Source of the DNA: an uncultured Clostridia bacterium
GTDB taxonomy: Bacteria; Bacillota; Clostridia; UBA1381
Assembly: GCA_947627795.1 (NCBI GenBank)
Contig: CANQXJ010000002.1
Location: 1-64,000 of the forward strand
Direction of reading: 5' to 3'
Length of the DNA: 64,000 nucleotides
Shown: positions 1 through 64,000 of the stretch, in pieces
Numbering within the stretch: position 1 is the stretch's first letter
How the letters are laid out: every line of letters starts with the position of its first letter
The notes under the pieces: model-generated
Seen by the model: the letters and a program-made list of their open reading frames with translations, nothing else
The model's database searches: none
Told to the model about the DNA's origin: nothing
Made by a program: the position numbers and the translations under genes

Positions 1-944
1 CAGAGCTTGAAATATTCGTAGAAGCCTAAGCCGTAGGTTTGGTTATAGTGCTTATAGCCGTTGTCAAGCCCTTCGGCGGTGTGAGAAGCCCAGCGGTTCC
101 AGTTTTGTTTTCTCTCGGAAACATCGCCTAATGTGTCCTTCCAGTTATAGCGGTTTGCGAGGCTGTAGCCCTCGATTATGCAGCCGCCGGGGAAACGCAG
201 AAATCCGGGATTTATCGCTTTGAGCTTTTCGGCTAAGTCCTTTCTGAAAATACCCTCGACCGCGTCGGCGGGTATGCACGAAACCATATCGAGCGATACC
301 TCGCCCGCGCCGTCAAGCTCGACAGCGAAATCCGCGCAGCGCGCCGTTTTGTCGGCGGTCATTTCGGCGGTGTATTTTGTCCATTCATTTGTAACGCTGT
401 CGGTGATTTTCGCTCCGGCAGCCTTTGTACCGTCTTTGTAGACGCTTACACTTATACCGCCCGTATAGCCGGCGGATCTTGCGTAAAGAGATATGTTGTA
501 TTTTTTGCCTTTTTCCATTAAAACGCCATCGTATGCGTTGTTTTTAAGCCCTTTTTGCGTGTCGGACGCGGTGAATACGGCGTAGTTCGGATTATTGGTA
601 TTAAGTCCGCCGCTTGACGCTGTTTTAACACTCGCGCCGCTGCCGGTTGAGGGATAGACGCTCCAGGAGTACAAGCCGTCGTAGCTCGTACTTGAGCCGC
701 TCGTGTACTTTCTCGCCTCGAACGAGCGGTTTTCAATCATCTCCGCGTACAGACCGCCGTCCGCCGCGTAGTTTATATCCTCGAAAAACAAGCCTATCAT
801 GTTCTGTTGAATGTCAACGCCCTTTTCGGATGTTATTTTGAATTGTGTGCCCGGATTTTCGCCGTTTTGCGCCGTGACGACGGAATTCGGCAGCGCGGCA
901 AGCGCCATAGCAGCCGCAAGCAGCGTTGAAATAATTTTTTTCAT
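1..944 (-). CDS. GH51-type alpha-L-arabinofuranosidase, secreted, N-terminal part only (continues past left edge)
   Basis: Not in ORF track because it is open at the edge. Minus strand from ATG at 944 reads MKKIISTLLAAAMALAALPNSVVTAQ...GVDIQQNMIGLFFEDINYAADGGLYAEMIENRSFEARKYTSG...; the FFEDIN-YAADGGLYAEMIENRSFE motif is typical of GH51. Confidence 0.85.
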   Translation of the reverse strand, partial: MKKIISTLLAAAMALAALPNSVVTAQNGENPGTQFKITSEKGVDIQQNMIGLFFEDINYAADGGLYAEMIENRSFEARKYTSGSSTSYDGLYSWSVYPSTGSGASVKTASSGGLNTNNPNYAVFTASDTQKGLKNNAYDGVLMEKGKKYNISLYARSAGYTGGISVSVYKDGTKAAGAKITDSVTNEWTKYTAEMTADKTARCADFAVELDGAGEVSLDMVSCIPADAVEGIFRKDLAEKLKAINPGFLRFPGGCIIEGYSLANRYNWKDTLGDVSERKQNWNRWASHTAEGLDNGYKHYNQTYGLGFYEYFKL

Positions 945-990
945 ATCGGTTCGCCTCCATTTTATCGGATTTTATGTTTATAACAGTTTT

Positions 991-3900
991 TTATAAATTA
1001 ATATTTTTCGCCGGACACAAGGGAGCTATGCCCTCAACATCCTTCCACAGCATAATTTTTATTCGGTTTGCGTTTAGTGCTTCAAAGCTTATATCCTCAC
1101 CCATATACTGCTCAAAATAACATTTCGTAAGCCCGTTTTCTCCGTATAACGCGACAATCAGCATTCCGTTTTCGCAGTTTACCGGACGTGCCGTTATGTG
1201 ATATACTCCGTCCGCTTCCGATACGTCCGCGTCTATGCGCGCTTCGCCGGGTTCGGGAGCGGGAGACGCCGTTGGCTGTACGGGTTCGTCGGTTTGTTCC
1301 GGCGCGGGTGCGTCGGTTGGAGCAGACGTTGCTGGCGATTCTCTCAGACGGATTAAATCCATACCGTTTATATAGCCGCCCCATGATTTTGAGCCTTTTT
1401 TGATTTCAACGTCAAGGAAGCCTTCCGTCACTTCCGTTTCGGTTTCATATTTTGCCGCAACGGTTGAAAAGAGATTGCCCGACGATACGCCGTTTATCGT
1501 GTAATTAGTGCCGAAACCATCGTTCCAGCTTCCGTAATGGATAATTACCTTATACTTTCCGTTCGGGACATTTGCCCTGAACGTTCCGTCTCCGTTGAGT
1601 TGGTCGCTGTGGACATTTTCATATCCCGGCGGAATTTCTCCCGGAGCGCGCTCCATAGATGAGAAACTTGACGTTTCGGTAAATCCGCCGCGATACTCGG
1701 CGTTGTATCCAGCGTCCGCTTTTATCTGAATATAGCCGGCTTGAACATCCTTGTCGCCGAAATCAAAGCCGTAGCGCTGCTCGGGCGGCGCGGTGAGTAT
1801 TTCAAGTCCGTCTATATAGCCTCCGTACTTCTGCGAGCCTTTCTTTATCTCTACGTCAAGAACTCCGTCCTTGACCTCGACCTCCGTTACATATTGCTCG
1901 GCAGACGTTGAATAAAGATTGCCGGAGTTTATGCCTTCCACGGTATAATTCGTACCGAAGGTTGTGTTCCAGCAGCCGTAATGTAATACGACATAATATT
2001 TTCCGTTCGGCACTTCGGCTTTAAAAGTCGTTTCGCACTGCACGTTGTCGTCGTAAAGCGATTCAAGCCCCGACGGAACGCTGTACGCGCCGCGAGCCAT
2101 ATCCTCTCCGGCTGAAGTAAAGCCGTAGGCAGTTTCCCCGGGTGAATACAGCGTCGCTCCGCTAACCTTTACAAATCCGTCCGAAGCGCTGCCGCTGCCG
2201 AAATCGAATTTCATCGCAAGACCGAGAACCGTTATCGTAAAGCTGCGTCTGAGAGTGTATTCTCCATTTTTCACCGCCGCCGTAAGCGTAACCTGTTCGT
2301 TTCCTGCGCTCGGACGATTTACTGCAGAAATCTGATTATTTCTTATAACTATCGTATTTGAACCGCTGCTCCATGTAATCTGCGAGCCGTTTACCGAACC
2401 GGTCTGCGGAAGCGCTAAATCCGACGCTTCTTTTATCGTTGTCGGCGACAGCGTTATCGCATCCGCGTCCTCTTTCGCTTTGGCGTAATCCTCACCCAAA
2501 TCGGTAGTCGTCGGAGATATGGTTACAGTCCCCTCGGGGAACGCGTTTACCGTTAAGTCGTTTATGTAGTATTCGATATTATTGTAGCCTTGTCCGAGAT
2601 AATCGCCCGTTGCGTCGGACGCGCTTGTAGGATTTAGTCCGCGCTGAAGCTCCCACTCATCCGGCATGCCGTCATTATCCGAGTCGGTTATCTCCTTATG
2701 CGTTACTGCGGGAGGATAGTACGAATTATAGTCGCAATACTGTATTCCGTAGGTGTTTATTGCGTCAAGAACAGCCGAATCCGTAACGGTGGAGAAATCG
2801 CGCCCGCCCGTGAGCGAGCCTGTGCCGGTGCGCGCTTCGTAGAGCACCTGCGCGTCTATTTTCGTCCGAGTGTTATCGGAGCTGTAGCTGTAGCCGCTCT
2901 GCGAGTTGTCAGCCGGATTTGTCGATGTTCCCGCGTAGGATACAACTTTTTCAAAGGCATCGTCAGCCGTTTCCGGTGATTTTGCCATAGATACATCAGC
3001 GCCCGTTGAAGCGTTTATCGGAAAATACGAGTCAACACGATAGTCGCTTTCCGCGCCATGGCTGCCATAGTTTACGCCGCCGTTCCAGTTGTTCGCGTTT
3101 ACTGCGTCGGAATACGGGGTGCTGTCGGGTTTGGTTATTTTATTACCTGTAAGATAAAATCTGAAAAGCTCGTAATGAGAACCGCTTGACAAGTTTATAA
3201 ACCGTTGACCGCCTTTTGTCGAGGGCCCCATTTTAAGATAATTTCCCACATAATTCAGATGTCCCATAGTGCCGTATGCGGTTTGGTATCCCCAGTCGTA
3301 AATTACATTGTTTACAAATTCCATAGGACTGGAGCCGCTTACCTTGCCTCGGAAATTCCGCGAAAGCGAATGGCATAAAAGATTGTGATGCCATGAGTTA
3401 TTCGCCGCGCCGAACATCACGCCGAAGCCGTGCGCGCCCTTTGAATGATATGACACACAGTTGGACGGTCCCACAATCGTGTACTGCACCGTTTGACTGC
3501 TCGCCGAATACAATCCGAACTGCTCGTCATTCGCCCAGCCTATAGAGCAGTGGTCGATTATAGAGTTACTTCCCTTTGAGCCGCCCCACGCGTCGTAATC
3601 CGATTCCGTTCCCTTCTCGCCGGGACGCGACGCTATAAAACGCGCTATTGTGTTATCGCCGCCGAAAGCGAATTTGCCGCCTCTGAGCGTAATTCCTTTT
3701 CCTCCGGGAGCGGTTTGACCGGCTACGGTAATATTGCCCGCACATGAGATGTCGGATTTTAAATTAATCGTGCCGCCCACGTCAAATACGACTATTCTCC
3801 CCGTATGAGCCACCGCGTCACGAAGCGAGCCGGCGCCGCTGTCGTTAAGATTTGTGACATGCACAACCGTACCGCCGCGTCCGCCTGTGGCGTACATGCC

Positions 3901-4020
3901 TCCGCCCTCTGCTCCCGGAAATGCCGGAAGCGGGCCGGATGCAGATGAGGCTGTGATTGACGACGATATCATCACGCTTATCATTGCCGCCGCCAAAGTT
4001 AAAGAACTTATTTTTTTCAT
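991..4020 (-). CDS. Secreted pectate lyase (PL1-like) with TSP3-like Ca-binding segment, two tandem malectin/CBM-like domains and C-terminal module
   Basis: Signal peptide; AFPGAEGGGMYATGGRGGTVVHVTNLNDSGAGSLRDAV...DHCSIGWANDEQFGLY; DSDNDGMPDEWEL; duplicated FDFG...GYIDGLEIL / FDFG...GYINGMDLI domains. Confidence 0.85.
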   Translation of the reverse strand: MKKISSLTLAAAMISVMISSSITASSASGPLPAFPGAEGGGMYATGGRGGTVVHVTNLNDSGAGSLRDAVAHTGRIVVFDVGGTINLKSDISCAGNITVAGQTAPGGKGITLRGGKFAFGGDNTIARFIASRPGEKGTESDYDAWGGSKGSNSIIDHCSIGWANDEQFGLYSASSQTVQYTIVGPSNCVSYHSKGAHGFGVMFGAANNSWHHNLLCHSLSRNFRGKVSGSSPMEFVNNVIYDWGYQTAYGTMGHLNYVGNYLKMGPSTKGGQRFINLSSGSHYELFRFYLTGNKITKPDSTPYSDAVNANNWNGGVNYGSHGAESDYRVDSYFPINASTGADVSMAKSPETADDAFEKVVSYAGTSTNPADNSQSGYSYSSDNTRTKIDAQVLYEARTGTGSLTGGRDFSTVTDSAVLDAINTYGIQYCDYNSYYPPAVTHKEITDSDNDGMPDEWELQRGLNPTSASDATGDYLGQGYNNIEYYINDLTVNAFPEGTVTISPTTTDLGEDYAKAKEDADAITLSPTTIKEASDLALPQTGSVNGSQITWSSGSNTIVIRNNQISAVNRPSAGNEQVTLTAAVKNGEYTLRRSFTITVLGLAMKFDFGSGSASDGFVKVSGATLYSPGETAYGFTSAGEDMARGAYSVPSGLESLYDDNVQCETTFKAEVPNGKYYVVLHYGCWNTTFGTNYTVEGINSGNLYSTSAEQYVTEVEVKDGVLDVEIKKGSQKYGGYIDGLEILTAPPEQRYGFDFGDKDVQAGYIQIKADAGYNAEYRGGFTETSSFSSMERAPGEIPPGYENVHSDQLNGDGTFRANVPNGKYKVIIHYGSWNDGFGTNYTINGVSSGNLFSTVAAKYETETEVTEGFLDVEIKKGSKSWGGYINGMDLIRLRESPATSAPTDAPAPEQTDEPVQPTASPAPEPGEARIDADVSEADGVYHITARPVNCENGMLIVALYGENGLTKCYFEQYMGEDISFEALNANRIKIMLWKDVEGIAPLCPAKNINL

Positions 4021-4035
4021 AATATACCTCGCTTA

Positions 4036-6201
4036 TTATTCGATATTTATAGTTTTCTCCGCACATGGCATTCCGTACGGTTCGACTGAATTTTCCTTCC
4101 AAGTTATGACTTTTAATTTGTATTGCATTACCGGCTCAATTTCAAACGAGCCTGATATTTCATTTTTCTTTACGCCCGCAAGCGCGCCGTCCGAAGTATA
4201 GAGAGCCGTATAGATATCCGCGTCCGAAACGCCCGTAACGGTAAGCTCGTAATCGAGCGAGTTTTGATTAATTTCAGCCTTCGAAATTTCAACACTACCC
4301 GCCGGACGCCAAGTCGGTGTGGGAGCGGGGCTTTGCGCCCCTGCTGTAACCGGCTCAGTTATACCTTTTAAAGTAGGGATAACCTGCTTTATATTGCCGT
4401 TTTCGTCAAATTCAAGCTTGTCAATGCAAACCTCGCGGTGATTGCCTGCGGCTGAGCTTTGAGTTGCCTGACTGCCGTAAAGAGCCGTATTGAAACGGTG
4501 ATAACATATGTACCAATCGTCAGTGCCGGGTATGTTTATAACAGAGTGATGTCCCGTGCCGCGTATAAGCGGCGAGCCGGCGTTGCTCATATGGAGTATG
4601 CGCGTACTGCCGGTGATTGTGCCGAGCGGCGAATCCATTTTGCCGTAGCGCACGTTATAGTTCGGGCTTCCCGTATCGTCGTCCGACCACATCATGTAAT
4701 AAATGCCTTTGCGTTTTATCATGAACGAGCCTTCGCGGAAATTCCCGGGACTGAATTTTTTCACTGCCCCCTCAATTGAGAGCATATCGTCAGACAGCTT
4801 CGCGCCGTACATAGAACCGTTGCCCCAGTAGAGGTATGATTGTCCGTCATCGTCGGTGAAAACGGCGGAGTCTATCATCTGTCCCGAATAGCTGCCGCCC
4901 TTTACGATTACTCCCTTGTCGACAAACGGACCTGTCGGAGAATCAGCAACTGCTACGGCTAAATTCTTCGCGCCGTTATTTGACGGGGCGGCGCTGTAGT
5001 AGAAATAATATTTTCCGTTCTTCTCCGCAACCGTCGGCGCCCAGCCGTTTTTGCCGTTTGACCAGCTCACGTCTTTCAAATCAAGTATAATTCCCTCGTC
5101 CTTCCAATGCACAAGGTCGTCCGACGAGAAGCATTTCATATACGGAGCGTCCCATCCGCTGCCGCCGTCGGTCGTCGGATAAATGTAGTATTTGCCGTTA
5201 AAGCAGACTATGTTCGGATCCGCGTAAAAACCGTCGAGAACAGCGTTTCCCCGCTCCTCTGCTTTTACGCTCCATTGCACTGAAAGCTCGGGATTTGCTT
5301 TGTCCGTGATTGTTATTTTACCGTTCGCGTATGTCCCATCGGTAAGAGATGCGTCCGCGTCCTTGTCGCATGTTATTTCGGGACGTATCGCTGACAAATC
5401 CGTTCCGGGAACAACGGGAATCAATATTGTTTTTTCCGCGCTGTTTATCTCAACGCCGAACGATTTTATTCCGTCGCCCGATACAGAAACCGGCACGGGA
5501 GGATCGGCTTTGAGCGACGCAGCCTGCTCCGCCGCGAGCGCGCTTACCTCGTCCGCCGACAGAGCTGTATCGTAAATTCTGAAATCGGACACGCTGCCCT
5601 TGAAATACGGATCGTTATACACTGATTTCGCTATATAATTCGCCTTTGTCGCGCCTAAATCAGAAGGCTTTATCGTTATATTTGCCGACGCAACCTTTAC
5701 TCCGTCGCGGTAGAGAGCGGAGTTAGCTCCGTCAAACACTGCGGTAATACTCGTCCACACACCGGCGCTCAGATAATCGCTTGTCGCAAGCGCCTCCTCG
5801 TTCGTGTATGTTCCATTTGTTATAGCGGCTCTGAGCTTGCCGTCGGGATTATACGTATTTAAAAACATATATCCCGCAGTGCTTGTGTTTCCGATGCACC
5901 ACGTAAACTGATTTTGCTTTTCTATCTCGGATTTCAGATAAATTGAAACAGTGGCGCTTGACGCGTTTTTGAGAAGTCCGTCCGGAAGCTTTATATAGTC
6001 GTCCGAGCCGTCAAACACAGCTTTGCCGTTACCAAAAGCCGCGCCGAAAACCGTTCCGTCATTGGAGTTACCGGACGCATCGTTTGCCGCATTCTCGAAA
6101 TTGTACCAAAGTATCGGCCGTGTATCGGCAAATACGGGAATTGCGCCGTGCGCCGCCAGCGCGGATATAACTGCGGCGGTAATAATTTTTTTAATTTTCA
6201 T
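4036..6201 (-). CDS. Secreted GH43-family glycosidase with N-terminal LamG/concanavalin-like domain
   Basis: MKIKKIITAAVISALAAHGAIPVFA signal peptide; LamG-like WYNFENAANDASGNSNDGTVFG; GH43 motif GFYADPNIVCFNGKYYIYPTTDGG...MIDSAVFTDDDGQSYLYWGNG. Start shifted from ORF-track M to ATG at 6201. Confidence 0.85.
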   Translation of the reverse strand: MKIKKIITAAVISALAAHGAIPVFADTRPILWYNFENAANDASGNSNDGTVFGAAFGNGKAVFDGSDDYIKLPDGLLKNASSATVSIYLKSEIEKQNQFTWCIGNTSTAGYMFLNTYNPDGKLRAAITNGTYTNEEALATSDYLSAGVWTSITAVFDGANSALYRDGVKVASANITIKPSDLGATKANYIAKSVYNDPYFKGSVSDFRIYDTALSADEVSALAAEQAASLKADPPVPVSVSGDGIKSFGVEINSAEKTILIPVVPGTDLSAIRPEITCDKDADASLTDGTYANGKITITDKANPELSVQWSVKAEERGNAVLDGFYADPNIVCFNGKYYIYPTTDGGSGWDAPYMKCFSSDDLVHWKDEGIILDLKDVSWSNGKNGWAPTVAEKNGKYYFYYSAAPSNNGAKNLAVAVADSPTGPFVDKGVIVKGGSYSGQMIDSAVFTDDDGQSYLYWGNGSMYGAKLSDDMLSIEGAVKKFSPGNFREGSFMIKRKGIYYMMWSDDDTGSPNYNVRYGKMDSPLGTITGSTRILHMSNAGSPLIRGTGHHSVINIPGTDDWYICYHRFNTALYGSQATQSSAAGNHREVCIDKLEFDENGNIKQVIPTLKGITEPVTAGAQSPAPTPTWRPAGSVEISKAEINQNSLDYELTVTGVSDADIYTALYTSDGALAGVKKNEISGSFEIEPVMQYKLKVITWKENSVEPYGMPCAEKTINIE

Positions 6202-6338
6202 ATGCCGTACCCCCATATGTTTTTATGTAATTATTGTATCATATAAAATCATATATGTAAACTAAAAAATAGTATGGCGGTATCAAAAAATCCGCGCTTT
6301 GATTTTGCGTATTTCTTCAAAAAATTTTTCATATACAG

Positions 6339-6378
6339 AACCACCTCCGGTCAGGTGGTGCCGTGACCGGAGGTGGTT
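6339..6378. terminator. 15-bp perfect inverted repeat (aaccacctccggtca / tgaccggaggtggtt), likely terminator/hairpin
   Basis: Read directly: arms 6339-6353 and 6364-6378 around a 10-nt loop; a second small GCGGT hairpin lies at ~6399-6412. Confidence 0.6.
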
Positions 6379-6432
6379 TTATATTGTTCATGAGCGAACC
6401 GCCGAAGCGGTCTTTTTCGCTATATTTTTGTA

Positions 6433-9400
6433 TTATTTTTTAATTGTAAGGCTGCTTATTCCGAGCGCTCTTTCGTTAGGACCGGGTACGCTTCCGGCGG
6501 AATCAAAGCTGATGCCCGCAATATCCTTCGCGTCGGCTGCAAGAGTTGTTGTCGCCGAAGTATCGCCTACCGTTACCGTAACCGTGCTTGCCGCAGGATC
6601 TATGACAGCCGTTACCGTTGTCCATTTGTTCTGCTGAACCGTGCCGGCCTTAGCATCGTTGTTTGCCGCTGTTCCGGCAAAGAGGTCGCCCCATGAATAG
6701 CAGAGCGAGAAGATTGTCGTGCCGTCCGAATTGAAGAAGTTCAGTGTTCTGAGCTGTCCGCAGGTTTTTGAACCCGACCATGCGTGCTCATATGAAACGG
6801 TCGTTTCCTTATCAAGCGTTACCGGAGCGGTCATTGTGTATTTTTGCTTCGTGTTCGCGGCGGGGAATACGATTGCCGTCTTGCCCGCGATTGCCATGAA
6901 CAGACCTTCATAATTCGTTGTACCCTCGGTCATTGTCTCGTAATACTCGTAGCCGAATACCGTCAGCTTAAACGTCTTGTCAATGCCGTTTATGGATGCC
7001 GTAATTGTTACTTCAGCCGTTTCCTTGTCGCCGAGCGAGAAGTTCTCGCCTACTGTTACAAGTCCGTTTGCGTCTACCGTGATGTTCGGATCGGATGACG
7101 TCCATGTAAAGTCGCTCGCCTTCGCCTGTGTAACGGGCGTTCCGAATTCGTCAACAGCGTCTGCAATACCCATCTGAACGGTGCTGCCCGCTGTCGATTT
7201 AACACTTCCCGATGCGGCGGTTACAGTATAATTCTTAATGTCGGTTATTTCCGGCTTGATTACGAATTTCGCAGCGAGAGCTGTGTCGCCGCGCAGTCTG
7301 AACGAGTACGGCGAATCCATTGATACAACCTTTGAGTTGTTTCCTTCGTTGTACCAGCCCATGAAGATATATCCGTCATTCGCCGTCGCTGTTGCGGTAA
7401 CGACAGTGTTCAGTTTTGCCGTAACGGATTTTGTTTCTCCGTCCGCCGCTGTAATTGCGGGGGTTAAAGGCTGCATACCTTCGAGAGAATCCCAAAGCAT
7501 AAGCTTGCTGCCAGCCGCCGCCTTTATCATCTGCGTTCCCGCTTCTTCAAATTTAACGGGGGTTGTTTTTACGGACTTGACATTGTTGTTTTCGCCGTAT
7601 TGAACCTCAATAAGCGTCATTTCCGCCGCATTGTCGGAGGTTATAACGGCGCTGTCAAAGTTGTACGAAAGAGTAACGTTCGCGTCGTCAGCCGCCATCA
7701 AGCTTGCGCCGCTTTCTTCGCCGTCAGCCTTTGTGATTTCAACTGTGCCGAAAGCGTCGTTTGACGATACGACGGAAGCTGTGTATTCGGGAAGCTCCGA
7801 CGGATCGAGAGCCGCAACATTAAGATTTGCTATCTGTATGCCCGCTGCAACCTTTGACGAGGTGAACATAAGCGAGGTGAGCTTCTCGGGCGTTACGTTA
7901 ACGTCGGTCGTCGTGTAGTTGTCAAGATTAAACGTTATCGGATCGTAACCCGCTAAGTATAACGTTGCCTTACCCAAATCCATGTCGAGAATGTATCTTA
8001 TCTTTGCGAACAGCAGCGAGGAGATCTGTCCCGCGGTTTTGCCGCCCGCCGTTATTGTGCCTTCCGCGTCTACCGAGAATAAGGGAAGCTGAGCCGTTCC
8101 GCCCGGATTATTTTGTGACGGATCCGCAACGAGCTGAACGTTCATGCCGCCGCCCGAAACGTATCTTATGTCAAAGGAAATCTCATATCTGCCGGATGTG
8201 CCGATTTCATGCGCGAAGTCCTTCGATAAATAGAACGAACCGTCGCCGCCCTCCGGTTTTTTACCTGTCGTTACAGCATTCGCGTAATATGTTTTTACAG
8301 GTTCAGCGCCTTCCTCGTCACCGCCGGAGGTGATTACTCCGAGCGTTGTGGTTTTTTCCGCGCTTCCTCTGAATGTCCAGCCGCTGTCGGCTGCCGATTC
8401 GAGAAGCGTGGGTTCTTCTACGCCTTCATCACCGTCGTACTGCGCGTCCGCGTACTCGAAATTATCCTTAATAAGTGATTCGGTTTCAGCTATGTAATCG
8501 TATTCAGCCGACATACGTACGCCGCCTTCTTCTTCGGGGAGAAGCTCCTGGACGTCGCCTTTTGCCGTCCACGTGTACGCCTTAAATGTGTCGCCGGCGG
8601 CGAGTACAGCCGTTTCGGGGAACGCTACGGTCTGTAAGCCCTTGCCCGTGGAGTTGTCTACGTTATTGGTTGAAACATACGAGGCTTTCTTTTCGCCGTC
8701 CGCGCCGTACACGTCAACAACGCCAAGCGCATATGTGCTCATCGAGCCGATTACGTTTACCGTCATATCCTTGATTTTGCCGTCTGCAACGGTAACGCTC
8801 TCAACGTCGGTCGGATTTGTGTATTCGGGGCCCGAAACGTACTGAGGCCAAGCATCGCCGCCGAGCTTACCGGAGGTGATAGACGGATCGATAAGGTTCG
8901 GCTTTTCTTCTGTAATATTCTCAAGGAATCCGTTAAGAACAGCTTTTTCCGCGTCGCTCGTCGTCTCCTGAACTCTTGCCTGAGCCGCCTTTATAAACTC
9001 ATACGCGAGATTTTCCGCGCCTGCGTCGTTCGGGTGTGTAGTATCCGTGCCGCCGCCCTGCGCTGTTTGGAAGTAGAATTTAATCGCGTTCGAGTCGTTG
9101 CCGTTGTCCGCTACTATTTTATTGTAGAAGTCAAGGCTGTATTGGTTAAGCTCTACATACGCGATATTTGTCGCGCCTGCCGCGATTTTTTCCTCGACAA
9201 ATGTCTTGCCTGCGGTTGCAAAGCCGTCGAGAGAGTGAGTATATTTGCTTGTCGCGCTGTCCCACTGATTTATTCTTTCGATCGGGCTTACGATAATAAG
9301 ATAAGCCTCCTTTGATTTGCATAAATCGAAGTATTTCGCGAGAGCTTTTGTATAGCCTTCCGGACCGTCCGTTTTGTGGTTGTGACCGTACTCAACATAG

Positions 9401-10350
9401 AGGTAGTCGCCTTTCTTTATGCGCGAGCTTACCATATTGAAGTGGAGGGTGTCGTTTGCGTCAAGTCCGCCCTCGCCCTCATTTACCATAGCCAAGTTGC
9501 GCGGGAGATACTTTGTAAGTCCCGTGCCGACGCCGGTGTAGTTCTGAAGTCTGAAGAACGGAAGCAAGCAGTTGCCGTCCGTAACAGTCGAGTCGCCGAG
9601 TACCCAAAATACGGGATATTCCTGAACCTCCTGAATGATGATCGAGGAGATTGCCGAGTTTTTGCCGACCGCGCAGACGTTTACCATTTCGTCCTTGACT
9701 GCGCCTGTCGGGTTTGATTTCTGATAGTAAATCGGAGTCGGTCTTACGGAGAAATCAACCGTTTTTGTTTGACCGGCTTCTATTTTCGTATCGGTAAAGA
9801 GCGGGTGCTTTCTCTCGGTGTAGAGCGAAATTTCCGCGTCCTGCGTCGGATCAAGCGTCGTAACTGTAGCTCTTACTCTGTAGTAATGCTCGTCTGTAGC
9901 TCTCAGCGCGAAACGAACGGGATAATAAATATCTCCGGCGTTGCCGTAGAGATCTTCGCCCGTCGAGCCTATAGCGTCGTCAAGACCTGTGCCGCCGCCG
10001 GCTTTGAGCGAGATGACCTTGTTATCGTCGTTTTTCATTTGCTTCTTCTGTGTGCCGAAGCCGTCATAACGGTCTCCCTGAGTCTGCCAGTCATTCTCGT
10101 CTGTGCCGAGAAAGCCGAATTCGGCAGTGCCGTCCTTCGTGTAGTGCATATCGGGAGTTACGGCTGTCCAGCCTTCTTCCGCCGCCGTGCCCGCCGCGCC
10201 GAAGTCAAACTTCCATTCTTTGGTAACGGTATCGCCCTCAAAAATGGGAGTTGTTTCCGCATTCGCCGCAGTCATCGGGAGCATAACCGTACCCGATACC
10301 ATCGCGAGCGATAAAGCCGTGCAAAGCAGCTTCTTAAAATTTTTCTTCAT
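6433..10350 (-). CDS. Large secreted SGNH/GDSL esterase, rhamnogalacturonan acetylesterase (CE12)-like, with Ig-like/InlB-like repeats
   Basis: Signal peptide; VFWVLGDSTVTDGNCLLPFFRLQNYTGVG (GDS block), VEYGHNHKTDG (block III), DTTHPNDAGAENLAYEF (DxxH); BIG2-like FTWTSSDPNITVDANGLVTV. Confidence 0.8.
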   Translation of the reverse strand: MKKNFKKLLCTALSLAMVSGTVMLPMTAANAETTPIFEGDTVTKEWKFDFGAAGTAAEEGWTAVTPDMHYTKDGTAEFGFLGTDENDWQTQGDRYDGFGTQKKQMKNDDNKVISLKAGGGTGLDDAIGSTGEDLYGNAGDIYYPVRFALRATDEHYYRVRATVTTLDPTQDAEISLYTERKHPLFTDTKIEAGQTKTVDFSVRPTPIYYQKSNPTGAVKDEMVNVCAVGKNSAISSIIIQEVQEYPVFWVLGDSTVTDGNCLLPFFRLQNYTGVGTGLTKYLPRNLAMVNEGEGGLDANDTLHFNMVSSRIKKGDYLYVEYGHNHKTDGPEGYTKALAKYFDLCKSKEAYLIIVSPIERINQWDSATSKYTHSLDGFATAGKTFVEEKIAAGATNIAYVELNQYSLDFYNKIVADNGNDSNAIKFYFQTAQGGGTDTTHPNDAGAENLAYEFIKAAQARVQETTSDAEKAVLNGFLENITEEKPNLIDPSITSGKLGGDAWPQYVSGPEYTNPTDVESVTVADGKIKDMTVNVIGSMSTYALGVVDVYGADGEKKASYVSTNNVDNSTGKGLQTVAFPETAVLAAGDTFKAYTWTAKGDVQELLPEEEGGVRMSAEYDYIAETESLIKDNFEYADAQYDGDEGVEEPTLLESAADSGWTFRGSAEKTTTLGVITSGGDEEGAEPVKTYYANAVTTGKKPEGGDGSFYLSKDFAHEIGTSGRYEISFDIRYVSGGGMNVQLVADPSQNNPGGTAQLPLFSVDAEGTITAGGKTAGQISSLLFAKIRYILDMDLGKATLYLAGYDPITFNLDNYTTTDVNVTPEKLTSLMFTSSKVAAGIQIANLNVAALDPSELPEYTASVVSSNDAFGTVEITKADGEESGASLMAADDANVTLSYNFDSAVITSDNAAEMTLIEVQYGENNNVKSVKTTPVKFEEAGTQMIKAAAGSKLMLWDSLEGMQPLTPAITAADGETKSVTAKLNTVVTATATANDGYIFMGWYNEGNNSKVVSMDSPYSFRLRGDTALAAKFVIKPEITDIKNYTVTAASGSVKSTAGSTVQMGIADAVDEFGTPVTQAKASDFTWTSSDPNITVDANGLVTVGENFSLGDKETAEVTITASINGIDKTFKLTVFGYEYYETMTEGTTNYEGLFMAIAGKTAIVFPAANTKQKYTMTAPVTLDKETTVSYEHAWSGSKTCGQLRTLNFFNSDGTTIFSLCYSWGDLFAGTAANNDAKAGTVQQNKWTTVTAVIDPAASTVTVTVGDTSATTTLAADAKDIAGISFDSAGSVPGPNERALGISSLTIKK

Positions 10351-10681
10351 ATCTTCCTCTCCTTTTCATTAAAAAATTACCCATATTAAGTTATATTATT
10401 ATAACACATTACACAAAAAAAGTAAATATTTTTTTAATTTTTTATTAAATAATTTTACAAAAAAGAAATCATAAAAAAAATTTACGTTAAAACGCGCTCT
10501 TAAAAAATTTTCAATATGTCTGAAATTCGGCCGAAAAGCCGTAAATAGCCGATGTAATTTAATTAAAATATTTTTCTTCGAAAAAATTAAAAAAAAAATG
10601 TTTTTTTTTCGCGTAATTTATTGTATAATAGATTTTGGAAATAAATTAAGGAAATTTTATTATGCAGGGAGATGAAAAAAT

Positions 10682-11200
10682 ATGGCGGTGAACAGACTGG
10701 CTATAACAATCAATTCGCGCAAGTATACCGTTGTCGCGGATGAGAGCGAGGAATACATCAGAAGGCTGGCGGAGCATATCAACGAAAAGGTGGATTACGT
10801 TTTAAAGGGCGGACAGAATATCATAGGCGAGCGTCCGATAGTTCTCGCGGCGCTCAATATCTGCGACGAGTATTTCAAAACCGACGAGGCGGGACGTTTA
10901 ATGAAGGATCAGCTTCAGATGTGCAGCGATAAGCTGGTCGCGGCGAACGATAAGTGCAAGTCGCTTGAAAAGGAAAACAAGGCTCTGCAGGAGCGCCTTG
11001 ACGACGCGCAATCAGGTCAGGTAACGATGGACGAAACGGCGGCGCGCGCGGAGAAGGCGTATACGCGCAACAAGCTAAACGAGGCGAATTCGCAGATAAA
11101 GTTCCTCGAGGGACAGATAAAGCTGCTTGAGGATAAAATCAAGGAAATGCAGGAGCGCGAAAAGGAAATTCTTGCTATGATAGACGAGGATAAAAAATGA
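10682..11200 (+). CDS. zapA: Cell division protein ZapA
   Basis: MAVNRLAITINSRKYTVVADESEEYIRRLAEHINEKV...RPIVLAALNICDEYF followed by coiled coil. Confidence 0.85.
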   Translation: MAVNRLAITINSRKYTVVADESEEYIRRLAEHINEKVDYVLKGGQNIIGERPIVLAALNICDEYFKTDEAGRLMKDQLQMCSDKLVAANDKCKSLEKENKALQERLDDAQSGQVTMDETAARAEKAYTRNKLNEANSQIKFLEGQIKLLEDKIKEMQEREKEILAMIDEDKK

Positions 11201-13296
11201 ACGCATCCGGATTTTTAACCGCGCCTGAGCTGCTGGCTCCCGCCGGCGGCGCGGCGGCACTCAGAGCGGCTGTGCAGTCGGGAGCGGACGCGGTATATAT
11301 AGGCGGACCGATGTTCAATGCCCGCAGCGGAGCGGATAACTTTTCGATTGGGGACATAAAAAAATACGCCCGGTACTGTCATCTCTACGGTGTGGATCTG
11401 CACGTCGCGCTGAACACGCTTATAAAGGAACGCGAGCTTAATGAAATGCTCGAATACGCGTATGAGCTTAATGACGCCGGAGCGGACGCTCTTATAATAC
11501 AGGACATCGGAGCGGCGGAGCTGATACGCAAAGCCCTCCCGGATATGCCGCTTCACGCTTCGACGCAGATGACCGTGACAAGCCTTGAAGGAGTCAGGTA
11601 TCTTGAGGATATGGGTTTTTCGCGCGTGGTATTGGCAAGAGAGCTTTCTCGCGGCGAGATAGAATATATCTGTAAAAACGCCCGCGCGGAAATTGAAATT
11701 TTCGTTCACGGAGCGCTTTGTATGTGCTATTCCGGTCAGTGTCTGATGTCGAGCATTTTGGGCGGCAGAAGCGGAAACAGAGGACGCTGCGCCCAGCCGT
11801 GCCGGCTGCCTTACGGAATTACGGACGGAAAGAATTCATTCACGGAAGGATATTTGCTTAGCCCGAAGGATTTATCGCTTATAAACGAGCTGAAGGCTAT
11901 AAGAGATATGGGGGTCGCGTCTCTTAAAATAGAAGGGCGTTTAAAGCGCGCGGAATATGTGAGCGCCGTTGTCGGAGTGTACAGAAAGTATCTTGACAAT
12001 ATAGACAGGCGTGTCGAGCAGTCCGACATGGAAGAGCTTATAAACGCTTTCTCACGTTCCGGATTTACCGACGGATATTTTAACTCACACCTCGGCAAAT
12101 CAATGATGAGCCATAAAAATCCCGGAAACGATTCGGGGAATGCTTTCACGGCTGAAGCGAAAAAGCGCGCGGCGGAAAACGCCAATATACGCAAAATCCC
12201 CGTCAATGTAACTGGGACACTAAATACCGATGAGCTTGTAGAGATAACGATATACAATAGGGACACTAAAAACAGGGACACTAAATTTGCAACTGCGGCG
12301 GGGACACTAAAAGCGGAGCGGGCGATAAACAGACCGCTCGATAAAGAACGCTTTGCCGCGCAGCTTTCAAAGCTTGGGGATACGCCGTTTGAAGCGGTCA
12401 AGGTGATCGCGCAACCCGACGGAAAATCGGTTGTGCCGATAAAGGAGATAAACAGCGTCCGCAGAGAGGCGGCTGACGCGCTTATTCGTGAGTTGTCGGA
12501 GAGAGAAAAGGGAAGAAAAGCTCCTGTTCCCGTAATCACGCGCGCGGAGCGGGGACAAACCGATATAATTCTCACCGCCGAGGTTATGACCGAGGAACAG
12601 GGAGAGGCGGCGATCAAAGGCGGAATAAATATGATATACGCCCCTTTTGGAGTTGCCGAAAAGCTTACAGGGCGCGGAGCTGAAATCATAACAAAGGCTT
12701 CCGAGATATTCCGCGCGGAGGATATAAAGACGGACGCGGTTCTTGTTTCGTCTCCTGCGGCGGCGGAATATTACAGGGATAAGCGGCTTTACGGCGGTTT
12801 CCGCTTGAATGTGTTTAACTCGCGGACCGCGGACCATTTCAAGGGCTTCGAATCGTTGACGCTGTCGCCGGAGCTTAATATAGGCGAGATACGCGCGCTG
12901 CTTGAAAATACCGGCGTTTGCACGGAGGTAATAGTCTACGGCAGACTGCCGCTCATGCTCATGAAAAACTGTCCGTTAAAGGCGGCGGGAAAATGTCAGA
13001 GCAAAAAAATGAAATATCGGCTGAGGGACAGAATGAAGGAGGAATTTCCGGTAGTCTGCTCGGATGACTGCCGCGCGGTGCTGCTGAATTCCAAACCGAT
13101 TTTTATGGCGGATAAGCTCGACCAATTAAAAAATTTGAAAATAAATCGAATAAGAATGATATTTACTGTTGAAAATTTTTTACAATGTGGTAAAATAATA
13201 GATGTATACAAACGCGCTCTCGCGGGAGAGGCGGTTCCGCCGCCTGCGGACGGAAATTCCTTCACGCGCGGACATTTTTTCAGAGGAGTGAAGTAG
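11197..13296 (+). CDS. U32 family peptidase (collagenase-like, DUF3656-type long form)
   Basis: PELLAPAGGAAALRAAVQSGADAVYIGGPMFNAR...EIFVHGALCMCYSGQCLMSSILGGRSGNRGRCAQPCRLPY; overlaps zapA by 4 bp. Confidence 0.9.
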   Translation: MNASGFLTAPELLAPAGGAAALRAAVQSGADAVYIGGPMFNARSGADNFSIGDIKKYARYCHLYGVDLHVALNTLIKERELNEMLEYAYELNDAGADALIIQDIGAAELIRKALPDMPLHASTQMTVTSLEGVRYLEDMGFSRVVLARELSRGEIEYICKNARAEIEIFVHGALCMCYSGQCLMSSILGGRSGNRGRCAQPCRLPYGITDGKNSFTEGYLLSPKDLSLINELKAIRDMGVASLKIEGRLKRAEYVSAVVGVYRKYLDNIDRRVEQSDMEELINAFSRSGFTDGYFNSHLGKSMMSHKNPGNDSGNAFTAEAKKRAAENANIRKIPVNVTGTLNTDELVEITIYNRDTKNRDTKFATAAGTLKAERAINRPLDKERFAAQLSKLGDTPFEAVKVIAQPDGKSVVPIKEINSVRREAADALIRELSEREKGRKAPVPVITRAERGQTDIILTAEVMTEEQGEAAIKGGINMIYAPFGVAEKLTGRGAEIITKASEIFRAEDIKTDAVLVSSPAAAEYYRDKRLYGGFRLNVFNSRTADHFKGFESLTLSPELNIGEIRALLENTGVCTEVIVYGRLPLMLMKNCPLKAAGKCQSKKMKYRLRDRMKEEFPVVCSDDCRAVLLNSKPIFMADKLDQLKNLKINRIRMIFTVENFLQCGKIIDVYKRALAGEAVPPPADGNSFTRGHFFRGVK

Positions 13297-13908
13297 TTGA
13301 AAAAATTTATACTCGCGTCAAAATCGCCAAGACGCGCCTTTCTGCTGTCGGGAATAGGAGTTAAATTCGACATAATCGACGGCGAAGCGGACGAAAGTTC
13401 TGTTTCAAAGGACATGGAGCCGGGATTATACACGCAGGAGCTGGCTCTGCTGAAGGCGTCAGCCGCGGCGAAAAAGCTTAAATCGGCAAAAAATGCGGTG
13501 ATAATATCAGCCGACACGGTCGTGGTTCTTGACGGAAGTATACTCGGCAAGCCGAAGGATGAGGACGACGCGTTTTCAATGCTTAAACGTCTTTCGGGAA
13601 GAACGCACGAGGTATATACGGGTTATTGCATAATGCGCGGCTCGGACGGCTTCGCGGTGTGCAAAAGCGTCAGGACGGCTGTGACATTCAAAAAATTGAG
13701 CGATGATACGATACGCGCGTATATCGCAACCGGAGAGCCGATGGACAAGGCGGGCGCGTACGGTATACAGGAGAAGGGCGCGATGCTTGTGGAGAGAATA
13801 GACGGAGATTATTTCAATGTTGTGGGACTTCCCGTCGCGTCGCTCGCGGACACCATGGAAAAGGAATTTGACATAAACATACTCAAAAAATATAATAAGG
13901 AGAATTAA
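13297..13908 (+). CDS. maf: Maf family nucleotide pyrophosphatase
   Basis: ILASKSPRRAFLLSGIGVKFDI...ISADTVVVLDGSILGKPKDEDDAFSMLKRLSGRTHEVYTGY; TTG start. Confidence 0.92.
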   Translation: MKKFILASKSPRRAFLLSGIGVKFDIIDGEADESSVSKDMEPGLYTQELALLKASAAAKKLKSAKNAVIISADTVVVLDGSILGKPKDEDDAFSMLKRLSGRTHEVYTGYCIMRGSDGFAVCKSVRTAVTFKKLSDDTIRAYIATGEPMDKAGAYGIQEKGAMLVERIDGDYFNVVGLPVASLADTMEKEFDINILKKYNKEN

Positions 13909-13911
13909 AAA

Positions 13912-14916
13912 ATGGGGCTGTTTTCAAAGGATGTAGGAATTGATCTGGGCACGGCGAACACGCTGGTTTACGTGAAGGGCAAGGGCATAGTTGTGCGCGA
14001 GCCGTCCGTTGTCGCCATTGATAAATATGAAGGAAAGGTTCTTGCGGTCGGCAACGCCGCTAACGAGATGATAGGCAGAACGCCGGAAAATATAGTCGCG
14101 GTGCGCCCGATGAAGGACGGTGTTATCGCGGATTTCGATATAACTCAGGCTATGATCCGTCAGTTTATAAAAGAGGCGAGGGTGAGCCGCATTTTAAAGC
14201 CGAGAGTGCTCGTTTGCATACCCTCGGGAATAACCGAGGTCGAGCGGCGCGCGGTTGAGGAAGCGGTCATCCAGGCGGGCGCGAAGGAAGCGGCGCTCGT
14301 TGAGGAGCCGATGGCGGCGGCTGTCGGCGCGGGACTTCCGGTTGAGGAGGCGACCGGCAGCATGGTCGTCGATATAGGCGGAGGAACGACGGAGGTCGCG
14401 GTTATATCTCTCGACGGAATCGTTGCAAGCAATTCTGTAAGGATCGCAGGAGACGCGCTTGACAGCGCTATTGTGAATTACCTCAAAAAGGAGCACGGTA
14501 TAAATATCGGCGACAGAATGGCTGAGGAAATAAAGATGGCTATCGCGTCGGCGTATGAGGACGAGGAAGTGCTTATGTACGACGTGCGCGGACGCGACGT
14601 TTCGACGGGACTTCCGAAAACGATACAGATAACGGAAAGCGAGATAAGAACAGCGATAAGCGAAAATATTTCCGAAATGATAGAAGCGATAAAGATGACG
14701 CTTGAAAACACGCCGCCGGAGCTCGCCGCAGATATTATGGAGCGCGGTATCACTCTCACGGGAGGCGGCGCGCTTATAAAAGGGCTTGACAGGCTGATAA
14801 GCGAGGTGACGAAAATACCGACGCATGTTGCGGAATATCCGCTTGACTGCGTCGCTGTCGGAACGGGAAAAATGCTGGATAAAATTTCAAAGCTGATTGC
14901 GGCGGGCAAGAAGTAA
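13912..14916 (+). CDS. mreB: Rod shape-determining protein MreB
   Basis: [31 protein letters not shown]...[20 protein letters not shown]. Confidence 0.97.
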
Positions 14917-14949
14917 TTTACGTGTATCGGAAACGGAGAAAGCAGATTA

Positions 14950-15762
14950 ATGAGAAATAAGGGAAGAAAGGTTGCCGCCGTTGTAACGGCGTGCGTTGTG
15001 ATTTGTGTTGTGGTAGGTCGTTTCACGGGCATTAATCCCGCTTCATGGCTCGCGCGCACTGTTTTTGCGCCGGTTGAAAACGGCTTTGCTTATATCGCAA
15101 ACGAAATATCGGACAAGATACGCTTCGTGTGGGAGATGTCGAGCTACAAAGAGGAAAACGATAAGCTGGTTGACAGGATAAACGAGCTTACGCGCGAGAA
15201 CAGAGACGTCAGCGAACTGAGGCTCGAAAACGAGCGGCTCAGTCAGCTTTTGGAGCTGAAAAGCACTATGAACGGTTATTCCACCGTGGCGGCGTCGGTA
15301 ATAGCGTATTCGAAAAATAATTGGTACGATACCATTGAAATCAATAAAGGAACAAGAAACGGTCTGAGCGTCGGCAACGCCGTAATCACAAACGACGGAG
15401 TTGTGGGCAGAATTACCGAAACCGGACCTAACTGGTCAACGGTTTCAACTATACTTAATAACGACAACGCTATGGGCGTGCGCGTGACGAGGACGAGCGG
15501 CTTGGGCGTTGTGGAGGGTGACGAGGAGCTGTGTCTTGAAAGCCTTTGCAAGATGACGTTTATAAATCAGGAATCGACCATAATAGTGGGCGATTTGCTT
15601 GAAACCTCCGGAAGTGGCGGTATTTATCCCGCCGGACTTTTTGTCGGCGCTATACGGGAAATAAACGCCGATAACACCGGAGAGCTTAACTATGCCACCG
15701 TAGAGCCTGCGGTCGATTTTTCAAGACTTTACGAGGTTCTTGTAATAAACGGAATAAATTAA
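14950..15762 (+). CDS. mreC: Rod shape-determining protein MreC
   Basis: N-terminal TM, coiled coil and conserved MreC core VIAYSKNNWYDTIEINKGTRNGLSVGNAVITNDGVVGRI; between mreB and mreD. Confidence 0.93.
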   Translation: MRNKGRKVAAVVTACVVICVVVGRFTGINPASWLARTVFAPVENGFAYIANEISDKIRFVWEMSSYKEENDKLVDRINELTRENRDVSELRLENERLSQLLELKSTMNGYSTVAASVIAYSKNNWYDTIEINKGTRNGLSVGNAVITNDGVVGRITETGPNWSTVSTILNNDNAMGVRVTRTSGLGVVEGDEELCLESLCKMTFINQESTIIVGDLLETSGSGGIYPAGLFVGAIREINADNTGELNYATVEPAVDFSRLYEVLVINGIN

Positions 15763-15777
15763 AAATAGGAGCGAAAT

Positions 15778-16290
15778 ATGAAAAATTTGAAAATTTTTCT
15801 GTGGGTGCTGTTATTGTTTATAATTCAGACCGTAACGGCAAATTATATCAGAATAAACGGAATAGTTCCCGACGTCGTTTTTGCGTTTGTTGTCGCGCTT
15901 ACGATGCTTGAGGGGGATTATGTATGCGCCGTGACGGTAAGCGTGATATGCGGAGTTTTTTCCGGCTCGCTCGGAGGCGGCAGCTTTGCGCTTGAAACGC
16001 TGTTTTATACTTACAGCGCCGTTTTGATTTTGAAGTTTCGCGATAAATATAAAAATGTTCCGAGGATTTTTAAGGCTGCGGCGGCAGCATTTGTGTTAAA
16101 TACAGTATTTGCGGTAATAAGATATTTTATTAAAAATCTGTCGCTGCCCGCAAGCGCCGCGCTTCATATATTCCTTCCGTACGGATTTTATAATACGCTT
16201 ATCGCGGCTGGGATATACGTGCTTGTAAAGTATACCATGTACGGCGGAGAGGACAAAAGGGAAAAGCAGTTAATTCAGAAAAACAGTTGA
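15778..16290 (+). CDS. mreD: Rod shape-determining protein MreD
   Basis: Multi-TM 170 aa, position after mreC, MreD-like N-terminus. Confidence 0.85.
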   Translation: MKNLKIFLWVLLLFIIQTVTANYIRINGIVPDVVFAFVVALTMLEGDYVCAVTVSVICGVFSGSLGGGSFALETLFYTYSAVLILKFRDKYKNVPRIFKAAAAAFVLNTVFAVIRYFIKNLSLPASAALHIFLPYGFYNTLIAAGIYVLVKYTMYGGEDKREKQLIQKNS

Positions 16291-16313
16291 TTTTGTTACG
16301 GGGAAGTGTTTAA

Positions 16314-18473
16314 ATGCCAAACAGCAGAGCGAGATTTGCGATTTTAAAAATAGTTATTGTATTAATGATTGCGGCGATAATTTTCAGATTGTTTAATCTG
16401 CAGGTTATGCAGGGAGAACAGTACTCAGAAGTCGCGGCAAGCTTTTTAACGTCCAATATTGTTGAGAAGGCTCCCCGCGGCGAAATTCTCGATACCTACG
16501 GAACGCCGCTTGTGACGAATAAGATAAGCTATTCCGTGGTTATGCAGCAAACGACAACGAGAAATGACGAAGAGCTTAATTTTATGATTAAAAAGCTTAT
16601 CGATATTTTATACGCGAACGCAAACGAATATTATGACACGCTCCCGATTACGTTTGAGCCGTACGGATTTCAGTTCGAGGATGAAAACGCGGACGGAAGC
16701 GCGGAGGATGAGCTTGCAGCGTGGTTTGAAAATAACCGCCACAAAAATGACAGCTCCAATCCGATAACGGCGGGTATGACGGCACAGCAGGTTATGGACG
16801 CTTATAAGAGTATATATAAGGTAAGTCCGGAGTATCCCGAAGAAGCGCAGCGCAGAATCGTGGGTATACGTTATGAAGCGGAAAACAGAGGCTTTTCGCA
16901 AAGCTCGCCGTTTACTCTCGCGGACGATGTAAGCGTTGACGTTGTAACGCAGATTAAGGAGCGTCAAAGCGAGTTTGTGGGCGTGTCGATTATAAACGAC
17001 TACGTGCGCGAATACACAAATCCGGGACTTGCCACCCATATTCTCGGCAGAACGGGAAAAATAAGCGATAAGGAATACGAACTTTGGAAAAACAGCGGCT
17101 ACGGAATGAACGACATAGTCGGCAAGGAAGGAATAGAACGCTGGGCGGAAAAGTATCTGCGCGGCGTGGACGGAACGGCAGGCTCGCTTAAGAAGGTGAG
17201 CGGCAGGGAAGTAATTACTATGGACGATATAGAGCCGATTCCGGGAAATTATCTTGTGCTTACAATCGATTCCGATCTTCAGCGAGTGTTGGAGGAATCG
17301 CTTGAGAAAAATATAAATCAGATACGCGCTCAGGGCGGTGTCAAGGATAAGGACGGCTATGACTGTAACGCCGGCGCTGCTGTTGCCATTGAGGTGAAAA
17401 CGGGAAACGTGCTCGCGATGGGCTCTTATCCTACCTTCGATATGACGCGATTTAATGATATTGATTATTATACGGAGCTTAATACGGATTTGACAAGACC
17501 GCTCTTTAACAGAGCCGTAAGCGGACAGTACAGCCCCGGCTCGACCTTTAAACCGCTGACCGCTATCGCGGCGATACAGTCGGGAAATCTCAGATTGAAC
17601 GAAATAATAACCGATAAAGGCGTTTATAAAAAATACGACGACTACCAGCCGGCGTGCTGGATATGGAACGAGTATCAGCTGACGCATGGTGCGCAGGATG
17701 TGACTCTCGCACTTGAAAACTCGTGTAACTACTTCTTCTATGAGGTGGGCGACCGGATGGGTATAGACACACTCGACGAGTATGCCCGCAAATTCGGGCT
17801 CGGGCAGCTCACCGGGGTCGAGCTTACGGAGGAAACGTCGGGACATATGGCAAGCCCGGAATATAAAAAGCAGGTGGAGTCGAATATCACAAGCCAGGAC
17901 TGGTACAAGGGCGACACGCTTCAGGCGGCGATAGGGCAGTCGTACAGCCTGTTTACACCGATACAGCTCGCAAATTACGCCGCTACTATCGCAAACGGCG
18001 GAACAAGATATAAGGCTAATCTTATAAAGAGCATACGTTCGTCCGAGGACGGAAGTATCGTGCAGGATTTTTCACCGACCGTTGAGGAACAGATAGATCT
18101 TGACGAGGATGTAATAGACGCGATAAAAGACGGAATGAAGAAGGTTGTCGACGAGGGAAGCGCGGCTGACATTTTTTCCGGATATGCGATACAGATTGGC
18201 GGAAAAACCGGTACCGCACAGGTCGGAGCGGGTTCAAATAACGCGATATTTATAGCGTACGCTCCTTTTGATGATCCGCAGATTGCCGTGGCGGTTGTTC
18301 TCGAACACGGCGTAAGAGGCACGAACGCGGGCTATGTCGCTAAGGATATATTTGACAAATACTTTAATTTGCAGCCGCAGCCGCAGGATTCGGCGGGCGG
18401 GCAGATATTGCCGCAGCCGCAGCCGGCACAGGAAACTTCGCAGCCGATTCAGGATAACGGCTTATTGAGATAA
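16314..18473 (+). CDS. mrdA: Penicillin-binding protein 2 (transpeptidase)
   Basis: R(L)FNLQVMQGEQYSEVA, PGSTFKPLTAIAA (STFK), SCN (ENSCNYFFYEVG), KTGTAQVG motifs; after mreD. Confidence 0.93.
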   Translation: MPNSRARFAILKIVIVLMIAAIIFRLFNLQVMQGEQYSEVAASFLTSNIVEKAPRGEILDTYGTPLVTNKISYSVVMQQTTTRNDEELNFMIKKLIDILYANANEYYDTLPITFEPYGFQFEDENADGSAEDELAAWFENNRHKNDSSNPITAGMTAQQVMDAYKSIYKVSPEYPEEAQRRIVGIRYEAENRGFSQSSPFTLADDVSVDVVTQIKERQSEFVGVSIINDYVREYTNPGLATHILGRTGKISDKEYELWKNSGYGMNDIVGKEGIERWAEKYLRGVDGTAGSLKKVSGREVITMDDIEPIPGNYLVLTIDSDLQRVLEESLEKNINQIRAQGGVKDKDGYDCNAGAAVAIEVKTGNVLAMGSYPTFDMTRFNDIDYYTELNTDLTRPLFNRAVSGQYSPGSTFKPLTAIAAIQSGNLRLNEIITDKGVYKKYDDYQPACWIWNEYQLTHGAQDVTLALENSCNYFFYEVGDRMGIDTLDEYARKFGLGQLTGVELTEETSGHMASPEYKKQVESNITSQDWYKGDTLQAAIGQSYSLFTPIQLANYAATIANGGTRYKANLIKSIRSSEDGSIVQDFSPTVEEQIDLDEDVIDAIKDGMKKVVDEGSAADIFSGYAIQIGGKTGTAQVGAGSNNAIFIAYAPFDDPQIAVAVVLEHGVRGTNAGYVAKDIFDKYFNLQPQPQDSAGGQILPQPQPAQETSQPIQDNGLLR

Positions 18474-18499
18474 GATAACACGAAAGGCGGGAGGGTATA

Positions 18500-19186
18500 T
18501 TGGATAAAGAAATGGTAACGCTCAAAGGCACGGGCGACGGAGTTAAAATATACCTTTCATCTGATGCGGAAATTTCCGAACTTACCCGCGCGCTTCATGA
18601 TAAGCTCGGCGAATTCAGACGTTTTTTCGGCGCGGGACATTGTAATATATATTTTATGGGACGGGTTTTTTCCGGCAGCGATATGACGCGCCTGAGTTCC
18701 GTCGCAAAAACAATGCTTCCCGAAAGCACGGTTTATTACGGCGAGCGCAAACGGGAAAAGCCTGTTCAGCCGGATCAGGAAAAGTATGAAGAAAATAAGC
18801 CTACGATTCCCGTAGACGAAATACGCGAGGTTGTAACGTATAATTTTAAAAGCAGCCGCGCAAGATTTTTCGAGGGAGTGGTAAAGAGCGGCAAAGTGGT
18901 GGAATCTGACGGTCATCTTATTCTTGTAGGTGATGTGATGACAGGCGGAAAGCTCGCCGCTGTCGGCAACATAGTAGTCCTCGGCAGGCTTGACGGCGAG
19001 GCAGAAGCGGGATGCATGGGCAACAGCGGCGCATATGCGATAATAGGAAAGCTCGCGGAAGGGAAAATCAGAATAGCGGGCTGCGACCGCGTAGCGGATG
19101 TTTTTTCGTTATTTAAAAGCGAAAACTTCGTAAAGGCATATTTAGTAAATAATGAAATCTTTTTTGATGATTTTTCGATAAAATAA
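18500..19186 (+). CDS. minC: Septum site-determining protein MinC
   Basis: VVKSGKVVESDGHLILVGDVMTGGKLAAVGNIVVLGRLDGEAEAGCMGN; TTG start after RBS gaaaggcgggagg. Confidence 0.93.
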   Translation: MDKEMVTLKGTGDGVKIYLSSDAEISELTRALHDKLGEFRRFFGAGHCNIYFMGRVFSGSDMTRLSSVAKTMLPESTVYYGERKREKPVQPDQEKYEENKPTIPVDEIREVVTYNFKSSRARFFEGVVKSGKVVESDGHLILVGDVMTGGKLAAVGNIVVLGRLDGEAEAGCMGNSGAYAIIGKLAEGKIRIAGCDRVADVFSLFKSENFVKAYLVNNEIFFDDFSIK

Positions 19187-19224
19187 ATTCATAAAACAGA
19201 CAAGCTGAAAGGACGGTAATTAAA

Positions 19225-20220
19225 ATGACTCAAACAATTAATCTTACAGATAAATGGGATAAAACATTTTTGAAAAGCGAAAAGGTAACTCATAAAAAAG
19301 TAACATTTCATAACCGATACGGAATTACGCTGGCTGCGGATATGTACACACCGAAGAACGCGGAGGAAAAGCTTGCGGCAATCGCAGTATGCGGTCCGTT
19401 CGGCGCGGTAAAGGAGCAGGCGTCCGGACTTTACGCGCAGACTATGGCGGAACGCGGCTTTTTGACGATAGCGTTCGATCCGTCGTTTACGGGAGAAAGT
19501 GGAGGCGAACCCAGATTTATGGCGTCGCCCGACATTAACACCGAGGATTTTCAGGCGGCAGTGGATTTTTTATCTGTACAGGAAAACGTCAATCCTGAAA
19601 AAATAGGTATAATCGGTATTTGCGGATGGGGCGGAATGGCTTTAAATGCCGCCGCGCTCGACACGAGAATCAAGGCGGCGGTTGCTTCGACAATGTATGA
19701 TATGACGCGTGTAAACGCGAAGGGTTATTTTGACGCTGACGACAGCGAGGAAAAAAGATATGAAACGAAAAAGGCGCTGAATGCGCAAAGGATTGCTGAT
19801 TATAAAAGCGGCAGTTACGCGCTCGGCGGCGGCGTCGCAGATCCGCTTCCCAAGGACGCGCCGTTTTTTGTGAAGGATTATTACGACTATTATAAAACAG
19901 AGCGCGGCTATCATAAGCGTTCGCTTAATTCAAACGGCGGCTGGAATGTAACCGGCTGTATGTCTTTTATAAATCAGCCTATTCTGCAATACAGCAATGA
20001 AATACGAAGCGCGGTACTCATTATACACGGTGAAAAAGCTCATTCATGTTATTTCAGCCGCGACGCGTATGCTGATATGATAAAAGATAATAAATACGCA
20101 AACAACAAGGAGCTGCTCATTATTCCGGATGCCGTTCATACTGATTTGTATGACGGCGGCGGCAAGAACGCTATACCGTTTGATAAATTGGAATGCTTTT
20201 TTAAAGATAATTTGAACTGA
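19225..20220 (+). CDS. Alpha/beta hydrolase (dienelactone-hydrolase-like)
   Basis: GITLAADMYTPKNAEEKLAAIAVCGPFGAVKEQ...FDPSFTGESGGEPR...IGICGWGGMALNAAALD. Confidence 0.8.
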   Translation: MTQTINLTDKWDKTFLKSEKVTHKKVTFHNRYGITLAADMYTPKNAEEKLAAIAVCGPFGAVKEQASGLYAQTMAERGFLTIAFDPSFTGESGGEPRFMASPDINTEDFQAAVDFLSVQENVNPEKIGIIGICGWGGMALNAAALDTRIKAAVASTMYDMTRVNAKGYFDADDSEEKRYETKKALNAQRIADYKSGSYALGGGVADPLPKDAPFFVKDYYDYYKTERGYHKRSLNSNGGWNVTGCMSFINQPILQYSNEIRSAVLIIHGEKAHSCYFSRDAYADMIKDNKYANNKELLIIPDAVHTDLYDGGGKNAIPFDKLECFFKDNLN

Positions 20221-20266
20221 ATAATACTTGCTCAGTTTTGATACTGACTTTTGTCCGTAACAGACA

Positions 20267-20303
20267 AACAGGTCACACCGTCTTCTCGGGTGACCTGTTT
20301 TTG
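20267..20303 (+). terminator. Rho-independent terminator after hydrolase gene
   Basis: acaggtcacacc-gtcttctc-gggtgacctgtttttgt. Confidence 0.75.
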
Positions 20304-20364
20304 TATTCATAGCCTCTGAGGCATAGCTCTATACTTTATTGCCGAGCCGATATGTGATTTGTAA

Positions 20365-22098
20365 TCATAAACCGAGCTGCTCCTTCACGTCCGCGAGCAC
20401 GTTTTCGATTGTTGCCTGCGCCGCCTCGAAGCTGTCCGCGAATGTTCCGAGGTATATCTTTATTTTCGGCTCCGTGCCCGACGGACGAACTATGAAGTAT
20501 GTCTTTTCGTCGGACAGGTTATACTTCAATACGTTTGACTTCGGCAGACCTTTAAGCGGCGACGTTTCGCCCGAAGCCGTCTTTATTGTCTGTGATTGGT
20601 AATCGGTGTAGAGCACTACGTTCTTGCCGTCAACTCTCGTCGGCGGATCTTGGCGAAGTCCGGTAAGCAGCGCGGACATTTTTTCCATGCCGTCTTTGCC
20701 CGGCATCGCGAACGATACCGTCTTTTCAGCGTAGAATCCGTACTTATTATATATGTCCTGCAGCGCTTCGTAAAGCGACTTGCCCTTCGTCTTGTAGTAC
20801 GCCGCCATTTCCGCGATAAGCATCGTCGCGACAACGCCGTCCTTGTCGCGCGCGTGCGTGCCTACGAGGTAGCCGTAGCTTTCCTCGAAGCCTATTAAAT
20901 AGGTATGGTTTTTCTTTTCCGCGAACTCCGTCATCTTCTCGCCGATGTACTTGAAGCCCGTCAGAACGTTCATAACCTCAACGCCGTAGCTCTCCGCGAT
21001 CGCCGCCGCAAGCTCTGTCGTAACTATTGTCTTTATAACAACGCCGTCCTTCGGAAGCGTGCCCTTCGCTTTCTTGGACGCGAGGATATACTCTACGAGC
21101 AGCGCGCCAGTCTGGTTGCCGGTGAGCGTTCTGTAAACGCCGTCCGCGTCGCGCACTACTATACCTACGCGGTCGCAGTCGGGGTCCGTGCCGATTATAA
21201 CGTCAACGTCGTTTTCCTTCGCCATGCGTATCGCGATCTCAAAGCCCTCTTTATCCTCGGGATTCGGCGATTTGACCGTCGGGAAATTGCCGTCCTCAGT
21301 GTCCTGCTCCTTAACGACTAACACGTTTTTGAAGCCTATTCTCTTTAAAATTTCCTTTACCGGACGCGAGCCTGTGCCGTGGAACGGCGTGTAGATGAGC
21401 TTGAACTCGTCCGCTACCGCCGTGACCGCCTCGGGGTTCTGCTGCTGCGTCATGACCGTTTCGAGGAATTTCTCGTCGAGGTCGGGGCTGATAACGGTAA
21501 CTATGCCCTTGTCCATCGCTTCCTGCAAATCCATGAATTTTACGTCGTCGAAAATGTCGTAGCTGTCTATCGCCGCAACAACAACGTCAGCCGCGTCGGG
21601 CGGAAGCTGACCGCCGTCCGAGCCGTATACCTTGTAGCCGTTATACTCCTTCGGGTTGTGGCTTGCCGTGATCATAACGCCCGCGGCGCAGCCCAGTGTA
21701 CGGATCCCGAACGATACCTCCGGGACGGAGTGAACGATCGGGAACAAATGCACGTTAACGCCGTTCGCGGCGAGTACCTTCGCCGTTTCCTCCGCGAATG
21801 TTCTTGAGAAATTACGCGTGTCATAACCAATCAAAACGCCCGCCTTTGCAGCGTCGGCGCCCATTGAGTTTACGTACTTCGCTACCCCCTGGCTCGCGCG
21901 GCGCACGTTGTAGATGTTTATTCGGTTCGTGCCTATTCCGATAATTCCGCGCATACCCGCCGTGCCGAATTCCAGCTCGCGGTAGAAGCGTTCCTCGATT
22001 TCCTTTTCGTCGCCGGAAATAGACTGTAACTCCGCCTTGGCAGCCTCGTCGAGAGCGGGCGAGTTCAGCCAGCGCTCATATGTTTCTTTATAGCCCAT
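20365..22098 (-). CDS. Phosphoglucomutase/phosphomannomutase family protein
   Basis: GTAGMRGIIGIGTNRINIYNVRRASQG, ITASHNPKEYNGYKVYGSDGGQ, GTDPDCDRVGIVV, FEESYGYL, RPSGTEPKIKIY. Start moved to ATG at 22098 with RBS ggaggttttcact. Confidence 0.93.
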   Translation of the reverse strand: MGYKETYERWLNSPALDEAAKAELQSISGDEKEIEERFYRELEFGTAGMRGIIGIGTNRINIYNVRRASQGVAKYVNSMGADAAKAGVLIGYDTRNFSRTFAEETAKVLAANGVNVHLFPIVHSVPEVSFGIRTLGCAAGVMITASHNPKEYNGYKVYGSDGGQLPPDAADVVVAAIDSYDIFDDVKFMDLQEAMDKGIVTVISPDLDEKFLETVMTQQQNPEAVTAVADEFKLIYTPFHGTGSRPVKEILKRIGFKNVLVVKEQDTEDGNFPTVKSPNPEDKEGFEIAIRMAKENDVDVIIGTDPDCDRVGIVVRDADGVYRTLTGNQTGALLVEYILASKKAKGTLPKDGVVIKTIVTTELAAAIAESYGVEVMNVLTGFKYIGEKMTEFAEKKNHTYLIGFEESYGYLVGTHARDKDGVVATMLIAEMAAYYKTKGKSLYEALQDIYNKYGFYAEKTVSFAMPGKDGMEKMSALLTGLRQDPPTRVDGKNVVLYTDYQSQTIKTASGETSPLKGLPKSNVLKYNLSDEKTYFIVRPSGTEPKIKIYLGTFADSFEAAQATIENVLADVKEQLGL

Positions 22099-22313
22099 AG
22101 TGAAAACCTCCATATAAAATTTGTCTATGAATCTATTATACACCAAAATATATTACTTTTCAATTATCAATATGTAAAAAATATTACCGGATTATAGTTT
22201 ATTTATTACAAAACAGCCGCCGCTCTTGACGAAATTTGCGGTTTGTCGTAAAATATAGGGGGATAATATAATTTTGCATCTTAGGCGTTATAATATATAA
22301 GGAGGATTTTATT

Positions 22314-23465
22314 GTGTCAGTACAAAAAAAGCAGGAAGGCTACGGGAAAGGAAAAACGCTTGTTATAATTATCGCGGTAATTTTGGCGGCTGTTATCGCC
22401 GCTGCGGCGGTATTTCTCAGCGACAGCCTCGGCGTCAACACCAAAGGCGAGAGCAAACGCGTTGAAATAGCCGACGGCGACGGCGTTTCAACCATAGCTC
22501 AGAAGCTGAAGGACGAGGGTATTATAAAATATCCGTTTTTGTTCAAGCTCCAAGCGAAGCTCGGCGGCTATGACAGCGGTATGCAGCCCGGCGCGGCGAC
22601 GATAGAGAACGGCATGAGCTATTCGGACATACTGTCGCTGATGGTCGAGCCGAACCGCGAAACGACCAAAATCGTAATTCCGGAGGGCTTTGAAATAAGG
22701 CAAATCGCGGACAGGCTCGAGGAAGCCGGCCTTGTGACGCGCGACGAGTTTTACGCGGCGCTTAATCCTGCAGACTATAACTATCGTTTTCTCGAAAATT
22801 TACCGGATCGCGAAATGAAGCTGGAGGGGTATCTGTTTCCGGCTACATACGAAATTCCGAACGGAATGTCGGCGCATGACATAGTCGATTTAATGCTCGC
22901 GGCATTTGACGCGCAGTTTACACAGGAATTCTACGACAGAGCCGCATTTTTCGGCATGACTACCGACCAGGTTGTAACAATGGCGTCGATAGTGGAACGC
23001 GAAACCGACTCGGAAACAGAGCGTGCGAAGGTTGCGGGAGTATTCTATAACCGCCGCAATTCCGGAATGAAGTTCCAGTCGTGCGCGACGGTGCAGTACG
23101 TTCTCGGTGAGCACAAGCCTGTGCTTTCAATCGCGGACACGCAGATTGACTCACCGTACAATACATATCTGTACCCGGACTTTCCGCCGGGACCGATATG
23201 CAATCCAGGGCTTGACTGTTTGAAAGCGGCAATCTATCCCGAAGCGACCGACGCATATTACTTCGTGCTCGGCGCGAACGGGGAGCATATCTTCTCAAAC
23301 ACATACGAGGAGCATGTAGCGGCGATGAACAGCACGGATATGAATATAAGCGTGGACAGTTCCGCTTTAGAAAATCAGGACAGCATGATAGGCGGTGCGC
23401 CGGCGGCGGACGCGAACGCGGCTCCGGCAGCAGATACGAGTACGGATGCGGCTCCGGCGCAATAA
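22314..23465 (+). CDS. mltG: Endolytic murein transglycosylase MltG (YceG/YrrL-like)
   Basis: N-terminal TM; LEGYLFPATYEIPNGMS; MASIVERETDSETERAKVAGVFYNRRNSGMKFQSCATVQYVLG; SPYNTYLYPDFPPGPICNPGLDCLKAAIYPE. Confidence 0.95.
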   Translation: MSVQKKQEGYGKGKTLVIIIAVILAAVIAAAAVFLSDSLGVNTKGESKRVEIADGDGVSTIAQKLKDEGIIKYPFLFKLQAKLGGYDSGMQPGAATIENGMSYSDILSLMVEPNRETTKIVIPEGFEIRQIADRLEEAGLVTRDEFYAALNPADYNYRFLENLPDREMKLEGYLFPATYEIPNGMSAHDIVDLMLAAFDAQFTQEFYDRAAFFGMTTDQVVTMASIVERETDSETERAKVAGVFYNRRNSGMKFQSCATVQYVLGEHKPVLSIADTQIDSPYNTYLYPDFPPGPICNPGLDCLKAAIYPEATDAYYFVLGANGEHIFSNTYEEHVAAMNSTDMNISVDSSALENQDSMIGGAPAADANAAPAADTSTDAAPAQ

Positions 23466-23478
23466 ACGAGGAAGCAAT

Positions 23479-24138
23479 ATGATAGAATATGACAAAAACG
23501 CGATAGTTCCGCCGTATATAACGGAATATCTGAGAGATAAAATCACGCACGGCGATGCGCTCCTTCACGAAATGGAGGAGTACGCCGTAGAGCGCAGCGT
23601 GCCGATAGTAGAGCCGGAAACGGCGCGGTTCTTATCGGTCGTCTGCCGCGCGGTGAAACCCAAAAAAATACTTGAAGTCGGCGCCGCTATAGGCTACAGC
23701 GCTATACTCATGGCTAAGGCGGCGGAATGTGAAATTTCTACGCTCGAATACGACGACGATATGGCGCGTATCGCGCGGGAAAATATTGAAAAAGCGGGAT
23801 ATGCGGATAAAATCAAAGTGATTGAGGCGGACGCTAAGGATTATCTCTCGTATATCGACGAGGACGAAATTTTCGATATTATTTTCCTCGACGGTCCGAA
23901 GGCGCACTATATCTATATGCTTGACGAATGCGTGCGGCTTCTCAAAAAAGGCGGGATAATCGTCACGGACAACGTTCTCTACAAGGGCATGACCGCCGAC
24001 GACAACCACGTTGTGCGCCGTAAAATCACGATAGTAAAGCGGCTCAGGCGATATGTGGATATGCTTATGGAGAATAAAGAGCTTGAAACCGCGATACTTC
24101 CCCTCGGCGACGGGGTTACGGTTTCTGTGAAAATTTGA
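23479..24138 (+). CDS. trmR: Class I SAM O-methyltransferase, TrmR/YrrM-like
   Basis: KKILEVGAAIGYSAILMAKAA...IIFLDGPKAHYIYMLDECVRLLKKGGIIVTDNVLYKGM; directly after mltG as in B. subtilis yrrL-yrrM. Start taken as ATG 23479. Confidence 0.85.
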   Translation: MIEYDKNAIVPPYITEYLRDKITHGDALLHEMEEYAVERSVPIVEPETARFLSVVCRAVKPKKILEVGAAIGYSAILMAKAAECEISTLEYDDDMARIARENIEKAGYADKIKVIEADAKDYLSYIDEDEIFDIIFLDGPKAHYIYMLDECVRLLKKGGIIVTDNVLYKGMTADDNHVVRRKITIVKRLRRYVDMLMENKELETAILPLGDGVTVSVKI

Positions 24139-24147
24139 AAAAAAGTA

Positions 24148-24176
24148 TTGCAAATTCCGCAAAAATATGCTATAAT
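24148..24176 (+). promoter_or_regulatory. Plus-strand sigma-A-type promoter of short antisense RNA
   Basis: TTGCAA (24148-24153), 17-nt spacer, TATAAT (24171-24176). Confidence 0.75.
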
Positions 24177-24182
24177 AAAAAC

Positions 24183-24275
24183 AGATACAGAGGTATGCCG
24201 TTAAACGGTTGCCTCGTGACTAATTCAGGTTAAAAATGATAACCGTCACTTGGCCGAGCGACGGTTATTGTGCTT
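24183..24275 (+). ncRNA. Candidate RNA antitoxin of a type I TA locus (TSS and end inferred)
   Basis: Starts ~7 nt after the 24171 -10 box and ends at the hairpin 24239-24268; carries gaggtatgccgttaaac, partly complementary to the opposing toxin mRNA leader. Confidence 0.55.
24239..24268. terminator. Shared bidirectional hairpin between convergent transcripts
   Basis: ataaccgtc / gacggttat arms at 24239-24247 and 24260-24268. Confidence 0.65.
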
Positions 24276-24336
24276 TTAGTTCAAAAATTATAAGGATAAT
24301 TATAATCCAAATAATGATTTTGGTGACTTTTTTCAT
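24265..24336 (-). CDS. 23-aa hydrophobic peptide, candidate type I toxin
   Basis: Minus strand ATG 24336: MKKVTKIIIWIIIILIIFELKAQ*, preceded by strong SD AGGAGGTGA (24350-24342); too short for the ORF track. Confidence 0.65.
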   Translation of the reverse strand: MKKVTKIIIWIIIILIIFELKAQ

Positions 24337-24414
24337 GCACGTCACCTCCTTGCCCGCTGTCTGCGGGGTGAGGCTAACCGTCAAACTCGCAATACTTCTG
24401 TATCTGCGAGTTTG

Positions 24415-24443
24415 ATTTTAATACAAAATATGACAAAAATCAA
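24415..24443 (-). promoter_or_regulatory. Minus-strand promoter for the 23-aa peptide mRNA
   Basis: Minus strand TTGATT (24443-24438), 17-nt spacer, TAAAAT (24420-24415); leader hairpin caaactcgca/tgcgagtttg immediately downstream. Confidence 0.65.
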
Positions 24444-24487
24444 TAACATGAATATTACATTTATGATACAAAGAAGGACTTAACACA

Positions 24488-25711
24488 ATGAAAAAACCGG
24501 AATTGCTCGCTCCCGCGGGGAGCCTGGAAAAACTGAAAACGGCGATCGACTACGGCGCGGACGCTGTCTATATCGGCGGCGAGGCGTTTTCTTTGCGCGC
24601 TGCGGCGGAAAATTTCAGTATTGACGACATTAAAGAAGGCGTGGAATACGCGCACGAACACGGGAAAAAGGTGTATCTTACCGCTAATATTTTCCCGCAC
24701 AACGCCGACATACCCGAATTTGAAAAATTTATAACCGAAATCCGCCCGCTCGGTCTTGACGCGGTGCTTATTTCGGATTTGGGGCTGTTCGATATGGCGC
24801 GCTCCCTCGCTCCCGAGCTGCCTGTTCACGTCAGCACTCAGGCGAATAACGTAAATTACCGTTCCGCTTTAATGTGGCACAAGCTCGGCGCGAAGCGCGT
24901 TGTGCTGGCGCGGGAGATGTCGTTTGACGAAATTGCGGAAATTCGGAAAAATATACCCGATAATTTGGAGCTTGAGGCGTTCGTCCACGGAGCGATGTGC
25001 ATATCGTACTCGGGACGCTGTTTGCTTTCGAGCTATATGACGGGGCGCGATTCCAATCAAGGCGCGTGCGCGCACCCGTGTCGCTGGAAGTACAGCCTTG
25101 TCGAGGAAACGCGTCCGGGCGAATACATGGACGTGATTGAAAACGAGCGCGGCACGTTTATTTTAAACTCAAAGGATCTGTGCATGATACGCCATATACC
25201 GGAACTGGTAAAAAGCGGGATTTCGAGCTTTAAAATCGAGGGGCGCGTCAAAACCGCATACTACGTCGCGACGGTTGTCGGCGCGTACAGGCGCGAGATC
25301 GACCGCTATTTCGCAAATCCCGAAGGCTACGTTTTCAACGATGCCGAATACGGCGAACTTTGCAAGGTGAGCCACCGCCCATACACAACGGGATTTTATT
25401 TCGGCAAGCCTGACGCTGACTCGCAGGTGTACACGTCAAGCTCATATATACGCGACTACGATTTGATCGGCATAGTCGAAGCGTACGACGAGAGCGCGGG
25501 CATAGCGCAGATAACACAGCGCAACCGCTTTTTCAAGGGCGACGAGGTTGAGATAATGCAGCCGATGAAGCCGTATTTCACGCAGAAAATTGAGCGCATT
25601 ACAGACGAAAAAGGAGAAGAAATCGAGGTTGCGAACCACGCCGAGCAGCGGCTTTTTATACCGCTTTCGCAAAGCGTCGTTCCCGGCGCGATGCTTAGGA
25701 AAAAGAGATAA
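24488..25711 (+). CDS. trhP: U32 family peptidase, TrhP/YrrO-like (tRNA hydroxylation)
   Basis: PELLAPAGSLEKLKTAIDYGADAVYIGGEAFSLRAAAENFS...VHGAMCISYSGRCLLSSYMTGRDSNQGACAHPCRWKY; near mltG-trmR. Confidence 0.85.
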   Translation: MKKPELLAPAGSLEKLKTAIDYGADAVYIGGEAFSLRAAAENFSIDDIKEGVEYAHEHGKKVYLTANIFPHNADIPEFEKFITEIRPLGLDAVLISDLGLFDMARSLAPELPVHVSTQANNVNYRSALMWHKLGAKRVVLAREMSFDEIAEIRKNIPDNLELEAFVHGAMCISYSGRCLLSSYMTGRDSNQGACAHPCRWKYSLVEETRPGEYMDVIENERGTFILNSKDLCMIRHIPELVKSGISSFKIEGRVKTAYYVATVVGAYRREIDRYFANPEGYVFNDAEYGELCKVSHRPYTTGFYFGKPDADSQVYTSSSYIRDYDLIGIVEAYDESAGIAQITQRNRFFKGDEVEIMQPMKPYFTQKIERITDEKGEEIEVANHAEQRLFIPLSQSVVPGAMLRKKR

Positions 25712-26001
25712 ATCGAAGTGTCGGAACAGTTATAATCCGGCGCTCTGTTTGTTTATTCATGATTCCGATAGATTTTTACTGGATAAAAAGCAGCGGGCGT
25801 TACGCATCGGCGAAGTCCAATCGGAAGGACGATAGACAAGTGTTTTACAAGCAACAAATCGTTTTTTCAAATACGGAGTACATATACCGCGCCTGATGAG
25901 GGAAAATACATGAGTTTATGCTGATGTTAAATTATTACACAGCAGTAGATTGCTAATAATTAACACAAATAAATTACGCTGAACAAAGCCGTTTCATAAA
26001 C

Positions 26002-26064
26002 AATTTTATAAAGGCAGATTTAATAAATAATGAAAATTTTTTTAATGATTTTTTGTTAAAATAG
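26002..26064 (+). pseudogene. Decayed copy of minC 3' end
   Basis: NFIKADLINNENFFNDFLLK* versus MinC C-terminus NFVKAYLVNNEIFFDDFSIK*; hand-aligned 52/63 nt identical to 19124-19186. Confidence 0.75.
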
Positions 26065-26176
26065 TAGACAAAATAAAAAAGGCATGATATAATAAAAACA
26101 ATAGGGTAGTCAGTGGAAAACGGCATATTGTCCGGTTGTATTTGTATAGCAGGCTGCCTTTGCGGAGGATATTCAT

Positions 26177-27004
26177 ATGGGAAGAGTTATCATGATTGCC
26201 TCGGGAAAGGGAGGAACAGGCAAGACTACCGCCGCTGCGAATATTGGCGCGGCGCTTGCCGCGAGGGGAAAGCTCGTGTTGCTTGCCGATATGGATATGG
26301 GACTGAGAAATCTTGATATTGCGCTTGGACTGGAGAGCAAGGTCGTCTATGACATTTCAGATGTGGCGGAAAAAAGATGCGCCTTTGACGACGCCTTGCT
26401 CAGAGACGGCAGATTTGAAAATCTGTATTTTATACCGGCAACGCAGACGAGGTCGCAAGCGGCGCTTGACGACGAGAGTGTGGAAGAGCTTAGACGGCTT
26501 TTGAAGAATCGTTTTGATTTCTGTATAATTGACGCGCCCGCCGGAATGGATGGCGGCTTCAATTACGCAGCGGAATTCGCGGACGAGGTCATAATGGTGA
26601 CCGTACCGGAAACGGCGGCTCTGCGCGACGCTGACAGGGTTATTTCTGTTCTTGAAGACATGGGTATGACGGAGATGAGACTGATAATCAATCGTGTGCG
26701 CGCCGATTTAATCAGCAAGGGTATCATGAAGAATGTCGATGACTGCGTGGATATTCTGTCAATACCCGTTCTCGGAATTGTGCCGGAGGATCCGGAGCTT
26801 TATATATCGGCTCTAAAAGGTGAACCGGCTGTGCTGAATGATAAATCGGCGGCAAGGCAGGCGTTTTTGAATATATCAGGGCGTATTCTGGGAGAGGATA
26901 TTCCGATAATGGATTTCGGCGAAAAGGAAGGATTTCTAATGAAAATTAAAAGGATATTCGGAAAAAAGGCGTATAACGCTTGGGAAAGGAAGGTAAAAAT
27001 GTGA
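26177..27004 (+). CDS. minD: Septum site-determining ATPase MinD
   Basis: [28 protein letters not shown] (deviant Walker A), [13 protein letters not shown]-terminal amphipathic tail [14 protein letters not shown]. Confidence 0.95.
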
Positions 27005-27405
27005 ACATTGCACTTATTGCACACGACAAAAAGAAAGAACTGATGGTTCAGTTCTGCATCGCATACAAAGGCATACTTTCAAAACACACGCTCTATGCGA
27101 CGGGAACAACGGGAAAGCTGGTAACAGAGAACACGGGGCTGAACGTTTACAGATTTTTATCTGGACCGCAGGGCGGCGATCAGCAGATAGGCGCGAGGAT
27201 AGCCTACAACGAAATAGACCTTGTGCTGTTTTTCCGCGATCCGCTTGCGTCGGAGTCGTATGAACCGGACGTATTCTCGTTACTCAGATTATGCGATATG
27301 CATAATATACCGATAGCGACCAATTCGGCTACGGCTGAGGTATTAATACACGGTCTTGAAAGAGGAGATCTTGATTGGCGCGATATTGTAAATCCGAAAA
27401 AGTGA
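27001..27405 (+). CDS. mgsA: Methylglyoxal synthase
   Basis: [18 protein letters not shown]...[11 protein letters not shown]...[33 protein letters not shown] start at 27001 overlapping minD stop. Confidence 0.95.
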
Positions 27406-27408
27406 CAT

Positions 27409-27441
27409 AAAATCCCGAAGTATGAAGGCTTCGGGATTTTA
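27409..27441 (+). terminator. Rho-independent terminator after mgsA
   Basis: aaaatcccgaag-tatgaagg-cttcgggatttt. Confidence 0.8.
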
Positions 27442-27512
27442 TTGTAAAAGAATGGGCATGGAAAAGTCCAGTAAGCAACAAGAATATCAAACAGTAATGA
27501 CATAATTTTATT

Positions 27513-28292
27513 CTAAAATATTTTATACATGTGGTTGAGCGGACCGCTGCCGCCGCCTAAATCAAGACCGTATTTGAGCGCACCGGTTACGTATTCTTTC
27601 GCGGCTTTTACCGCATCGCTCATATTCTGCCCGAGCGCGAGATTCGCCGCTATCGCGGACGAGAGCGTACAGCCTGTGCCGTGGGCGTTGGGGTTGTCGA
27701 TTTTTTCTGCTTCAAACCATTCGGCTTTTCCGTCAAAAAGTAAATCGCTGCCGCTTTTTGCGAGGTGACCGCCTTTTAAAAGTACGGGGACACTAAACTT
27801 GCCGTAAATCACTTCGGCGGCGCGGAGCATATCCGATTTGTTTTCAATGTTGAATCCGCACAGAATTTCCGCCTCGGGGATATTCGGCGTGATTATGTCG
27901 GCGAGAGGGAACAGCTTTTCGGTGAGAGCGGTTATCGCATCCTCGCGGAGCAGTCTGTAACCGCTTGTCGATACCATCACCGTGTCAAGTACTATGTTTT
28001 TCGCATTATATTGACGCAGCTTTTCCGCGATGATTTCTATAATTTCAGCCGATGAAACCATTCCTATTTTTACGCTTTTTGGGAAAATATCGGTAAAAAC
28101 AGCGTCAAGCTGCGCCGATATGTTTGAGGGCGATACGTCGAAAATATCGGTAACGCCGAGCGTGTTCTGCGCGGTGACCGACGTTATTACGCTCATGCCG
28201 TAAACCTTGTTGGCGGCGAAGGTTTTCAAATCCGCCTGTATGCCCGCTCCGCCGCTTGAATCCGAGCCCGCTATCGTCAGCGCAGTTTTCAT
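27513..28292 (-). CDS. thiD: Hydroxymethylpyrimidine/phosphomethylpyrimidine kinase
   Basis: MKTALTIAGSDSSGGAGIQADLKTFAANKVYGMSVITSVTAQNT; VLLKGGHL; GTGCTLSSAIAANLA. Confidence 0.95.
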   Translation of the reverse strand: MKTALTIAGSDSSGGAGIQADLKTFAANKVYGMSVITSVTAQNTLGVTDIFDVSPSNISAQLDAVFTDIFPKSVKIGMVSSAEIIEIIAEKLRQYNAKNIVLDTVMVSTSGYRLLREDAITALTEKLFPLADIITPNIPEAEILCGFNIENKSDMLRAAEVIYGKFSVPVLLKGGHLAKSGSDLLFDGKAEWFEAEKIDNPNAHGTGCTLSSAIAANLALGQNMSDAVKAAKEYVTGALKYGLDLGGGSGPLNHMYKIF

Positions 28293-28927
28293 CCGATTAC
28301 CTCCTTTGCAAGCTTCATGAGCTTTTTTGCGGCTTTTTCTATGTCGGGCTGAGCGAAAATTCCCGATACGACCGCCGCTCCCGCGATGCCGGTATTTTTT
28401 AATTTTAGTATATTTTCAGCCGTTATGCCGCCTATCGCGGCGACGGGGATATTTACGGACGATGTGATTAAGCGCAGCGTCTCGCCGCTCATTTTTACCG
28501 CGTCCGCTTTTGTTGATGTTCCGAAAACCGCGCCCGAGCCGAGATAATCCGCGCCCGCTTTTTCGGCTGCTGCGGCCTGCCCGGGCGTTCTTGCGGTCAC
28601 GCCGATTATTTTATTCGCGCCGAGCATTTTGCGCGCTTCTTCAACAGGCGTGTCGCCCTGACCGAGATGTACTCCGTCCGCGCCCGACGCGAGAACCGCC
28701 TCTATGTTGTCATTTATAATGAGCGGAGTGCCGTATTTTTCGCAGATAGGCTTTAGTTCGAGAGCCGTTTTTGCGAGAGATTCCGTATCCGCATCCTTGT
28801 CGCGGAGCTGTATCATCGTAGCTCCGCCCTTTAACGCCGCTTCGACTGCGTCGGGCAGAGCTCCGCCTTTTAGCGCGGCTCTGTCGGTTATAGCGTAGAG
28901 AAGCAGCTTATCTTTATTTAAACTCAT
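28289..28927 (-). CDS. thiE: Thiamine-phosphate synthase
   Basis: YAITDRAAL...GGATMIQLRDKDADTESL...LIINDNIEAVLASGADGVHLGQGDTPVEEARK. Confidence 0.95.
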   Translation of the reverse strand: MSLNKDKLLLYAITDRAALKGGALPDAVEAALKGGATMIQLRDKDADTESLAKTALELKPICEKYGTPLIINDNIEAVLASGADGVHLGQGDTPVEEARKMLGANKIIGVTARTPGQAAAAEKAGADYLGSGAVFGTSTKADAVKMSGETLRLITSSVNIPVAAIGGITAENILKLKNTGIAGAAVVSGIFAQPDIEKAAKKLMKLAKEVIG

Positions 28928-29081
28928 AGTAAAACCTCCGTTTCACAATAGATATTATAACTTCGCAGCGGAAAATTGTCAATAAACAGTATGTTATTCA
29001 AGATATTTTTATAAAACAGTTGAAAAATAAAAAAAATTTTGATATAATAAATCCGAATATTGAAACAGGAGGAAAACAGTC

Positions 29082-29513
29082 ATGAAAAAATTAATTGCTT
29101 TGTTGCTGACGGCGGCTTCATTATTCACGTTTTCGGCGGCTTGTTTCGCAGCTAATCCGTCGGTATATCTTAACGGCGAAAAAATGACCTTCGAGGTTGA
29201 GCCGTTTATAGATAACGAAAGAACTCTCGTTCCGATGCGCGCTATTTTTGAGGCGGTTGACGCGGTGATTCAGTGGGATCCCGAAACCCAAACTGTTATC
29301 GGCGTTAAGCAGGACAACGGCGAAACCAATTTCGTTACGCTTCAGATAGGCTCGCCGACAGCGTTTATAAACAGCGCTCCGACGGAGCTCGACGCACCGC
29401 CGGTTATAGTTAACGACCGCACATTTGTACCGCTGAGATTTGTTGTTGAGTCGCTCGGCGAAAAGGTAGAATGGGATCCGGAGAATTTTTCGGTAATTAT
29501 AACAACAGATTGA
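29082..29513 (+). CDS. Secreted single-domain copper-amine-oxidase-N-terminal-like (stalk domain) protein
   Basis: Signal peptide; VYLNGEKMTFEVEPFIDNERTLVPMRAIFEAVDAVIQWDPETQTV...VNDRTFVPLRFVVESLGEKVEWD. Confidence 0.85.
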   Translation: MKKLIALLLTAASLFTFSAACFAANPSVYLNGEKMTFEVEPFIDNERTLVPMRAIFEAVDAVIQWDPETQTVIGVKQDNGETNFVTLQIGSPTAFINSAPTELDAPPVIVNDRTFVPLRFVVESLGEKVEWDPENFSVIITTD

Positions 29514-29546
29514 TGAGAACAGATTAGAACAGAGGAGATAAGAATA

Positions 29547-30737
29547 GTGGAGAAAAAAGGAAGATATGGAGAATTCGGAGGACAATACGCCTCCGAAACT
29601 CTTATGAATGCTCTGATAGATTTGGAAGCGGCGTTTGAAAAGTATAAAAATGACGCGGATTTTCTTGACGAGCTGAATTATTACAATAAGCAGTACGCGG
29701 GCAGACCGTCGATTTTGTATTACGCGAAACGCCTCAGCGAGGACATAGGCGGCGCGAAGATTTACTTAAAGCGTGAGGATCTGAACCATACCGGCGCGCA
29801 CAAAATCAACAATGTGATAGGTCAATGTCTGCTGGCGAAACGTATGGGAAAGAAAAAGGTAATCGCGGAGACAGGCGCGGGACAGCACGGCGTTGCAACG
29901 GCGACGTTCGCGACCGCGCTCGGACTTGAATGCGACGTATACATGGGCGAGGAGGACACTAAGCGTCAGGCGCTCAATGTGTTCAGAATGAAGCTTTTGG
30001 GCGCGCAGGTCCACGCGGTAACGTCGGGAACGGGAACGCTCAAGGACGCTACAAACGAGGCTATGCGTTCATGGACGGCTCACGCTGACGACACGTTTTA
30101 CGTGCTCGGCTCGGCGGTCGGACCGCATCCGTATCCGGCGATAGTAAAGCATTTCCAGAGCGTAATAAGCAAGGAAACACGAGTGCAGCTTATGGAAATG
30201 GAGGGACGTTTGCCCGACGCGGTAATGGCGTGCGTGGGCGGCGGCTCGAACGCGATAGGAATGTTCGCGGACTTTATAGACGAACCATCGGTAAAGCTCT
30301 ACGGAGCGGAAGCGGCGGGCGACGGAATTGACACGGAGCGCCACGCGGCGTCTATAGCGAAGGGAACTCTCGGAGTGCTGCACGGAATGAAGTCGATATT
30401 CCTCCAGGACGAGGGCGGAAACATCATGCCGGTATACTCCATTTCGGCGGGGCTTGATTACCCGGGAGTGGGACCGGAGCACGCGCATCTCGCAAAAACC
30501 GGCAGAGCGGAATATTATCCGATAACCGATAAGGAAGCGGTTGACGCGTTTATGTACTTGTCGCGTTTGGAAGGAATTATTCCCGCGATAGAATCGGCTC
30601 ACGCGGTTGCGCTCGCGAGAAAAATCGCGCCCGAAATGGGAAAGGATAAGATTCTTGTAATATGTCTGTCCGGACGCGGCGATAAAGACGTTTACTCCGT
30701 GGCGAAGTATCTCGGAGAGGATATAGAGGAAGGTTAA
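29547..30737 (+). CDS. trpB: Tryptophan synthase beta chain
   Basis: [19 protein letters not shown]...[61 protein letters not shown] start. Confidence 0.96.
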
Positions 30738-30741
30738 TAAA

Positions 30742-30845
30742 GGGGCTGCAAAAGTCTCATAAAAGAACAAGGATCTCAATTCGTGAGATTCTTGTTTGGT
30801 TTTTGGGATGATTTTGTAACAATTATCGGATTTTAAGACAGCCCC
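30742..30845. repeat. Candidate MITE-like element / complex terminator
   Basis: Terminal inverted repeats ggggctg (30742-30748) / cagcccc (30839-30845), internal hairpin acaaggatctca..tgagattcttgt, near-duplicate flanks aataaa / aataag. Confidence 0.4.
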
Positions 30846-31036
30846 AATAAGCCTTTTTTGAGCTTAATACGAGTATATATTAAATCGAAACGCAAGGATT
30901 ATGAATGCCGATACATTCAGTCTATTAACTAATCGTATATAATTATAGATAATTTGGTAAAAATAACAAAAAAGTATTGATTATTTTTTGCAATTATAGT
31001 ATAATAATTATATATTTATAAAAAGGGGGGCAGGAA

Positions 31037-32233
31037 ATGTTCCACAAAATACGCAGAACTCTTTCTGACATATTTTCGCGCGTAACTGTGCAGGTAACTC
31101 TTTTTTCCTGCGCTCTTATTGTCGCGGCGTGTCTTGCCATATTTTTCTTTTGCCGCGGTACGTTCACAATGATAGTCCGCAACGCATATGAGGAGCGCGC
31201 GGATGTTGTATACGGTATGCTTGAAAATCAAATTGACACGGATATTTATGACGATATAAACAGCGCGGAGGACATCAAGAATGAGCTTTACGGCTCGGTA
31301 AGCAGTTATCTCACGGCTATAAAAGAAAAAACGGAAGTGGACGATATTTTTATTACAAAGGTAAATGATGCGGACGAGGCTGTTTATGTTGTGGATATTG
31401 ATCCGTCCTATATTGCTTTGAGAAATCCGGGAGACGCGGCAGAGGCTTCGGTTGACGCTCTTACCCGCGAAGTGGACAGCACCTGCAGGGTTTCGGACGA
31501 CTTTGTAAAAACGGCGAGAGGCAATAGGTACTTAAGAGCGTATCCGGTGCGCCGCGAGGACAGAAATGTAATCGGCGTAATATTCATAGGCGTAAGCTCT
31601 GACGATATACATGACGGCGAGGCGGCAATTCTGATATTCGTGTGCATTATATGTCTTATTATGTGCATACTTACGGCTGTTTTCGCGAACAAGGCGTTCA
31701 AGAAAATCTCAAATCCGTCTTATCAGGACGCGTCCAATACGGATTCTCTTACCGATCTTAAGAATAAAAACTCGTTCACGCTCGATTTGCACAATATCGA
31801 AAACTCGGGGCATTTTGACAGGTACGGAGTTATTGTGGTGGATCTGAACGGCTTAAAGCATATAAACGATACGCGCGGACATCATGTGGGAGATAGGTTT
31901 ATTCAGAAATCGGCAATGGTTCTCAAGACCTGTATTAATAAAAAGAACCAGGTAGTTTACCGTATCGGCGGCGATGAGTTTACCGCGATCATACGCGGCT
32001 GCACGGAAAATGATATACGCGCAATTATTGACAGCGTCAACCGAACCATAGAAACGGAAAACAAGACTGATACGGCGTTTAAGCTGTCAATGGCGATAGG
32101 CTACGCGATATTTGATAAATATATAGACCATAATTTCTCCGACACCTTCCAGCGCGCGGACGCTATGATGTACGATGTCAAGAAGGAATATTACAGAAAG
32201 AAGCTTGAAGCGGATAACAGGATTGTGCAATAA
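31037..32233 (+). CDS. Membrane-bound GGDEF diguanylate cyclase with extracytoplasmic sensor domain
   Basis: Two TM segments flanking ~150 aa; DSLTDLKNKNSFTLDLHN...VVDLNGLKHINDTRGHHVGD...RIGGDEFTAII (GGDEF). Confidence 0.9.
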   Translation: MFHKIRRTLSDIFSRVTVQVTLFSCALIVAACLAIFFFCRGTFTMIVRNAYEERADVVYGMLENQIDTDIYDDINSAEDIKNELYGSVSSYLTAIKEKTEVDDIFITKVNDADEAVYVVDIDPSYIALRNPGDAAEASVDALTREVDSTCRVSDDFVKTARGNRYLRAYPVRREDRNVIGVIFIGVSSDDIHDGEAAILIFVCIICLIMCILTAVFANKAFKKISNPSYQDASNTDSLTDLKNKNSFTLDLHNIENSGHFDRYGVIVVDLNGLKHINDTRGHHVGDRFIQKSAMVLKTCINKKNQVVYRIGGDEFTAIIRGCTENDIRAIIDSVNRTIETENKTDTAFKLSMAIGYAIFDKYIDHNFSDTFQRADAMMYDVKKEYYRKKLEADNRIVQ

Positions 32234-32284
32234 AAGTTACCGCGTAAAAACGCGTTAGCAATAAAATCAAAGGAGGAAACATCA

Positions 32285-32656
32285 ATGGCATTTTTTGACG
32301 GAGTAATGAATTTTGTAAAAAAGTTTAAGGAAGCGGCGAAGGCCGGCGCGGACTTCAATCCGCTGCTGGAGTCGGTTGAGAAGGAGATCGAACAGCTCCA
32401 CGCGCAGGGCAAGCTTGACGACGTTCTCTACAAGGCGGAGCAGGAGTACGTTAAGGAGCACGGCGAGTACATCAGCAAATCAAGCACGACCGCGGCTGAC
32501 AGCATGGCTGAGAATAACGCGTTAAAGCATTTCATCAGAGCACTCGCAAACGATGAAAACATGCCCGACGAGTTAAAGGCGAACGCAAATAAGCTTTTAG
32601 AACTGCACGACAAAATGCTCAGCATCTTAGGTCCGCTCGGAAACATTGCAAAATAA
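32285..32656 (+). CDS. Conserved-looking hypothetical helical protein, 123 aa
   Basis: Intact ORF with good RBS (aaaggaggaaacatcaatg) followed by terminator; no family recognised. Confidence 0.6.
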   Translation: MAFFDGVMNFVKKFKEAAKAGADFNPLLESVEKEIEQLHAQGKLDDVLYKAEQEYVKEHGEYISKSSTTAADSMAENNALKHFIRALANDENMPDELKANANKLLELHDKMLSILGPLGNIAK

Positions 32657-32677
32657 ATAAAAGCGAAATAAACAAAA

Positions 32678-32705
32678 GTCCCGGAAAAAATCCCGGGATT
32701 TTTAT
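32678..32705. terminator. Hairpin terminator between convergent genes
   Basis: cccggaaaaaatcccggg followed by tttttatttt. Confidence 0.6.
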
Positions 32706-35700
32706 TTTTGCAGTTCAATAACCGTATCCAGCAATTCATGAATTACCGTGATCGGGTTATCTGTCAGCTTTTCTATTTTAAACGTTATTATCGGATTCAC
32801 CGACGACGCGAGCTTTATACGCTTCGGGAATTTCTTATCGAGCGCCATAACGAGCGGCGCGTCCAATCTATCCTCGTTGAATTTCAGCGAAACCGACTGC
32901 TGCCGCTGCGTGATTTCGCATATCCCCGCCTCGCGCGCGGGGAGCTTCAGCGCCGCGACGTCGATTATATTCTGCACCGCCAAAGGAATATCGCCGTAGC
33001 GGTCAATCAATTCGTCCTCAATCTCAAACTTGTCGTCCTCACTTGAGATCGCGGCTATGCGCTTGTACATATCAATGCGCTGGTTGTGGTTTTCGATGTA
33101 GTCCTCCGGCAAATATGCGTTTACGTCAATATCGACGGTCACGTCGAAATCTATCTTCGTTTCAATGCCCTGCGCCTCGTCAACGCTTTCCTTTAACAGC
33201 TTGCAGTACATATCATAGCCGACGCTGTCCATATGCCCGTGCTGCTCCGCGCCGAGAATATTTCCCGCGCCGCGTATTTCCAGATCGCGCATCGCGATTT
33301 TAAAGCCCGAGCCGAACTCCGTAAACTCCTTTACCGCCCTCAAACGCTTTGAAGCCACGTCGGACAAGACGTTGCCCCTGTTGTACACGAGATACGCGTA
33401 CGCCGCGCGGTTGGAGCGTCCGACTCTTCCGCGAAGCTGATAGAGCTGCGCCAAGCCCATTCTGTCAGCGTTTTCGATTATAATGGTGTTGGCGTTGGGT
33501 ATGTCAAGACCTGTTTCGATAATCGTCGTGCAGACGAGAACGTCGGTTTTGCCCTCGACCATGTCGTACATGATGTCCTCGAGGTCGTCCTCCTTCATCC
33601 TGCCGTGACCGACCGCGACGTTTATATCGGGGAAATTCTCCTTTATCCATTCCGCTTTTTTGTGTATTCCCTCGATGCGGTTATAGAGGTAAAATACCTG
33701 ACCGCCGCGCGAAAGCTCGTTGCGTATCGCGTCAAGCAGCACCGCCGGATTTTCCTCCAAAACGTAGGTCTGAACGGGATAGCGGTTTTCGGGCGGCTCG
33801 GTCAATACGCTCATGTCTCTTACGCTCGTCATCGCCATGTGGAGCGTGCGCGGTATCGGCGTAGCCGTCATTGTCAGCACGTCTACGCTCGTTTTAAGCT
33901 CCTTGAGCCGCTCCTTGTGCGCGACACCGAAGCGCTGCTCCTCGTCGATTATGAGAAGCCCCAAGTCTTTAAACGCTATATCCTTCGATAAAATGCGGTG
34001 CGTTCCGATAACTATGTCGATCTCGCCGGATTTCAGCTTTTTTATTATGCGCTTCTGCTCCGTAGGCGTTCTGAAACGCGAGAGCATCTCCACCTTTATC
34101 GGGAAATCCTCCATGCGCTTTAAAAATGTTTCGTAATGCTGCATAGCGAGAATGGTGGTGGGGCAGAGGTACGCGACCTGCTTCGAGTCGGTGACCGCCT
34201 TGAACGCCGCGCGAAGCGCGACCTCAGTTTTACCGAAGCCTACGTCGCCGCAGAGCAGCCTATCCATCGGGCGCGGCTTTTCCATATCCGCTTTGACCTC
34301 CTCGATCGAGCGGAGCTGGTCGTCCGTTTCCCGGTACTCGAACGTGTCCTCAAAATCGCGCTGCCAGGGCGTGTCGGGGCTGAACGCGAAGCCCTTCGTG
34401 CGCTCGCGCGCCGCATACAGCGCAATAAGTTTCTGCGCCAACTCCGCCGTAGACGCTTTCACGCGCTGCTTCGTCTTGTTCCATTCGTTCCCGCCAAGCT
34501 TGTTGAGCTTTACAGGGTGCTCGCTGCCGCCTGAAACGTATTTGTACAGCATATTGAGCTGGTCGATCGGTACATACAGACAGTCCGTGCCTCGGTACTG
34601 AATTTTCAGATAATCCTTCGTCACATTATTGACCGTCATGCGCTGCGTGCCCATATACTGACCAATTCCGTGCGTCTGATGAACAACGTAATCGCCCGCG
34701 TTTATGTCGTTGTACGATTTTATCCTGTCCGCGTTGTCGACCGCGCGTCTGCGGCGGCTTTTCTTAGTGTCGAAAATCTCGCGGTCGCTGACGAGCACGA
34801 AGTTTATTTCGGGATATTCAAATCCCTTGTTGAGATTGCCGCGCATAACGGATATCCTACCCTCCCGGAAGTCCGCGCCGTCCTTGATGAACTCCGCGTT
34901 AAAGCCGCGCTCCTTCAATACGCCCGTGATATTCTCTCCGCGTCCGCGCGAGGACGCCAAAATAACGACGGTCGCTTTCTTTTCCTGCCATACGCGCAGA
35001 TCGTCGTATAAATAATCTATTTTTCCGTGGAATGAAACGGTTGTTTTCGTGGTAAAATCAGCGAGATGCTTGTATTTGAAATCCGTCCGCGTGTGCGAGA
35101 GCGAATCAATAGAAATTACCTTTCTCGCGGTCATTTTCAAAATAGCCTCGCCGTAGGTGAGGAAAACGTCCTCCTTCTGCGAGCCGAGTATGCCCTTATT
35201 TTTAAGCTCTGTCACGATCTCGCCCTTTTCCCACGCGAACGTCTTGCCGCGCTCGGCTATTCGCTTCGGGTCGAGTACGAAAACAAGACCGTTTTCCTCA
35301 ATATAGTCGAGAACGGTCGGGATCTTGTCGTAGATAAGCCGTATATATTTGTCGATAGAGGGAAAATAGTGCCGCTCGTTAAAGCTTTCGATATCCGCGC
35401 TTGTCGTTTCGATATACGCCGTCATATCGACCTTGCGCCGCTTCGCTTGGGCTATCCGCTTTTCGAGAATTTCAACTATTTCCGCCTTTTTCTCCATGCT
35501 CATCACAGCCTCGACAGCCGGAATTACAGCCGCCCTATCGACCTTTTCCATAGACCTCTGCGAAGCCACGTCGAACACGCGAATAGAGTCGGTTTCGTCG
35601 TCGAAAAACTCAATTCTGAACGGATTATCCGAGCCGGGTGAGAAAATATCGACTATGCCGCCGCGCATAGCGAACTGCCCCGGGGCTTCTACTATGTCAT

Positions 35701-36178
35701 CGCGGCTGTAGCCCAGGCATACCAAATCCCGCGCGAGCTTTTCCAAGTCAAATATTTTCCCAAGCTCAAATTCTATACTGCCGTTTTCAAAGATCTCCTT
35801 TTCGGCGGTGTACTGCATGACCGCGTCAAGACTTGTCACGACAATATGCGGCTCGCCGTCCGAAAGGCGGGCTAAGGCTTTGAGCCTAGCGTACTCGTTC
35901 TGGTGTCCGCTTGTTTCGATGTTATAAAAAATGTACTCCTTTGAGGGGAAATACAGCGCGCTGTCCGTATACAGCCGCATATCCTCAAAAAGCGCGCGCG
36001 CCTCCATGTCGCTGTAAGTCACAACGCAGGCATTGCCGCCGTTTTCGCGCCACAGCGAGTATATGAGATGTCCCTGCGCCGATTCCGCGACGCCCGCGAT
36101 TGATATCGGTGTGTTGTTCAAGTTGTCTGCAACGCCGATATATGGGGGATAGCCGCGTAAAATGTCCGAAAAATTCAT
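32702..36178 (-). CDS. mfd: Transcription-repair coupling factor
   Basis: DYVVHQTHGIGQYMGTQ; RLLCGDVGFGKTEVALRAAFKA; IIDEEQRFGVAHKERLK; QLRGRVGRSNRAAYAY. Confidence 0.97.
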   Translation of the reverse strand: MNFSDILRGYPPYIGVADNLNNTPISIAGVAESAQGHLIYSLWRENGGNACVVTYSDMEARALFEDMRLYTDSALYFPSKEYIFYNIETSGHQNEYARLKALARLSDGEPHIVVTSLDAVMQYTAEKEIFENGSIEFELGKIFDLEKLARDLVCLGYSRDDIVEAPGQFAMRGGIVDIFSPGSDNPFRIEFFDDETDSIRVFDVASQRSMEKVDRAAVIPAVEAVMSMEKKAEIVEILEKRIAQAKRRKVDMTAYIETTSADIESFNERHYFPSIDKYIRLIYDKIPTVLDYIEENGLVFVLDPKRIAERGKTFAWEKGEIVTELKNKGILGSQKEDVFLTYGEAILKMTARKVISIDSLSHTRTDFKYKHLADFTTKTTVSFHGKIDYLYDDLRVWQEKKATVVILASSRGRGENITGVLKERGFNAEFIKDGADFREGRISVMRGNLNKGFEYPEINFVLVSDREIFDTKKSRRRRAVDNADRIKSYNDINAGDYVVHQTHGIGQYMGTQRMTVNNVTKDYLKIQYRGTDCLYVPIDQLNMLYKYVSGGSEHPVKLNKLGGNEWNKTKQRVKASTAELAQKLIALYAARERTKGFAFSPDTPWQRDFEDTFEYRETDDQLRSIEEVKADMEKPRPMDRLLCGDVGFGKTEVALRAAFKAVTDSKQVAYLCPTTILAMQHYETFLKRMEDFPIKVEMLSRFRTPTEQKRIIKKLKSGEIDIVIGTHRILSKDIAFKDLGLLIIDEEQRFGVAHKERLKELKTSVDVLTMTATPIPRTLHMAMTSVRDMSVLTEPPENRYPVQTYVLEENPAVLLDAIRNELSRGGQVFYLYNRIEGIHKKAEWIKENFPDINVAVGHGRMKEDDLEDIMYDMVEGKTDVLVCTTIIETGLDIPNANTIIIENADRMGLAQLYQLRGRVGRSNRAAYAYLVYNRGNVLSDVASKRLRAVKEFTEFGSGFKIAMRDLEIRGAGNILGAEQHGHMDSVGYDMYCKLLKESVDEAQGIETKIDFDVTVDIDVNAYLPEDYIENHNQRIDMYKRIAAISSEDDKFEIEDELIDRYGDIPLAVQNIIDVAALKLPAREAGICEITQRQQSVSLKFNEDRLDAPLVMALDKKFPKRIKLASSVNPIITFKIEKLTDNPITVIHELLDTVIELQK

Positions 36179-36747
36179 ATTTGCCTCGAATTAAACCTGT
36201 TCATCGCCGATTCCGAACCGTTTTTTATAATTTCCTCAACCGCTCCGGCGGCGTTTATTATGCTCTTTTCCAGTATCGGAATTTCCTCGCGCGTGAACCT
36301 GCCGAGGACGTAATCCTTTAAATCGTAATCCTCGTGCTCCGGCGCACCCACGCCGATTTTAACGCGCGGAAACTCGTCGCTCTGCAAACGGTATATTATG
36401 GATTTCAGCCCGTTATGCCCTCCCGCGCTCCCCTTGGCGCGCACGCGTATGCGTCCCGCCTCGAGGGAAACGTCGTCGTTTATTATAATTATGTTTTCCG
36501 GCGGCAGCTTATAAAATTCGGCAAAATCGCCGATACTGTCGCCGCTCAAATTCATATAAGTCTGCGGCTTCACGAGCAGGACCTTTTCACCCGCGATATT
36601 CGTCTCGCCGTAAAGAGCCTTGAATTTGAGCTTATTTATTTTCACGTGAAGCTGATCGGCAATATAATCTATGGTATGGAACCCGATATTATGCCGCGTC
36701 ATTTCATACTGTCTGCCGGGGTTGCCCAGACCTGCGATAATGTACAT
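36175..36747 (-). CDS. pth: Peptidyl-tRNA hydrolase
   Basis: MYIIAGLGNPGRQYEMTRHNIGF...LLVKPQTYMNLSGDS...RAKGSAGGHNGLKSI. Confidence 0.96.
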   Translation of the reverse strand: MYIIAGLGNPGRQYEMTRHNIGFHTIDYIADQLHVKINKLKFKALYGETNIAGEKVLLVKPQTYMNLSGDSIGDFAEFYKLPPENIIIINDDVSLEAGRIRVRAKGSAGGHNGLKSIIYRLQSDEFPRVKIGVGAPEHEDYDLKDYVLGRFTREEIPILEKSIINAAGAVEEIIKNGSESAMNRFNSRQI

Positions 36748-36792
36748 GATGTTGTTCCTTTCCGTTGGGTAAATTACGATTTAGCGGTATAA

Positions 36793-36905
36793 GCCTCCCT
36801 TGTCAAAGGGAGGGGGACCGCGTAGCGGTGGAGGGATTCATTTTTTAGGTTAGCGAAGGAATCCCCCAGTCAGCTGCGCTGACAGCCCCCTTTGACAAGG
36901 GGGCC
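36793..36905. repeat. Dispersed palindromic repeat unit (gcctcccttgtcaaaggg ... ccctttgacaagggggcc)
   Basis: 18-nt near-perfect inverted arms with internal gaccgcgtagcggt and gtcagctgcgctgac palindromes. Confidence 0.75.
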
Positions 36906-36908
36906 TTT

Positions 36909-36978
36909 TGTAGGGGCGAACCGTGTTCACCCGTTCCCAATGTATCGCACATGCGGGCGAACGCGGTTCGCCCCTACA
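36909..36978. repeat. Second palindromic repeat unit (tgtaggggcgaaccgtgttcaccc ... gggcgaacgcggttcgcccctaca)
   Basis: Inverted arms read directly, immediately adjoining the first unit. Confidence 0.75.
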
Positions 36979-37026
36979 CCCACGCCGCCGATACGCACAT
37001 AAATCATAATTTACCCCATCCCCGCA

Positions 37027-37054
37027 AATCGGGCTGTCGGTTGACAGCCCGATT
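37027..37054. terminator. 12-bp perfect hairpin 3' of glmU
   Basis: aatcgggctgtc-ggtt-gacagcccgatt; no long U-tract on the minus strand, so terminator role uncertain. Confidence 0.5.
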
Positions 37055-37058
37055 GGGG

Positions 37059-38429
37059 TTATTTTCTCCTATCTTTTTTCCATTCAGCCTTATTAATCTG
37101 TCTCGCTCTCGCGATCGATAGCGTTCCCTCGGGGATGTCGTCCGTTATCGTCGAGCCCGCCGCTATATACGCGCCCTTGCCTACGTTTACGGGCGATACG
37201 AGGTTGGTGTTGCAGCCGATGAACGAATCGTCGCCGATTGTAGTTCTGTATTTCTTCTTGCCGTCGTAATTGACCGTCACCGTGCCGCAGCCGAAGTTTA
37301 CGTTTTTACCGACGTCGCTGTCGCCTATGTAGGTGAGATGCGAGATTTTCGTGCCGTCGTCGATAGTCGAGTTTTTAAGCTCCACAAAATCGCCGACCTT
37401 GACGTGCTCGCCCACGGTACAGTCGGGGCGGATATACGCGAACGGTCCGACCGTCGTGTGCTCTCCGACCGTAGAGTTAATAATAACCGAATTTAAAATA
37501 TTTACGTTGTCCTTAATAACGGCGTTATCGAGCGTGCTGCCCTGACCTACCACGCAGCCCGAGCCGATTTTCGTGCCGTTTTTAAGCGTCACGTTCGAGC
37601 CGATCTCCGTGTCGTTTCCGATCTCAACGCCCGCCTCGATATAAATGCTTTCGGGAATCCGCATGGTTACGCCGTTTTTCATATGATACGCGTTAATGCG
37701 CGCCTGCATTATTTTCTCCGCTTCGCTTAACTGCAGTCTGTCGTTTATGCCGCGTATCTCGTCGTTGTCCTCGATCGTGTACGCGCCGACCTTTTTGCCC
37801 GCCGCGAGAAGTATTTCAAGCGTGTCGGTGAGATAATACTCGCCCTGCGCGTTGTTCGGCTTTATCTCGCCGAGAGCATAAGCAAGTGACTGCGCGTCAA
37901 ATACGTACATACCCGAATTTACCTCGCGTATCTTCTTTTCCTCGTCACGCGCGTCCTTCTGCTCGACTATACGCAAAACGCCGCCGTCAGCGCCGCGCAC
38001 GATTCGTCCGTAGCCCGCCGCGTCGGGAAGGACAGCGGTTATGACAGTCGCCCGGTTTCCGCTTGACGCGTGGTATTCGACCGCATTTTGTATCATTTCC
38101 GCGGTTATAAGCGGCGTATCGCCGTTTAAAATAACGATATTTCCTTTTGCCGCCTTAATGTGATCCATCGCCTGAATTACCGCGTGACCGGTGCCCTTTT
38201 GCTCCGCCTGGAGCGCGAACTCGGTTTCGCCCGATAATTCCGCCTTGACCAAATCGGCGCAATGACCGATTACCGTCACCGTTTTATCCGCCCCCGCCGT
38301 CTTAGACGCGTCTATTACCCACTTGCAAAGCGGCTTGCCGCATACGCGGTGGAGCACCTTCGGCATAGCCGACTTCATGCGCGTACCCATGCCCGCCGCG
38401 AGTATAATTGATGTGAACATTTTTATCAA
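37059..38429 (-). CDS. glmU: Bifunctional GlcN-1-P acetyltransferase / GlcNAc-1-P uridyltransferase
   Basis: IILAAGMGTRMKSAMPKVLHRVCGKPL; left-handed beta helix hexapeptides; VNYDGKKKYRTTIGDDSFIGCNTNLVSPV. Confidence 0.97.
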   Translation of the reverse strand: MIKMFTSIILAAGMGTRMKSAMPKVLHRVCGKPLCKWVIDASKTAGADKTVTVIGHCADLVKAELSGETEFALQAEQKGTGHAVIQAMDHIKAAKGNIVILNGDTPLITAEMIQNAVEYHASSGNRATVITAVLPDAAGYGRIVRGADGGVLRIVEQKDARDEEKKIREVNSGMYVFDAQSLAYALGEIKPNNAQGEYYLTDTLEILLAAGKKVGAYTIEDNDEIRGINDRLQLSEAEKIMQARINAYHMKNGVTMRIPESIYIEAGVEIGNDTEIGSNVTLKNGTKIGSGCVVGQGSTLDNAVIKDNVNILNSVIINSTVGEHTTVGPFAYIRPDCTVGEHVKVGDFVELKNSTIDDGTKISHLTYIGDSDVGKNVNFGCGTVTVNYDGKKKYRTTIGDDSFIGCNTNLVSPVNVGKGAYIAAGSTITDDIPEGTLSIARARQINKAEWKKDRRK

Positions 38430-38445
38430 TCCTTTCCGATAAAAT

Positions 38446-39339
38446 CTATAGATCCATCGCTCTTACCGCCTTGATGTCCGACTGTATCTGCGTTTTAAGA
38501 GCGTCCATGCTTTCAAATTTTATATCGCCGCGCAAGCGTTTTGCAAACGACACGCGGATATATTCTCCGTAAATGTCCTCGTGAAAATCGAGGATATGGC
38601 TTTCTATCGTGATATTTTCCGCACCGAACGTAGGATTGCTGCCGACGTTTATAACGCTTTTCAGGCGCAGCCCGTTTACGTATGTAATTCCTGCGTAAAC
38701 GCCGTTTTTCGGGATAGCCATATTTTTATCGTAATCGACGTTAGCCGTCGGAACGCCCATTTTCCGACCGTTCTGCAAGCCCTTTATAACTCTGCCCTCG
38801 ACGCAGAACCGCCTTCCGAGAAATCGCTCGGCTTCCTCTGTCTCGCCAGCTTTTATAAGCTCGCGGATATAAGTGCTCGAAACGATCTTGCCGTCAATTT
38901 TGATAACGTCCGTGACAAGAACCTCAAAGCCGTATTTTTCGCCGAGCTTGCGAAGCGTTTCAACGTCTCCGGCGGCTTTATGTCCAAAGCGGTAGTCGTA
39001 GCCGACGCAGACCGCCTTTACCTTTAAATTCAGCACAAGCTGCTTTATAAACTCCTCGGGCGTAAGACGCATAAATTCCTTCGTGAACCTGCGGAATTTC
39101 ACAAAATCGGGCTTTTCGCGCCCGAGCAGCTCCACCTTCGCCTCGTTCGGAGTGATCAATTCAACATTTTTAAAATTGTCCTCAAACAGTAGCACGCCGC
39201 TTTTGAGGTTATGCTCCTTCGCGTATCTGATACCGTCCCGAATGATGGTCATGTGCGCGACATGCAGCCCGTCGAAATTGCCCAAAGCCACCACAGTGCC
39301 GTCGTAAGGCGGTATATCGTTTTCAAAAAATACTTCCAA
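38446..39339 (-). CDS. ribF: Bifunctional riboflavin kinase/FAD synthetase
   Basis: ALGNFDGLHVAHMTII; GYDYRFGHKAAGDVETL; GRVIKGLQNGRKMGVPTANV. Confidence 0.95.
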   Translation of the reverse strand: MEVFFENDIPPYDGTVVALGNFDGLHVAHMTIIRDGIRYAKEHNLKSGVLLFEDNFKNVELITPNEAKVELLGREKPDFVKFRRFTKEFMRLTPEEFIKQLVLNLKVKAVCVGYDYRFGHKAAGDVETLRKLGEKYGFEVLVTDVIKIDGKIVSSTYIRELIKAGETEEAERFLGRRFCVEGRVIKGLQNGRKMGVPTANVDYDKNMAIPKNGVYAGITYVNGLRLKSVINVGSNPTFGAENITIESHILDFHEDIYGEYIRVSFAKRLRGDIKFESMDALKTQIQSDIKAVRAMDL

Positions 39340-39348
39340 TGGTGCCTC

Positions 39349-40218
39349 CTAATTCCAAAACGCTTTTTCCAAAACAAGCCGTTCTTCCATGCATTTCGAC
39401 ACACACAGAAACTTTCCGTTTTCGTCGTACAGCCTGTACCGCTGCCCTTCGTCAAGCCCTCGGTACGTCATTCTAACGCCGTTTACTATGCTTTTCGTCT
39501 GCTTTTCGTTTAATTTTATTTCCGGCAAATCAGCGAACAGCGCGTCTACGGGAATCAGCGCGCTTTCCAAATCACCGAGCGACTCCAGCTCCTCGGGCGT
39601 GCGCGCCTGCTCTATCGTGAACATACCCGTTTTGGTGCGTTCGAGCTTGCTCATATACGCGAGCGTACCCAGTTTTTCGCCGATGTCGCGGCAGAGCGTC
39701 CTTATATACGTTCCTTTTGAGCACAGCACGTCGAGCGTAACCGTGTTCTTTTCCAAATCTATATCAAGTATATTTATTTCAAAAACAGTAATTTTCCGCG
39801 CGGGGCGTTCGATTTCTTCGCCCTTCCGCGCAAGCTCATACAGCTTTTTGCCGTCCTTTTTTATCGCGGAGTACATAGGCGGTACCTGCTCGATTTCGCC
39901 GACAAAACCGCTTACCGCCGCGCGTATTTCATCCTCGCCAACGTTTACCTCTCGCCGCCTGATAACATTTCCAGACGCGTCCTGCGTATCGGTTTCCGCT
40001 CCGAGCGTCATTTCCGCGCGGTAGCGCTTATCGGAAAGCGTCAGCATATCCGCAGCCTTCGTCGCGCTTCCTATACATATCGGCAGCACCCCCGACGCGT
40101 CCGGATCGAGCGTACCGGTGTGACCTATTTTTTTTATCCCCGTCAGCCGCCGCATAAAATATACCATATCATGCGACGTTCTGCCGACAGGCTTGTTAAG
40201 TACGATTATTCCGTTCAT
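39349..40218 (-). CDS. truB: tRNA pseudouridine(55) synthase
   Basis: MNGIIVLNKPVGRTSHDMVYFMRRLTGIKKIGHTGTLDPDASGVLPICIGSATK. Start placed at ATG 40218. Confidence 0.96.
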   Translation of the reverse strand: MNGIIVLNKPVGRTSHDMVYFMRRLTGIKKIGHTGTLDPDASGVLPICIGSATKAADMLTLSDKRYRAEMTLGAETDTQDASGNVIRRREVNVGEDEIRAAVSGFVGEIEQVPPMYSAIKKDGKKLYELARKGEEIERPARKITVFEINILDIDLEKNTVTLDVLCSKGTYIRTLCRDIGEKLGTLAYMSKLERTKTGMFTIEQARTPEELESLGDLESALIPVDALFADLPEIKLNEKQTKSIVNGVRMTYRGLDEGQRYRLYDENGKFLCVSKCMEERLVLEKAFWN

Positions 40219-41171
40219 GGCAGCTGCTTTACGCACTCAGCCACAAGAAGCCTTTCCGCTTCTTCAAAGGATTCAGCGCTGATCGTGCAGCCGGACGCTT
40301 TCGTATGACCGCCGCCGCCGAAAACAAGCGCCGCCTTCGACACATCCGCATCGCCGTTTGAGCGTATGCTTGCGCGGATAACGCCGTTCTGATGCTTAAT
40401 GCACACGGCTATCTCAGTTCCCGCGATGCTTCGCGGAATCTCGACAAGATTCGGAGCGTCCTTGACATTCGCGCCGCATTTTTCAAACATTGAGTCGTCA
40501 ACAAGAGCGACCTGTATGCGACCGTCCGCGTAGGAGTGCAGATTTCTGACTATCTCCGAGCGCAGAAGCAGAGTTTCTCTCGAATAAGTGTCAAACAGCA
40601 GCCGCGCGATTTTTTCATGATTTATGTCGTGCTCCAAAAGCTCCGCCGCCGCGCGCATTGTCTTGGGGCGTACGTTGCTGAATTTGAAGCAACCCGTATC
40701 GGAGCAGATGGCGATATATAAATACCTTGCTATTTCGTCGTTTAACTCGATTTCCATAGCCTTGAACAGCGATGTCAATATTTCGCTTGTCGCGGCGGCG
40801 TCTCCGTCCACGAGATTCGCGTCGGCGAAATGAGTGTTTGTATAGTGATGGTCAATATTCACACTGTTTCCTATCTCGTCAAATATTTTACTGCGCGCGC
40901 CGACTCTGCCGAGATCGCCGCAGTCGAGACACACGCATAAATCGTGCCTTTCGGCTAAGCTGATTTCGGGATTATAAATCGTGTATTCGCCGCCCATAAA
41001 TTTAAGATGATCCTCAATATCGTCCTCCGTGTAGCAAACAGCTTCCTTGCCGATAGAGCGCATAGCCGCCGCGAACGCGAAGCATGAGCCCAAAGCGTCC
41101 GGATCCTCATTGACGTGCGGCAAAAGCGCCATCGAGCGCGCCGATTTGATTTTGTTGATGACCTCCTGCAT
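40215..41171 (-). CDS. DHH-family phosphoesterase, NrnA-like
   Basis: LPHVNEDPDALGSCFAFAAAM; CLDCGDLGRVG; NIDHHYTN; FGGGGHTKASGCTI. Confidence 0.92.
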   Translation of the reverse strand: MQEVINKIKSARSMALLPHVNEDPDALGSCFAFAAAMRSIGKEAVCYTEDDIEDHLKFMGGEYTIYNPEISLAERHDLCVCLDCGDLGRVGARSKIFDEIGNSVNIDHHYTNTHFADANLVDGDAAATSEILTSLFKAMEIELNDEIARYLYIAICSDTGCFKFSNVRPKTMRAAAELLEHDINHEKIARLLFDTYSRETLLLRSEIVRNLHSYADGRIQVALVDDSMFEKCGANVKDAPNLVEIPRSIAGTEIAVCIKHQNGVIRASIRSNGDADVSKAALVFGGGGHTKASGCTISAESFEEAERLLVAECVKQLP

Positions 41172-41194
41172 TATTCCACCCCTATATAATAAAT

Positions 41195-41539
41195 TTATTC
41201 GTTTTTCTTTTCCACGCTTTTTAAAAGCTTCTCAATGTGCGCGCCGTGCTCTATCGAATGGTCTAATTCAAACACAAACTCCGGCGTATAACGCAGATCT
41301 ATCTTTTTGCCTATCTCACGCCGCACAAAGCCGGCCGCGCTCCTCAAACCCTCCATAGCCTTTTTTTTGGTTTCCTCATCGCCCATGACCGAGATATACG
41401 CCTTCGCGTAACGCAAATCACTCGTGACGTTTACGGCGACAACGCTCGTCATCATGGGTATGCGCGTGTCCTTTAAATTGCGTATCACGTTCGCCAGCTC
41501 GCGGCGAACCTCTTCGTTTATTTTGTCAATTCTTGCCAT
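41195..41539 (-). CDS. rbfA: Ribosome-binding factor A
   Basis: INEEVRRELANVIRNLKDTRIPMMTSVVAVNVTSDLRYAKAYISV; RYTPEFVFELDHSIEHGAHIEKLL. Confidence 0.95.
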   Translation of the reverse strand: MARIDKINEEVRRELANVIRNLKDTRIPMMTSVVAVNVTSDLRYAKAYISVMGDEETKKKAMEGLRSAAGFVRREIGKKIDLRYTPEFVFELDHSIEHGAHIEKLLKSVEKKNE

Positions 41540-41545
41540 AATCCT

Positions 41546-44092
41546 TTATCTTTCTATCTCTTCCATGATATAACACTCGATTATATCGCCCTCTTTGACA
41601 TCATTGAAGTTTTCAATTCCCAAACCGCACTCAAAGTTTTCCGAAACCTCTCTCGCGTCGTCCTTGAATCGCTTCAAGCTGTCAATTTTGCCGTCGTGAA
41701 CAACAATTCCGTTGCGCACGATACGGATATTCGCGTTGCGGCGGATAACGCCCTGCGTAACGTAGCAGCCCGCGATAGTACCGACTCCCGAAACCTTAAA
41801 TGTCTGGCGAACCTCAGCGTAGCCGAGCATAACCTCTTTAAACTCGGGATCGAGCATACCCTTCATAGCGGCTTCAATTTCCTCTATCGCCTGATAGATT
41901 ACGCTGTAAAGCCGTATATCAACGTCCTGCTGCTCCGCCGCGCTCAGCGCGCCCGCGTCGGGACGCACGTTAAAGCCTACGATGATCGCGTTTGACGCGT
42001 TCGCGAGCATTACGTCGGATTCGTTGATCGCGCCGACGCCGCCGTGTATAGCTCTTACGCGCACCTCGTCGTTGGAGAGCTTCTCGAGCGACTGCCTAAC
42101 TGCCTCGACCGAGCCTTGAACGTCGGCTTTTATGATAACGTCAAGCTCCTTCATCTTGCCCTCGTCTATCTGACTGAACAGATTGTCGAGCGACACCTTT
42201 ACGACCTGATTGAACTTGTTCTCCTGCATTTCCTGCTTGCGCTGGAGAGCTACCTCGCGCGCGAGCTTCTCGTTATCGACAACATACATCTTATCGCCGC
42301 CCGTGGGCGCTTCGTTAAGACCGACAACCTCGACCGGAGTTGACGGAGCGGCAGTCTTTACGCGTCTGCCCTTGTCGTTTACCATAGCGCGTACATGACC
42401 TACAGCCGTTCCCGCGATTATAAAGTCGCCGACCTTAAGAGTGCCGTTCTGAACGAGCACAGTCGCGACAGGACCGCGTCCCTTATCGACCTTCGCTTCG
42501 ATTACCGTGCCTATGGCGGCTCTGTTCGGATTAGCTTTTAATTCCTGCATATCCGCGACGAGCAGGACCATTTCGAGAAGTCCGTCTATGTTGATTTTCT
42601 GTTTCGCCGATACCTCAACGCAAACCGTGTCGCCGCCCCATTCCTCGGGAACAAGGTCGTATTCCATAAGCATCTGCTTTACTCTGTCGGGGTTCGCGCC
42701 TTCTTTATCTATCTTATTTATCGCCACGATAATCGTAACTCCCGCCGCTTTCGCGTGGTTTATCGCCTCTATCGTCTGCGGCATAACGCCGTCGTCCGCC
42801 GCGACCACGAGTATAGCGACGTCCGTAACCTGCGCGCCGCGCGCTCTCATCGTCGTGAACGCTTCGTGACCTGGCGTGTCGAGGAACGTTATGATTCTGT
42901 CGTTGAGCGTTACGCTGTACGCGCCTATATGCTGAGTGATACCGCCGGCTTCGGTCGAAATAACGCTCGTGTGACGTATCGCGTCAAGCAGCGACGTTTT
43001 GCCGTGGTCTACGTGTCCCATAACAACTACTACCGGCGGACGCGGCGTTAAATCCTCGTCCTTGTCGGTTTCGTCTATGTCCATGAAAAGTCTGTCCTCT
43101 TTTGTAAGAACGACCTCCTGATTTACCTTTATGCCGAATTCGTCTCCGATAAGCTGCGCGGTCTCAAAGTCTATCGACTGATTGAGCGTAGCCATAACGC
43201 CGAGCATCATAAGCTTTTTAACGACCTCCGCGCCCGTCTTTCCCATCATCGAGGCGAACTCGCCGACCGCGATCGTTTCGGGGATCTCGATTTCGGTAAT
43301 TACTTTAGGCTTCGGCTTCTGCTTGGGCTTCGCGATAACCTTTTCGGTCTTGTCCTGCTTGCCCTTGCCCTTCTTATTATTGCGTCTCCTGCCGCCGTCC
43401 ATTCTGATATTTTCGGCGAGACTTTCAATTCTTTCGCGGCTGTCGATGCTGTCCGTCTCGATCGTGGACTGACGCGTATCGACATGGCGGCGGTGCTCCG
43501 AAGTCTTTACTATATATTCCTCGGACGTATTCGAGTGGTCAACGTTGCTTAAATCTATCTTCTGTCCGCCCTGCTTCTTTGCCTGCTTTTTCTGATGCTT
43601 TCTGCGGTCACTTTGAGCTTTTTCCTGTTTTTTAGCTTCCGGTTTTTCCTGCTTTTCCTGTTTTGCAGCTTCGGCTTTCGCCTTCTCGGCAGCCTCCTTA
43701 GCCGCTTTTTCGGCTGCTTCCTTTTTGGCTTTTTCCTTAGCCGCCTTTTCGGCTGCTTCTTTTTCGGCTTTTTCCTTAGCGGCTTTTTCCGCCGCTTCTT
43801 TAGCGGCTCTTTCAGCTTCAGCCTTTTCTTTTTCGGCTTCTTCCTTTGCAGTCCGTTCTGATTGAACGCGCTCAAGAATAGCGGCGCGCTCCGATATAAG
43901 CTCCGCCTCATCCGCCATGTTCTGCTGCGTGTAAATTTCAAATATAAGACTGATTTGCTCCTCGTTAAGCAAGCTTGCAGCGTTCTTTACGGTTACGCCG
44001 TAATCGCCGAGTTTTGCTATCATATCTTTACCTGTTATTTTAAAGCTTTTCGCGATTTCACTGAGCTTTATGGTTTCAGCCATTTTCATCAT
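41546..44092 (-). CDS. infB: Translation initiation factor IF-2
   Basis: [41 protein letters not shown]-terminal K/E/A-rich linker. Confidence 0.97.
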
Positions 44093-44097
44093 CCTTT

Positions 44098-44370
44098 CTA
44101 TATATTCCCGATCTGTACAAGCTTTTCCGCTTCTTTATAAATATCTTTCGGAACGGCGCATTTGAAATGCTTTTCTATACCCTTCTTCTTTTCGGCGAGA
44201 CGGATGCAGCTGATATTTCTGCAGATATACGCTCCCCGCCCGAACAGCTTTTTATTCATGTCGATTTTTACGCCGTTTTCAGTGCGTACGAACCTTATAA
44301 GTCCGTTCTGCGGCTGCATATTTCTGCAAGCCACGCACATTCTCTCCGGTACATGCGCCATTTCCTTCAC
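44098..44370 (-). CDS. ylxR: YlxR/RnpM family protein (DUF448)
   Basis: [46 protein letters not shown]. Confidence 0.9.
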
Positions 44371-44374
44371 CTCG

Positions 44375-45397
44375 TTATTCGGTTATAATATCTATCTTCC
44401 AGCCTGTGAGCCTTGCCGCGAGCCTTACGTTTTGTCCCGCTTTACCGATCGCGAGCGAAAGCTGATATTCCGGAACAGTTACTCTCGCGCATTTTTCTTC
44501 TGCGTTTATGTCTATTGAAACTACGTTTGACGGGCTGAGACTTGCCGCTATAAATTCCGCCGGATCCTCGCTCCATTTTACTATGTCAATTTTCTCATTG
44601 CCCAATTCGTCGCCTATGTTTTGAACGCGTGTTCCTTTAGGACCTATGCATGAGCCTTGAGCGTCTATGTTCGGATCGTTCGAGTATACCGCGATTTTTG
44701 TCCGTGAGCCGCCCTCGCGCGCTATGCCCTTTATTTCCACGATTCCGTCCGCAATTTCGGGAACCTCCGTTTCAAACAATCTCCTTACAAGTCCGGGATG
44801 TGTTCTTGACAGAATTATCTGCGTTCCGCGAGAGGAGTTTCTCACCTCGCTCACATAGCATTTTATAGTTTTTCCGACTTCGTAATGCTCTCCCGGAACC
44901 TGCTCGTGAGCAGGCATAAACGCTTCGAGCTTTCCTATATCAACGTATACGTTTCCGCGTTCTATTCTTTCGATAGGACCGCTTACAATATCGTTTGTTT
45001 TTTCTGTGAATTCGCTGTATAATATGCCGCGCTCCGCTTCTCTGAGCCTTTGCGTTACCACCTGCTTCGCTGTCATGGCGCTTATTCTGCCGAAATTTTT
45101 CGGCGTTACTTCAAGCGTTACAAGATCTCCTATTTGGTACTGCGGGAAAATCTTTTTCGCGTCCTCCAAAGAAATCTGCTCGACGTCGTTTTCGACCTTC
45201 TCAACGACTTCCTTTTGCGCCATTACTCGTATATTGCCGGTTTCGCGGTCAATGAGCACCGTTACGTTCTGGGCTGAGTTAAAGTTCTTTTTATATGCGG
45301 CGACGAGCGCCGCGTCAAGGGCATCCAGGATTATGTCCTGGCTTATGCCTTTTTCCTCGCAAAGCTCCATCAAAGCTTCCATAAATTCCTGATTCAT
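44375..45397 (-). CDS. nusA: Transcription termination/antitermination protein NusA
   Basis: MNQEFMEALMELCEEKGISQDIILDALDAALVAAYKKNF; SNDPNIDAQGSCIGPKGTRVQNIGDELGNEKIDIVKWSEDPAEFIAASLSPSNV. Confidence 0.96.
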   Translation of the reverse strand: MNQEFMEALMELCEEKGISQDIILDALDAALVAAYKKNFNSAQNVTVLIDRETGNIRVMAQKEVVEKVENDVEQISLEDAKKIFPQYQIGDLVTLEVTPKNFGRISAMTAKQVVTQRLREAERGILYSEFTEKTNDIVSGPIERIERGNVYVDIGKLEAFMPAHEQVPGEHYEVGKTIKCYVSEVRNSSRGTQIILSRTHPGLVRRLFETEVPEIADGIVEIKGIAREGGSRTKIAVYSNDPNIDAQGSCIGPKGTRVQNIGDELGNEKIDIVKWSEDPAEFIAASLSPSNVVSIDINAEEKCARVTVPEYQLSLAIGKAGQNVRLAARLTGWKIDIITE

Positions 45398-45415
45398 TTT
45401 TATTCGCGTCCTTTC

Positions 45416-45880
45416 TCAAAACCTGAATGATAATTTTATATATGCCGCCTGTTTGACGGGGATTTCAATCGTTTTATCCCCGCGGGCGATAATTGCCGTT
45501 TTGTTTTCGTAGCCTGTAAGCGTGCCCGTAAATTCCTTCGCGCCGTCGTCAAGAGCCTTAAAGAGCTTCACGTCGACCTCGCGTCCGATATAGTATTTAA
45601 ATTCCCTGTCCTTCGCGAGCCGCCTGTCAATACCGGGGGAGGAAACCTCCAGCACATAGTTTCCCTCGATGGGGTCGGCTGCGTCGAGCGCCGTCTCAAC
45701 CGCTTTTGAAAACGCTTCGCACTCGTCTATGCCCACTCCTCCTTCGCGGTCTATATAAAAGCACAGGGCATAGCCGTCCGGACGCTTTTCATACGATGCG
45801 TCCACGATATAAACCCCCTGTTCCTCCGCGACAGGCTCGCCTAAGGCAAGAGCTGTTTTTTCTATTTCCTTAGAAGTCAT
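45416..45880 (-). CDS. rimP: Ribosome maturation factor RimP
   Basis: LRFYIDREGGVGID-type motif (CFYIDREGGVGIDECEAFSKAVETALD), LEVSSPGIDRRL; upstream of nusA. Confidence 0.94.
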   Translation of the reverse strand: MTSKEIEKTALALGEPVAEEQGVYIVDASYEKRPDGYALCFYIDREGGVGIDECEAFSKAVETALDAADPIEGNYVLEVSSPGIDRRLAKDREFKYYIGREVDVKLFKALDDGAKEFTGTLTGYENKTAIIARGDKTIEIPVKQAAYIKLSFRF

Positions 45881-45914
45881 TTACTTACCTCCGAAAAATT
45901 TAATTCTACAAATC

Positions 45915-45940
45915 GAAAGAGTGGGCAAACCCACTCTTTC
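45915..45940. terminator. 11-bp perfect hairpin between LCP gene and rimP
   Basis: gaaagagtggg-caaa-cccactctttc. Confidence 0.6.
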
Positions 45941-46031
45941 TGAATAAACAATATTCCGATACACACATTATATCATGTTAATGACAATATTGCAAGTATT
46001 TTTTTTTATATTTTGTAAATTTTTTTATGTA

Positions 46032-47375
46032 TTAATAATCACTGTCATCATAGCCGGATTCATCATAATCTTCATCCGAGTAGTCTGTATCATCATAATC
46101 GCTCTCCGAATCGTAACCGTCAAGGCTGCCGCTGCCTGAATAAATATCGTAATCATAATCCGAATCATTGCTTTCGTTATCCCGGTTTGTTTCATATGAC
46201 GCCTGTTCGGAATAGCTTGAATTGCCGGAATCATTTCCGGAGTAATCGGTATCCGTCGAGTCAGCAGAACTGTAAGAATATCCGGATGAGCCCGATGACG
46301 AGCCTGACGATTCGTCGTAGTCGATATATCCGTCATCATCGCTGTCAAAGTCATCACCGTACATATCGGTGAGATTGGGATTTTCTATAGTCAGGTTGTC
46401 CGCAGGATAACCGAATACCGTCTGCACAAGCTCGCGCGTGGCTTCGAGGTCAACCTCCCATACGTCCTGTGTCGCTCCGTCGAGAACATACTTGTCAAAA
46501 TGTCCCGGAAGCTCGTATGAGGTTATTTTATCACTGCTGAAATCAGCTGCGTATTTTGAATATTTAACTACGTCCTTAACTGTGAGATTTGTCTTAACCT
46601 CCTCGCTTATCGCTTTGAAAATCGCGGGAATTTTAAGCACCAGCCCCGCGTTTACCTTTTGGTCAACAACAGCTTTTATAAACTCCTGCTGCAGCTTCAT
46701 TCGGCTTCCGTCGCCGTCGAAGTAGCCGCCGATATAGCCGCCCCTGCCGTCGTTTAAGTCGGAATCCCAGTTGCCGTGGCGGAAACGCATAACCCATACC
46801 GCCTGTGAACCGTTTAAGCCGTACGTTCCGGGAGGAAGGTCTATATGAAGGCTTTGTACCGGGTCGTCATATACCATACCTTGTCCGTCCCCGCAGATGT
46901 CGGGGATGGTAAATTCAATCGGACCGAGCTCGTTTATTACGTGCGCCACTCCGTCGAGCGAGAAGTCTATATAGTAGTTAATCGGAATACCCGTAATTCT
47001 CGTGACCGCCTCAACCGTCGCCTCCGCTCCGCCGATTTTTCCGTTTGTCATATACGCGTGAGCCGCGTTTATTTTCTGATAACGGTTACCGACGAACATT
47101 CTCGTGTCGCGCGGAATTGAGAGCATATTTACGGTGCCTGTTTCGGTATTATACTGCGCAAGCATAATTGCGTCCGTGCGAAGCCCGTCCATATCGGTGC
47201 ACATCAGCAGCACGTTTATTTTGCCTGTTCCGGTGTCAACGGTTGCCGTGTTCGTGTCGTCGGCAAGGGACTCTCCCGTGTCGAAATTCATTCCTAGGCA
47301 AATAAAAGCCGCCGCGGCTACTACCGCAAGAGAAATGCCGAGCACCTGAAAATATCGTTTTATGTTAAATTTCAT
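46032..47375 (-). CDS. LytR-CpsA-Psr (LCP) family cell-wall ligase with acidic Ser/Tyr/Asp-rich C-terminal tail
   Basis: INVLLMCTDMDGLRTDAIMLAQYNTETGTVNMLSIPRDTRMFV...KINAAHAY; start ATG 47375 with RBS aaggag. Confidence 0.93.
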   Translation of the reverse strand: MKFNIKRYFQVLGISLAVVAAAAFICLGMNFDTGESLADDTNTATVDTGTGKINVLLMCTDMDGLRTDAIMLAQYNTETGTVNMLSIPRDTRMFVGNRYQKINAAHAYMTNGKIGGAEATVEAVTRITGIPINYYIDFSLDGVAHVINELGPIEFTIPDICGDGQGMVYDDPVQSLHIDLPPGTYGLNGSQAVWVMRFRHGNWDSDLNDGRGGYIGGYFDGDGSRMKLQQEFIKAVVDQKVNAGLVLKIPAIFKAISEEVKTNLTVKDVVKYSKYAADFSSDKITSYELPGHFDKYVLDGATQDVWEVDLEATRELVQTVFGYPADNLTIENPNLTDMYGDDFDSDDDGYIDYDESSGSSSGSSGYSYSSADSTDTDYSGNDSGNSSYSEQASYETNRDNESNDSDYDYDIYSGSGSLDGYDSESDYDDTDYSDEDYDESGYDDSDY

Positions 47376-47510
47376 CTTAAAATTCTCCTTAAATGCTTTA
47401 ACAATGCAGTTACACACCATAATTATAGCACAATAATTTTTGTAATGCTATAGAAAAACTATGAACAATATATTACATTTTGGTTACAGCATTGACATAT
47501 TTTACTGTGT

Positions 47511-48137
47511 TTATACGTTTCTTTTTTCGGCTTCAGCTTTGGAGAACGTGCAGCCGCAATAGTTTTGGCGGTATAAACCATACTCTGCGGAAAGCTCGCA
47601 GGAACGTTTGTAACCGTTTCGTTTTTTGAAGTCGGAGAAAAGATAATTAACATCGTATTCGGCGGACAGCTTTGCGCCGATTTCGTTTAATTTCTGCGCG
47701 TTTTTGTGCGGACTTATTGAGAGAGTTGTTGTGAAATAGTCCGCACCGAGCTCATTCGCTTTTTCAGCCGCTTTTCTCATACGCAGCTCGTAGCATTTAA
47801 AGCACCGCTCTCCGCCCTCGGGCAGATCCTCAAGCCCGCGCGAAATTTCCGAAAATCTCTCGGGATCGTACTCGCCCTCGATAAATTTCACCTCACCCTT
47901 CAGCGGCATTTCCGAAATAAGCCGCTTAAGCTCGTTCACGCGGTGTTCAAACTCGGACGCGGGAGAAATGTTGGGGTTATAATAAAAAACCGTAATATCA
48001 AAAATACCGCTCAGATATTCAAGCACGTAGCTCGAGCACGGCGCGCAGCACGCGTGGAGCAAGAGCGACGGCGTTTTTTCGGCGGCTTGTATGTCCTTTA
48101 TTGTTTTATCGAGTATTATCTGATAATTTTCCTTCAT
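47511..48137 (-). CDS. queH: Epoxyqueuosine reductase QueH
   Basis: SLLLHACCAPCSSYVLEYL...VFYYNPNISPASEFEHR...GGERCFKCYELRM...SELSAEYGLYRQNYCGCTFS-type CC and YCGC motifs. Confidence 0.9.
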   Translation of the reverse strand: MKENYQIILDKTIKDIQAAEKTPSLLLHACCAPCSSYVLEYLSGIFDITVFYYNPNISPASEFEHRVNELKRLISEMPLKGEVKFIEGEYDPERFSEISRGLEDLPEGGERCFKCYELRMRKAAEKANELGADYFTTTLSISPHKNAQKLNEIGAKLSAEYDVNYLFSDFKKRNGYKRSCELSAEYGLYRQNYCGCTFSKAEAEKRNV

Positions 48138-48282
48138 ATTTTTATAAGAAGCCTTTCCTGATTTATGAACACAATTTTATCATATTTTTATATGAATGTA
48201 AATAATCAAATCAATTTATTGCAATTATTATTTTAATGTGATATAATTAACCCGAATATGAAATCGAAAGGAATTTATCGAA

Positions 48283-49623
48283 ATGAGAAAGCTTTTGGCG
48301 GTATGGCTGGGCAAGGCGCTCACTATAGCCGGTAGAATGATAGGAAAGAAATCATCGTCAAGCCCGGGCGAATACGCTTTAAAAATATGTCCCAATCTCG
48401 TTAAAGGGCTTAACAAGCATATAAAAAAGGGAATAATCGTAACCTGCGGCACGAACGGCAAGACCACAACGAACAATCTGCTCTGCTCCGCGCTTGAAGC
48501 AAAGGGCTATAAGGTGCTCTGCAACCGTCTCGGCGCGAATATGCTGAACGGCATTGCCACGACCATAATTCAGGCTTCGGACATATTCGGCAGATTTTCC
48601 GCCGATTACGCATGCCTCGAGGTGGACGAAGCGTACACGCCGATTATCTTCGACCACTTCAAGCCCGACGTAATGGTAATAACGAATCTTTTCCGCGACC
48701 AGCTCGACCGCTACGGTGAGATCGATATTACGACTTCGATAATAAAGCGCGCGATAGCGAAAGCGCCGAATCTGAAAATAATATTAAACGGCGACGATCC
48801 TCTCTGCGTGCAGTTCGGCAAGGAAAAGAACGTAACGCCGTACTACTACGGCATTTCCGAAAAGGTGCTGCCGCAGCTCGACGACACAAAGGAGGGGCGT
48901 TTCTGCCCCGTGTGCGGCGAGGAGCAGAAGTACCGCTTTTACCACTACAGCCAGCTCGGCGATTTCTATTGTCCGCACTGCGGCTTTAAGCGTCCGAAAA
49001 TTGACTTTGAGGTAAAGAATGTCGTTCTCCAGCCCAAAATGAAATTTACTATAAACGGACAGCCGATGGAGATAAATTACAAGGGTTTCTACAATATATA
49101 TAATCTCGTGGCGGTATACGGCGCGATGACGGCTCTCGGCGAGAGCACGGATGACTTCGCGGCGCTTCTCACAGGCTACAAGCCGCAGATAGGCAGAATG
49201 CAGGAATTCGATTTGGGCAAGCCCGTTATTTTGAGTCTTTCAAAAAATCCGGCGGGCTTCAATCAGGCAATCGCGACGGTAAACACCGATAAGCGGCTCA
49301 AAGATGTGATAATAGCGATAAACGACAAGGCGAACGACGGGCGCGACGTTTCGTGGCTCTGGGACGTTGATTTTGATAAAATAGCCGACAGAAACATGAA
49401 CACGCTCACCACAACGGGTATACGCGTGTGGGATATAAGTCTCAGGTTCAAATACGCGGGAATAAACCCCGACCACATGACAAGCAGTATGCACGAGGCG
49501 GTGGAGCGGTGCCTGAGCACCGGCTCGGAGGTCGTGTACGTGCTCGTAAACTACACCGCGCTTTATCCCACGGAAGCCGTGCTTAACGATTTTGTGAAAA
49601 AGACGGGGAGGGAAGAAAAATGA
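48283..49623 (+). CDS. murT: Lipid II isoglutaminyl synthase, MurT subunit
   Basis: IIVTCGTNGKTTTNNLLCSALEAKGYKVLCNRLGANMLNGIATT; CPVCGEEQKYRFYHYSQLGDFYCPHCGFKRP; C-terminal DUF1727-like. Confidence 0.93.
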   Translation: MRKLLAVWLGKALTIAGRMIGKKSSSSPGEYALKICPNLVKGLNKHIKKGIIVTCGTNGKTTTNNLLCSALEAKGYKVLCNRLGANMLNGIATTIIQASDIFGRFSADYACLEVDEAYTPIIFDHFKPDVMVITNLFRDQLDRYGEIDITTSIIKRAIAKAPNLKIILNGDDPLCVQFGKEKNVTPYYYGISEKVLPQLDDTKEGRFCPVCGEEQKYRFYHYSQLGDFYCPHCGFKRPKIDFEVKNVVLQPKMKFTINGQPMEINYKGFYNIYNLVAVYGAMTALGESTDDFAALLTGYKPQIGRMQEFDLGKPVILSLSKNPAGFNQAIATVNTDKRLKDVIIAINDKANDGRDVSWLWDVDFDKIADRNMNTLTTTGIRVWDISLRFKYAGINPDHMTSSMHEAVERCLSTGSEVVYVLVNYTALYPTEAVLNDFVKKTGREEK

Positions 49624-50345
49624 AAATAAAAATTCTTCATCTATATCCCGACCTGCTGAATCTCTACGGCGACAAGGGAAATATAGAATGTATGCGTATG
49701 CGCCTCGTATGGCGCGGGATCGACGCGGAGGTCGTGAAATACACCTGCGAGGACACGGGCTTCGATTTGTCGGACATCGACATAGTGTTCGTCGGCGGCG
49801 GCTCGGACAGGGAGCAGAAAATAGTCTGCCACCGACTGCTCGAACATAAGAAGGATTTACAGGAATACGTAGAAAACGGCGGCGCGCTCGTCGCGGTGTG
49901 CGGCGGGTACCAGCTTTTGGGCAAATACTATAAATTAGAGGACGAAACGATAGAAGGGCTTGACATACTCGATATATACACCGAACAGGGCAAAAAGCGC
50001 CTTATAGGAAACATAGTGCTGAAGTCTGATTTTATAGATCAGAAGATAGTAGGATTCGAGAACCACGGCGGGCGCACATATATAGGCAAGCACATGCCGC
50101 TCGGAAAGGTTCTGTATGGTTACGGAAACGAGGAAAAGTCGGGCGCGGAGGGCGTTATATACAAAAACGTAATAGCGACGTACCTGCACGGACCGCTGTT
50201 CCCGAAAAACCCGCAGCTTTGTGATTACGTACTGACTGCGGCGCTGAAGAAGAAATACCCCGATTTTACGGAGCTTGCGCCGCTTGACGACAGCCTGGAA
50301 AACACGGCGAATAAATATATTGTTGATAGGTTTAAATCAGATTAG
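49620..50345 (+). CDS. gatD: Lipid II isoglutaminyl synthase, GatD glutamine amidotransferase subunit
   Basis: HLYPDLLNLYGDKGNIECMRMRLVWRGIDAEV; ALVAVCGGYQLLGKYY; overlaps murT by 4 bp. Confidence 0.93.
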   Translation: MKIKILHLYPDLLNLYGDKGNIECMRMRLVWRGIDAEVVKYTCEDTGFDLSDIDIVFVGGGSDREQKIVCHRLLEHKKDLQEYVENGGALVAVCGGYQLLGKYYKLEDETIEGLDILDIYTEQGKKRLIGNIVLKSDFIDQKIVGFENHGGRTYIGKHMPLGKVLYGYGNEEKSGAEGVIYKNVIATYLHGPLFPKNPQLCDYVLTAALKKKYPDFTELAPLDDSLENTANKYIVDRFKSD

Positions 50346-50357
50346 GATTGATGGAAA

Positions 50358-52223
50358 ATGGGCACTGAGCTAATTCCGAAAAAACAAAGCACAGGCGAAG
50401 CACGGAACGAAACAGGTACGGAAACGGGTAAAAAAAAGCGTTTCAACCCGATTGCGTTATGCCGGAAATATAAATTTGAGGCGGCCGTTATTGCGGCGGC
50501 TGCTGTTTGTGTTGTTTCGATGACGGCGGCGGGGATTATAATTTTTTCGGACGACGACGAAAACGCCGTGCCGCAATCGGATATCGAGGAGATAGTTACG
50601 CGTGTCGGAAAAGGCAGATTCGGCGAGAGCGTCAAAGAGGACACGGATATATCGCTCAGTTGGTCGTCAAAGGAAATTCGCCTGGACGGGATAGAAGCGT
50701 ACGAAAAAATATCGGCTGAAATTTATCCGATAGGCTATAAGAATCAGAAAGTAACATGGCGTTCGTCAAACGACACAATCGCTAAGATAGACGCGTACGG
50801 AAATATTACGGCTTATTCCCCCGGAGAGGTAATTTTGGAGGCTTATCATGAGGCTACGGGCAAAACAAAGGATGCGGTGCTTAAGGTAATTCGTCCCGTA
50901 ACCGGAATATTTATGCCCACAACCGAGATAACGATGAATTTAAATGACGCGCCGTTTGTGCTGCAGGCGTGGCTGACCCCGGACGATGCGAGCGTCGAGG
51001 ACATTAAGTGGACAAGCAAGGACACGTCCGTAGCTACGGTTGACGGTATGGGAAGAGTAAAGCCTGTGAGCGCGGGAATGACGGAAATAGTAGTTTCCAA
51101 TTCGGCGAACGACGTGCAGAGTAAATGCTTTGTCACTGTGGTCAATCAGGCGGTGAGCGTCGATGAGGTCGCGATACAGAACAAGGAAAACAACAGTATA
51201 CACATAGGAGATTCACTTACCACGGTTGCCACGGTCATGCCGAACAACGCGAAAAATAAAACGCTCACGTGGTCAAGCAGCGACGAGAATGTCGCAGTGG
51301 TGAACGCAAACGGAACGATCCGCGCGCTCAGCGAGGGAACGGCGCGCATAACCGCGTCCGCTTCGAACGGAGTAAATGATTCGATTGACATAAACGTGAC
51401 ACGAGCCGACGGAAGCGGTATTGATTTGGGCAATACGTTTTTGGACGGCTTCCATATGATAGGAGATGTGCCGGGCGTTTCCTCGGAAACCGGAGGAGTT
51501 GAGTATGTCACGTATGATTTAACGCTTGACGATATGGTCAATATTCAGATGGCTTCAAATCCGCCTCCGAAGATATGGATAAACGGGGGAAGCACTGACG
51601 CTTTTACCGAGGAAACGGCGGAATATCTCGACCCGAACAGCTTTTTCTCGGGAATGTATAAGTATCAGTTCCTCGATTTGTCGCATGCGAACGGCATAAG
51701 TGAAGAAGCGCTCAACGCTTTTCTTGAGGACAAGGGAATACTCAGAGGACAGGCTGCGGCGTTTATTTCCGCCGCGCAGGAATTCGGAATAAGCGAGGTT
51801 TATCTTGTCGCGCACGCGTGCCTTGAAACGGGTAACGGCACGTCGCAGCTCGCCACGGGAGTGGAGGTCAACGGCGAGACGGTATATAATATGTTCGGTA
51901 TCGCCGCGTATGACACAAGCGCGATCTACTCCGGCTCGCAGTATGCGTACAATGCCGGCTGGACAAGCCCGGAGGCGGCTATCCGCGGAGGAGCGGAATG
52001 GATAAGCACATGGTACATAAACAGCGCGGACGGACGGCAGAACACGCTGTATAAGATGCGCTGGAATCCGGAACATCCGAGCGAGCACCAATACGCCACG
52101 GATATAGGATGGGCTGTGAAGCAGGCGTCGAATATCGAGAGAATATTCAGTAACTTCCCCGACGCGGTCTTATCCTACGAGGTGCCCGTATACAACGGAA
52201 TGGTGCCGCCGGTTATCGAGTAA
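50358..52223 (+). CDS. Membrane-anchored BIG2-repeat protein with C-terminal GH73-like glucosaminidase domain
   Basis: Repeated VTWRSSNDTIAKIDAYGNITAYSPG, IKWTSKDTSVATVDGMGRV, LTWSSSDENVAVVNANGTI; C-term YLVAHACLETGNGTSQLATGVEVNG...YNMFGIAAYD. Confidence 0.88.
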   Translation: MGTELIPKKQSTGEARNETGTETGKKKRFNPIALCRKYKFEAAVIAAAAVCVVSMTAAGIIIFSDDDENAVPQSDIEEIVTRVGKGRFGESVKEDTDISLSWSSKEIRLDGIEAYEKISAEIYPIGYKNQKVTWRSSNDTIAKIDAYGNITAYSPGEVILEAYHEATGKTKDAVLKVIRPVTGIFMPTTEITMNLNDAPFVLQAWLTPDDASVEDIKWTSKDTSVATVDGMGRVKPVSAGMTEIVVSNSANDVQSKCFVTVVNQAVSVDEVAIQNKENNSIHIGDSLTTVATVMPNNAKNKTLTWSSSDENVAVVNANGTIRALSEGTARITASASNGVNDSIDINVTRADGSGIDLGNTFLDGFHMIGDVPGVSSETGGVEYVTYDLTLDDMVNIQMASNPPPKIWINGGSTDAFTEETAEYLDPNSFFSGMYKYQFLDLSHANGISEEALNAFLEDKGILRGQAAAFISAAQEFGISEVYLVAHACLETGNGTSQLATGVEVNGETVYNMFGIAAYDTSAIYSGSQYAYNAGWTSPEAAIRGGAEWISTWYINSADGRQNTLYKMRWNPEHPSEHQYATDIGWAVKQASNIERIFSNFPDAVLSYEVPVYNGMVPPVIE

Positions 52224-52233
52224 CGGAGCGGAC

Positions 52234-52278
52234 AAGGGGTTTTATGAGAAAATTATAAAAAATTTCATAAAACCCCTT
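52234..52278 (+). terminator. 14-bp perfect inverted repeat terminator after GH73 gene
   Basis: aaggggttttatga ... tcataaaacccctt. Confidence 0.7.
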
Positions 52279-52305
52279 GACAACATACCCCGTTAATGTT
52301 ATAAT
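52277..52305 (+). promoter_or_regulatory. Promoter upstream of rpmG
   Basis: TTGACA (52277-52282), 17-nt spacer, TATAAT (52300-52305). Confidence 0.8.
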
Positions 52306-52387
52306 GTGTACGCTAAGAAAAAGGCTCTTTTTTTTTGTGTACCGGAAAAGAAGAGCGCGGTATATGAAAAACGGAGGTGTATTTATA

Positions 52388-52537
52388 ATGAGAGTAAAAA
52401 TCACATTGGCATGCACGGAATGCAAGCAGAGAAATTATAACACAATGAAAAACAAGAAAAACGATCCCGACAGACTTGAAATGAAAAAATACTGCAGATT
52501 CTGCAGAAAGCACACTCTTCACAGAGAAACAAGATAG
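52388..52537 (+). CDS. rpmG: 50S ribosomal protein L33
   Basis: [52 protein letters not shown] ggaggtg; real start internal to listed ORF. Confidence 0.97.
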
Positions 52538-52573
52538 TTTATCGGATTATTTTAGGACAAGGAGTGCAAAAAC

Positions 52574-52798
52574 ATGGCTGATTTGGCAAAAACAGGTAAG
52601 AAAACCTTCGGCGCGAGAGCAAAGAAGTTTTTAAAGGAAACAAAGGCCGAGCTTAAAAAGGTTACATGGCCTACAAAGGACCAGCTTATTCATAACACGG
52701 GGGTAATCATAACATTTATCATCATTATAACGATTATTCTGTCGGTGTTGGATATTGCTTTTGCGGAACTGTTCCAGATGCTCACAAATCTCGTATAA
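52574..52798 (+). CDS. secE: Preprotein translocase subunit SecE
   Basis: KFLKETKAELKKVTWPTKDQLIHNTGVIITFIIIITIILSVLD. Confidence 0.95.
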   Translation: MADLAKTGKKTFGARAKKFLKETKAELKKVTWPTKDQLIHNTGVIITFIIIITIILSVLDIAFAELFQMLTNLV

Positions 52799-52823
52799 TA
52801 GGCGTTAGGGAAGGAGTGCGGTT

Positions 52824-53348
52824 ATGGCAGAGGAAGCAAAATGGTATGTGGTCCACACGTACTCGGGTTACGAGAATAAAGTCAAAGCCAACATTGAAAA
52901 GTCTGTTGAAAACCGGGGCATTCAGGATTTAATCACAGATGTCAGAGTTCCCGTGGAAGAGGTTGTCGAGAAAAAGGGCGATGTGGAAAAGATTGTTCAG
53001 CGCAAAATTTTCCCGGGCTATGTCGTGGTCAAGATGGTTATGACGGACGTCAGCTGGTATATCGTAAGAAATACCCGCGGCGTTACAGGCTTCGTGGGAC
53101 CGGGCTCAAAGCCGGTACCCCTGAGCGACGACGAGGTTGCGAGAATCGGTATCGAGCAGATCCGTATGGCGGATATCGACTTTGCCGTAGGCGATTTTGT
53201 CGAGATAAAATCCGGTCCAATGGAAGGCTTTTCCGGTAAAGTTACAAGCATTGACAACGAAACGCGCAAAATTAACGTGGCGGTTTCGATGTTCGGACGC
53301 GAAACGCCTGTCGAGATAGATTACACGCAGGTAAGCCGCGTAGATTAA
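52824..53348 (+). CDS. nusG: Transcription termination/antitermination factor NusG
   Basis: KWYVVHTYSGYENKVKANIEKSVENRGI...KIFPGYVVVKMVMTDVSWYIVRNTRGVTGFVG. Confidence 0.97.
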   Translation: MAEEAKWYVVHTYSGYENKVKANIEKSVENRGIQDLITDVRVPVEEVVEKKGDVEKIVQRKIFPGYVVVKMVMTDVSWYIVRNTRGVTGFVGPGSKPVPLSDDEVARIGIEQIRMADIDFAVGDFVEIKSGPMEGFSGKVTSIDNETRKINVAVSMFGRETPVEIDYTQVSRVD

Positions 53349-53389
53349 AATTAGTTTATGAACGGAAATTCCGTTTATATATCCCCTCA

Positions 53390-53446
53390 GGTAATAGTGG
53401 GAGGAACCGGAGCGCACGCTCCTGAGGTTCCGCAATTAAATTACCA
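53390..53446 (+). promoter_or_regulatory. Structured leader upstream of rplK, candidate L1-type operator
   Basis: ggtaatagtgggagg + hairpin ggaaccggagcg-ca-cgctcctgaggttcc + attaccaca; GTGGGAG/ACCAC signature also found upstream of rplA. Confidence 0.5.
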
Positions 53447-53475
53447 CATTATTTATTCAAGGAGGTGGCCATATA

Positions 53476-53901
53476 ATGGCACAGAAGGTACAAGGTTATA
53501 TTAAGCTGCAAATTCCTGCGGGCAAGGCAAGTCCTGCGCCCCCTGTCGGACCGGCTCTCGGTCAGCACGGCGTAAACATCATGCAGTTTACGAAGGAATT
53601 CAATGAAAAGACAGCTAAAGACGCGGGACTTATAATTCCGGTAGTTATCACGGTTTATGCGGACCGCTCGTTCTCATTCATAACAAAGACGCCGCCGGCT
53701 GCGGTTCTCATCAAGAAGGCGTGCAAGATCGAAAGCGGCTCGGGAGTTCCGAACAAGACCAAGGTCGCTACAATTTCAAAAGCGGACCTTCAGGCTATAG
53801 CGGAGCAGAAGATGCCCGACCTTAACGCGGCAAGCGTAGAGGCGGCTATGAGCATGATCGCAGGCACATGCAGAAGCATGGGCGTACTAATCGGTGACTA
53901 A
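53476..53901 (+). CDS. rplK: 50S ribosomal protein L11
   Basis: [40 protein letters not shown]. Confidence 0.98.
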
Positions 53902-53913
53902 TTGTTATAAGAC

Positions 53914-53942
53914 GGTGGGAGAGAAAAATCTCGTTTGACCAC
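53914..53942 (+). promoter_or_regulatory. Hairpin between rplK and rplA, candidate L1 operator
   Basis: ggtgggagagaaaaatctcgtttgaccac. Confidence 0.45.
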
Positions 53943-53957
53943 GAAGGAGGATATGAA

Positions 53958-54653
53958 ATGTTTAGAGGAAAAAAGTATAAGGATTCCGCAAAAATCGTTG
54001 ACAGATCAAAGCAGTACGACGTAAGCGAGGCTCTTGACCTCGCGGTAAAAACGTCAAAGGCTAAGTTTGACGAAACAATAGAAGCACACATCAAGCTGGG
54101 CGTTGACTCAAGACACGCGGACCAGCAGGTAAGAGGCGCTATCGTGCTTCCGCACGGTACAGGTAAAACGGCGAAGGTTCTCGTATTCGCGAAAGGACCG
54201 AAGGCTGACGAGGCTCAGGCTGCGGGCGCTGATTACGTCGGCGAAATGGAGCTCGTTCAGAAGATCCAGGGCGAGAACTGGTTCGATTTCGACGTAGTAG
54301 TCGCAACTCCCGATATGATGGGCGTTGTCGGACGTTTAGGTAAGGTTTTAGGTCCGAAGGGCTTGATGCCGTCGCCGAAGGCGGGCACGGTAACGATGGA
54401 CGTTACGAAAGCCGTTAACGAAATCAAAGCAGGTAAGATCGAGTACAGACTCGACAAGACAAACATCATTCACTGCCCGATAGGCAAAGCGTCATTCGGC
54501 AAGGATAAGCTGACGGAGAACTTTAACGCTCTCATGGGTGCGATCATCAAGGCGAAGCCGGCGGCTGCAAAGGGACAGTATCTGAGAAGCGTTGTTGTAG
54601 CATCGACAATGGGACCGGGTATAAAGATGAACCCCGCTCGTATTTCGGGCTAA
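53958..54653 (+). CDS. rplA: 50S ribosomal protein L1
   Basis: [50 protein letters not shown]. Confidence 0.98.
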
Positions 54654-54699
54654 AAAAATCTTGACAAAAGATTCATATTGTGATAAAATATCACAGTTG

Positions 54700-54815
54700 A
54701 ATAAATCCGTAGACAGTAGGCGGTGCTTCGGCACGATAAGTCCAACCGAGGAGAATTAGTGATTTAATATGATTACTACGGCTCTTTGCGTCTGCGGCAA
54801 AGAGCCTTCTTATTT
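54700..54815 (+). promoter_or_regulatory. Ribosomal protein L10 leader with attenuator hairpin
   Basis: ccgtagacagtaggcggtgc...gtccaaccgaggag resembles the Firmicutes L10 leader; terminator-like ggctctttgc/gcaaagagcc (54780-54806). Confidence 0.75.
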
Positions 54816-54882
54816 ACATGATTTCTTAAATGAAGTCTGATGGAAGGCATACATTTTAACTTAATCGGAGGTGAAAAAATTT

Positions 54883-55548
54883 ATGCCAAGCGCTAAGGTT
54901 TTAGAGGCAAAGAAAGCACAAGTCGCCGAGGTTGTCGAAATTTTAAAGGCTGCTCAGACGGGTGTGCTGGTTGACTACAGAGGTCTTACCGTTGACGAGG
55001 ATACAGACCTCAGAAACAAACTCAGAGCCGCTAACGTAAAATATTTCGTTATGAAGAACACGCTTCTTCGTCTTGCGGCTGATGAAACGGGACTTAACGC
55101 GCTCGACGAAACTCTCCACGGCCCGACTGCTATCGCTGTATCAAGCGAGGACGCTGTCGCACCGGCGAAGGTGCTCGCCGATTTTGCGAAGGGAAACGAA
55201 AAGCTCGAAATTAAGGGCGGTTTCATGGACGGAGCGGTTATGACTCTTGATGAGATCAAGAAGCTCGCCGCAACGCCGAATATGGAGACTCTTATCGCGA
55301 AGATCATGGGAAGCCTCAACGCTCCCGCGTCAAATCTCGTACGCTTGCTCGCCGCTATTGTTGACGAGGGCGTAGAGCCCGCTGAGCTGGCGGCTAAAAA
55401 GCAGGCTGAAAAAGCAGGAGAGGAAGCTCCCGCGGCTGAAGAAGCCGCACCGGCAGCCGAAGAGGCTCCGGCGGAGGAAGCTAAAGCAGAGGAGGCTCCG
55501 GCTGAAGAAGCTCCCGCAGCGGAAGCTGCACCGGCTGATGCCGAATAA
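54883..55548 (+). CDS. rplJ: 50S ribosomal protein L10 with E/A/P-rich C-terminal extension
   Basis: [65 protein letters not shown]; tail [27 protein letters not shown]... Confidence 0.95.
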
Positions 55549-55601
55549 TTCGGAAAAAACGAACAAAAACGAAAAGAAAATTTTATAGGAGGAAAATTAA
55601 A

Positions 55602-55973
55602 ATGGCAGACTTAAATGCAATCATTGATTCGATAAAGGAATTAAAATTACTTGAAGTTGCTGAGCTCGTAAAGATGATGGAAGAAGAGTTCGGCGTAAGC
55701 GCGGCTGCTCCGGTTATGGTAGCGGGCGCTGCGGAAGGCGGCGCTGCTGCGGCTGAAGAAAAGACAGAGTTCGACGTAGTCCTCAAGTCGGCAGGCGCGT
55801 CGAAGCTCGGCGTAATTAAGGTAGTAAGAGAGCTCACAGGTTTAGGCTTGAAGGAAGCTAAGGCTCTTGTTGACGGCGCTCCCAACACAGTTAAGGAAGG
55901 CGCTTCAAAGGACGACGCCGAGGCTATGAAGACTAAGCTTGAAGAGGCGGGCGCTGAAGTAGAGTTAAAGTAA
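55602..55973 (+). CDS. rplL: 50S ribosomal protein L7/L12
   Basis: [47 protein letters not shown]. Confidence 0.98.
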
Positions 55974-56020
55974 TTCGGCTCTGAAATTCTCAGAAGAAAA
56001 CCTGAATCGGGAGATTGTTT

Positions 56021-56536
56021 ATGATTATAGACGTATCGGGTATTTTAAAGGAATCGGGCGGCAGAATGAACGTTTCGGGCGAGGTTGACCTAAACACGGG
56101 AGAAGCCTTTCTCGGCGAGGTTTACCGCTTCAAAGAGCCGGTCACGGTGAAAGGAAGCATATCCAACAACAGCAAATCGCTGATATTAAAGGCGGAGGGC
56201 GTAGGCGTTTTAAAAACGCGCTGCGCGAGATGTATGAAGGACATCGAAGCGGAAGTGAAGTTCCCGATAGACGAGAATCTCGTCCGCGCCGAGGACAGCG
56301 AAAACGCCGACGAGGACTCGATTCTTTTTGAGGGAAACATCATTGAAGCCGACGAAATAGCGCTCAACAGCTTTCTGATGAACGTTCCGACGCGGTTTCT
56401 CTGCAAAGAGGACTGCAAGGGCTTATGCGCGAAATGCGGAGCGGACCTAAACGAAGGCGAATGCGGCTGCGATTATGAACAAATCGACCCGAGATGGGCG
56501 GGTTTGCTGGATATTATAAACGAAGATAAAGAGTGA
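56021..56536 (+). CDS. DUF177/YceD family protein
   Basis: CARCMKDIEAEVKFPIDENLV...CKEDCKGLCAKCGADLNEGECGC, upstream of rpmF as usual. Confidence 0.9.
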   Translation: MIIDVSGILKESGGRMNVSGEVDLNTGEAFLGEVYRFKEPVTVKGSISNNSKSLILKAEGVGVLKTRCARCMKDIEAEVKFPIDENLVRAEDSENADEDSILFEGNIIEADEIALNSFLMNVPTRFLCKEDCKGLCAKCGADLNEGECGCDYEQIDPRWAGLLDIINEDKE

Positions 56537-56564
56537 ATTATTGAATTTTATGGAGGTGTAGAAA

Positions 56565-56744
56565 ATGGCAGTACCTAAGGGTAAAGTGTCGAAAGCCAGA
56601 AGAGATAAAAGACGTGCCAACTGGAAGCTTACAGCTCCGAACATGGTGGAATGTCCACAGTGTCACGAATTTAAAATGCCTCACAGAGTTTGTAAATCCT
56701 GCGGTTATTATGACGGCAGAGAGGTTATAAAGGTTGAGGATTAA
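56565..56744 (+). CDS. rpmF: 50S ribosomal protein L32
   Basis: MAVPKGKVSKARRDKRRANWKLTAPNMVECPQCHEFKMPHRVCKSCGYYDGREVIKVED; 59 aa so absent from ORF track. Confidence 0.97.
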   Translation: MAVPKGKVSKARRDKRRANWKLTAPNMVECPQCHEFKMPHRVCKSCGYYDGREVIKVED

Positions 56745-56762
56745 TATTTTCGGCTGAATACT

Positions 56763-56793
56763 TAAAGAACCGCTGACAAGGCGGTTCTTTTTC
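56763..56793 (+). terminator. Terminator after rpmF
   Basis: aaagaaccgc-tgacaag-gcggttctttttcg. Confidence 0.8.
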
Positions 56794-56794
56794 G

Positions 56795-56823
56795 TTGACA
56801 TTTTATTGCGGAAATGGTATAAT
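56795..56823 (+). promoter_or_regulatory. Consensus promoter of BECR-like nuclease gene
   Basis: TTGACA (56795-56800), 17 nt, TATAAT (56818-56823). Confidence 0.85.
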
Positions 56824-56853
56824 AAAACAAAACGGAAACGGTGGAATGTTGAT

Positions 56854-57231
56854 GTGATTGTCGTAGGGAAGATTGATATAGATAAATACAGATGCGTTAG
56901 CGACGATATTAATAATGATGAGGTAATAATAACAGAAGAACGAATACAGCATATAAAAAACAGGCATCCTCATGATTTTGAAAGATACTTTCACTATATA
57001 TCAAAGATGCTGTCGGAACCTGAATACATATTTGAATCAAAAAAGCCGAATACAGCTTTCATAATGAACACATTCAGGGAAAACGGAAAAAATTTTGAAC
57101 TTATATTACGTTTAAAAACATCTTCAGATAATGAAAATTTTAAAAATTCGATAATAACATTTATGAAGATATCCGACAGAAAAAGGGATAAATATATAAG
57201 AAACAAAAGAATACTTTACAAATCGGAATAA
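56854..57231 (+). CDS. PBECR2-like (phage-Barnase-EndoU-ColicinE5/D-RelE-like) nuclease, orphan
   Basis: VGKIDIDKYRCVSDDINNDEVIITEERIQHIKNRHPHDFERYFHYISKMLSEPEYIFESKKPNTAFIMNTF...FELILRLKT...NSIITFMKIS. GTG 56854 preferred because the listed upstream start overlaps the promoter. Confidence 0.65.
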   Translation: MIVVGKIDIDKYRCVSDDINNDEVIITEERIQHIKNRHPHDFERYFHYISKMLSEPEYIFESKKPNTAFIMNTFRENGKNFELILRLKTSSDNENFKNSIITFMKISDRKRDKYIRNKRILYKSE

Positions 57232-57249
57232 ATGTGTTATAATATAAAT

Positions 57250-57400
57250 AAGATAAATAAGTTATTCGAGGTGGTAAATTTCGTGTCGACCACACGCCGA
57301 TGGTATGACAGGGGTTAAGCCCCGAGAGATGCAGGAGTAGGCACGCCTGCCGGATAACTAATCTATTTTGAACCGCTCTGACTTGTCGGGGCGGTTTTTC
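57250..57400 (+). ncRNA. Candidate independently transcribed structured RNA, family unassigned
   Basis: Promoter TTTACA-17-TATAAT (57215-57243); closing helix gttattcg/cggataac (57261-57268/57351-57358); internal helices gtggt/accac, gggg/cccc, gcagg/cctgc; terminator aaccgctctgacttgtcggggcggttttt. Confidence 0.55.
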
Positions 57401-57520
57401 ATTAGATGTATTACGAAGCAAACGCAAAGTGCCTTGCGGCTGCTGACGCAATACATTTTGTTGACGAAAACGATATATGGTGTTATAATGTACACAGATC
57501 AATTTTTCCGGAGGACAAAA

Positions 57521-58897
57521 ATGAAACAAAAATCTGTTTATATATGTTCCGAATGCGGATACCAATCAGTCAAGTGGCTCGGGAAATGCCCGGGCTGCGG
57601 GAGTTGGAACACGCTTCAGGAGACGGTTACGGAAGAGCCGAAGTCGGTGTCGCGGCGCGGTGTAAGCGCGGCTGCAGCGGCGTCTGCATCGCGCAGACCG
57701 AAGCGTATATCCGAGGTAAAGGCGGATCTCGAAACGCGCAGCACCACCGGCATGAAGGAGCTTGACCGCGTCCTGGGCGGCGGCATAGTGCAAGGCTCGC
57801 TCGTGCTCGTCGGCGGCGATCCCGGCATAGGCAAGTCTACGCTGCTTTTGCAGATATGCCAAAAGCTCGGAGAAACGAAAAAAATACTGTACGTCAGCGG
57901 CGAGGAATCGGAAGGGCAGATCAAGCTGCGCGCTCAGCGTCTCGGAGTTACGACGGAAAACCTGTATCTTATGTCGGAAACGGACGTGGAGGAGGTCGTC
58001 GGAGCGATAAACGACACCAAGCCCGACATAGTTGTTATAGACTCGATACAGACCATGAACCGACAGGATATCGCGTCCGCCTCCGGCAGCGTTCCGCAGG
58101 TGCGCGAGGCTACGAATATGTTTATGCGTATCGCGAAGTCGATGGGTATTTCAATGTTTATCGTCGGGCACGTCACCAAGGACGGAGCTATTGCCGGACC
58201 GAGAGTGCTCGAGCATATGGTGGACTGCGTGCTTTATTTCGAGGGCGAAAAGCAGACGAGCTTCCGTATTCTGCGCGCGGTCAAGAACCGTTTCGGCTCG
58301 ACGAACGAGATAGGCGTTTTCGAAATGCGCGATACGGGACTGGAGGAGGTTGAAAATCCGTCAATGGCGCTCTTGGAGGGCCGGGACGAGAACACCTCGG
58401 GCAGCAGCGTAGTCTGCACAATGGAGGGAACGCGCGGCATACTCGCCGAGATCCAGGCTCTTGTCACTCCCACGGGCTTCGGCAATCCGAGGCGCATGTC
58501 GAGCGGCATCGACTTAAACCGCGTGATACTGTTGATTGCGGTACTCGAAAAGCGAGCGCGGATGAACCTGTCAAGCTCCGACGTGTATATAAACGTCGCG
58601 GGCGGATTGAAGATTTACGAAACGGCTGTTGATTTGGGAATATGCGCGGCGATAGCGGCAAGCCAGACGGACACGGCTCTGCCGAAGGATATGATGTTTA
58701 TAGGCGAGGTGGGTTTAAGCGGCGAGCTTCGGGCTGTATCGCAGCTTGAAAAACGGCTCAGCGAGGCGGCTAAGCTTGGCTTCAAATCGGCGATCATTCC
58801 GAAGCAGTCGATGCGCGGAGTGCGCGTGCCGGAGGGCTTCGCGGCATACGGTGTAAAGACGCTTGCCGAGGCGATGAACATGATACGGCGCAGATAG
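57521..58897 (+). CDS. radA: DNA repair protein RadA
   Basis: MKQKSVYICSECGYQSVKWLGKCPGCGSWNTLQE; GGDPGIGKSTLLLQIC; KNRFGSTNEIGVFEM. Start at 57521 after RBS ccggagg; own promoter TTGACG-17-TATAAT just upstream. Confidence 0.96.
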   Translation: MKQKSVYICSECGYQSVKWLGKCPGCGSWNTLQETVTEEPKSVSRRGVSAAAAASASRRPKRISEVKADLETRSTTGMKELDRVLGGGIVQGSLVLVGGDPGIGKSTLLLQICQKLGETKKILYVSGEESEGQIKLRAQRLGVTTENLYLMSETDVEEVVGAINDTKPDIVVIDSIQTMNRQDIASASGSVPQVREATNMFMRIAKSMGISMFIVGHVTKDGAIAGPRVLEHMVDCVLYFEGEKQTSFRILRAVKNRFGSTNEIGVFEMRDTGLEEVENPSMALLEGRDENTSGSSVVCTMEGTRGILAEIQALVTPTGFGNPRRMSSGIDLNRVILLIAVLEKRARMNLSSSDVYINVAGGLKIYETAVDLGICAAIAASQTDTALPKDMMFIGEVGLSGELRAVSQLEKRLSEAAKLGFKSAIIPKQSMRGVRVPEGFAAYGVKTLAEAMNMIRRR

Positions 58898-58945
58898 TTG
58901 ACAAAAACGGCGATTTATAATATAATTAGTACGGAGTTGATTTAA

Positions 58946-59425
58946 GTGGCGCAGAATTTTACCGAGAAGAAAGCCGCCGGGCTAAGGGAATTTTTATTCA
59001 CGCTCGTTATGGCGTGCGTTTGCTACGGGATTGGACGGCTTGTGAGGGACGCGCTGACGTCGTATAAGGTCGTAGGCGATTTGATTACAATCGCGCTCGG
59101 CTGCGTTTTGGCTTATTTCGTAATTACGCGATACGCGTCGAGCTATACGTATTCCGTCGGAGACGGCGTTCTTAAGGTGACGCGCTCGATAGGGCACAGA
59201 GTCACGGCGGTCGAGACGGATATTTCCTCGATAAAGAGGATAAGCGCGTCAAAGCCGGATAAAGCGCCGGAACATGTATATAAAATGACTCCGTATATAC
59301 TGCCGAACAAGCGTACGCGGTACGTGGTTTTCAGGCAGGGAAAGGCTGAAAAGATGATTGTTTTCGCGCCTTCAAACGAGCTTTTAAAGGCACTGAAGGC
59401 GGATAAGCATACTGAAAGGAAGTAA
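58946..59425 (+). CDS. Hypothetical two-TM membrane protein (PH-like C-terminal domain possible)
   Basis: Two hydrophobic helices then YTYSVGDGVLKVTRSIGHRVTAVETDISSIKRI; GTG start. Confidence 0.6.
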   Translation: MAQNFTEKKAAGLREFLFTLVMACVCYGIGRLVRDALTSYKVVGDLITIALGCVLAYFVITRYASSYTYSVGDGVLKVTRSIGHRVTAVETDISSIKRISASKPDKAPEHVYKMTPYILPNKRTRYVVFRQGKAEKMIVFAPSNELLKALKADKHTERK

Positions 59426-60273
59426 TGAAAATGATAGATATAATCGGCGTGCGCTTTAAGCCGACGGGCAAGACCTACTATTTCGCGCCGAAGGATCTTG
59501 ACATAAAAAAGGGCGACCACGTTGTGGTGGAAACGAGCCGCGGCGTTGAATACGGCGACGTTGTTATCGGCAGAAAGGCTCTTCCGGATGAAAAAGTACC
59601 CACCCCTTTGAAGGACGTAATGCGTATTGCGACCGAGGAGGACACAAAACGGCGCGAGGAAAACAAGCTGAAGGAGAAGGAAGCCTTCGGGATATGCCTT
59701 GAAAAGATAAAGAAGCACGGTCTGGAAATGAAGCTTATAGAGGTGGAATACGCGTTTGACGGCAGCAAGGTGCTGTTCTATTTCACCGCCGACGGACGCG
59801 TGGACTTCCGCGAGCTTGTAAAGGATCTGGCGACGGTATTCAGAACGCGCATAGAGCTGAGACAGATAGGCGTGCGCGACGAGTCGAAAACTCTCGGCAG
59901 CATCGGCGTTTGCGGAAGGAGCCTGTGCTGCTCGGAATTCCTTGACGAGTTCGTTCCGGTGTCTATAAAAATGGCGAAGGAGCAGGGCTTGTCGCTTAAT
60001 CCCTCGAAAATCTCGGGAGCCTGCGGCAGGCTTATGTGCTGCCTGAAATACGAGCAGGACGTTTACGAGGAGCTTGCGAAAACCACGCCGCGCAAGGGCT
60101 CGATAGTCAAAACACCCGACGGAAAGGGCGTAGTCGAGAATGTGAGCATGCTCAAGGGCAATGTCCGCGTCCGCTTCGAGGAGCATAATGAGAAGGTTCT
60201 GCGCGACTATAATGTGAAAAATATCAAAATTTTAAAGCGCGCGGCTGAGAATTCTGACGATATTGACGAATAA
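59425..60273 (+). CDS. ricT: PSP1 domain protein, RicT/YaaT-like
   Basis: GVRFKPTGKTYYFAPKDLDIKKGDHVVVETSRGVEYGDVVIG; CCSEFLDEFVPVSIKMAKEQGLSLNPSKISGACGRLMCCLKYE. Confidence 0.93.
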   Translation: MKMIDIIGVRFKPTGKTYYFAPKDLDIKKGDHVVVETSRGVEYGDVVIGRKALPDEKVPTPLKDVMRIATEEDTKRREENKLKEKEAFGICLEKIKKHGLEMKLIEVEYAFDGSKVLFYFTADGRVDFRELVKDLATVFRTRIELRQIGVRDESKTLGSIGVCGRSLCCSEFLDEFVPVSIKMAKEQGLSLNPSKISGACGRLMCCLKYEQDVYEELAKTTPRKGSIVKTPDGKGVVENVSMLKGNVRVRFEEHNEKVLRDYNVKNIKILKRAAENSDDIDE

Positions 60274-60394
60274 TTTAATAAAAACTATTGAAGTATTGAA
60301 AAAAGTGTGTTATAATATAGATATAAAGGAGCGTTGAGATTCGGCGCTCATGCATTGGGGGTCAATGCGAAGTATTTTAAGGAGGTGTATGTAA

Positions 60395-60565
60395 ATGGCA
60401 TACAAAATCAGTGACGATTGCATCAGCTGCGGCGCTTGCGCTGCGGAATGTCCGGTAAGCGCTATAAGCGAGGGCGACAGCAAGTACGTTATAGACGCTG
60501 ATACCTGCATCGAATGCGGTGCGTGCGCAGGCGTATGTCCGGTAGGAGCTCCGGCACAGGACTAA
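60395..60565 (+). CDS. 2[4Fe-4S] ferredoxin
   Basis: MAYKISDDCISCGACAAECPVSAISEGDSKYVIDADTCIECGACAGVCPVGAPAQD; two CxxCxxCxxxCP motifs; 56 aa, absent from ORF track. Confidence 0.97.
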   Translation: MAYKISDDCISCGACAAECPVSAISEGDSKYVIDADTCIECGACAGVCPVGAPAQD

Positions 60566-60575
60566 TTTGAAGGAG

Positions 60576-60611
60576 AAAGCGCTGTCGGAATGTGAGTTCC
60601 CTCAGCGCTTT
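60576..60611 (+). terminator. Terminator after ferredoxin gene
   Basis: aaagcgctg...cagcgctttttc. Confidence 0.7.
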
Positions 60612-60647
60612 TTCTATAGATAAAGCTTTATACATATGGAGGAAAAT

Positions 60648-62600
60648 ATGAAGAAACTCATAACCCTTACAATTGCCGCTGTCACGGCTCTTTCGCTGTG
60701 CGGCTGCGGCAAGGGATATGTAAGTCCCGAACGCGCCGAGCGCAAAGGGGACAACGGTTTGAACTGGACAGTATTGGTATATATGTGCGGCGGCGCTCAG
60801 GAATCGAGACACGGCGCGGCAAGCGAGGCTCTTAAGGAAATGTGTAAGACCGACTATCCCGAAAATATAAATGTAATCGTGCAGACAGGAGGATGCGGCG
60901 ATTGGAAGATTGACGGCATTTACGGCGATTATCTGCAGAGATTTGAAATGCAGAAGGACGGCATGTATATGGTCGACCAAAAGCTCGCGTCCAATATGGG
61001 CAGCTACGGAACGCTTACCGATTTCCTTAATTGGGGCGTGGCGAGCTATCCGGCGGAGCGGTACGCGATAGTCCTTTGGGACGGCGGCGCAGGAAGCGGA
61101 GGCGTGGCGCATGACGGGCTTAACGGCAATGACGGGCTCAGTCTTGAAGAACTCGCATATGGCATAGGAATTACAAACATAAACTATGATTTGATCGTTT
61201 TCGACGCGTCGCTGATGTCGAGTATAGAGGCGGCTTCCGCTCTTGCGCCTTACGCGGATTATATGGCGGCTTCTCCGGATTATATGCCGGTCGGATTGGA
61301 TTATGAGGGTATTTTTAATTATCTTTCGGAGAATCCGGACACGTCGGTCGCCGATTTCGGAAGAGTTATATGCGATACATACTACGAAAAATGCGAAAAA
61401 AACAAAGCTGCCGATAACGCGATAATGACGGTTATGGATCTATCGAGAATGTCGTCGCTTATGCAGGCGTTCGACGGTATGGCGGGAATAATGCTTACAT
61501 CCACCGACGGACTTGCCAATTACGCGAGAATTTCGCGCGCGGCGCGCGGCGCGTACCGCTACGGAGGGCAGACCGATTACGAGGGCTACAGCAACGCTGT
61601 TGACGTCGGCGATTTGGCGGTAAAGCTTGCGGAATATGTAGGACAGCCGAGCGATATACTGAGGCAGATCTTAGACGAAGCGGTGATTTATAAAACGCAA
61701 AATCCCGAGCTTCCGCAAGATGCAAATATAAGCGGATTGAGCGTGTTTTATCCGTATATAACCGACGCGTACGCCGGTTACCGTCAAGGCGTAAGCGAGG
61801 AAATGATGGCGGAATATCTGCAAAATTCGGGAAGCGCGAACTATGCGAATTTTATAAGAAAAATATGCACTAATATAAATATGCCTTATGAAGAGGGAAC
61901 GGAAAACTACGAATCTTCCTGGGCATGGGTGGATTTTGTTTCACAGCGTGACAGCTTCGAATATTGGGTTCGGGTGAACGAACAAAATATGCTTGAGCTT
62001 AATATGCTCGGAGATATGGATATTGTCCGTAATGTAGCTTTTAACCTGTACAGAAACGACGATGTGACGGGAGAGCAGCTGATGCTCGGCCGTGACTACA
62101 ACACCGAGGTAAACTGGGACGGCGGAGTGTTTGTTGACGATTTCAATTTTGAGATATTTGAATTGGGAGGCAGCCCTGTTATGACGCTGCCGATAGAAAA
62201 TGATATGTACTCAATTCCGGTAATTCTTAACGGCGAAAGATCCAATATTCGCGCGAAGCGCGAGGACGCCGAAACCGGCGAGGTACGATATAAGCTTCTC
62301 GGCGCTTGGGAAGGCGTCGACTGGCAGAGCGGCATGGCGGACAGAGCCTTCAGGCGTATCAAGTTCAGAGACAAAATAACGCCGCTGTTAAAATCACTAA
62401 ATACCGGCGAGCTTGTTCAGGGCGAAACCTTTACGGTAGGTCCGTTCGGGGCGTCATTAAAAAAGAAAAAGATTCCTGACGGAAACTATACATTTGAGTA
62501 TGATATCAAAGACATATACGCTCAAAGCTCAACAAGCATGGCGGGACCTGTAAACATAAAAAAAGAACAAATGGACTGGTCGGCTGCGGTTGGATTATAA
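60648..62600 (+). CDS. Clostripain-related (C11-family-like) lipoprotein
   Basis: Lipobox LSLCGC; WTVLVYMCGGAQES...GTLTDFLNWGVASYPAERYAIVLWDGGAGSGGVAHDG. Confidence 0.85.
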   Translation: MKKLITLTIAAVTALSLCGCGKGYVSPERAERKGDNGLNWTVLVYMCGGAQESRHGAASEALKEMCKTDYPENINVIVQTGGCGDWKIDGIYGDYLQRFEMQKDGMYMVDQKLASNMGSYGTLTDFLNWGVASYPAERYAIVLWDGGAGSGGVAHDGLNGNDGLSLEELAYGIGITNINYDLIVFDASLMSSIEAASALAPYADYMAASPDYMPVGLDYEGIFNYLSENPDTSVADFGRVICDTYYEKCEKNKAADNAIMTVMDLSRMSSLMQAFDGMAGIMLTSTDGLANYARISRAARGAYRYGGQTDYEGYSNAVDVGDLAVKLAEYVGQPSDILRQILDEAVIYKTQNPELPQDANISGLSVFYPYITDAYAGYRQGVSEEMMAEYLQNSGSANYANFIRKICTNINMPYEEGTENYESSWAWVDFVSQRDSFEYWVRVNEQNMLELNMLGDMDIVRNVAFNLYRNDDVTGEQLMLGRDYNTEVNWDGGVFVDDFNFEIFELGGSPVMTLPIENDMYSIPVILNGERSNIRAKREDAETGEVRYKLLGAWEGVDWQSGMADRAFRRIKFRDKITPLLKSLNTGELVQGETFTVGPFGASLKKKKIPDGNYTFEYDIKDIYAQSSTSMAGPVNIKKEQMDWSAAVGL

Positions 62601-62610
62601 TTAAATACAC

Positions 62611-62641
62611 AAAACGGCAGGAGCATTTTCCTGTCGTTTTT
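62611..62641 (+). terminator. Terminator after clostripain-like gene
   Basis: aaaacggcaggagcattttcctgtcgttttt. Confidence 0.75.
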
Positions 62642-62659
62642 GATGTGTAAAACAGCAAA

Positions 62660-62690
62660 AATGCCCCGAAATCAGCCGTTTCGGGGCATT
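62660..62690. terminator. Second hairpin in convergent intergenic region
   Basis: aatgccccgaaa ... tttcggggcatt. Confidence 0.7.
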
Positions 62691-62698
62691 TAATTGAC

Positions 62699-64000
62699 TT
62701 AAACTCTGTATAAAAATCCGTTTTTTAAATCCTCGCGCGCCATCTGCTTCGCTTTGTAATGGAGCTTCTTACCCGTCGCGTTGAACGGAAGCTCGCTTAC
62801 GAAGCGGTAGTATCGCGGGCGCTTGTAATTCGCTATCATCGGGCTTTCCTTGCAGAATTTTTCAAGCTCCTCATACGTGAGCGAATCGTCGTCCTTTACC
62901 ACGTACGCGGTGACAAGCTCGCCGCGTATTTTATCGGGCGCGGAGGTCACGATGCAGTCCTTTACCTTCGGATGCGAATTTAAAACCTCCTCGACCTGTG
63001 TCGGGTAGATGTTCTCGCCGGAGGATATGATCATATCATCCTTGCGTCCGACGATCGTGACGTAGTTGTTTTCGTCCCATGTCGCGAGGTCGTTGGTGTA
63101 GATGTAATCCTTATAATACTTGCGCTCCGTTTCTTCCTCGTTGTTGTAGTAAACATACGGCGACTTAGCGGGCGATTTTATAATGACCTCGCCGACCTCG
63201 ATCCCGTTTTTGCGCGCAAGCTCGTCCGGCTCGGCTCTGCGGTCGTCGAATACCTTAACCACGCGCACCTCGTCGTCCACGCACGAGCCGCCCGCTGTTC
63301 CGGCGAATTCGGGCAAATCGAACGGGCGCAGGAATGTGTTCCAAAATGTTTCGGTAGTTCCGTAGCCGTTGAAAATATTCGGCGTGAGCGTTTTTTGGTA
63401 CCGTATGCATGCGGCTCTTTCGAGCGCGCTGCCCATAGTGACGATGCCTCTGAGCGAGCTTAAATCGCGACCGTCTTTGTCCTGCGAATCCGCGAGAGCT
63501 TCAAGCACCGTCGGCACGCCGATAACGAATGTGATACCGAATTTTTCCACGTATTCGAGACATTTGTCGGGGTGGAATTTGCGCATTATATAAAGACTTC
63601 CGCCCGCGTAAAGAGTGGGGCAGGGACCCGCGCAGTGCAGTCCGCCGCGGTGGAACCACGGAGTTGTATTCATGGTTTTGTCGGTGTGGTTCATCGGGAA
63701 ATGGATCATAACGTCGTGGCTCGAAAGCACCTCGTTGATACTCGTGAGCGGCACGCCCTTCTGCCGACCGGTTGTGCCGGAGGTGTAAAGACGCGTTGTT
63801 TCGTCGTAAATGTTAAGCTCGTAATCGAGTACAGGCTCGTCCTCGGACGCTCCCGAGATATACTCGTTATACGAAACCGACCAGTCGTTTTTCGCGTTCA
63901 AATCGTACGGATCAATCATAATAAGCGTTTTCGGCTTATACTCCGCCATGTCGATCGCCTGCCGTATATCATCCGCCTGCTCCGCCTCGAAGAACATTAC
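62699..64000 (-). CDS. AMP-dependent acyl-CoA synthetase/ligase, C-terminal part (continues past right edge)
   Basis: TRLYTSGTTGRQKGVPLTS; NGYGTTETFWNT; IVGRKDDMIISSGENIYPTQVEEVL; SELPFNATGKKLHYK. Confidence 0.9.
   Translation of the reverse strand, partial: VMFFEAEQADDIRQAIDMAEYKPKTLIMIDPYDLNAKNDWSVSYNEYISGASEDEPVLDYELNIYDETTRLYTSGTTGRQKGVPLTSINEVLSSHDVMIHFPMNHTDKTMNTTPWFHRGGLHCAGPCPTLYAGGSLYIMRKFHPDKCLEYVEKFGITFVIGVPTVLEALADSQDKDGRDLSSLRGIVTMGSALERAACIRYQKTLTPNIFNGYGTTETFWNTFLRPFDLPEFAGTAGGSCVDDEVRVVKVFDDRRAEPDELARKNGIEVGEVIIKSPAKSPYVYYNNEEETERKYYKDYIYTNDLATWDENNYVTIVGRKDDMIISSGENIYPTQVEEVLNSHPKVKDCIVTSAPDKIRGELVTAYVVKDDDSLTYEELEKFCKESPMIANYKRPRYYRFVSELPFNATGKKLHYKAKQMAREDLKNGFLYRV

What the first reader, a model, noticed from the sequence alone, without database searches (positions are those of the whole stretch)
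24148..24443. Convergent two-promoter locus with the architecture of a type I toxin-antitoxin system
Minus strand: TTGATT-17-TAAAAT promoter, a leader with a strong hairpin (CAAACTCGCA/TGCGAGTTTG), a CCCGC/GCGGG hairpin extended by UCACC/GGUGA that would sequester the SD, a near-perfect SD (AAGGAGGTGA), then a 23-aa peptide MKKVTKIIIWIIIILIIFELKAQ whose stop lies in a terminator stem. Plus strand: TTGCAA-17-TATAAT promoter driving a short RNA into the same hairpin. The antitoxin 5' segment GAGGUAUGCCGUUAAAC can pair with the toxin leader GUUUGACGGUUAGCCUC (12 Watson-Crick pairs plus G-U pairs, few mismatches). CAGATACAGA(G/A)GTAT occurs in both RNA 5' regions, suggesting paired loop structures. 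This layout parallels Fst/par-type and TxpA/RatA-type systems; specific family not established. It sits between trmR and trhP, which are adjacent in B. subtilis.
Basis: partly seen in the sequence, partly recalled or inferred. Interest (0 to 1): 0.78.

Follow-up and report, generated by a model that had tools for sequence, protein, structure and literature searches.

The report
Clostridial small-peptide toxin with twin RNAs
A 300-base stretch between two tRNA-modification genes encodes a 23-residue membrane-type peptide and an overlapping antisense RNA that probably keeps it silent, and it belongs to a large family of such modules in gut Clostridia for which we found no entry in the databases searched.

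Summary
Two convergent promoters, a strong ribosome-binding site buried in a stem-loop, a 23-aa hydrophobic ORF and a shared bidirectional terminator are all present. Both promoters, the ORF and its site are conserved in nine species, all at the trmR-trhP junction. Relatives without the module mostly have only 10-55 bp there. The peptide evolves under purifying selection (dN/dS about 0.2-0.35 in most distant pairs). Covariance models show that the locus belongs to a wide family in Clostridia: 55 of 392 sampled genomes, often several copies each, including the cultured Monoglobus pectinilyticus. We found no match in Rfam, Pfam, NCBIfam, PADLOC or PHROGs. Of 117 related loci, 75 have a ribosome-binding site plus an 18-34-aa hydrophobic ORF ending in the terminator, against 2.9 expected. 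The layout matches the Fst/par type I toxin-antitoxin plan, but the peptide is not an Fst toxin. Also unlike par, the two RNAs of a locus begin with the same sequence (inverted, not direct, repeats) and co-vary as copies. Modules spread as cassettes bounded by their own promoters. Toxicity and transcription are untested.

The parts
24148..24176 (+). antitoxin-RNA promoter TTGCAA-17-TATAAT (with TG before -10)
   Evidence: conserved in 9 of 9 homologues
24182..24278 (+). predicted antitoxin RNA, about 97 nt (start inferred from promoter, end from terminator)
   Evidence: covariance model R1
24182..24196 (+). twin 5' motif CAGATACAGAGGTAT, antitoxin copy
24190..24215 (+). antitoxin 5' hairpin GAGGUAUGCCGU-UAA-ACGGUUGCCUC
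24239..24268 (.). bidirectional terminator stem shared by both RNAs
   Evidence: conserved pairs with two compensatory changes
24265..24336 (-). 23-aa hydrophobic peptide ORF (predicted toxin) MKKVTKIIIWIIIILIIFELKAQ, stop in the terminator stem
   Evidence: dN/dS
24342..24351 (-). Shine-Dalgarno AAGGAGGTGA
   Evidence: predicted largely paired
24344..24374 (-). SD-sequestering stem-loop GCCUC/GAGGU over CCCGC/GCGGG (like 5'-SL of par)
24370..24386 (-). toxin-leader segment GUUUGACGGUUAGCCUC, possible antitoxin contact and copy of the antitoxin 3' arm
24382..24414 (-). 5' upstream helix CAAACUCGCA...UGCGAGUUUG (like 5'-UH of par)
24392..24406 (-). twin 5' motif CAGATACAGAAGTAT, toxin-mRNA copy
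24230..24409 (-). predicted toxin mRNA, about 180 nt
24415..24443 (-). toxin promoter TTGATT-17-TAAAAT

Best explanation
A chromosomal type I toxin-antitoxin module with par-like layout, one member of a large clostridial family. The minus-strand mRNA is made with its SD closed by a stem-loop. When opened, it would yield a 23-aa single-helix membrane peptide that harms the cell's own membrane. The plus-strand RNA of about 97 nt is antisense to the mRNA's last ~47 nt (terminator, stop codon, last codons). It is expected to contact the mRNA at the terminator loops, zip into a duplex, and block translation or cause cleavage by a double-strand RNase. The shared 5' hairpin element in both RNAs probably gives a second, locus-specific contact. 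Shown: anatomy, conservation, selection on the peptide, membership of the wider family, cassette exchange. Inferred: transcription, toxicity, the order of contacts, RNase involvement.
For: The module is at the same site in 9 species with both promoters, SD and peptide frame kept. Peptide dN/dS is mostly 0.2-0.35, with codon-position differences 121/110/193. SD sequestration is predicted. The 3' overlap duplex is -87 kcal/mol. The wider family was found by R1 and R2, each built without the other group's sequences: R2 recovers four of the trmR-trhP loci at E about 3-6e-5. 75 of 117 wider loci have SD plus hydrophobic ORF ending in the terminator, against 2.9 +/- 1.6 in shuffles. The plan matches par: convergent promoters, bidirectional terminator, 5'-UH and 5'-SL (PMC7472228). 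The patchy, exchanged, sometimes tandem distribution is typical of addiction modules.
Against: No expression or toxicity data. 23 of 119 wider loci had no recognised ORF, so some members may be degraded, differently built or false. 5'-5' pairing is not energetically favoured, and binding to the GCCUC arm could even free the SD, the opposite of an antitoxin. Conservation of a hydrophobic peptide fits a non-toxic small membrane protein too.
Confidence: 0.75

Rival explanations
1. The peptide is a regulated, non-toxic small membrane protein (stress or envelope function) and the plus RNA is simply its antisense regulator.
For: Peptide under purifying selection; chromosomal site beside housekeeping tRNA-modification genes; small membrane proteins of this size are common (own knowledge).
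Against: Patchy presence, frequent absence in close relatives, allele exchange and tandem multicopy families are unusual for a housekeeping function; every locus pairs the peptide with an antisense RNA.
Confidence: 0.15
2. The module is mainly a small non-autonomous mobile repeat (MITE-like): a 300-350-bp pseudo-palindrome with inverted ends that spreads through genomes, the ORF being secondary.
For: Cassettes 80-92% identical over ~350 bp with unrelated flanks; inverted twin ends; empty sites of 10-55 bp.
Against: The ends are the -35 boxes, with no terminal inverted repeat beyond them and no obvious target duplication in the sites inspected; the peptide and SD are selected; at trmR-trhP the module is swapped in place, as homologous recombination would do.
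Confidence: 0.07
3. Chance assembly of promoter-like, terminator-like and ORF-like pieces in an AT-rich intergenic gap.
For: The promoter scan found 3 matches where 1.4 +/- 1.1 are expected in shuffles; short hydrophobic ORFs arise easily in AT-rich DNA.
Against: Conserved across nine species and in a class-wide family.
Confidence: 0.01

Closest known systems
Fst/par type I toxin-antitoxin family (par of pAD1; PMC7472228)
   Same: Convergent promoters, mRNA with 5' upstream helix and SD-closing stem-loop, short antisense RNA, shared bidirectional terminator as main complementary region, small hydrophobic peptide, plasmid and chromosomal copies.
   Different: Peptide 22-26 aa without the PxxxG(C) motif or the charged Fst tail; repeats are inverted (same sequence in both RNAs) rather than direct; no Pfam/NCBIfam/Rfam match.
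TxpA/RatA, BsrG/SR4, YonT/SR6 of Bacillus subtilis
   Same: Small membrane toxin mRNA with an antisense RNA overlapping the 3' end, convergent transcription.
   Different: Toxins 28-60 aa in B. subtilis (PMC6563280); at most weak, far below threshold Rfam BsrG scores in two related loci; no twin 5' element known to us.
Clostridioides difficile CDxxxx/RCd type I modules (PMC6563280, PMC7699646)
   Same: Clostridial convergent toxin/antitoxin RNA pairs, multiple copies per genome.
   Different: Toxins 34-59 aa with long complementary overlap; the review reports no sequence homology with toxins of other bacteria; no shared 5' element reported in the parts read.
Ibs/Sib of Escherichia coli
   Same: Very short (18-19 aa) almost wholly hydrophobic peptide (own knowledge).
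   Different: Sib RNA covers the whole ibs gene; no bidirectional terminator layout (own knowledge, not tested).

Membership tests
Type I toxin-antitoxin (general) | small (<60 aa) hydrophobic membrane-type peptide ORF with RBS, conserved in relatives | tested here: met
Type I toxin-antitoxin (general) | antisense RNA gene overlapping the toxin mRNA | tested here: met
   promoter, hairpin and terminator conserved, ~47-nt overlap: (sequence level only)
Type I toxin-antitoxin (general) | peptide toxic, and neutralised by the RNA | not testable with these tools
   needs expression experiments
Fst/par family | convergent promoters and shared bidirectional terminator | tested here: met
Fst/par family | 5'-UH and SD-sequestering 5'-SL in the toxin mRNA | tested here: met
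   predicted in consensus fold; SD probability unpaired near 0 for most positions. The outer UH pairs are lost in G020 and G005, and G030's SL is drawn differently
Fst/par family | DNA direct repeats DRa/DRb giving RNA-RNA complementarity at the RBS | tested here: not met
   repeats are inverted and same-sense in both RNAs; a 17-nt imperfect complementarity exists but is not energetically favoured
Fst/par family | Fst toxin sequence with PxxxG(C) and charged C-terminal tail (PF/NF Fst models) | tested here: not met
   no Fst model hit, motif absent in the peptides read:
TxpA/RatA and other Rfam-listed antitoxins | covariance-model match to the Rfam RNA family | tested here: not met
   only BsrG at 20-21 bits against a cut-off of 55 in related loci

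The most novel reading that the evidence does not exclude
A distinct class of RNA-controlled toxin modules in which the antitoxin RNA carries a same-sense copy of the toxin mRNA's own 5' leader, so that control depends on the twin leaders (hairpin-to-hairpin exchange or competition for a common binding factor) in addition to 3' antisense pairing, and which spreads as a promoter-bounded ~350-bp cassette through gut Clostridia.
Probability: 0.3. Interest if true: 0.8.

Novelty: new variant of a known kind. Interest (0 to 1): 0.62.

Why it matters
If right, this is a very common type I toxin-antitoxin family in gut Clostridia (50 of 95 genomes of the order, up to eleven copies in one genome) that the databases searched do not cover. 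Its covariance models give a direct way to annotate it, and the cultured Monoglobus pectinilyticus gives a place to test it. The twin-leader feature poses a new mechanistic question: why should toxin mRNA and antitoxin start with the same sequence? Whole-module exchange at a fixed chromosomal site shows small addiction modules behaving as swappable alleles.

Tried and rejected
First alignment had five loci in the wrong orientation; redone. Rfam with permissive E-values gave only chance-level hits. Unconstrained duplex energy of the 5' regions was not better than shuffles (263 of 1000; 315 of 500), so the 5'-5' pairing was not accepted as demonstrated. Cognate pairing was tested first on a set picked for an identical antitoxin motif, which has no power, then on 80 diverse loci. 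Part of the same-sense signal reflects relatedness of loci; the within-genome control is weaker but still clear (71 of 20000). A coding role for the plus RNA was rejected: no conserved ORF (G021 loses the AUG that others have). Viral contigs: none with the exact A-type motif, five with the wider motif. Phage records: no match for the window locus; weak 48-base hits of a related locus to Lactococcus phages were not followed. No held paper describes the family; papers outside the library were not searched.

Full report
What is there. The window (class Clostridia, a 1.94-Mb metagenome-assembled genome) has a gap of about 350 bp between an O-methyltransferase gene (trmR-like, Methyltransf_3) and a U32 peptidase gene (trhP-like; Peptidase_U32, best NCBIfam model TrhP but below its cut-off). 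In the gap, a plus-strand promoter (TTGCAA-17-TATAAT, 24148-24176) points at a minus-strand promoter (TTGATT-17-TAAAAT, 24443-24415). Both predicted RNAs end in one bidirectional terminator (24239-24268). The minus-strand RNA carries an SD (24351-24342) and a 23-codon ORF (24336-24265) whose stop lies in the terminator stem. The plus-strand RNA has no conserved ORF.

It is more than chance. A BLAST search of 70 genomes of the same family gave eight homologues (74-92% identity), all between trmR and trhP. Properly oriented, all nine encode a peptide of 23-26 aa with an SD: MKKVTKIIIWIIIILIIFELKAQ, MKKVTKIIIWVVIILIIFELRAQ, MKKVTKIIIWVVIILIIFELKAQ, MKRVVRIIIIVLIILVMFAQKVQ, MKKVTKIIIFVIIILILTAYKVQ, MKRVIRIITMIIVILIITTQKVQ, MKKVVKIIIFIVIILIATAIKAQ, MKAAKKLIFILIFVIIFLIISAYKVQ, MKAVRIIIFIMIILIILILAAHNVQ. 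dN/dS is mostly 0.2-0.35 between distant pairs (one pair, G007-G018, exceeds 1), and third-position changes exceed first and second (193 against 121 and 110). Both promoters are recognisable in all nine, with spacing within 1 nt. Both RNAs fold better than every one of 200 shuffles. The consensus folds keep the terminator, the antitoxin hairpin, the upstream helix and an SD-closing stem in most members, with a few two-sided changes.

It belongs to a wide family. A covariance model of the antitoxin RNA (R1) found the nine loci at 96-111 bits and a second group at 27-40 bits in many other genomes. Read by eye, these have the same plan: TTGACA-17-TATAAT, an RNA starting AATAGAAAAAGGCAAGACCTCAAACGGTTATGCC, a terminator, and on the other strand a leader, SD and short hydrophobic ORF ending in the terminator. 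A model built only from that group (R2) hits 50 of 95 genomes of the order and 55 of 392 of the class at E <= 1e-4, up to 11 copies in one genome. It recovers four of the trmR-trhP loci at E of 3-6e-5. Outside the class it is rare: four genomes in a 399-genome phylum sample. Exact-motif hits in named genomes are all uncultured Clostridia, mainly from herbivore guts. Five modules sit unannotated in two replicons of the cultured Monoglobus pectinilyticus. In 117 unique loci, 75 have SD plus hydrophobic 18-34-aa ORF ending in the terminator; with the upstream DNA shuffled the mean is 2.9. The peptides fall into a few subfamilies (MDNEYIISFMIILLLLVISIKK, MGKYILRIIFLTIVFLIALTKKVR, MAKKLLFAILEIIILLIIFSIKAQ and the present one). 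Second codon positions vary least and third most. None matches Pfam, NCBIfam, PHROGs or PADLOC at a meaningful level.

Twin leaders. It occurs only at these two places in the window. Across 80 diverse loci, the antitoxin 5' end matches the toxin strand of its own locus in the same sense far better than that of other loci: mean score 20.7 against 15.9, z = 14.6, 0 of 20000 permutations. Antisense complementarity of the same regions is only z = 1.9. Restricted to loci of the same genome the same-sense effect remains (71 of 20000). In Monoglobus, one locus has ACGGTTGTCAT in both RNAs and another ACGGTTAGCC in both. So the two 5' ends are inverted copies that change together. Because the element is itself a hairpin, copies are also partly complementary. 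It does not pay energetically against the two intramolecular hairpins. The unquestioned complementarity is the 3' overlap (50-nt duplex, -87 kcal/mol).

Gain, loss and exchange. In relatives lacking the module trmR and trhP are mostly only 10-55 bp apart (e.g. G024 55, G017 16, G014 23, G004 40). The window and its congener G007 share 90-92% DNA identity in trmR and trhP but 78% in the module. The window and G027 share 94% in the module but 76-78% in the flanks. Trees disagree: the module rejects G000+G007 (AU p 3e-5) and the flanks reject G000+G027+G021 (p 7e-6). The module has therefore been replaced in place. In the wider family, modules 80-92% identical over about 350 bp lie between unrelated flanks, with similarity mostly stopping near the two -35 boxes.

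Most likely working. Type I toxin-antitoxin. The mRNA is made with its SD closed. The plus RNA meets it at the terminator loops and forms the 3' duplex, blocking translation or inviting cleavage. The twin hairpins give a second, locus-specific contact whose form is open. The layout is that of par/Fst as reviewed in PMC7472228: convergent promoters, shared terminator, upstream helix, SD-closing stem-loop. It fails two features of that family: the Fst peptide motif and direct repeats. It should therefore be called par-like, not an Fst system. Binding to the SD-closing arm could in principle free the SD, so the 5' contact might act in either direction; this is stated as an open point.

Limits. 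No expression or toxicity data were available. Transcript ends are inferred from promoter and terminator positions. E-values from the session's covariance models are rough. The large whole-genome searches score few candidates per genome, so copy numbers are lower bounds. The window's organism is named only to class.

Noticed in passing
window 57261-57358 (+): Rfam skipping-rope RNA (RF02924), 57.2 bits, above its gathering score.
   Followed up: no
L049, L051, L057, L062, L089 and similar loci: In one peptide subfamily (MAKKLL...) a strong SD is followed by a hairpin (TATGCTTATGAAAAGTAAGCATA) and a second overlapping frame (MKSKH...), with the hydrophobic ORF starting just behind the hairpin. 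This may be start-site bypass as in T4 genes 25/38, or control by an overlapping decoy frame.
   Followed up: partly
L069 (G005:C71), L101/G122:C112 (three copies ~350 bp apart), L135, L154, L194, L198; Monoglobus NZ_OY725742.1 153670-154498: Modules of the wider family occur in tandem arrays of two or three, each with its own RNA.
   Followed up: partly
G000:C80:1200-1291 (L070): The window's own genome holds a second module of the wider family (peptide MRKYIIRIIVLVTAILVTFAEKAK), nearly identical to modules in G022 and G023.
   Followed up: partly
NZ_OY725740.1, NZ_OY725742.1: Records labelled plasmids 16 and 18 of Monoglobus pectinilyticus TSDC17.2-1.2 carry hydrogenase and ComEC genes, so they may be chromosome pieces rather than plasmids.
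   Followed up: no
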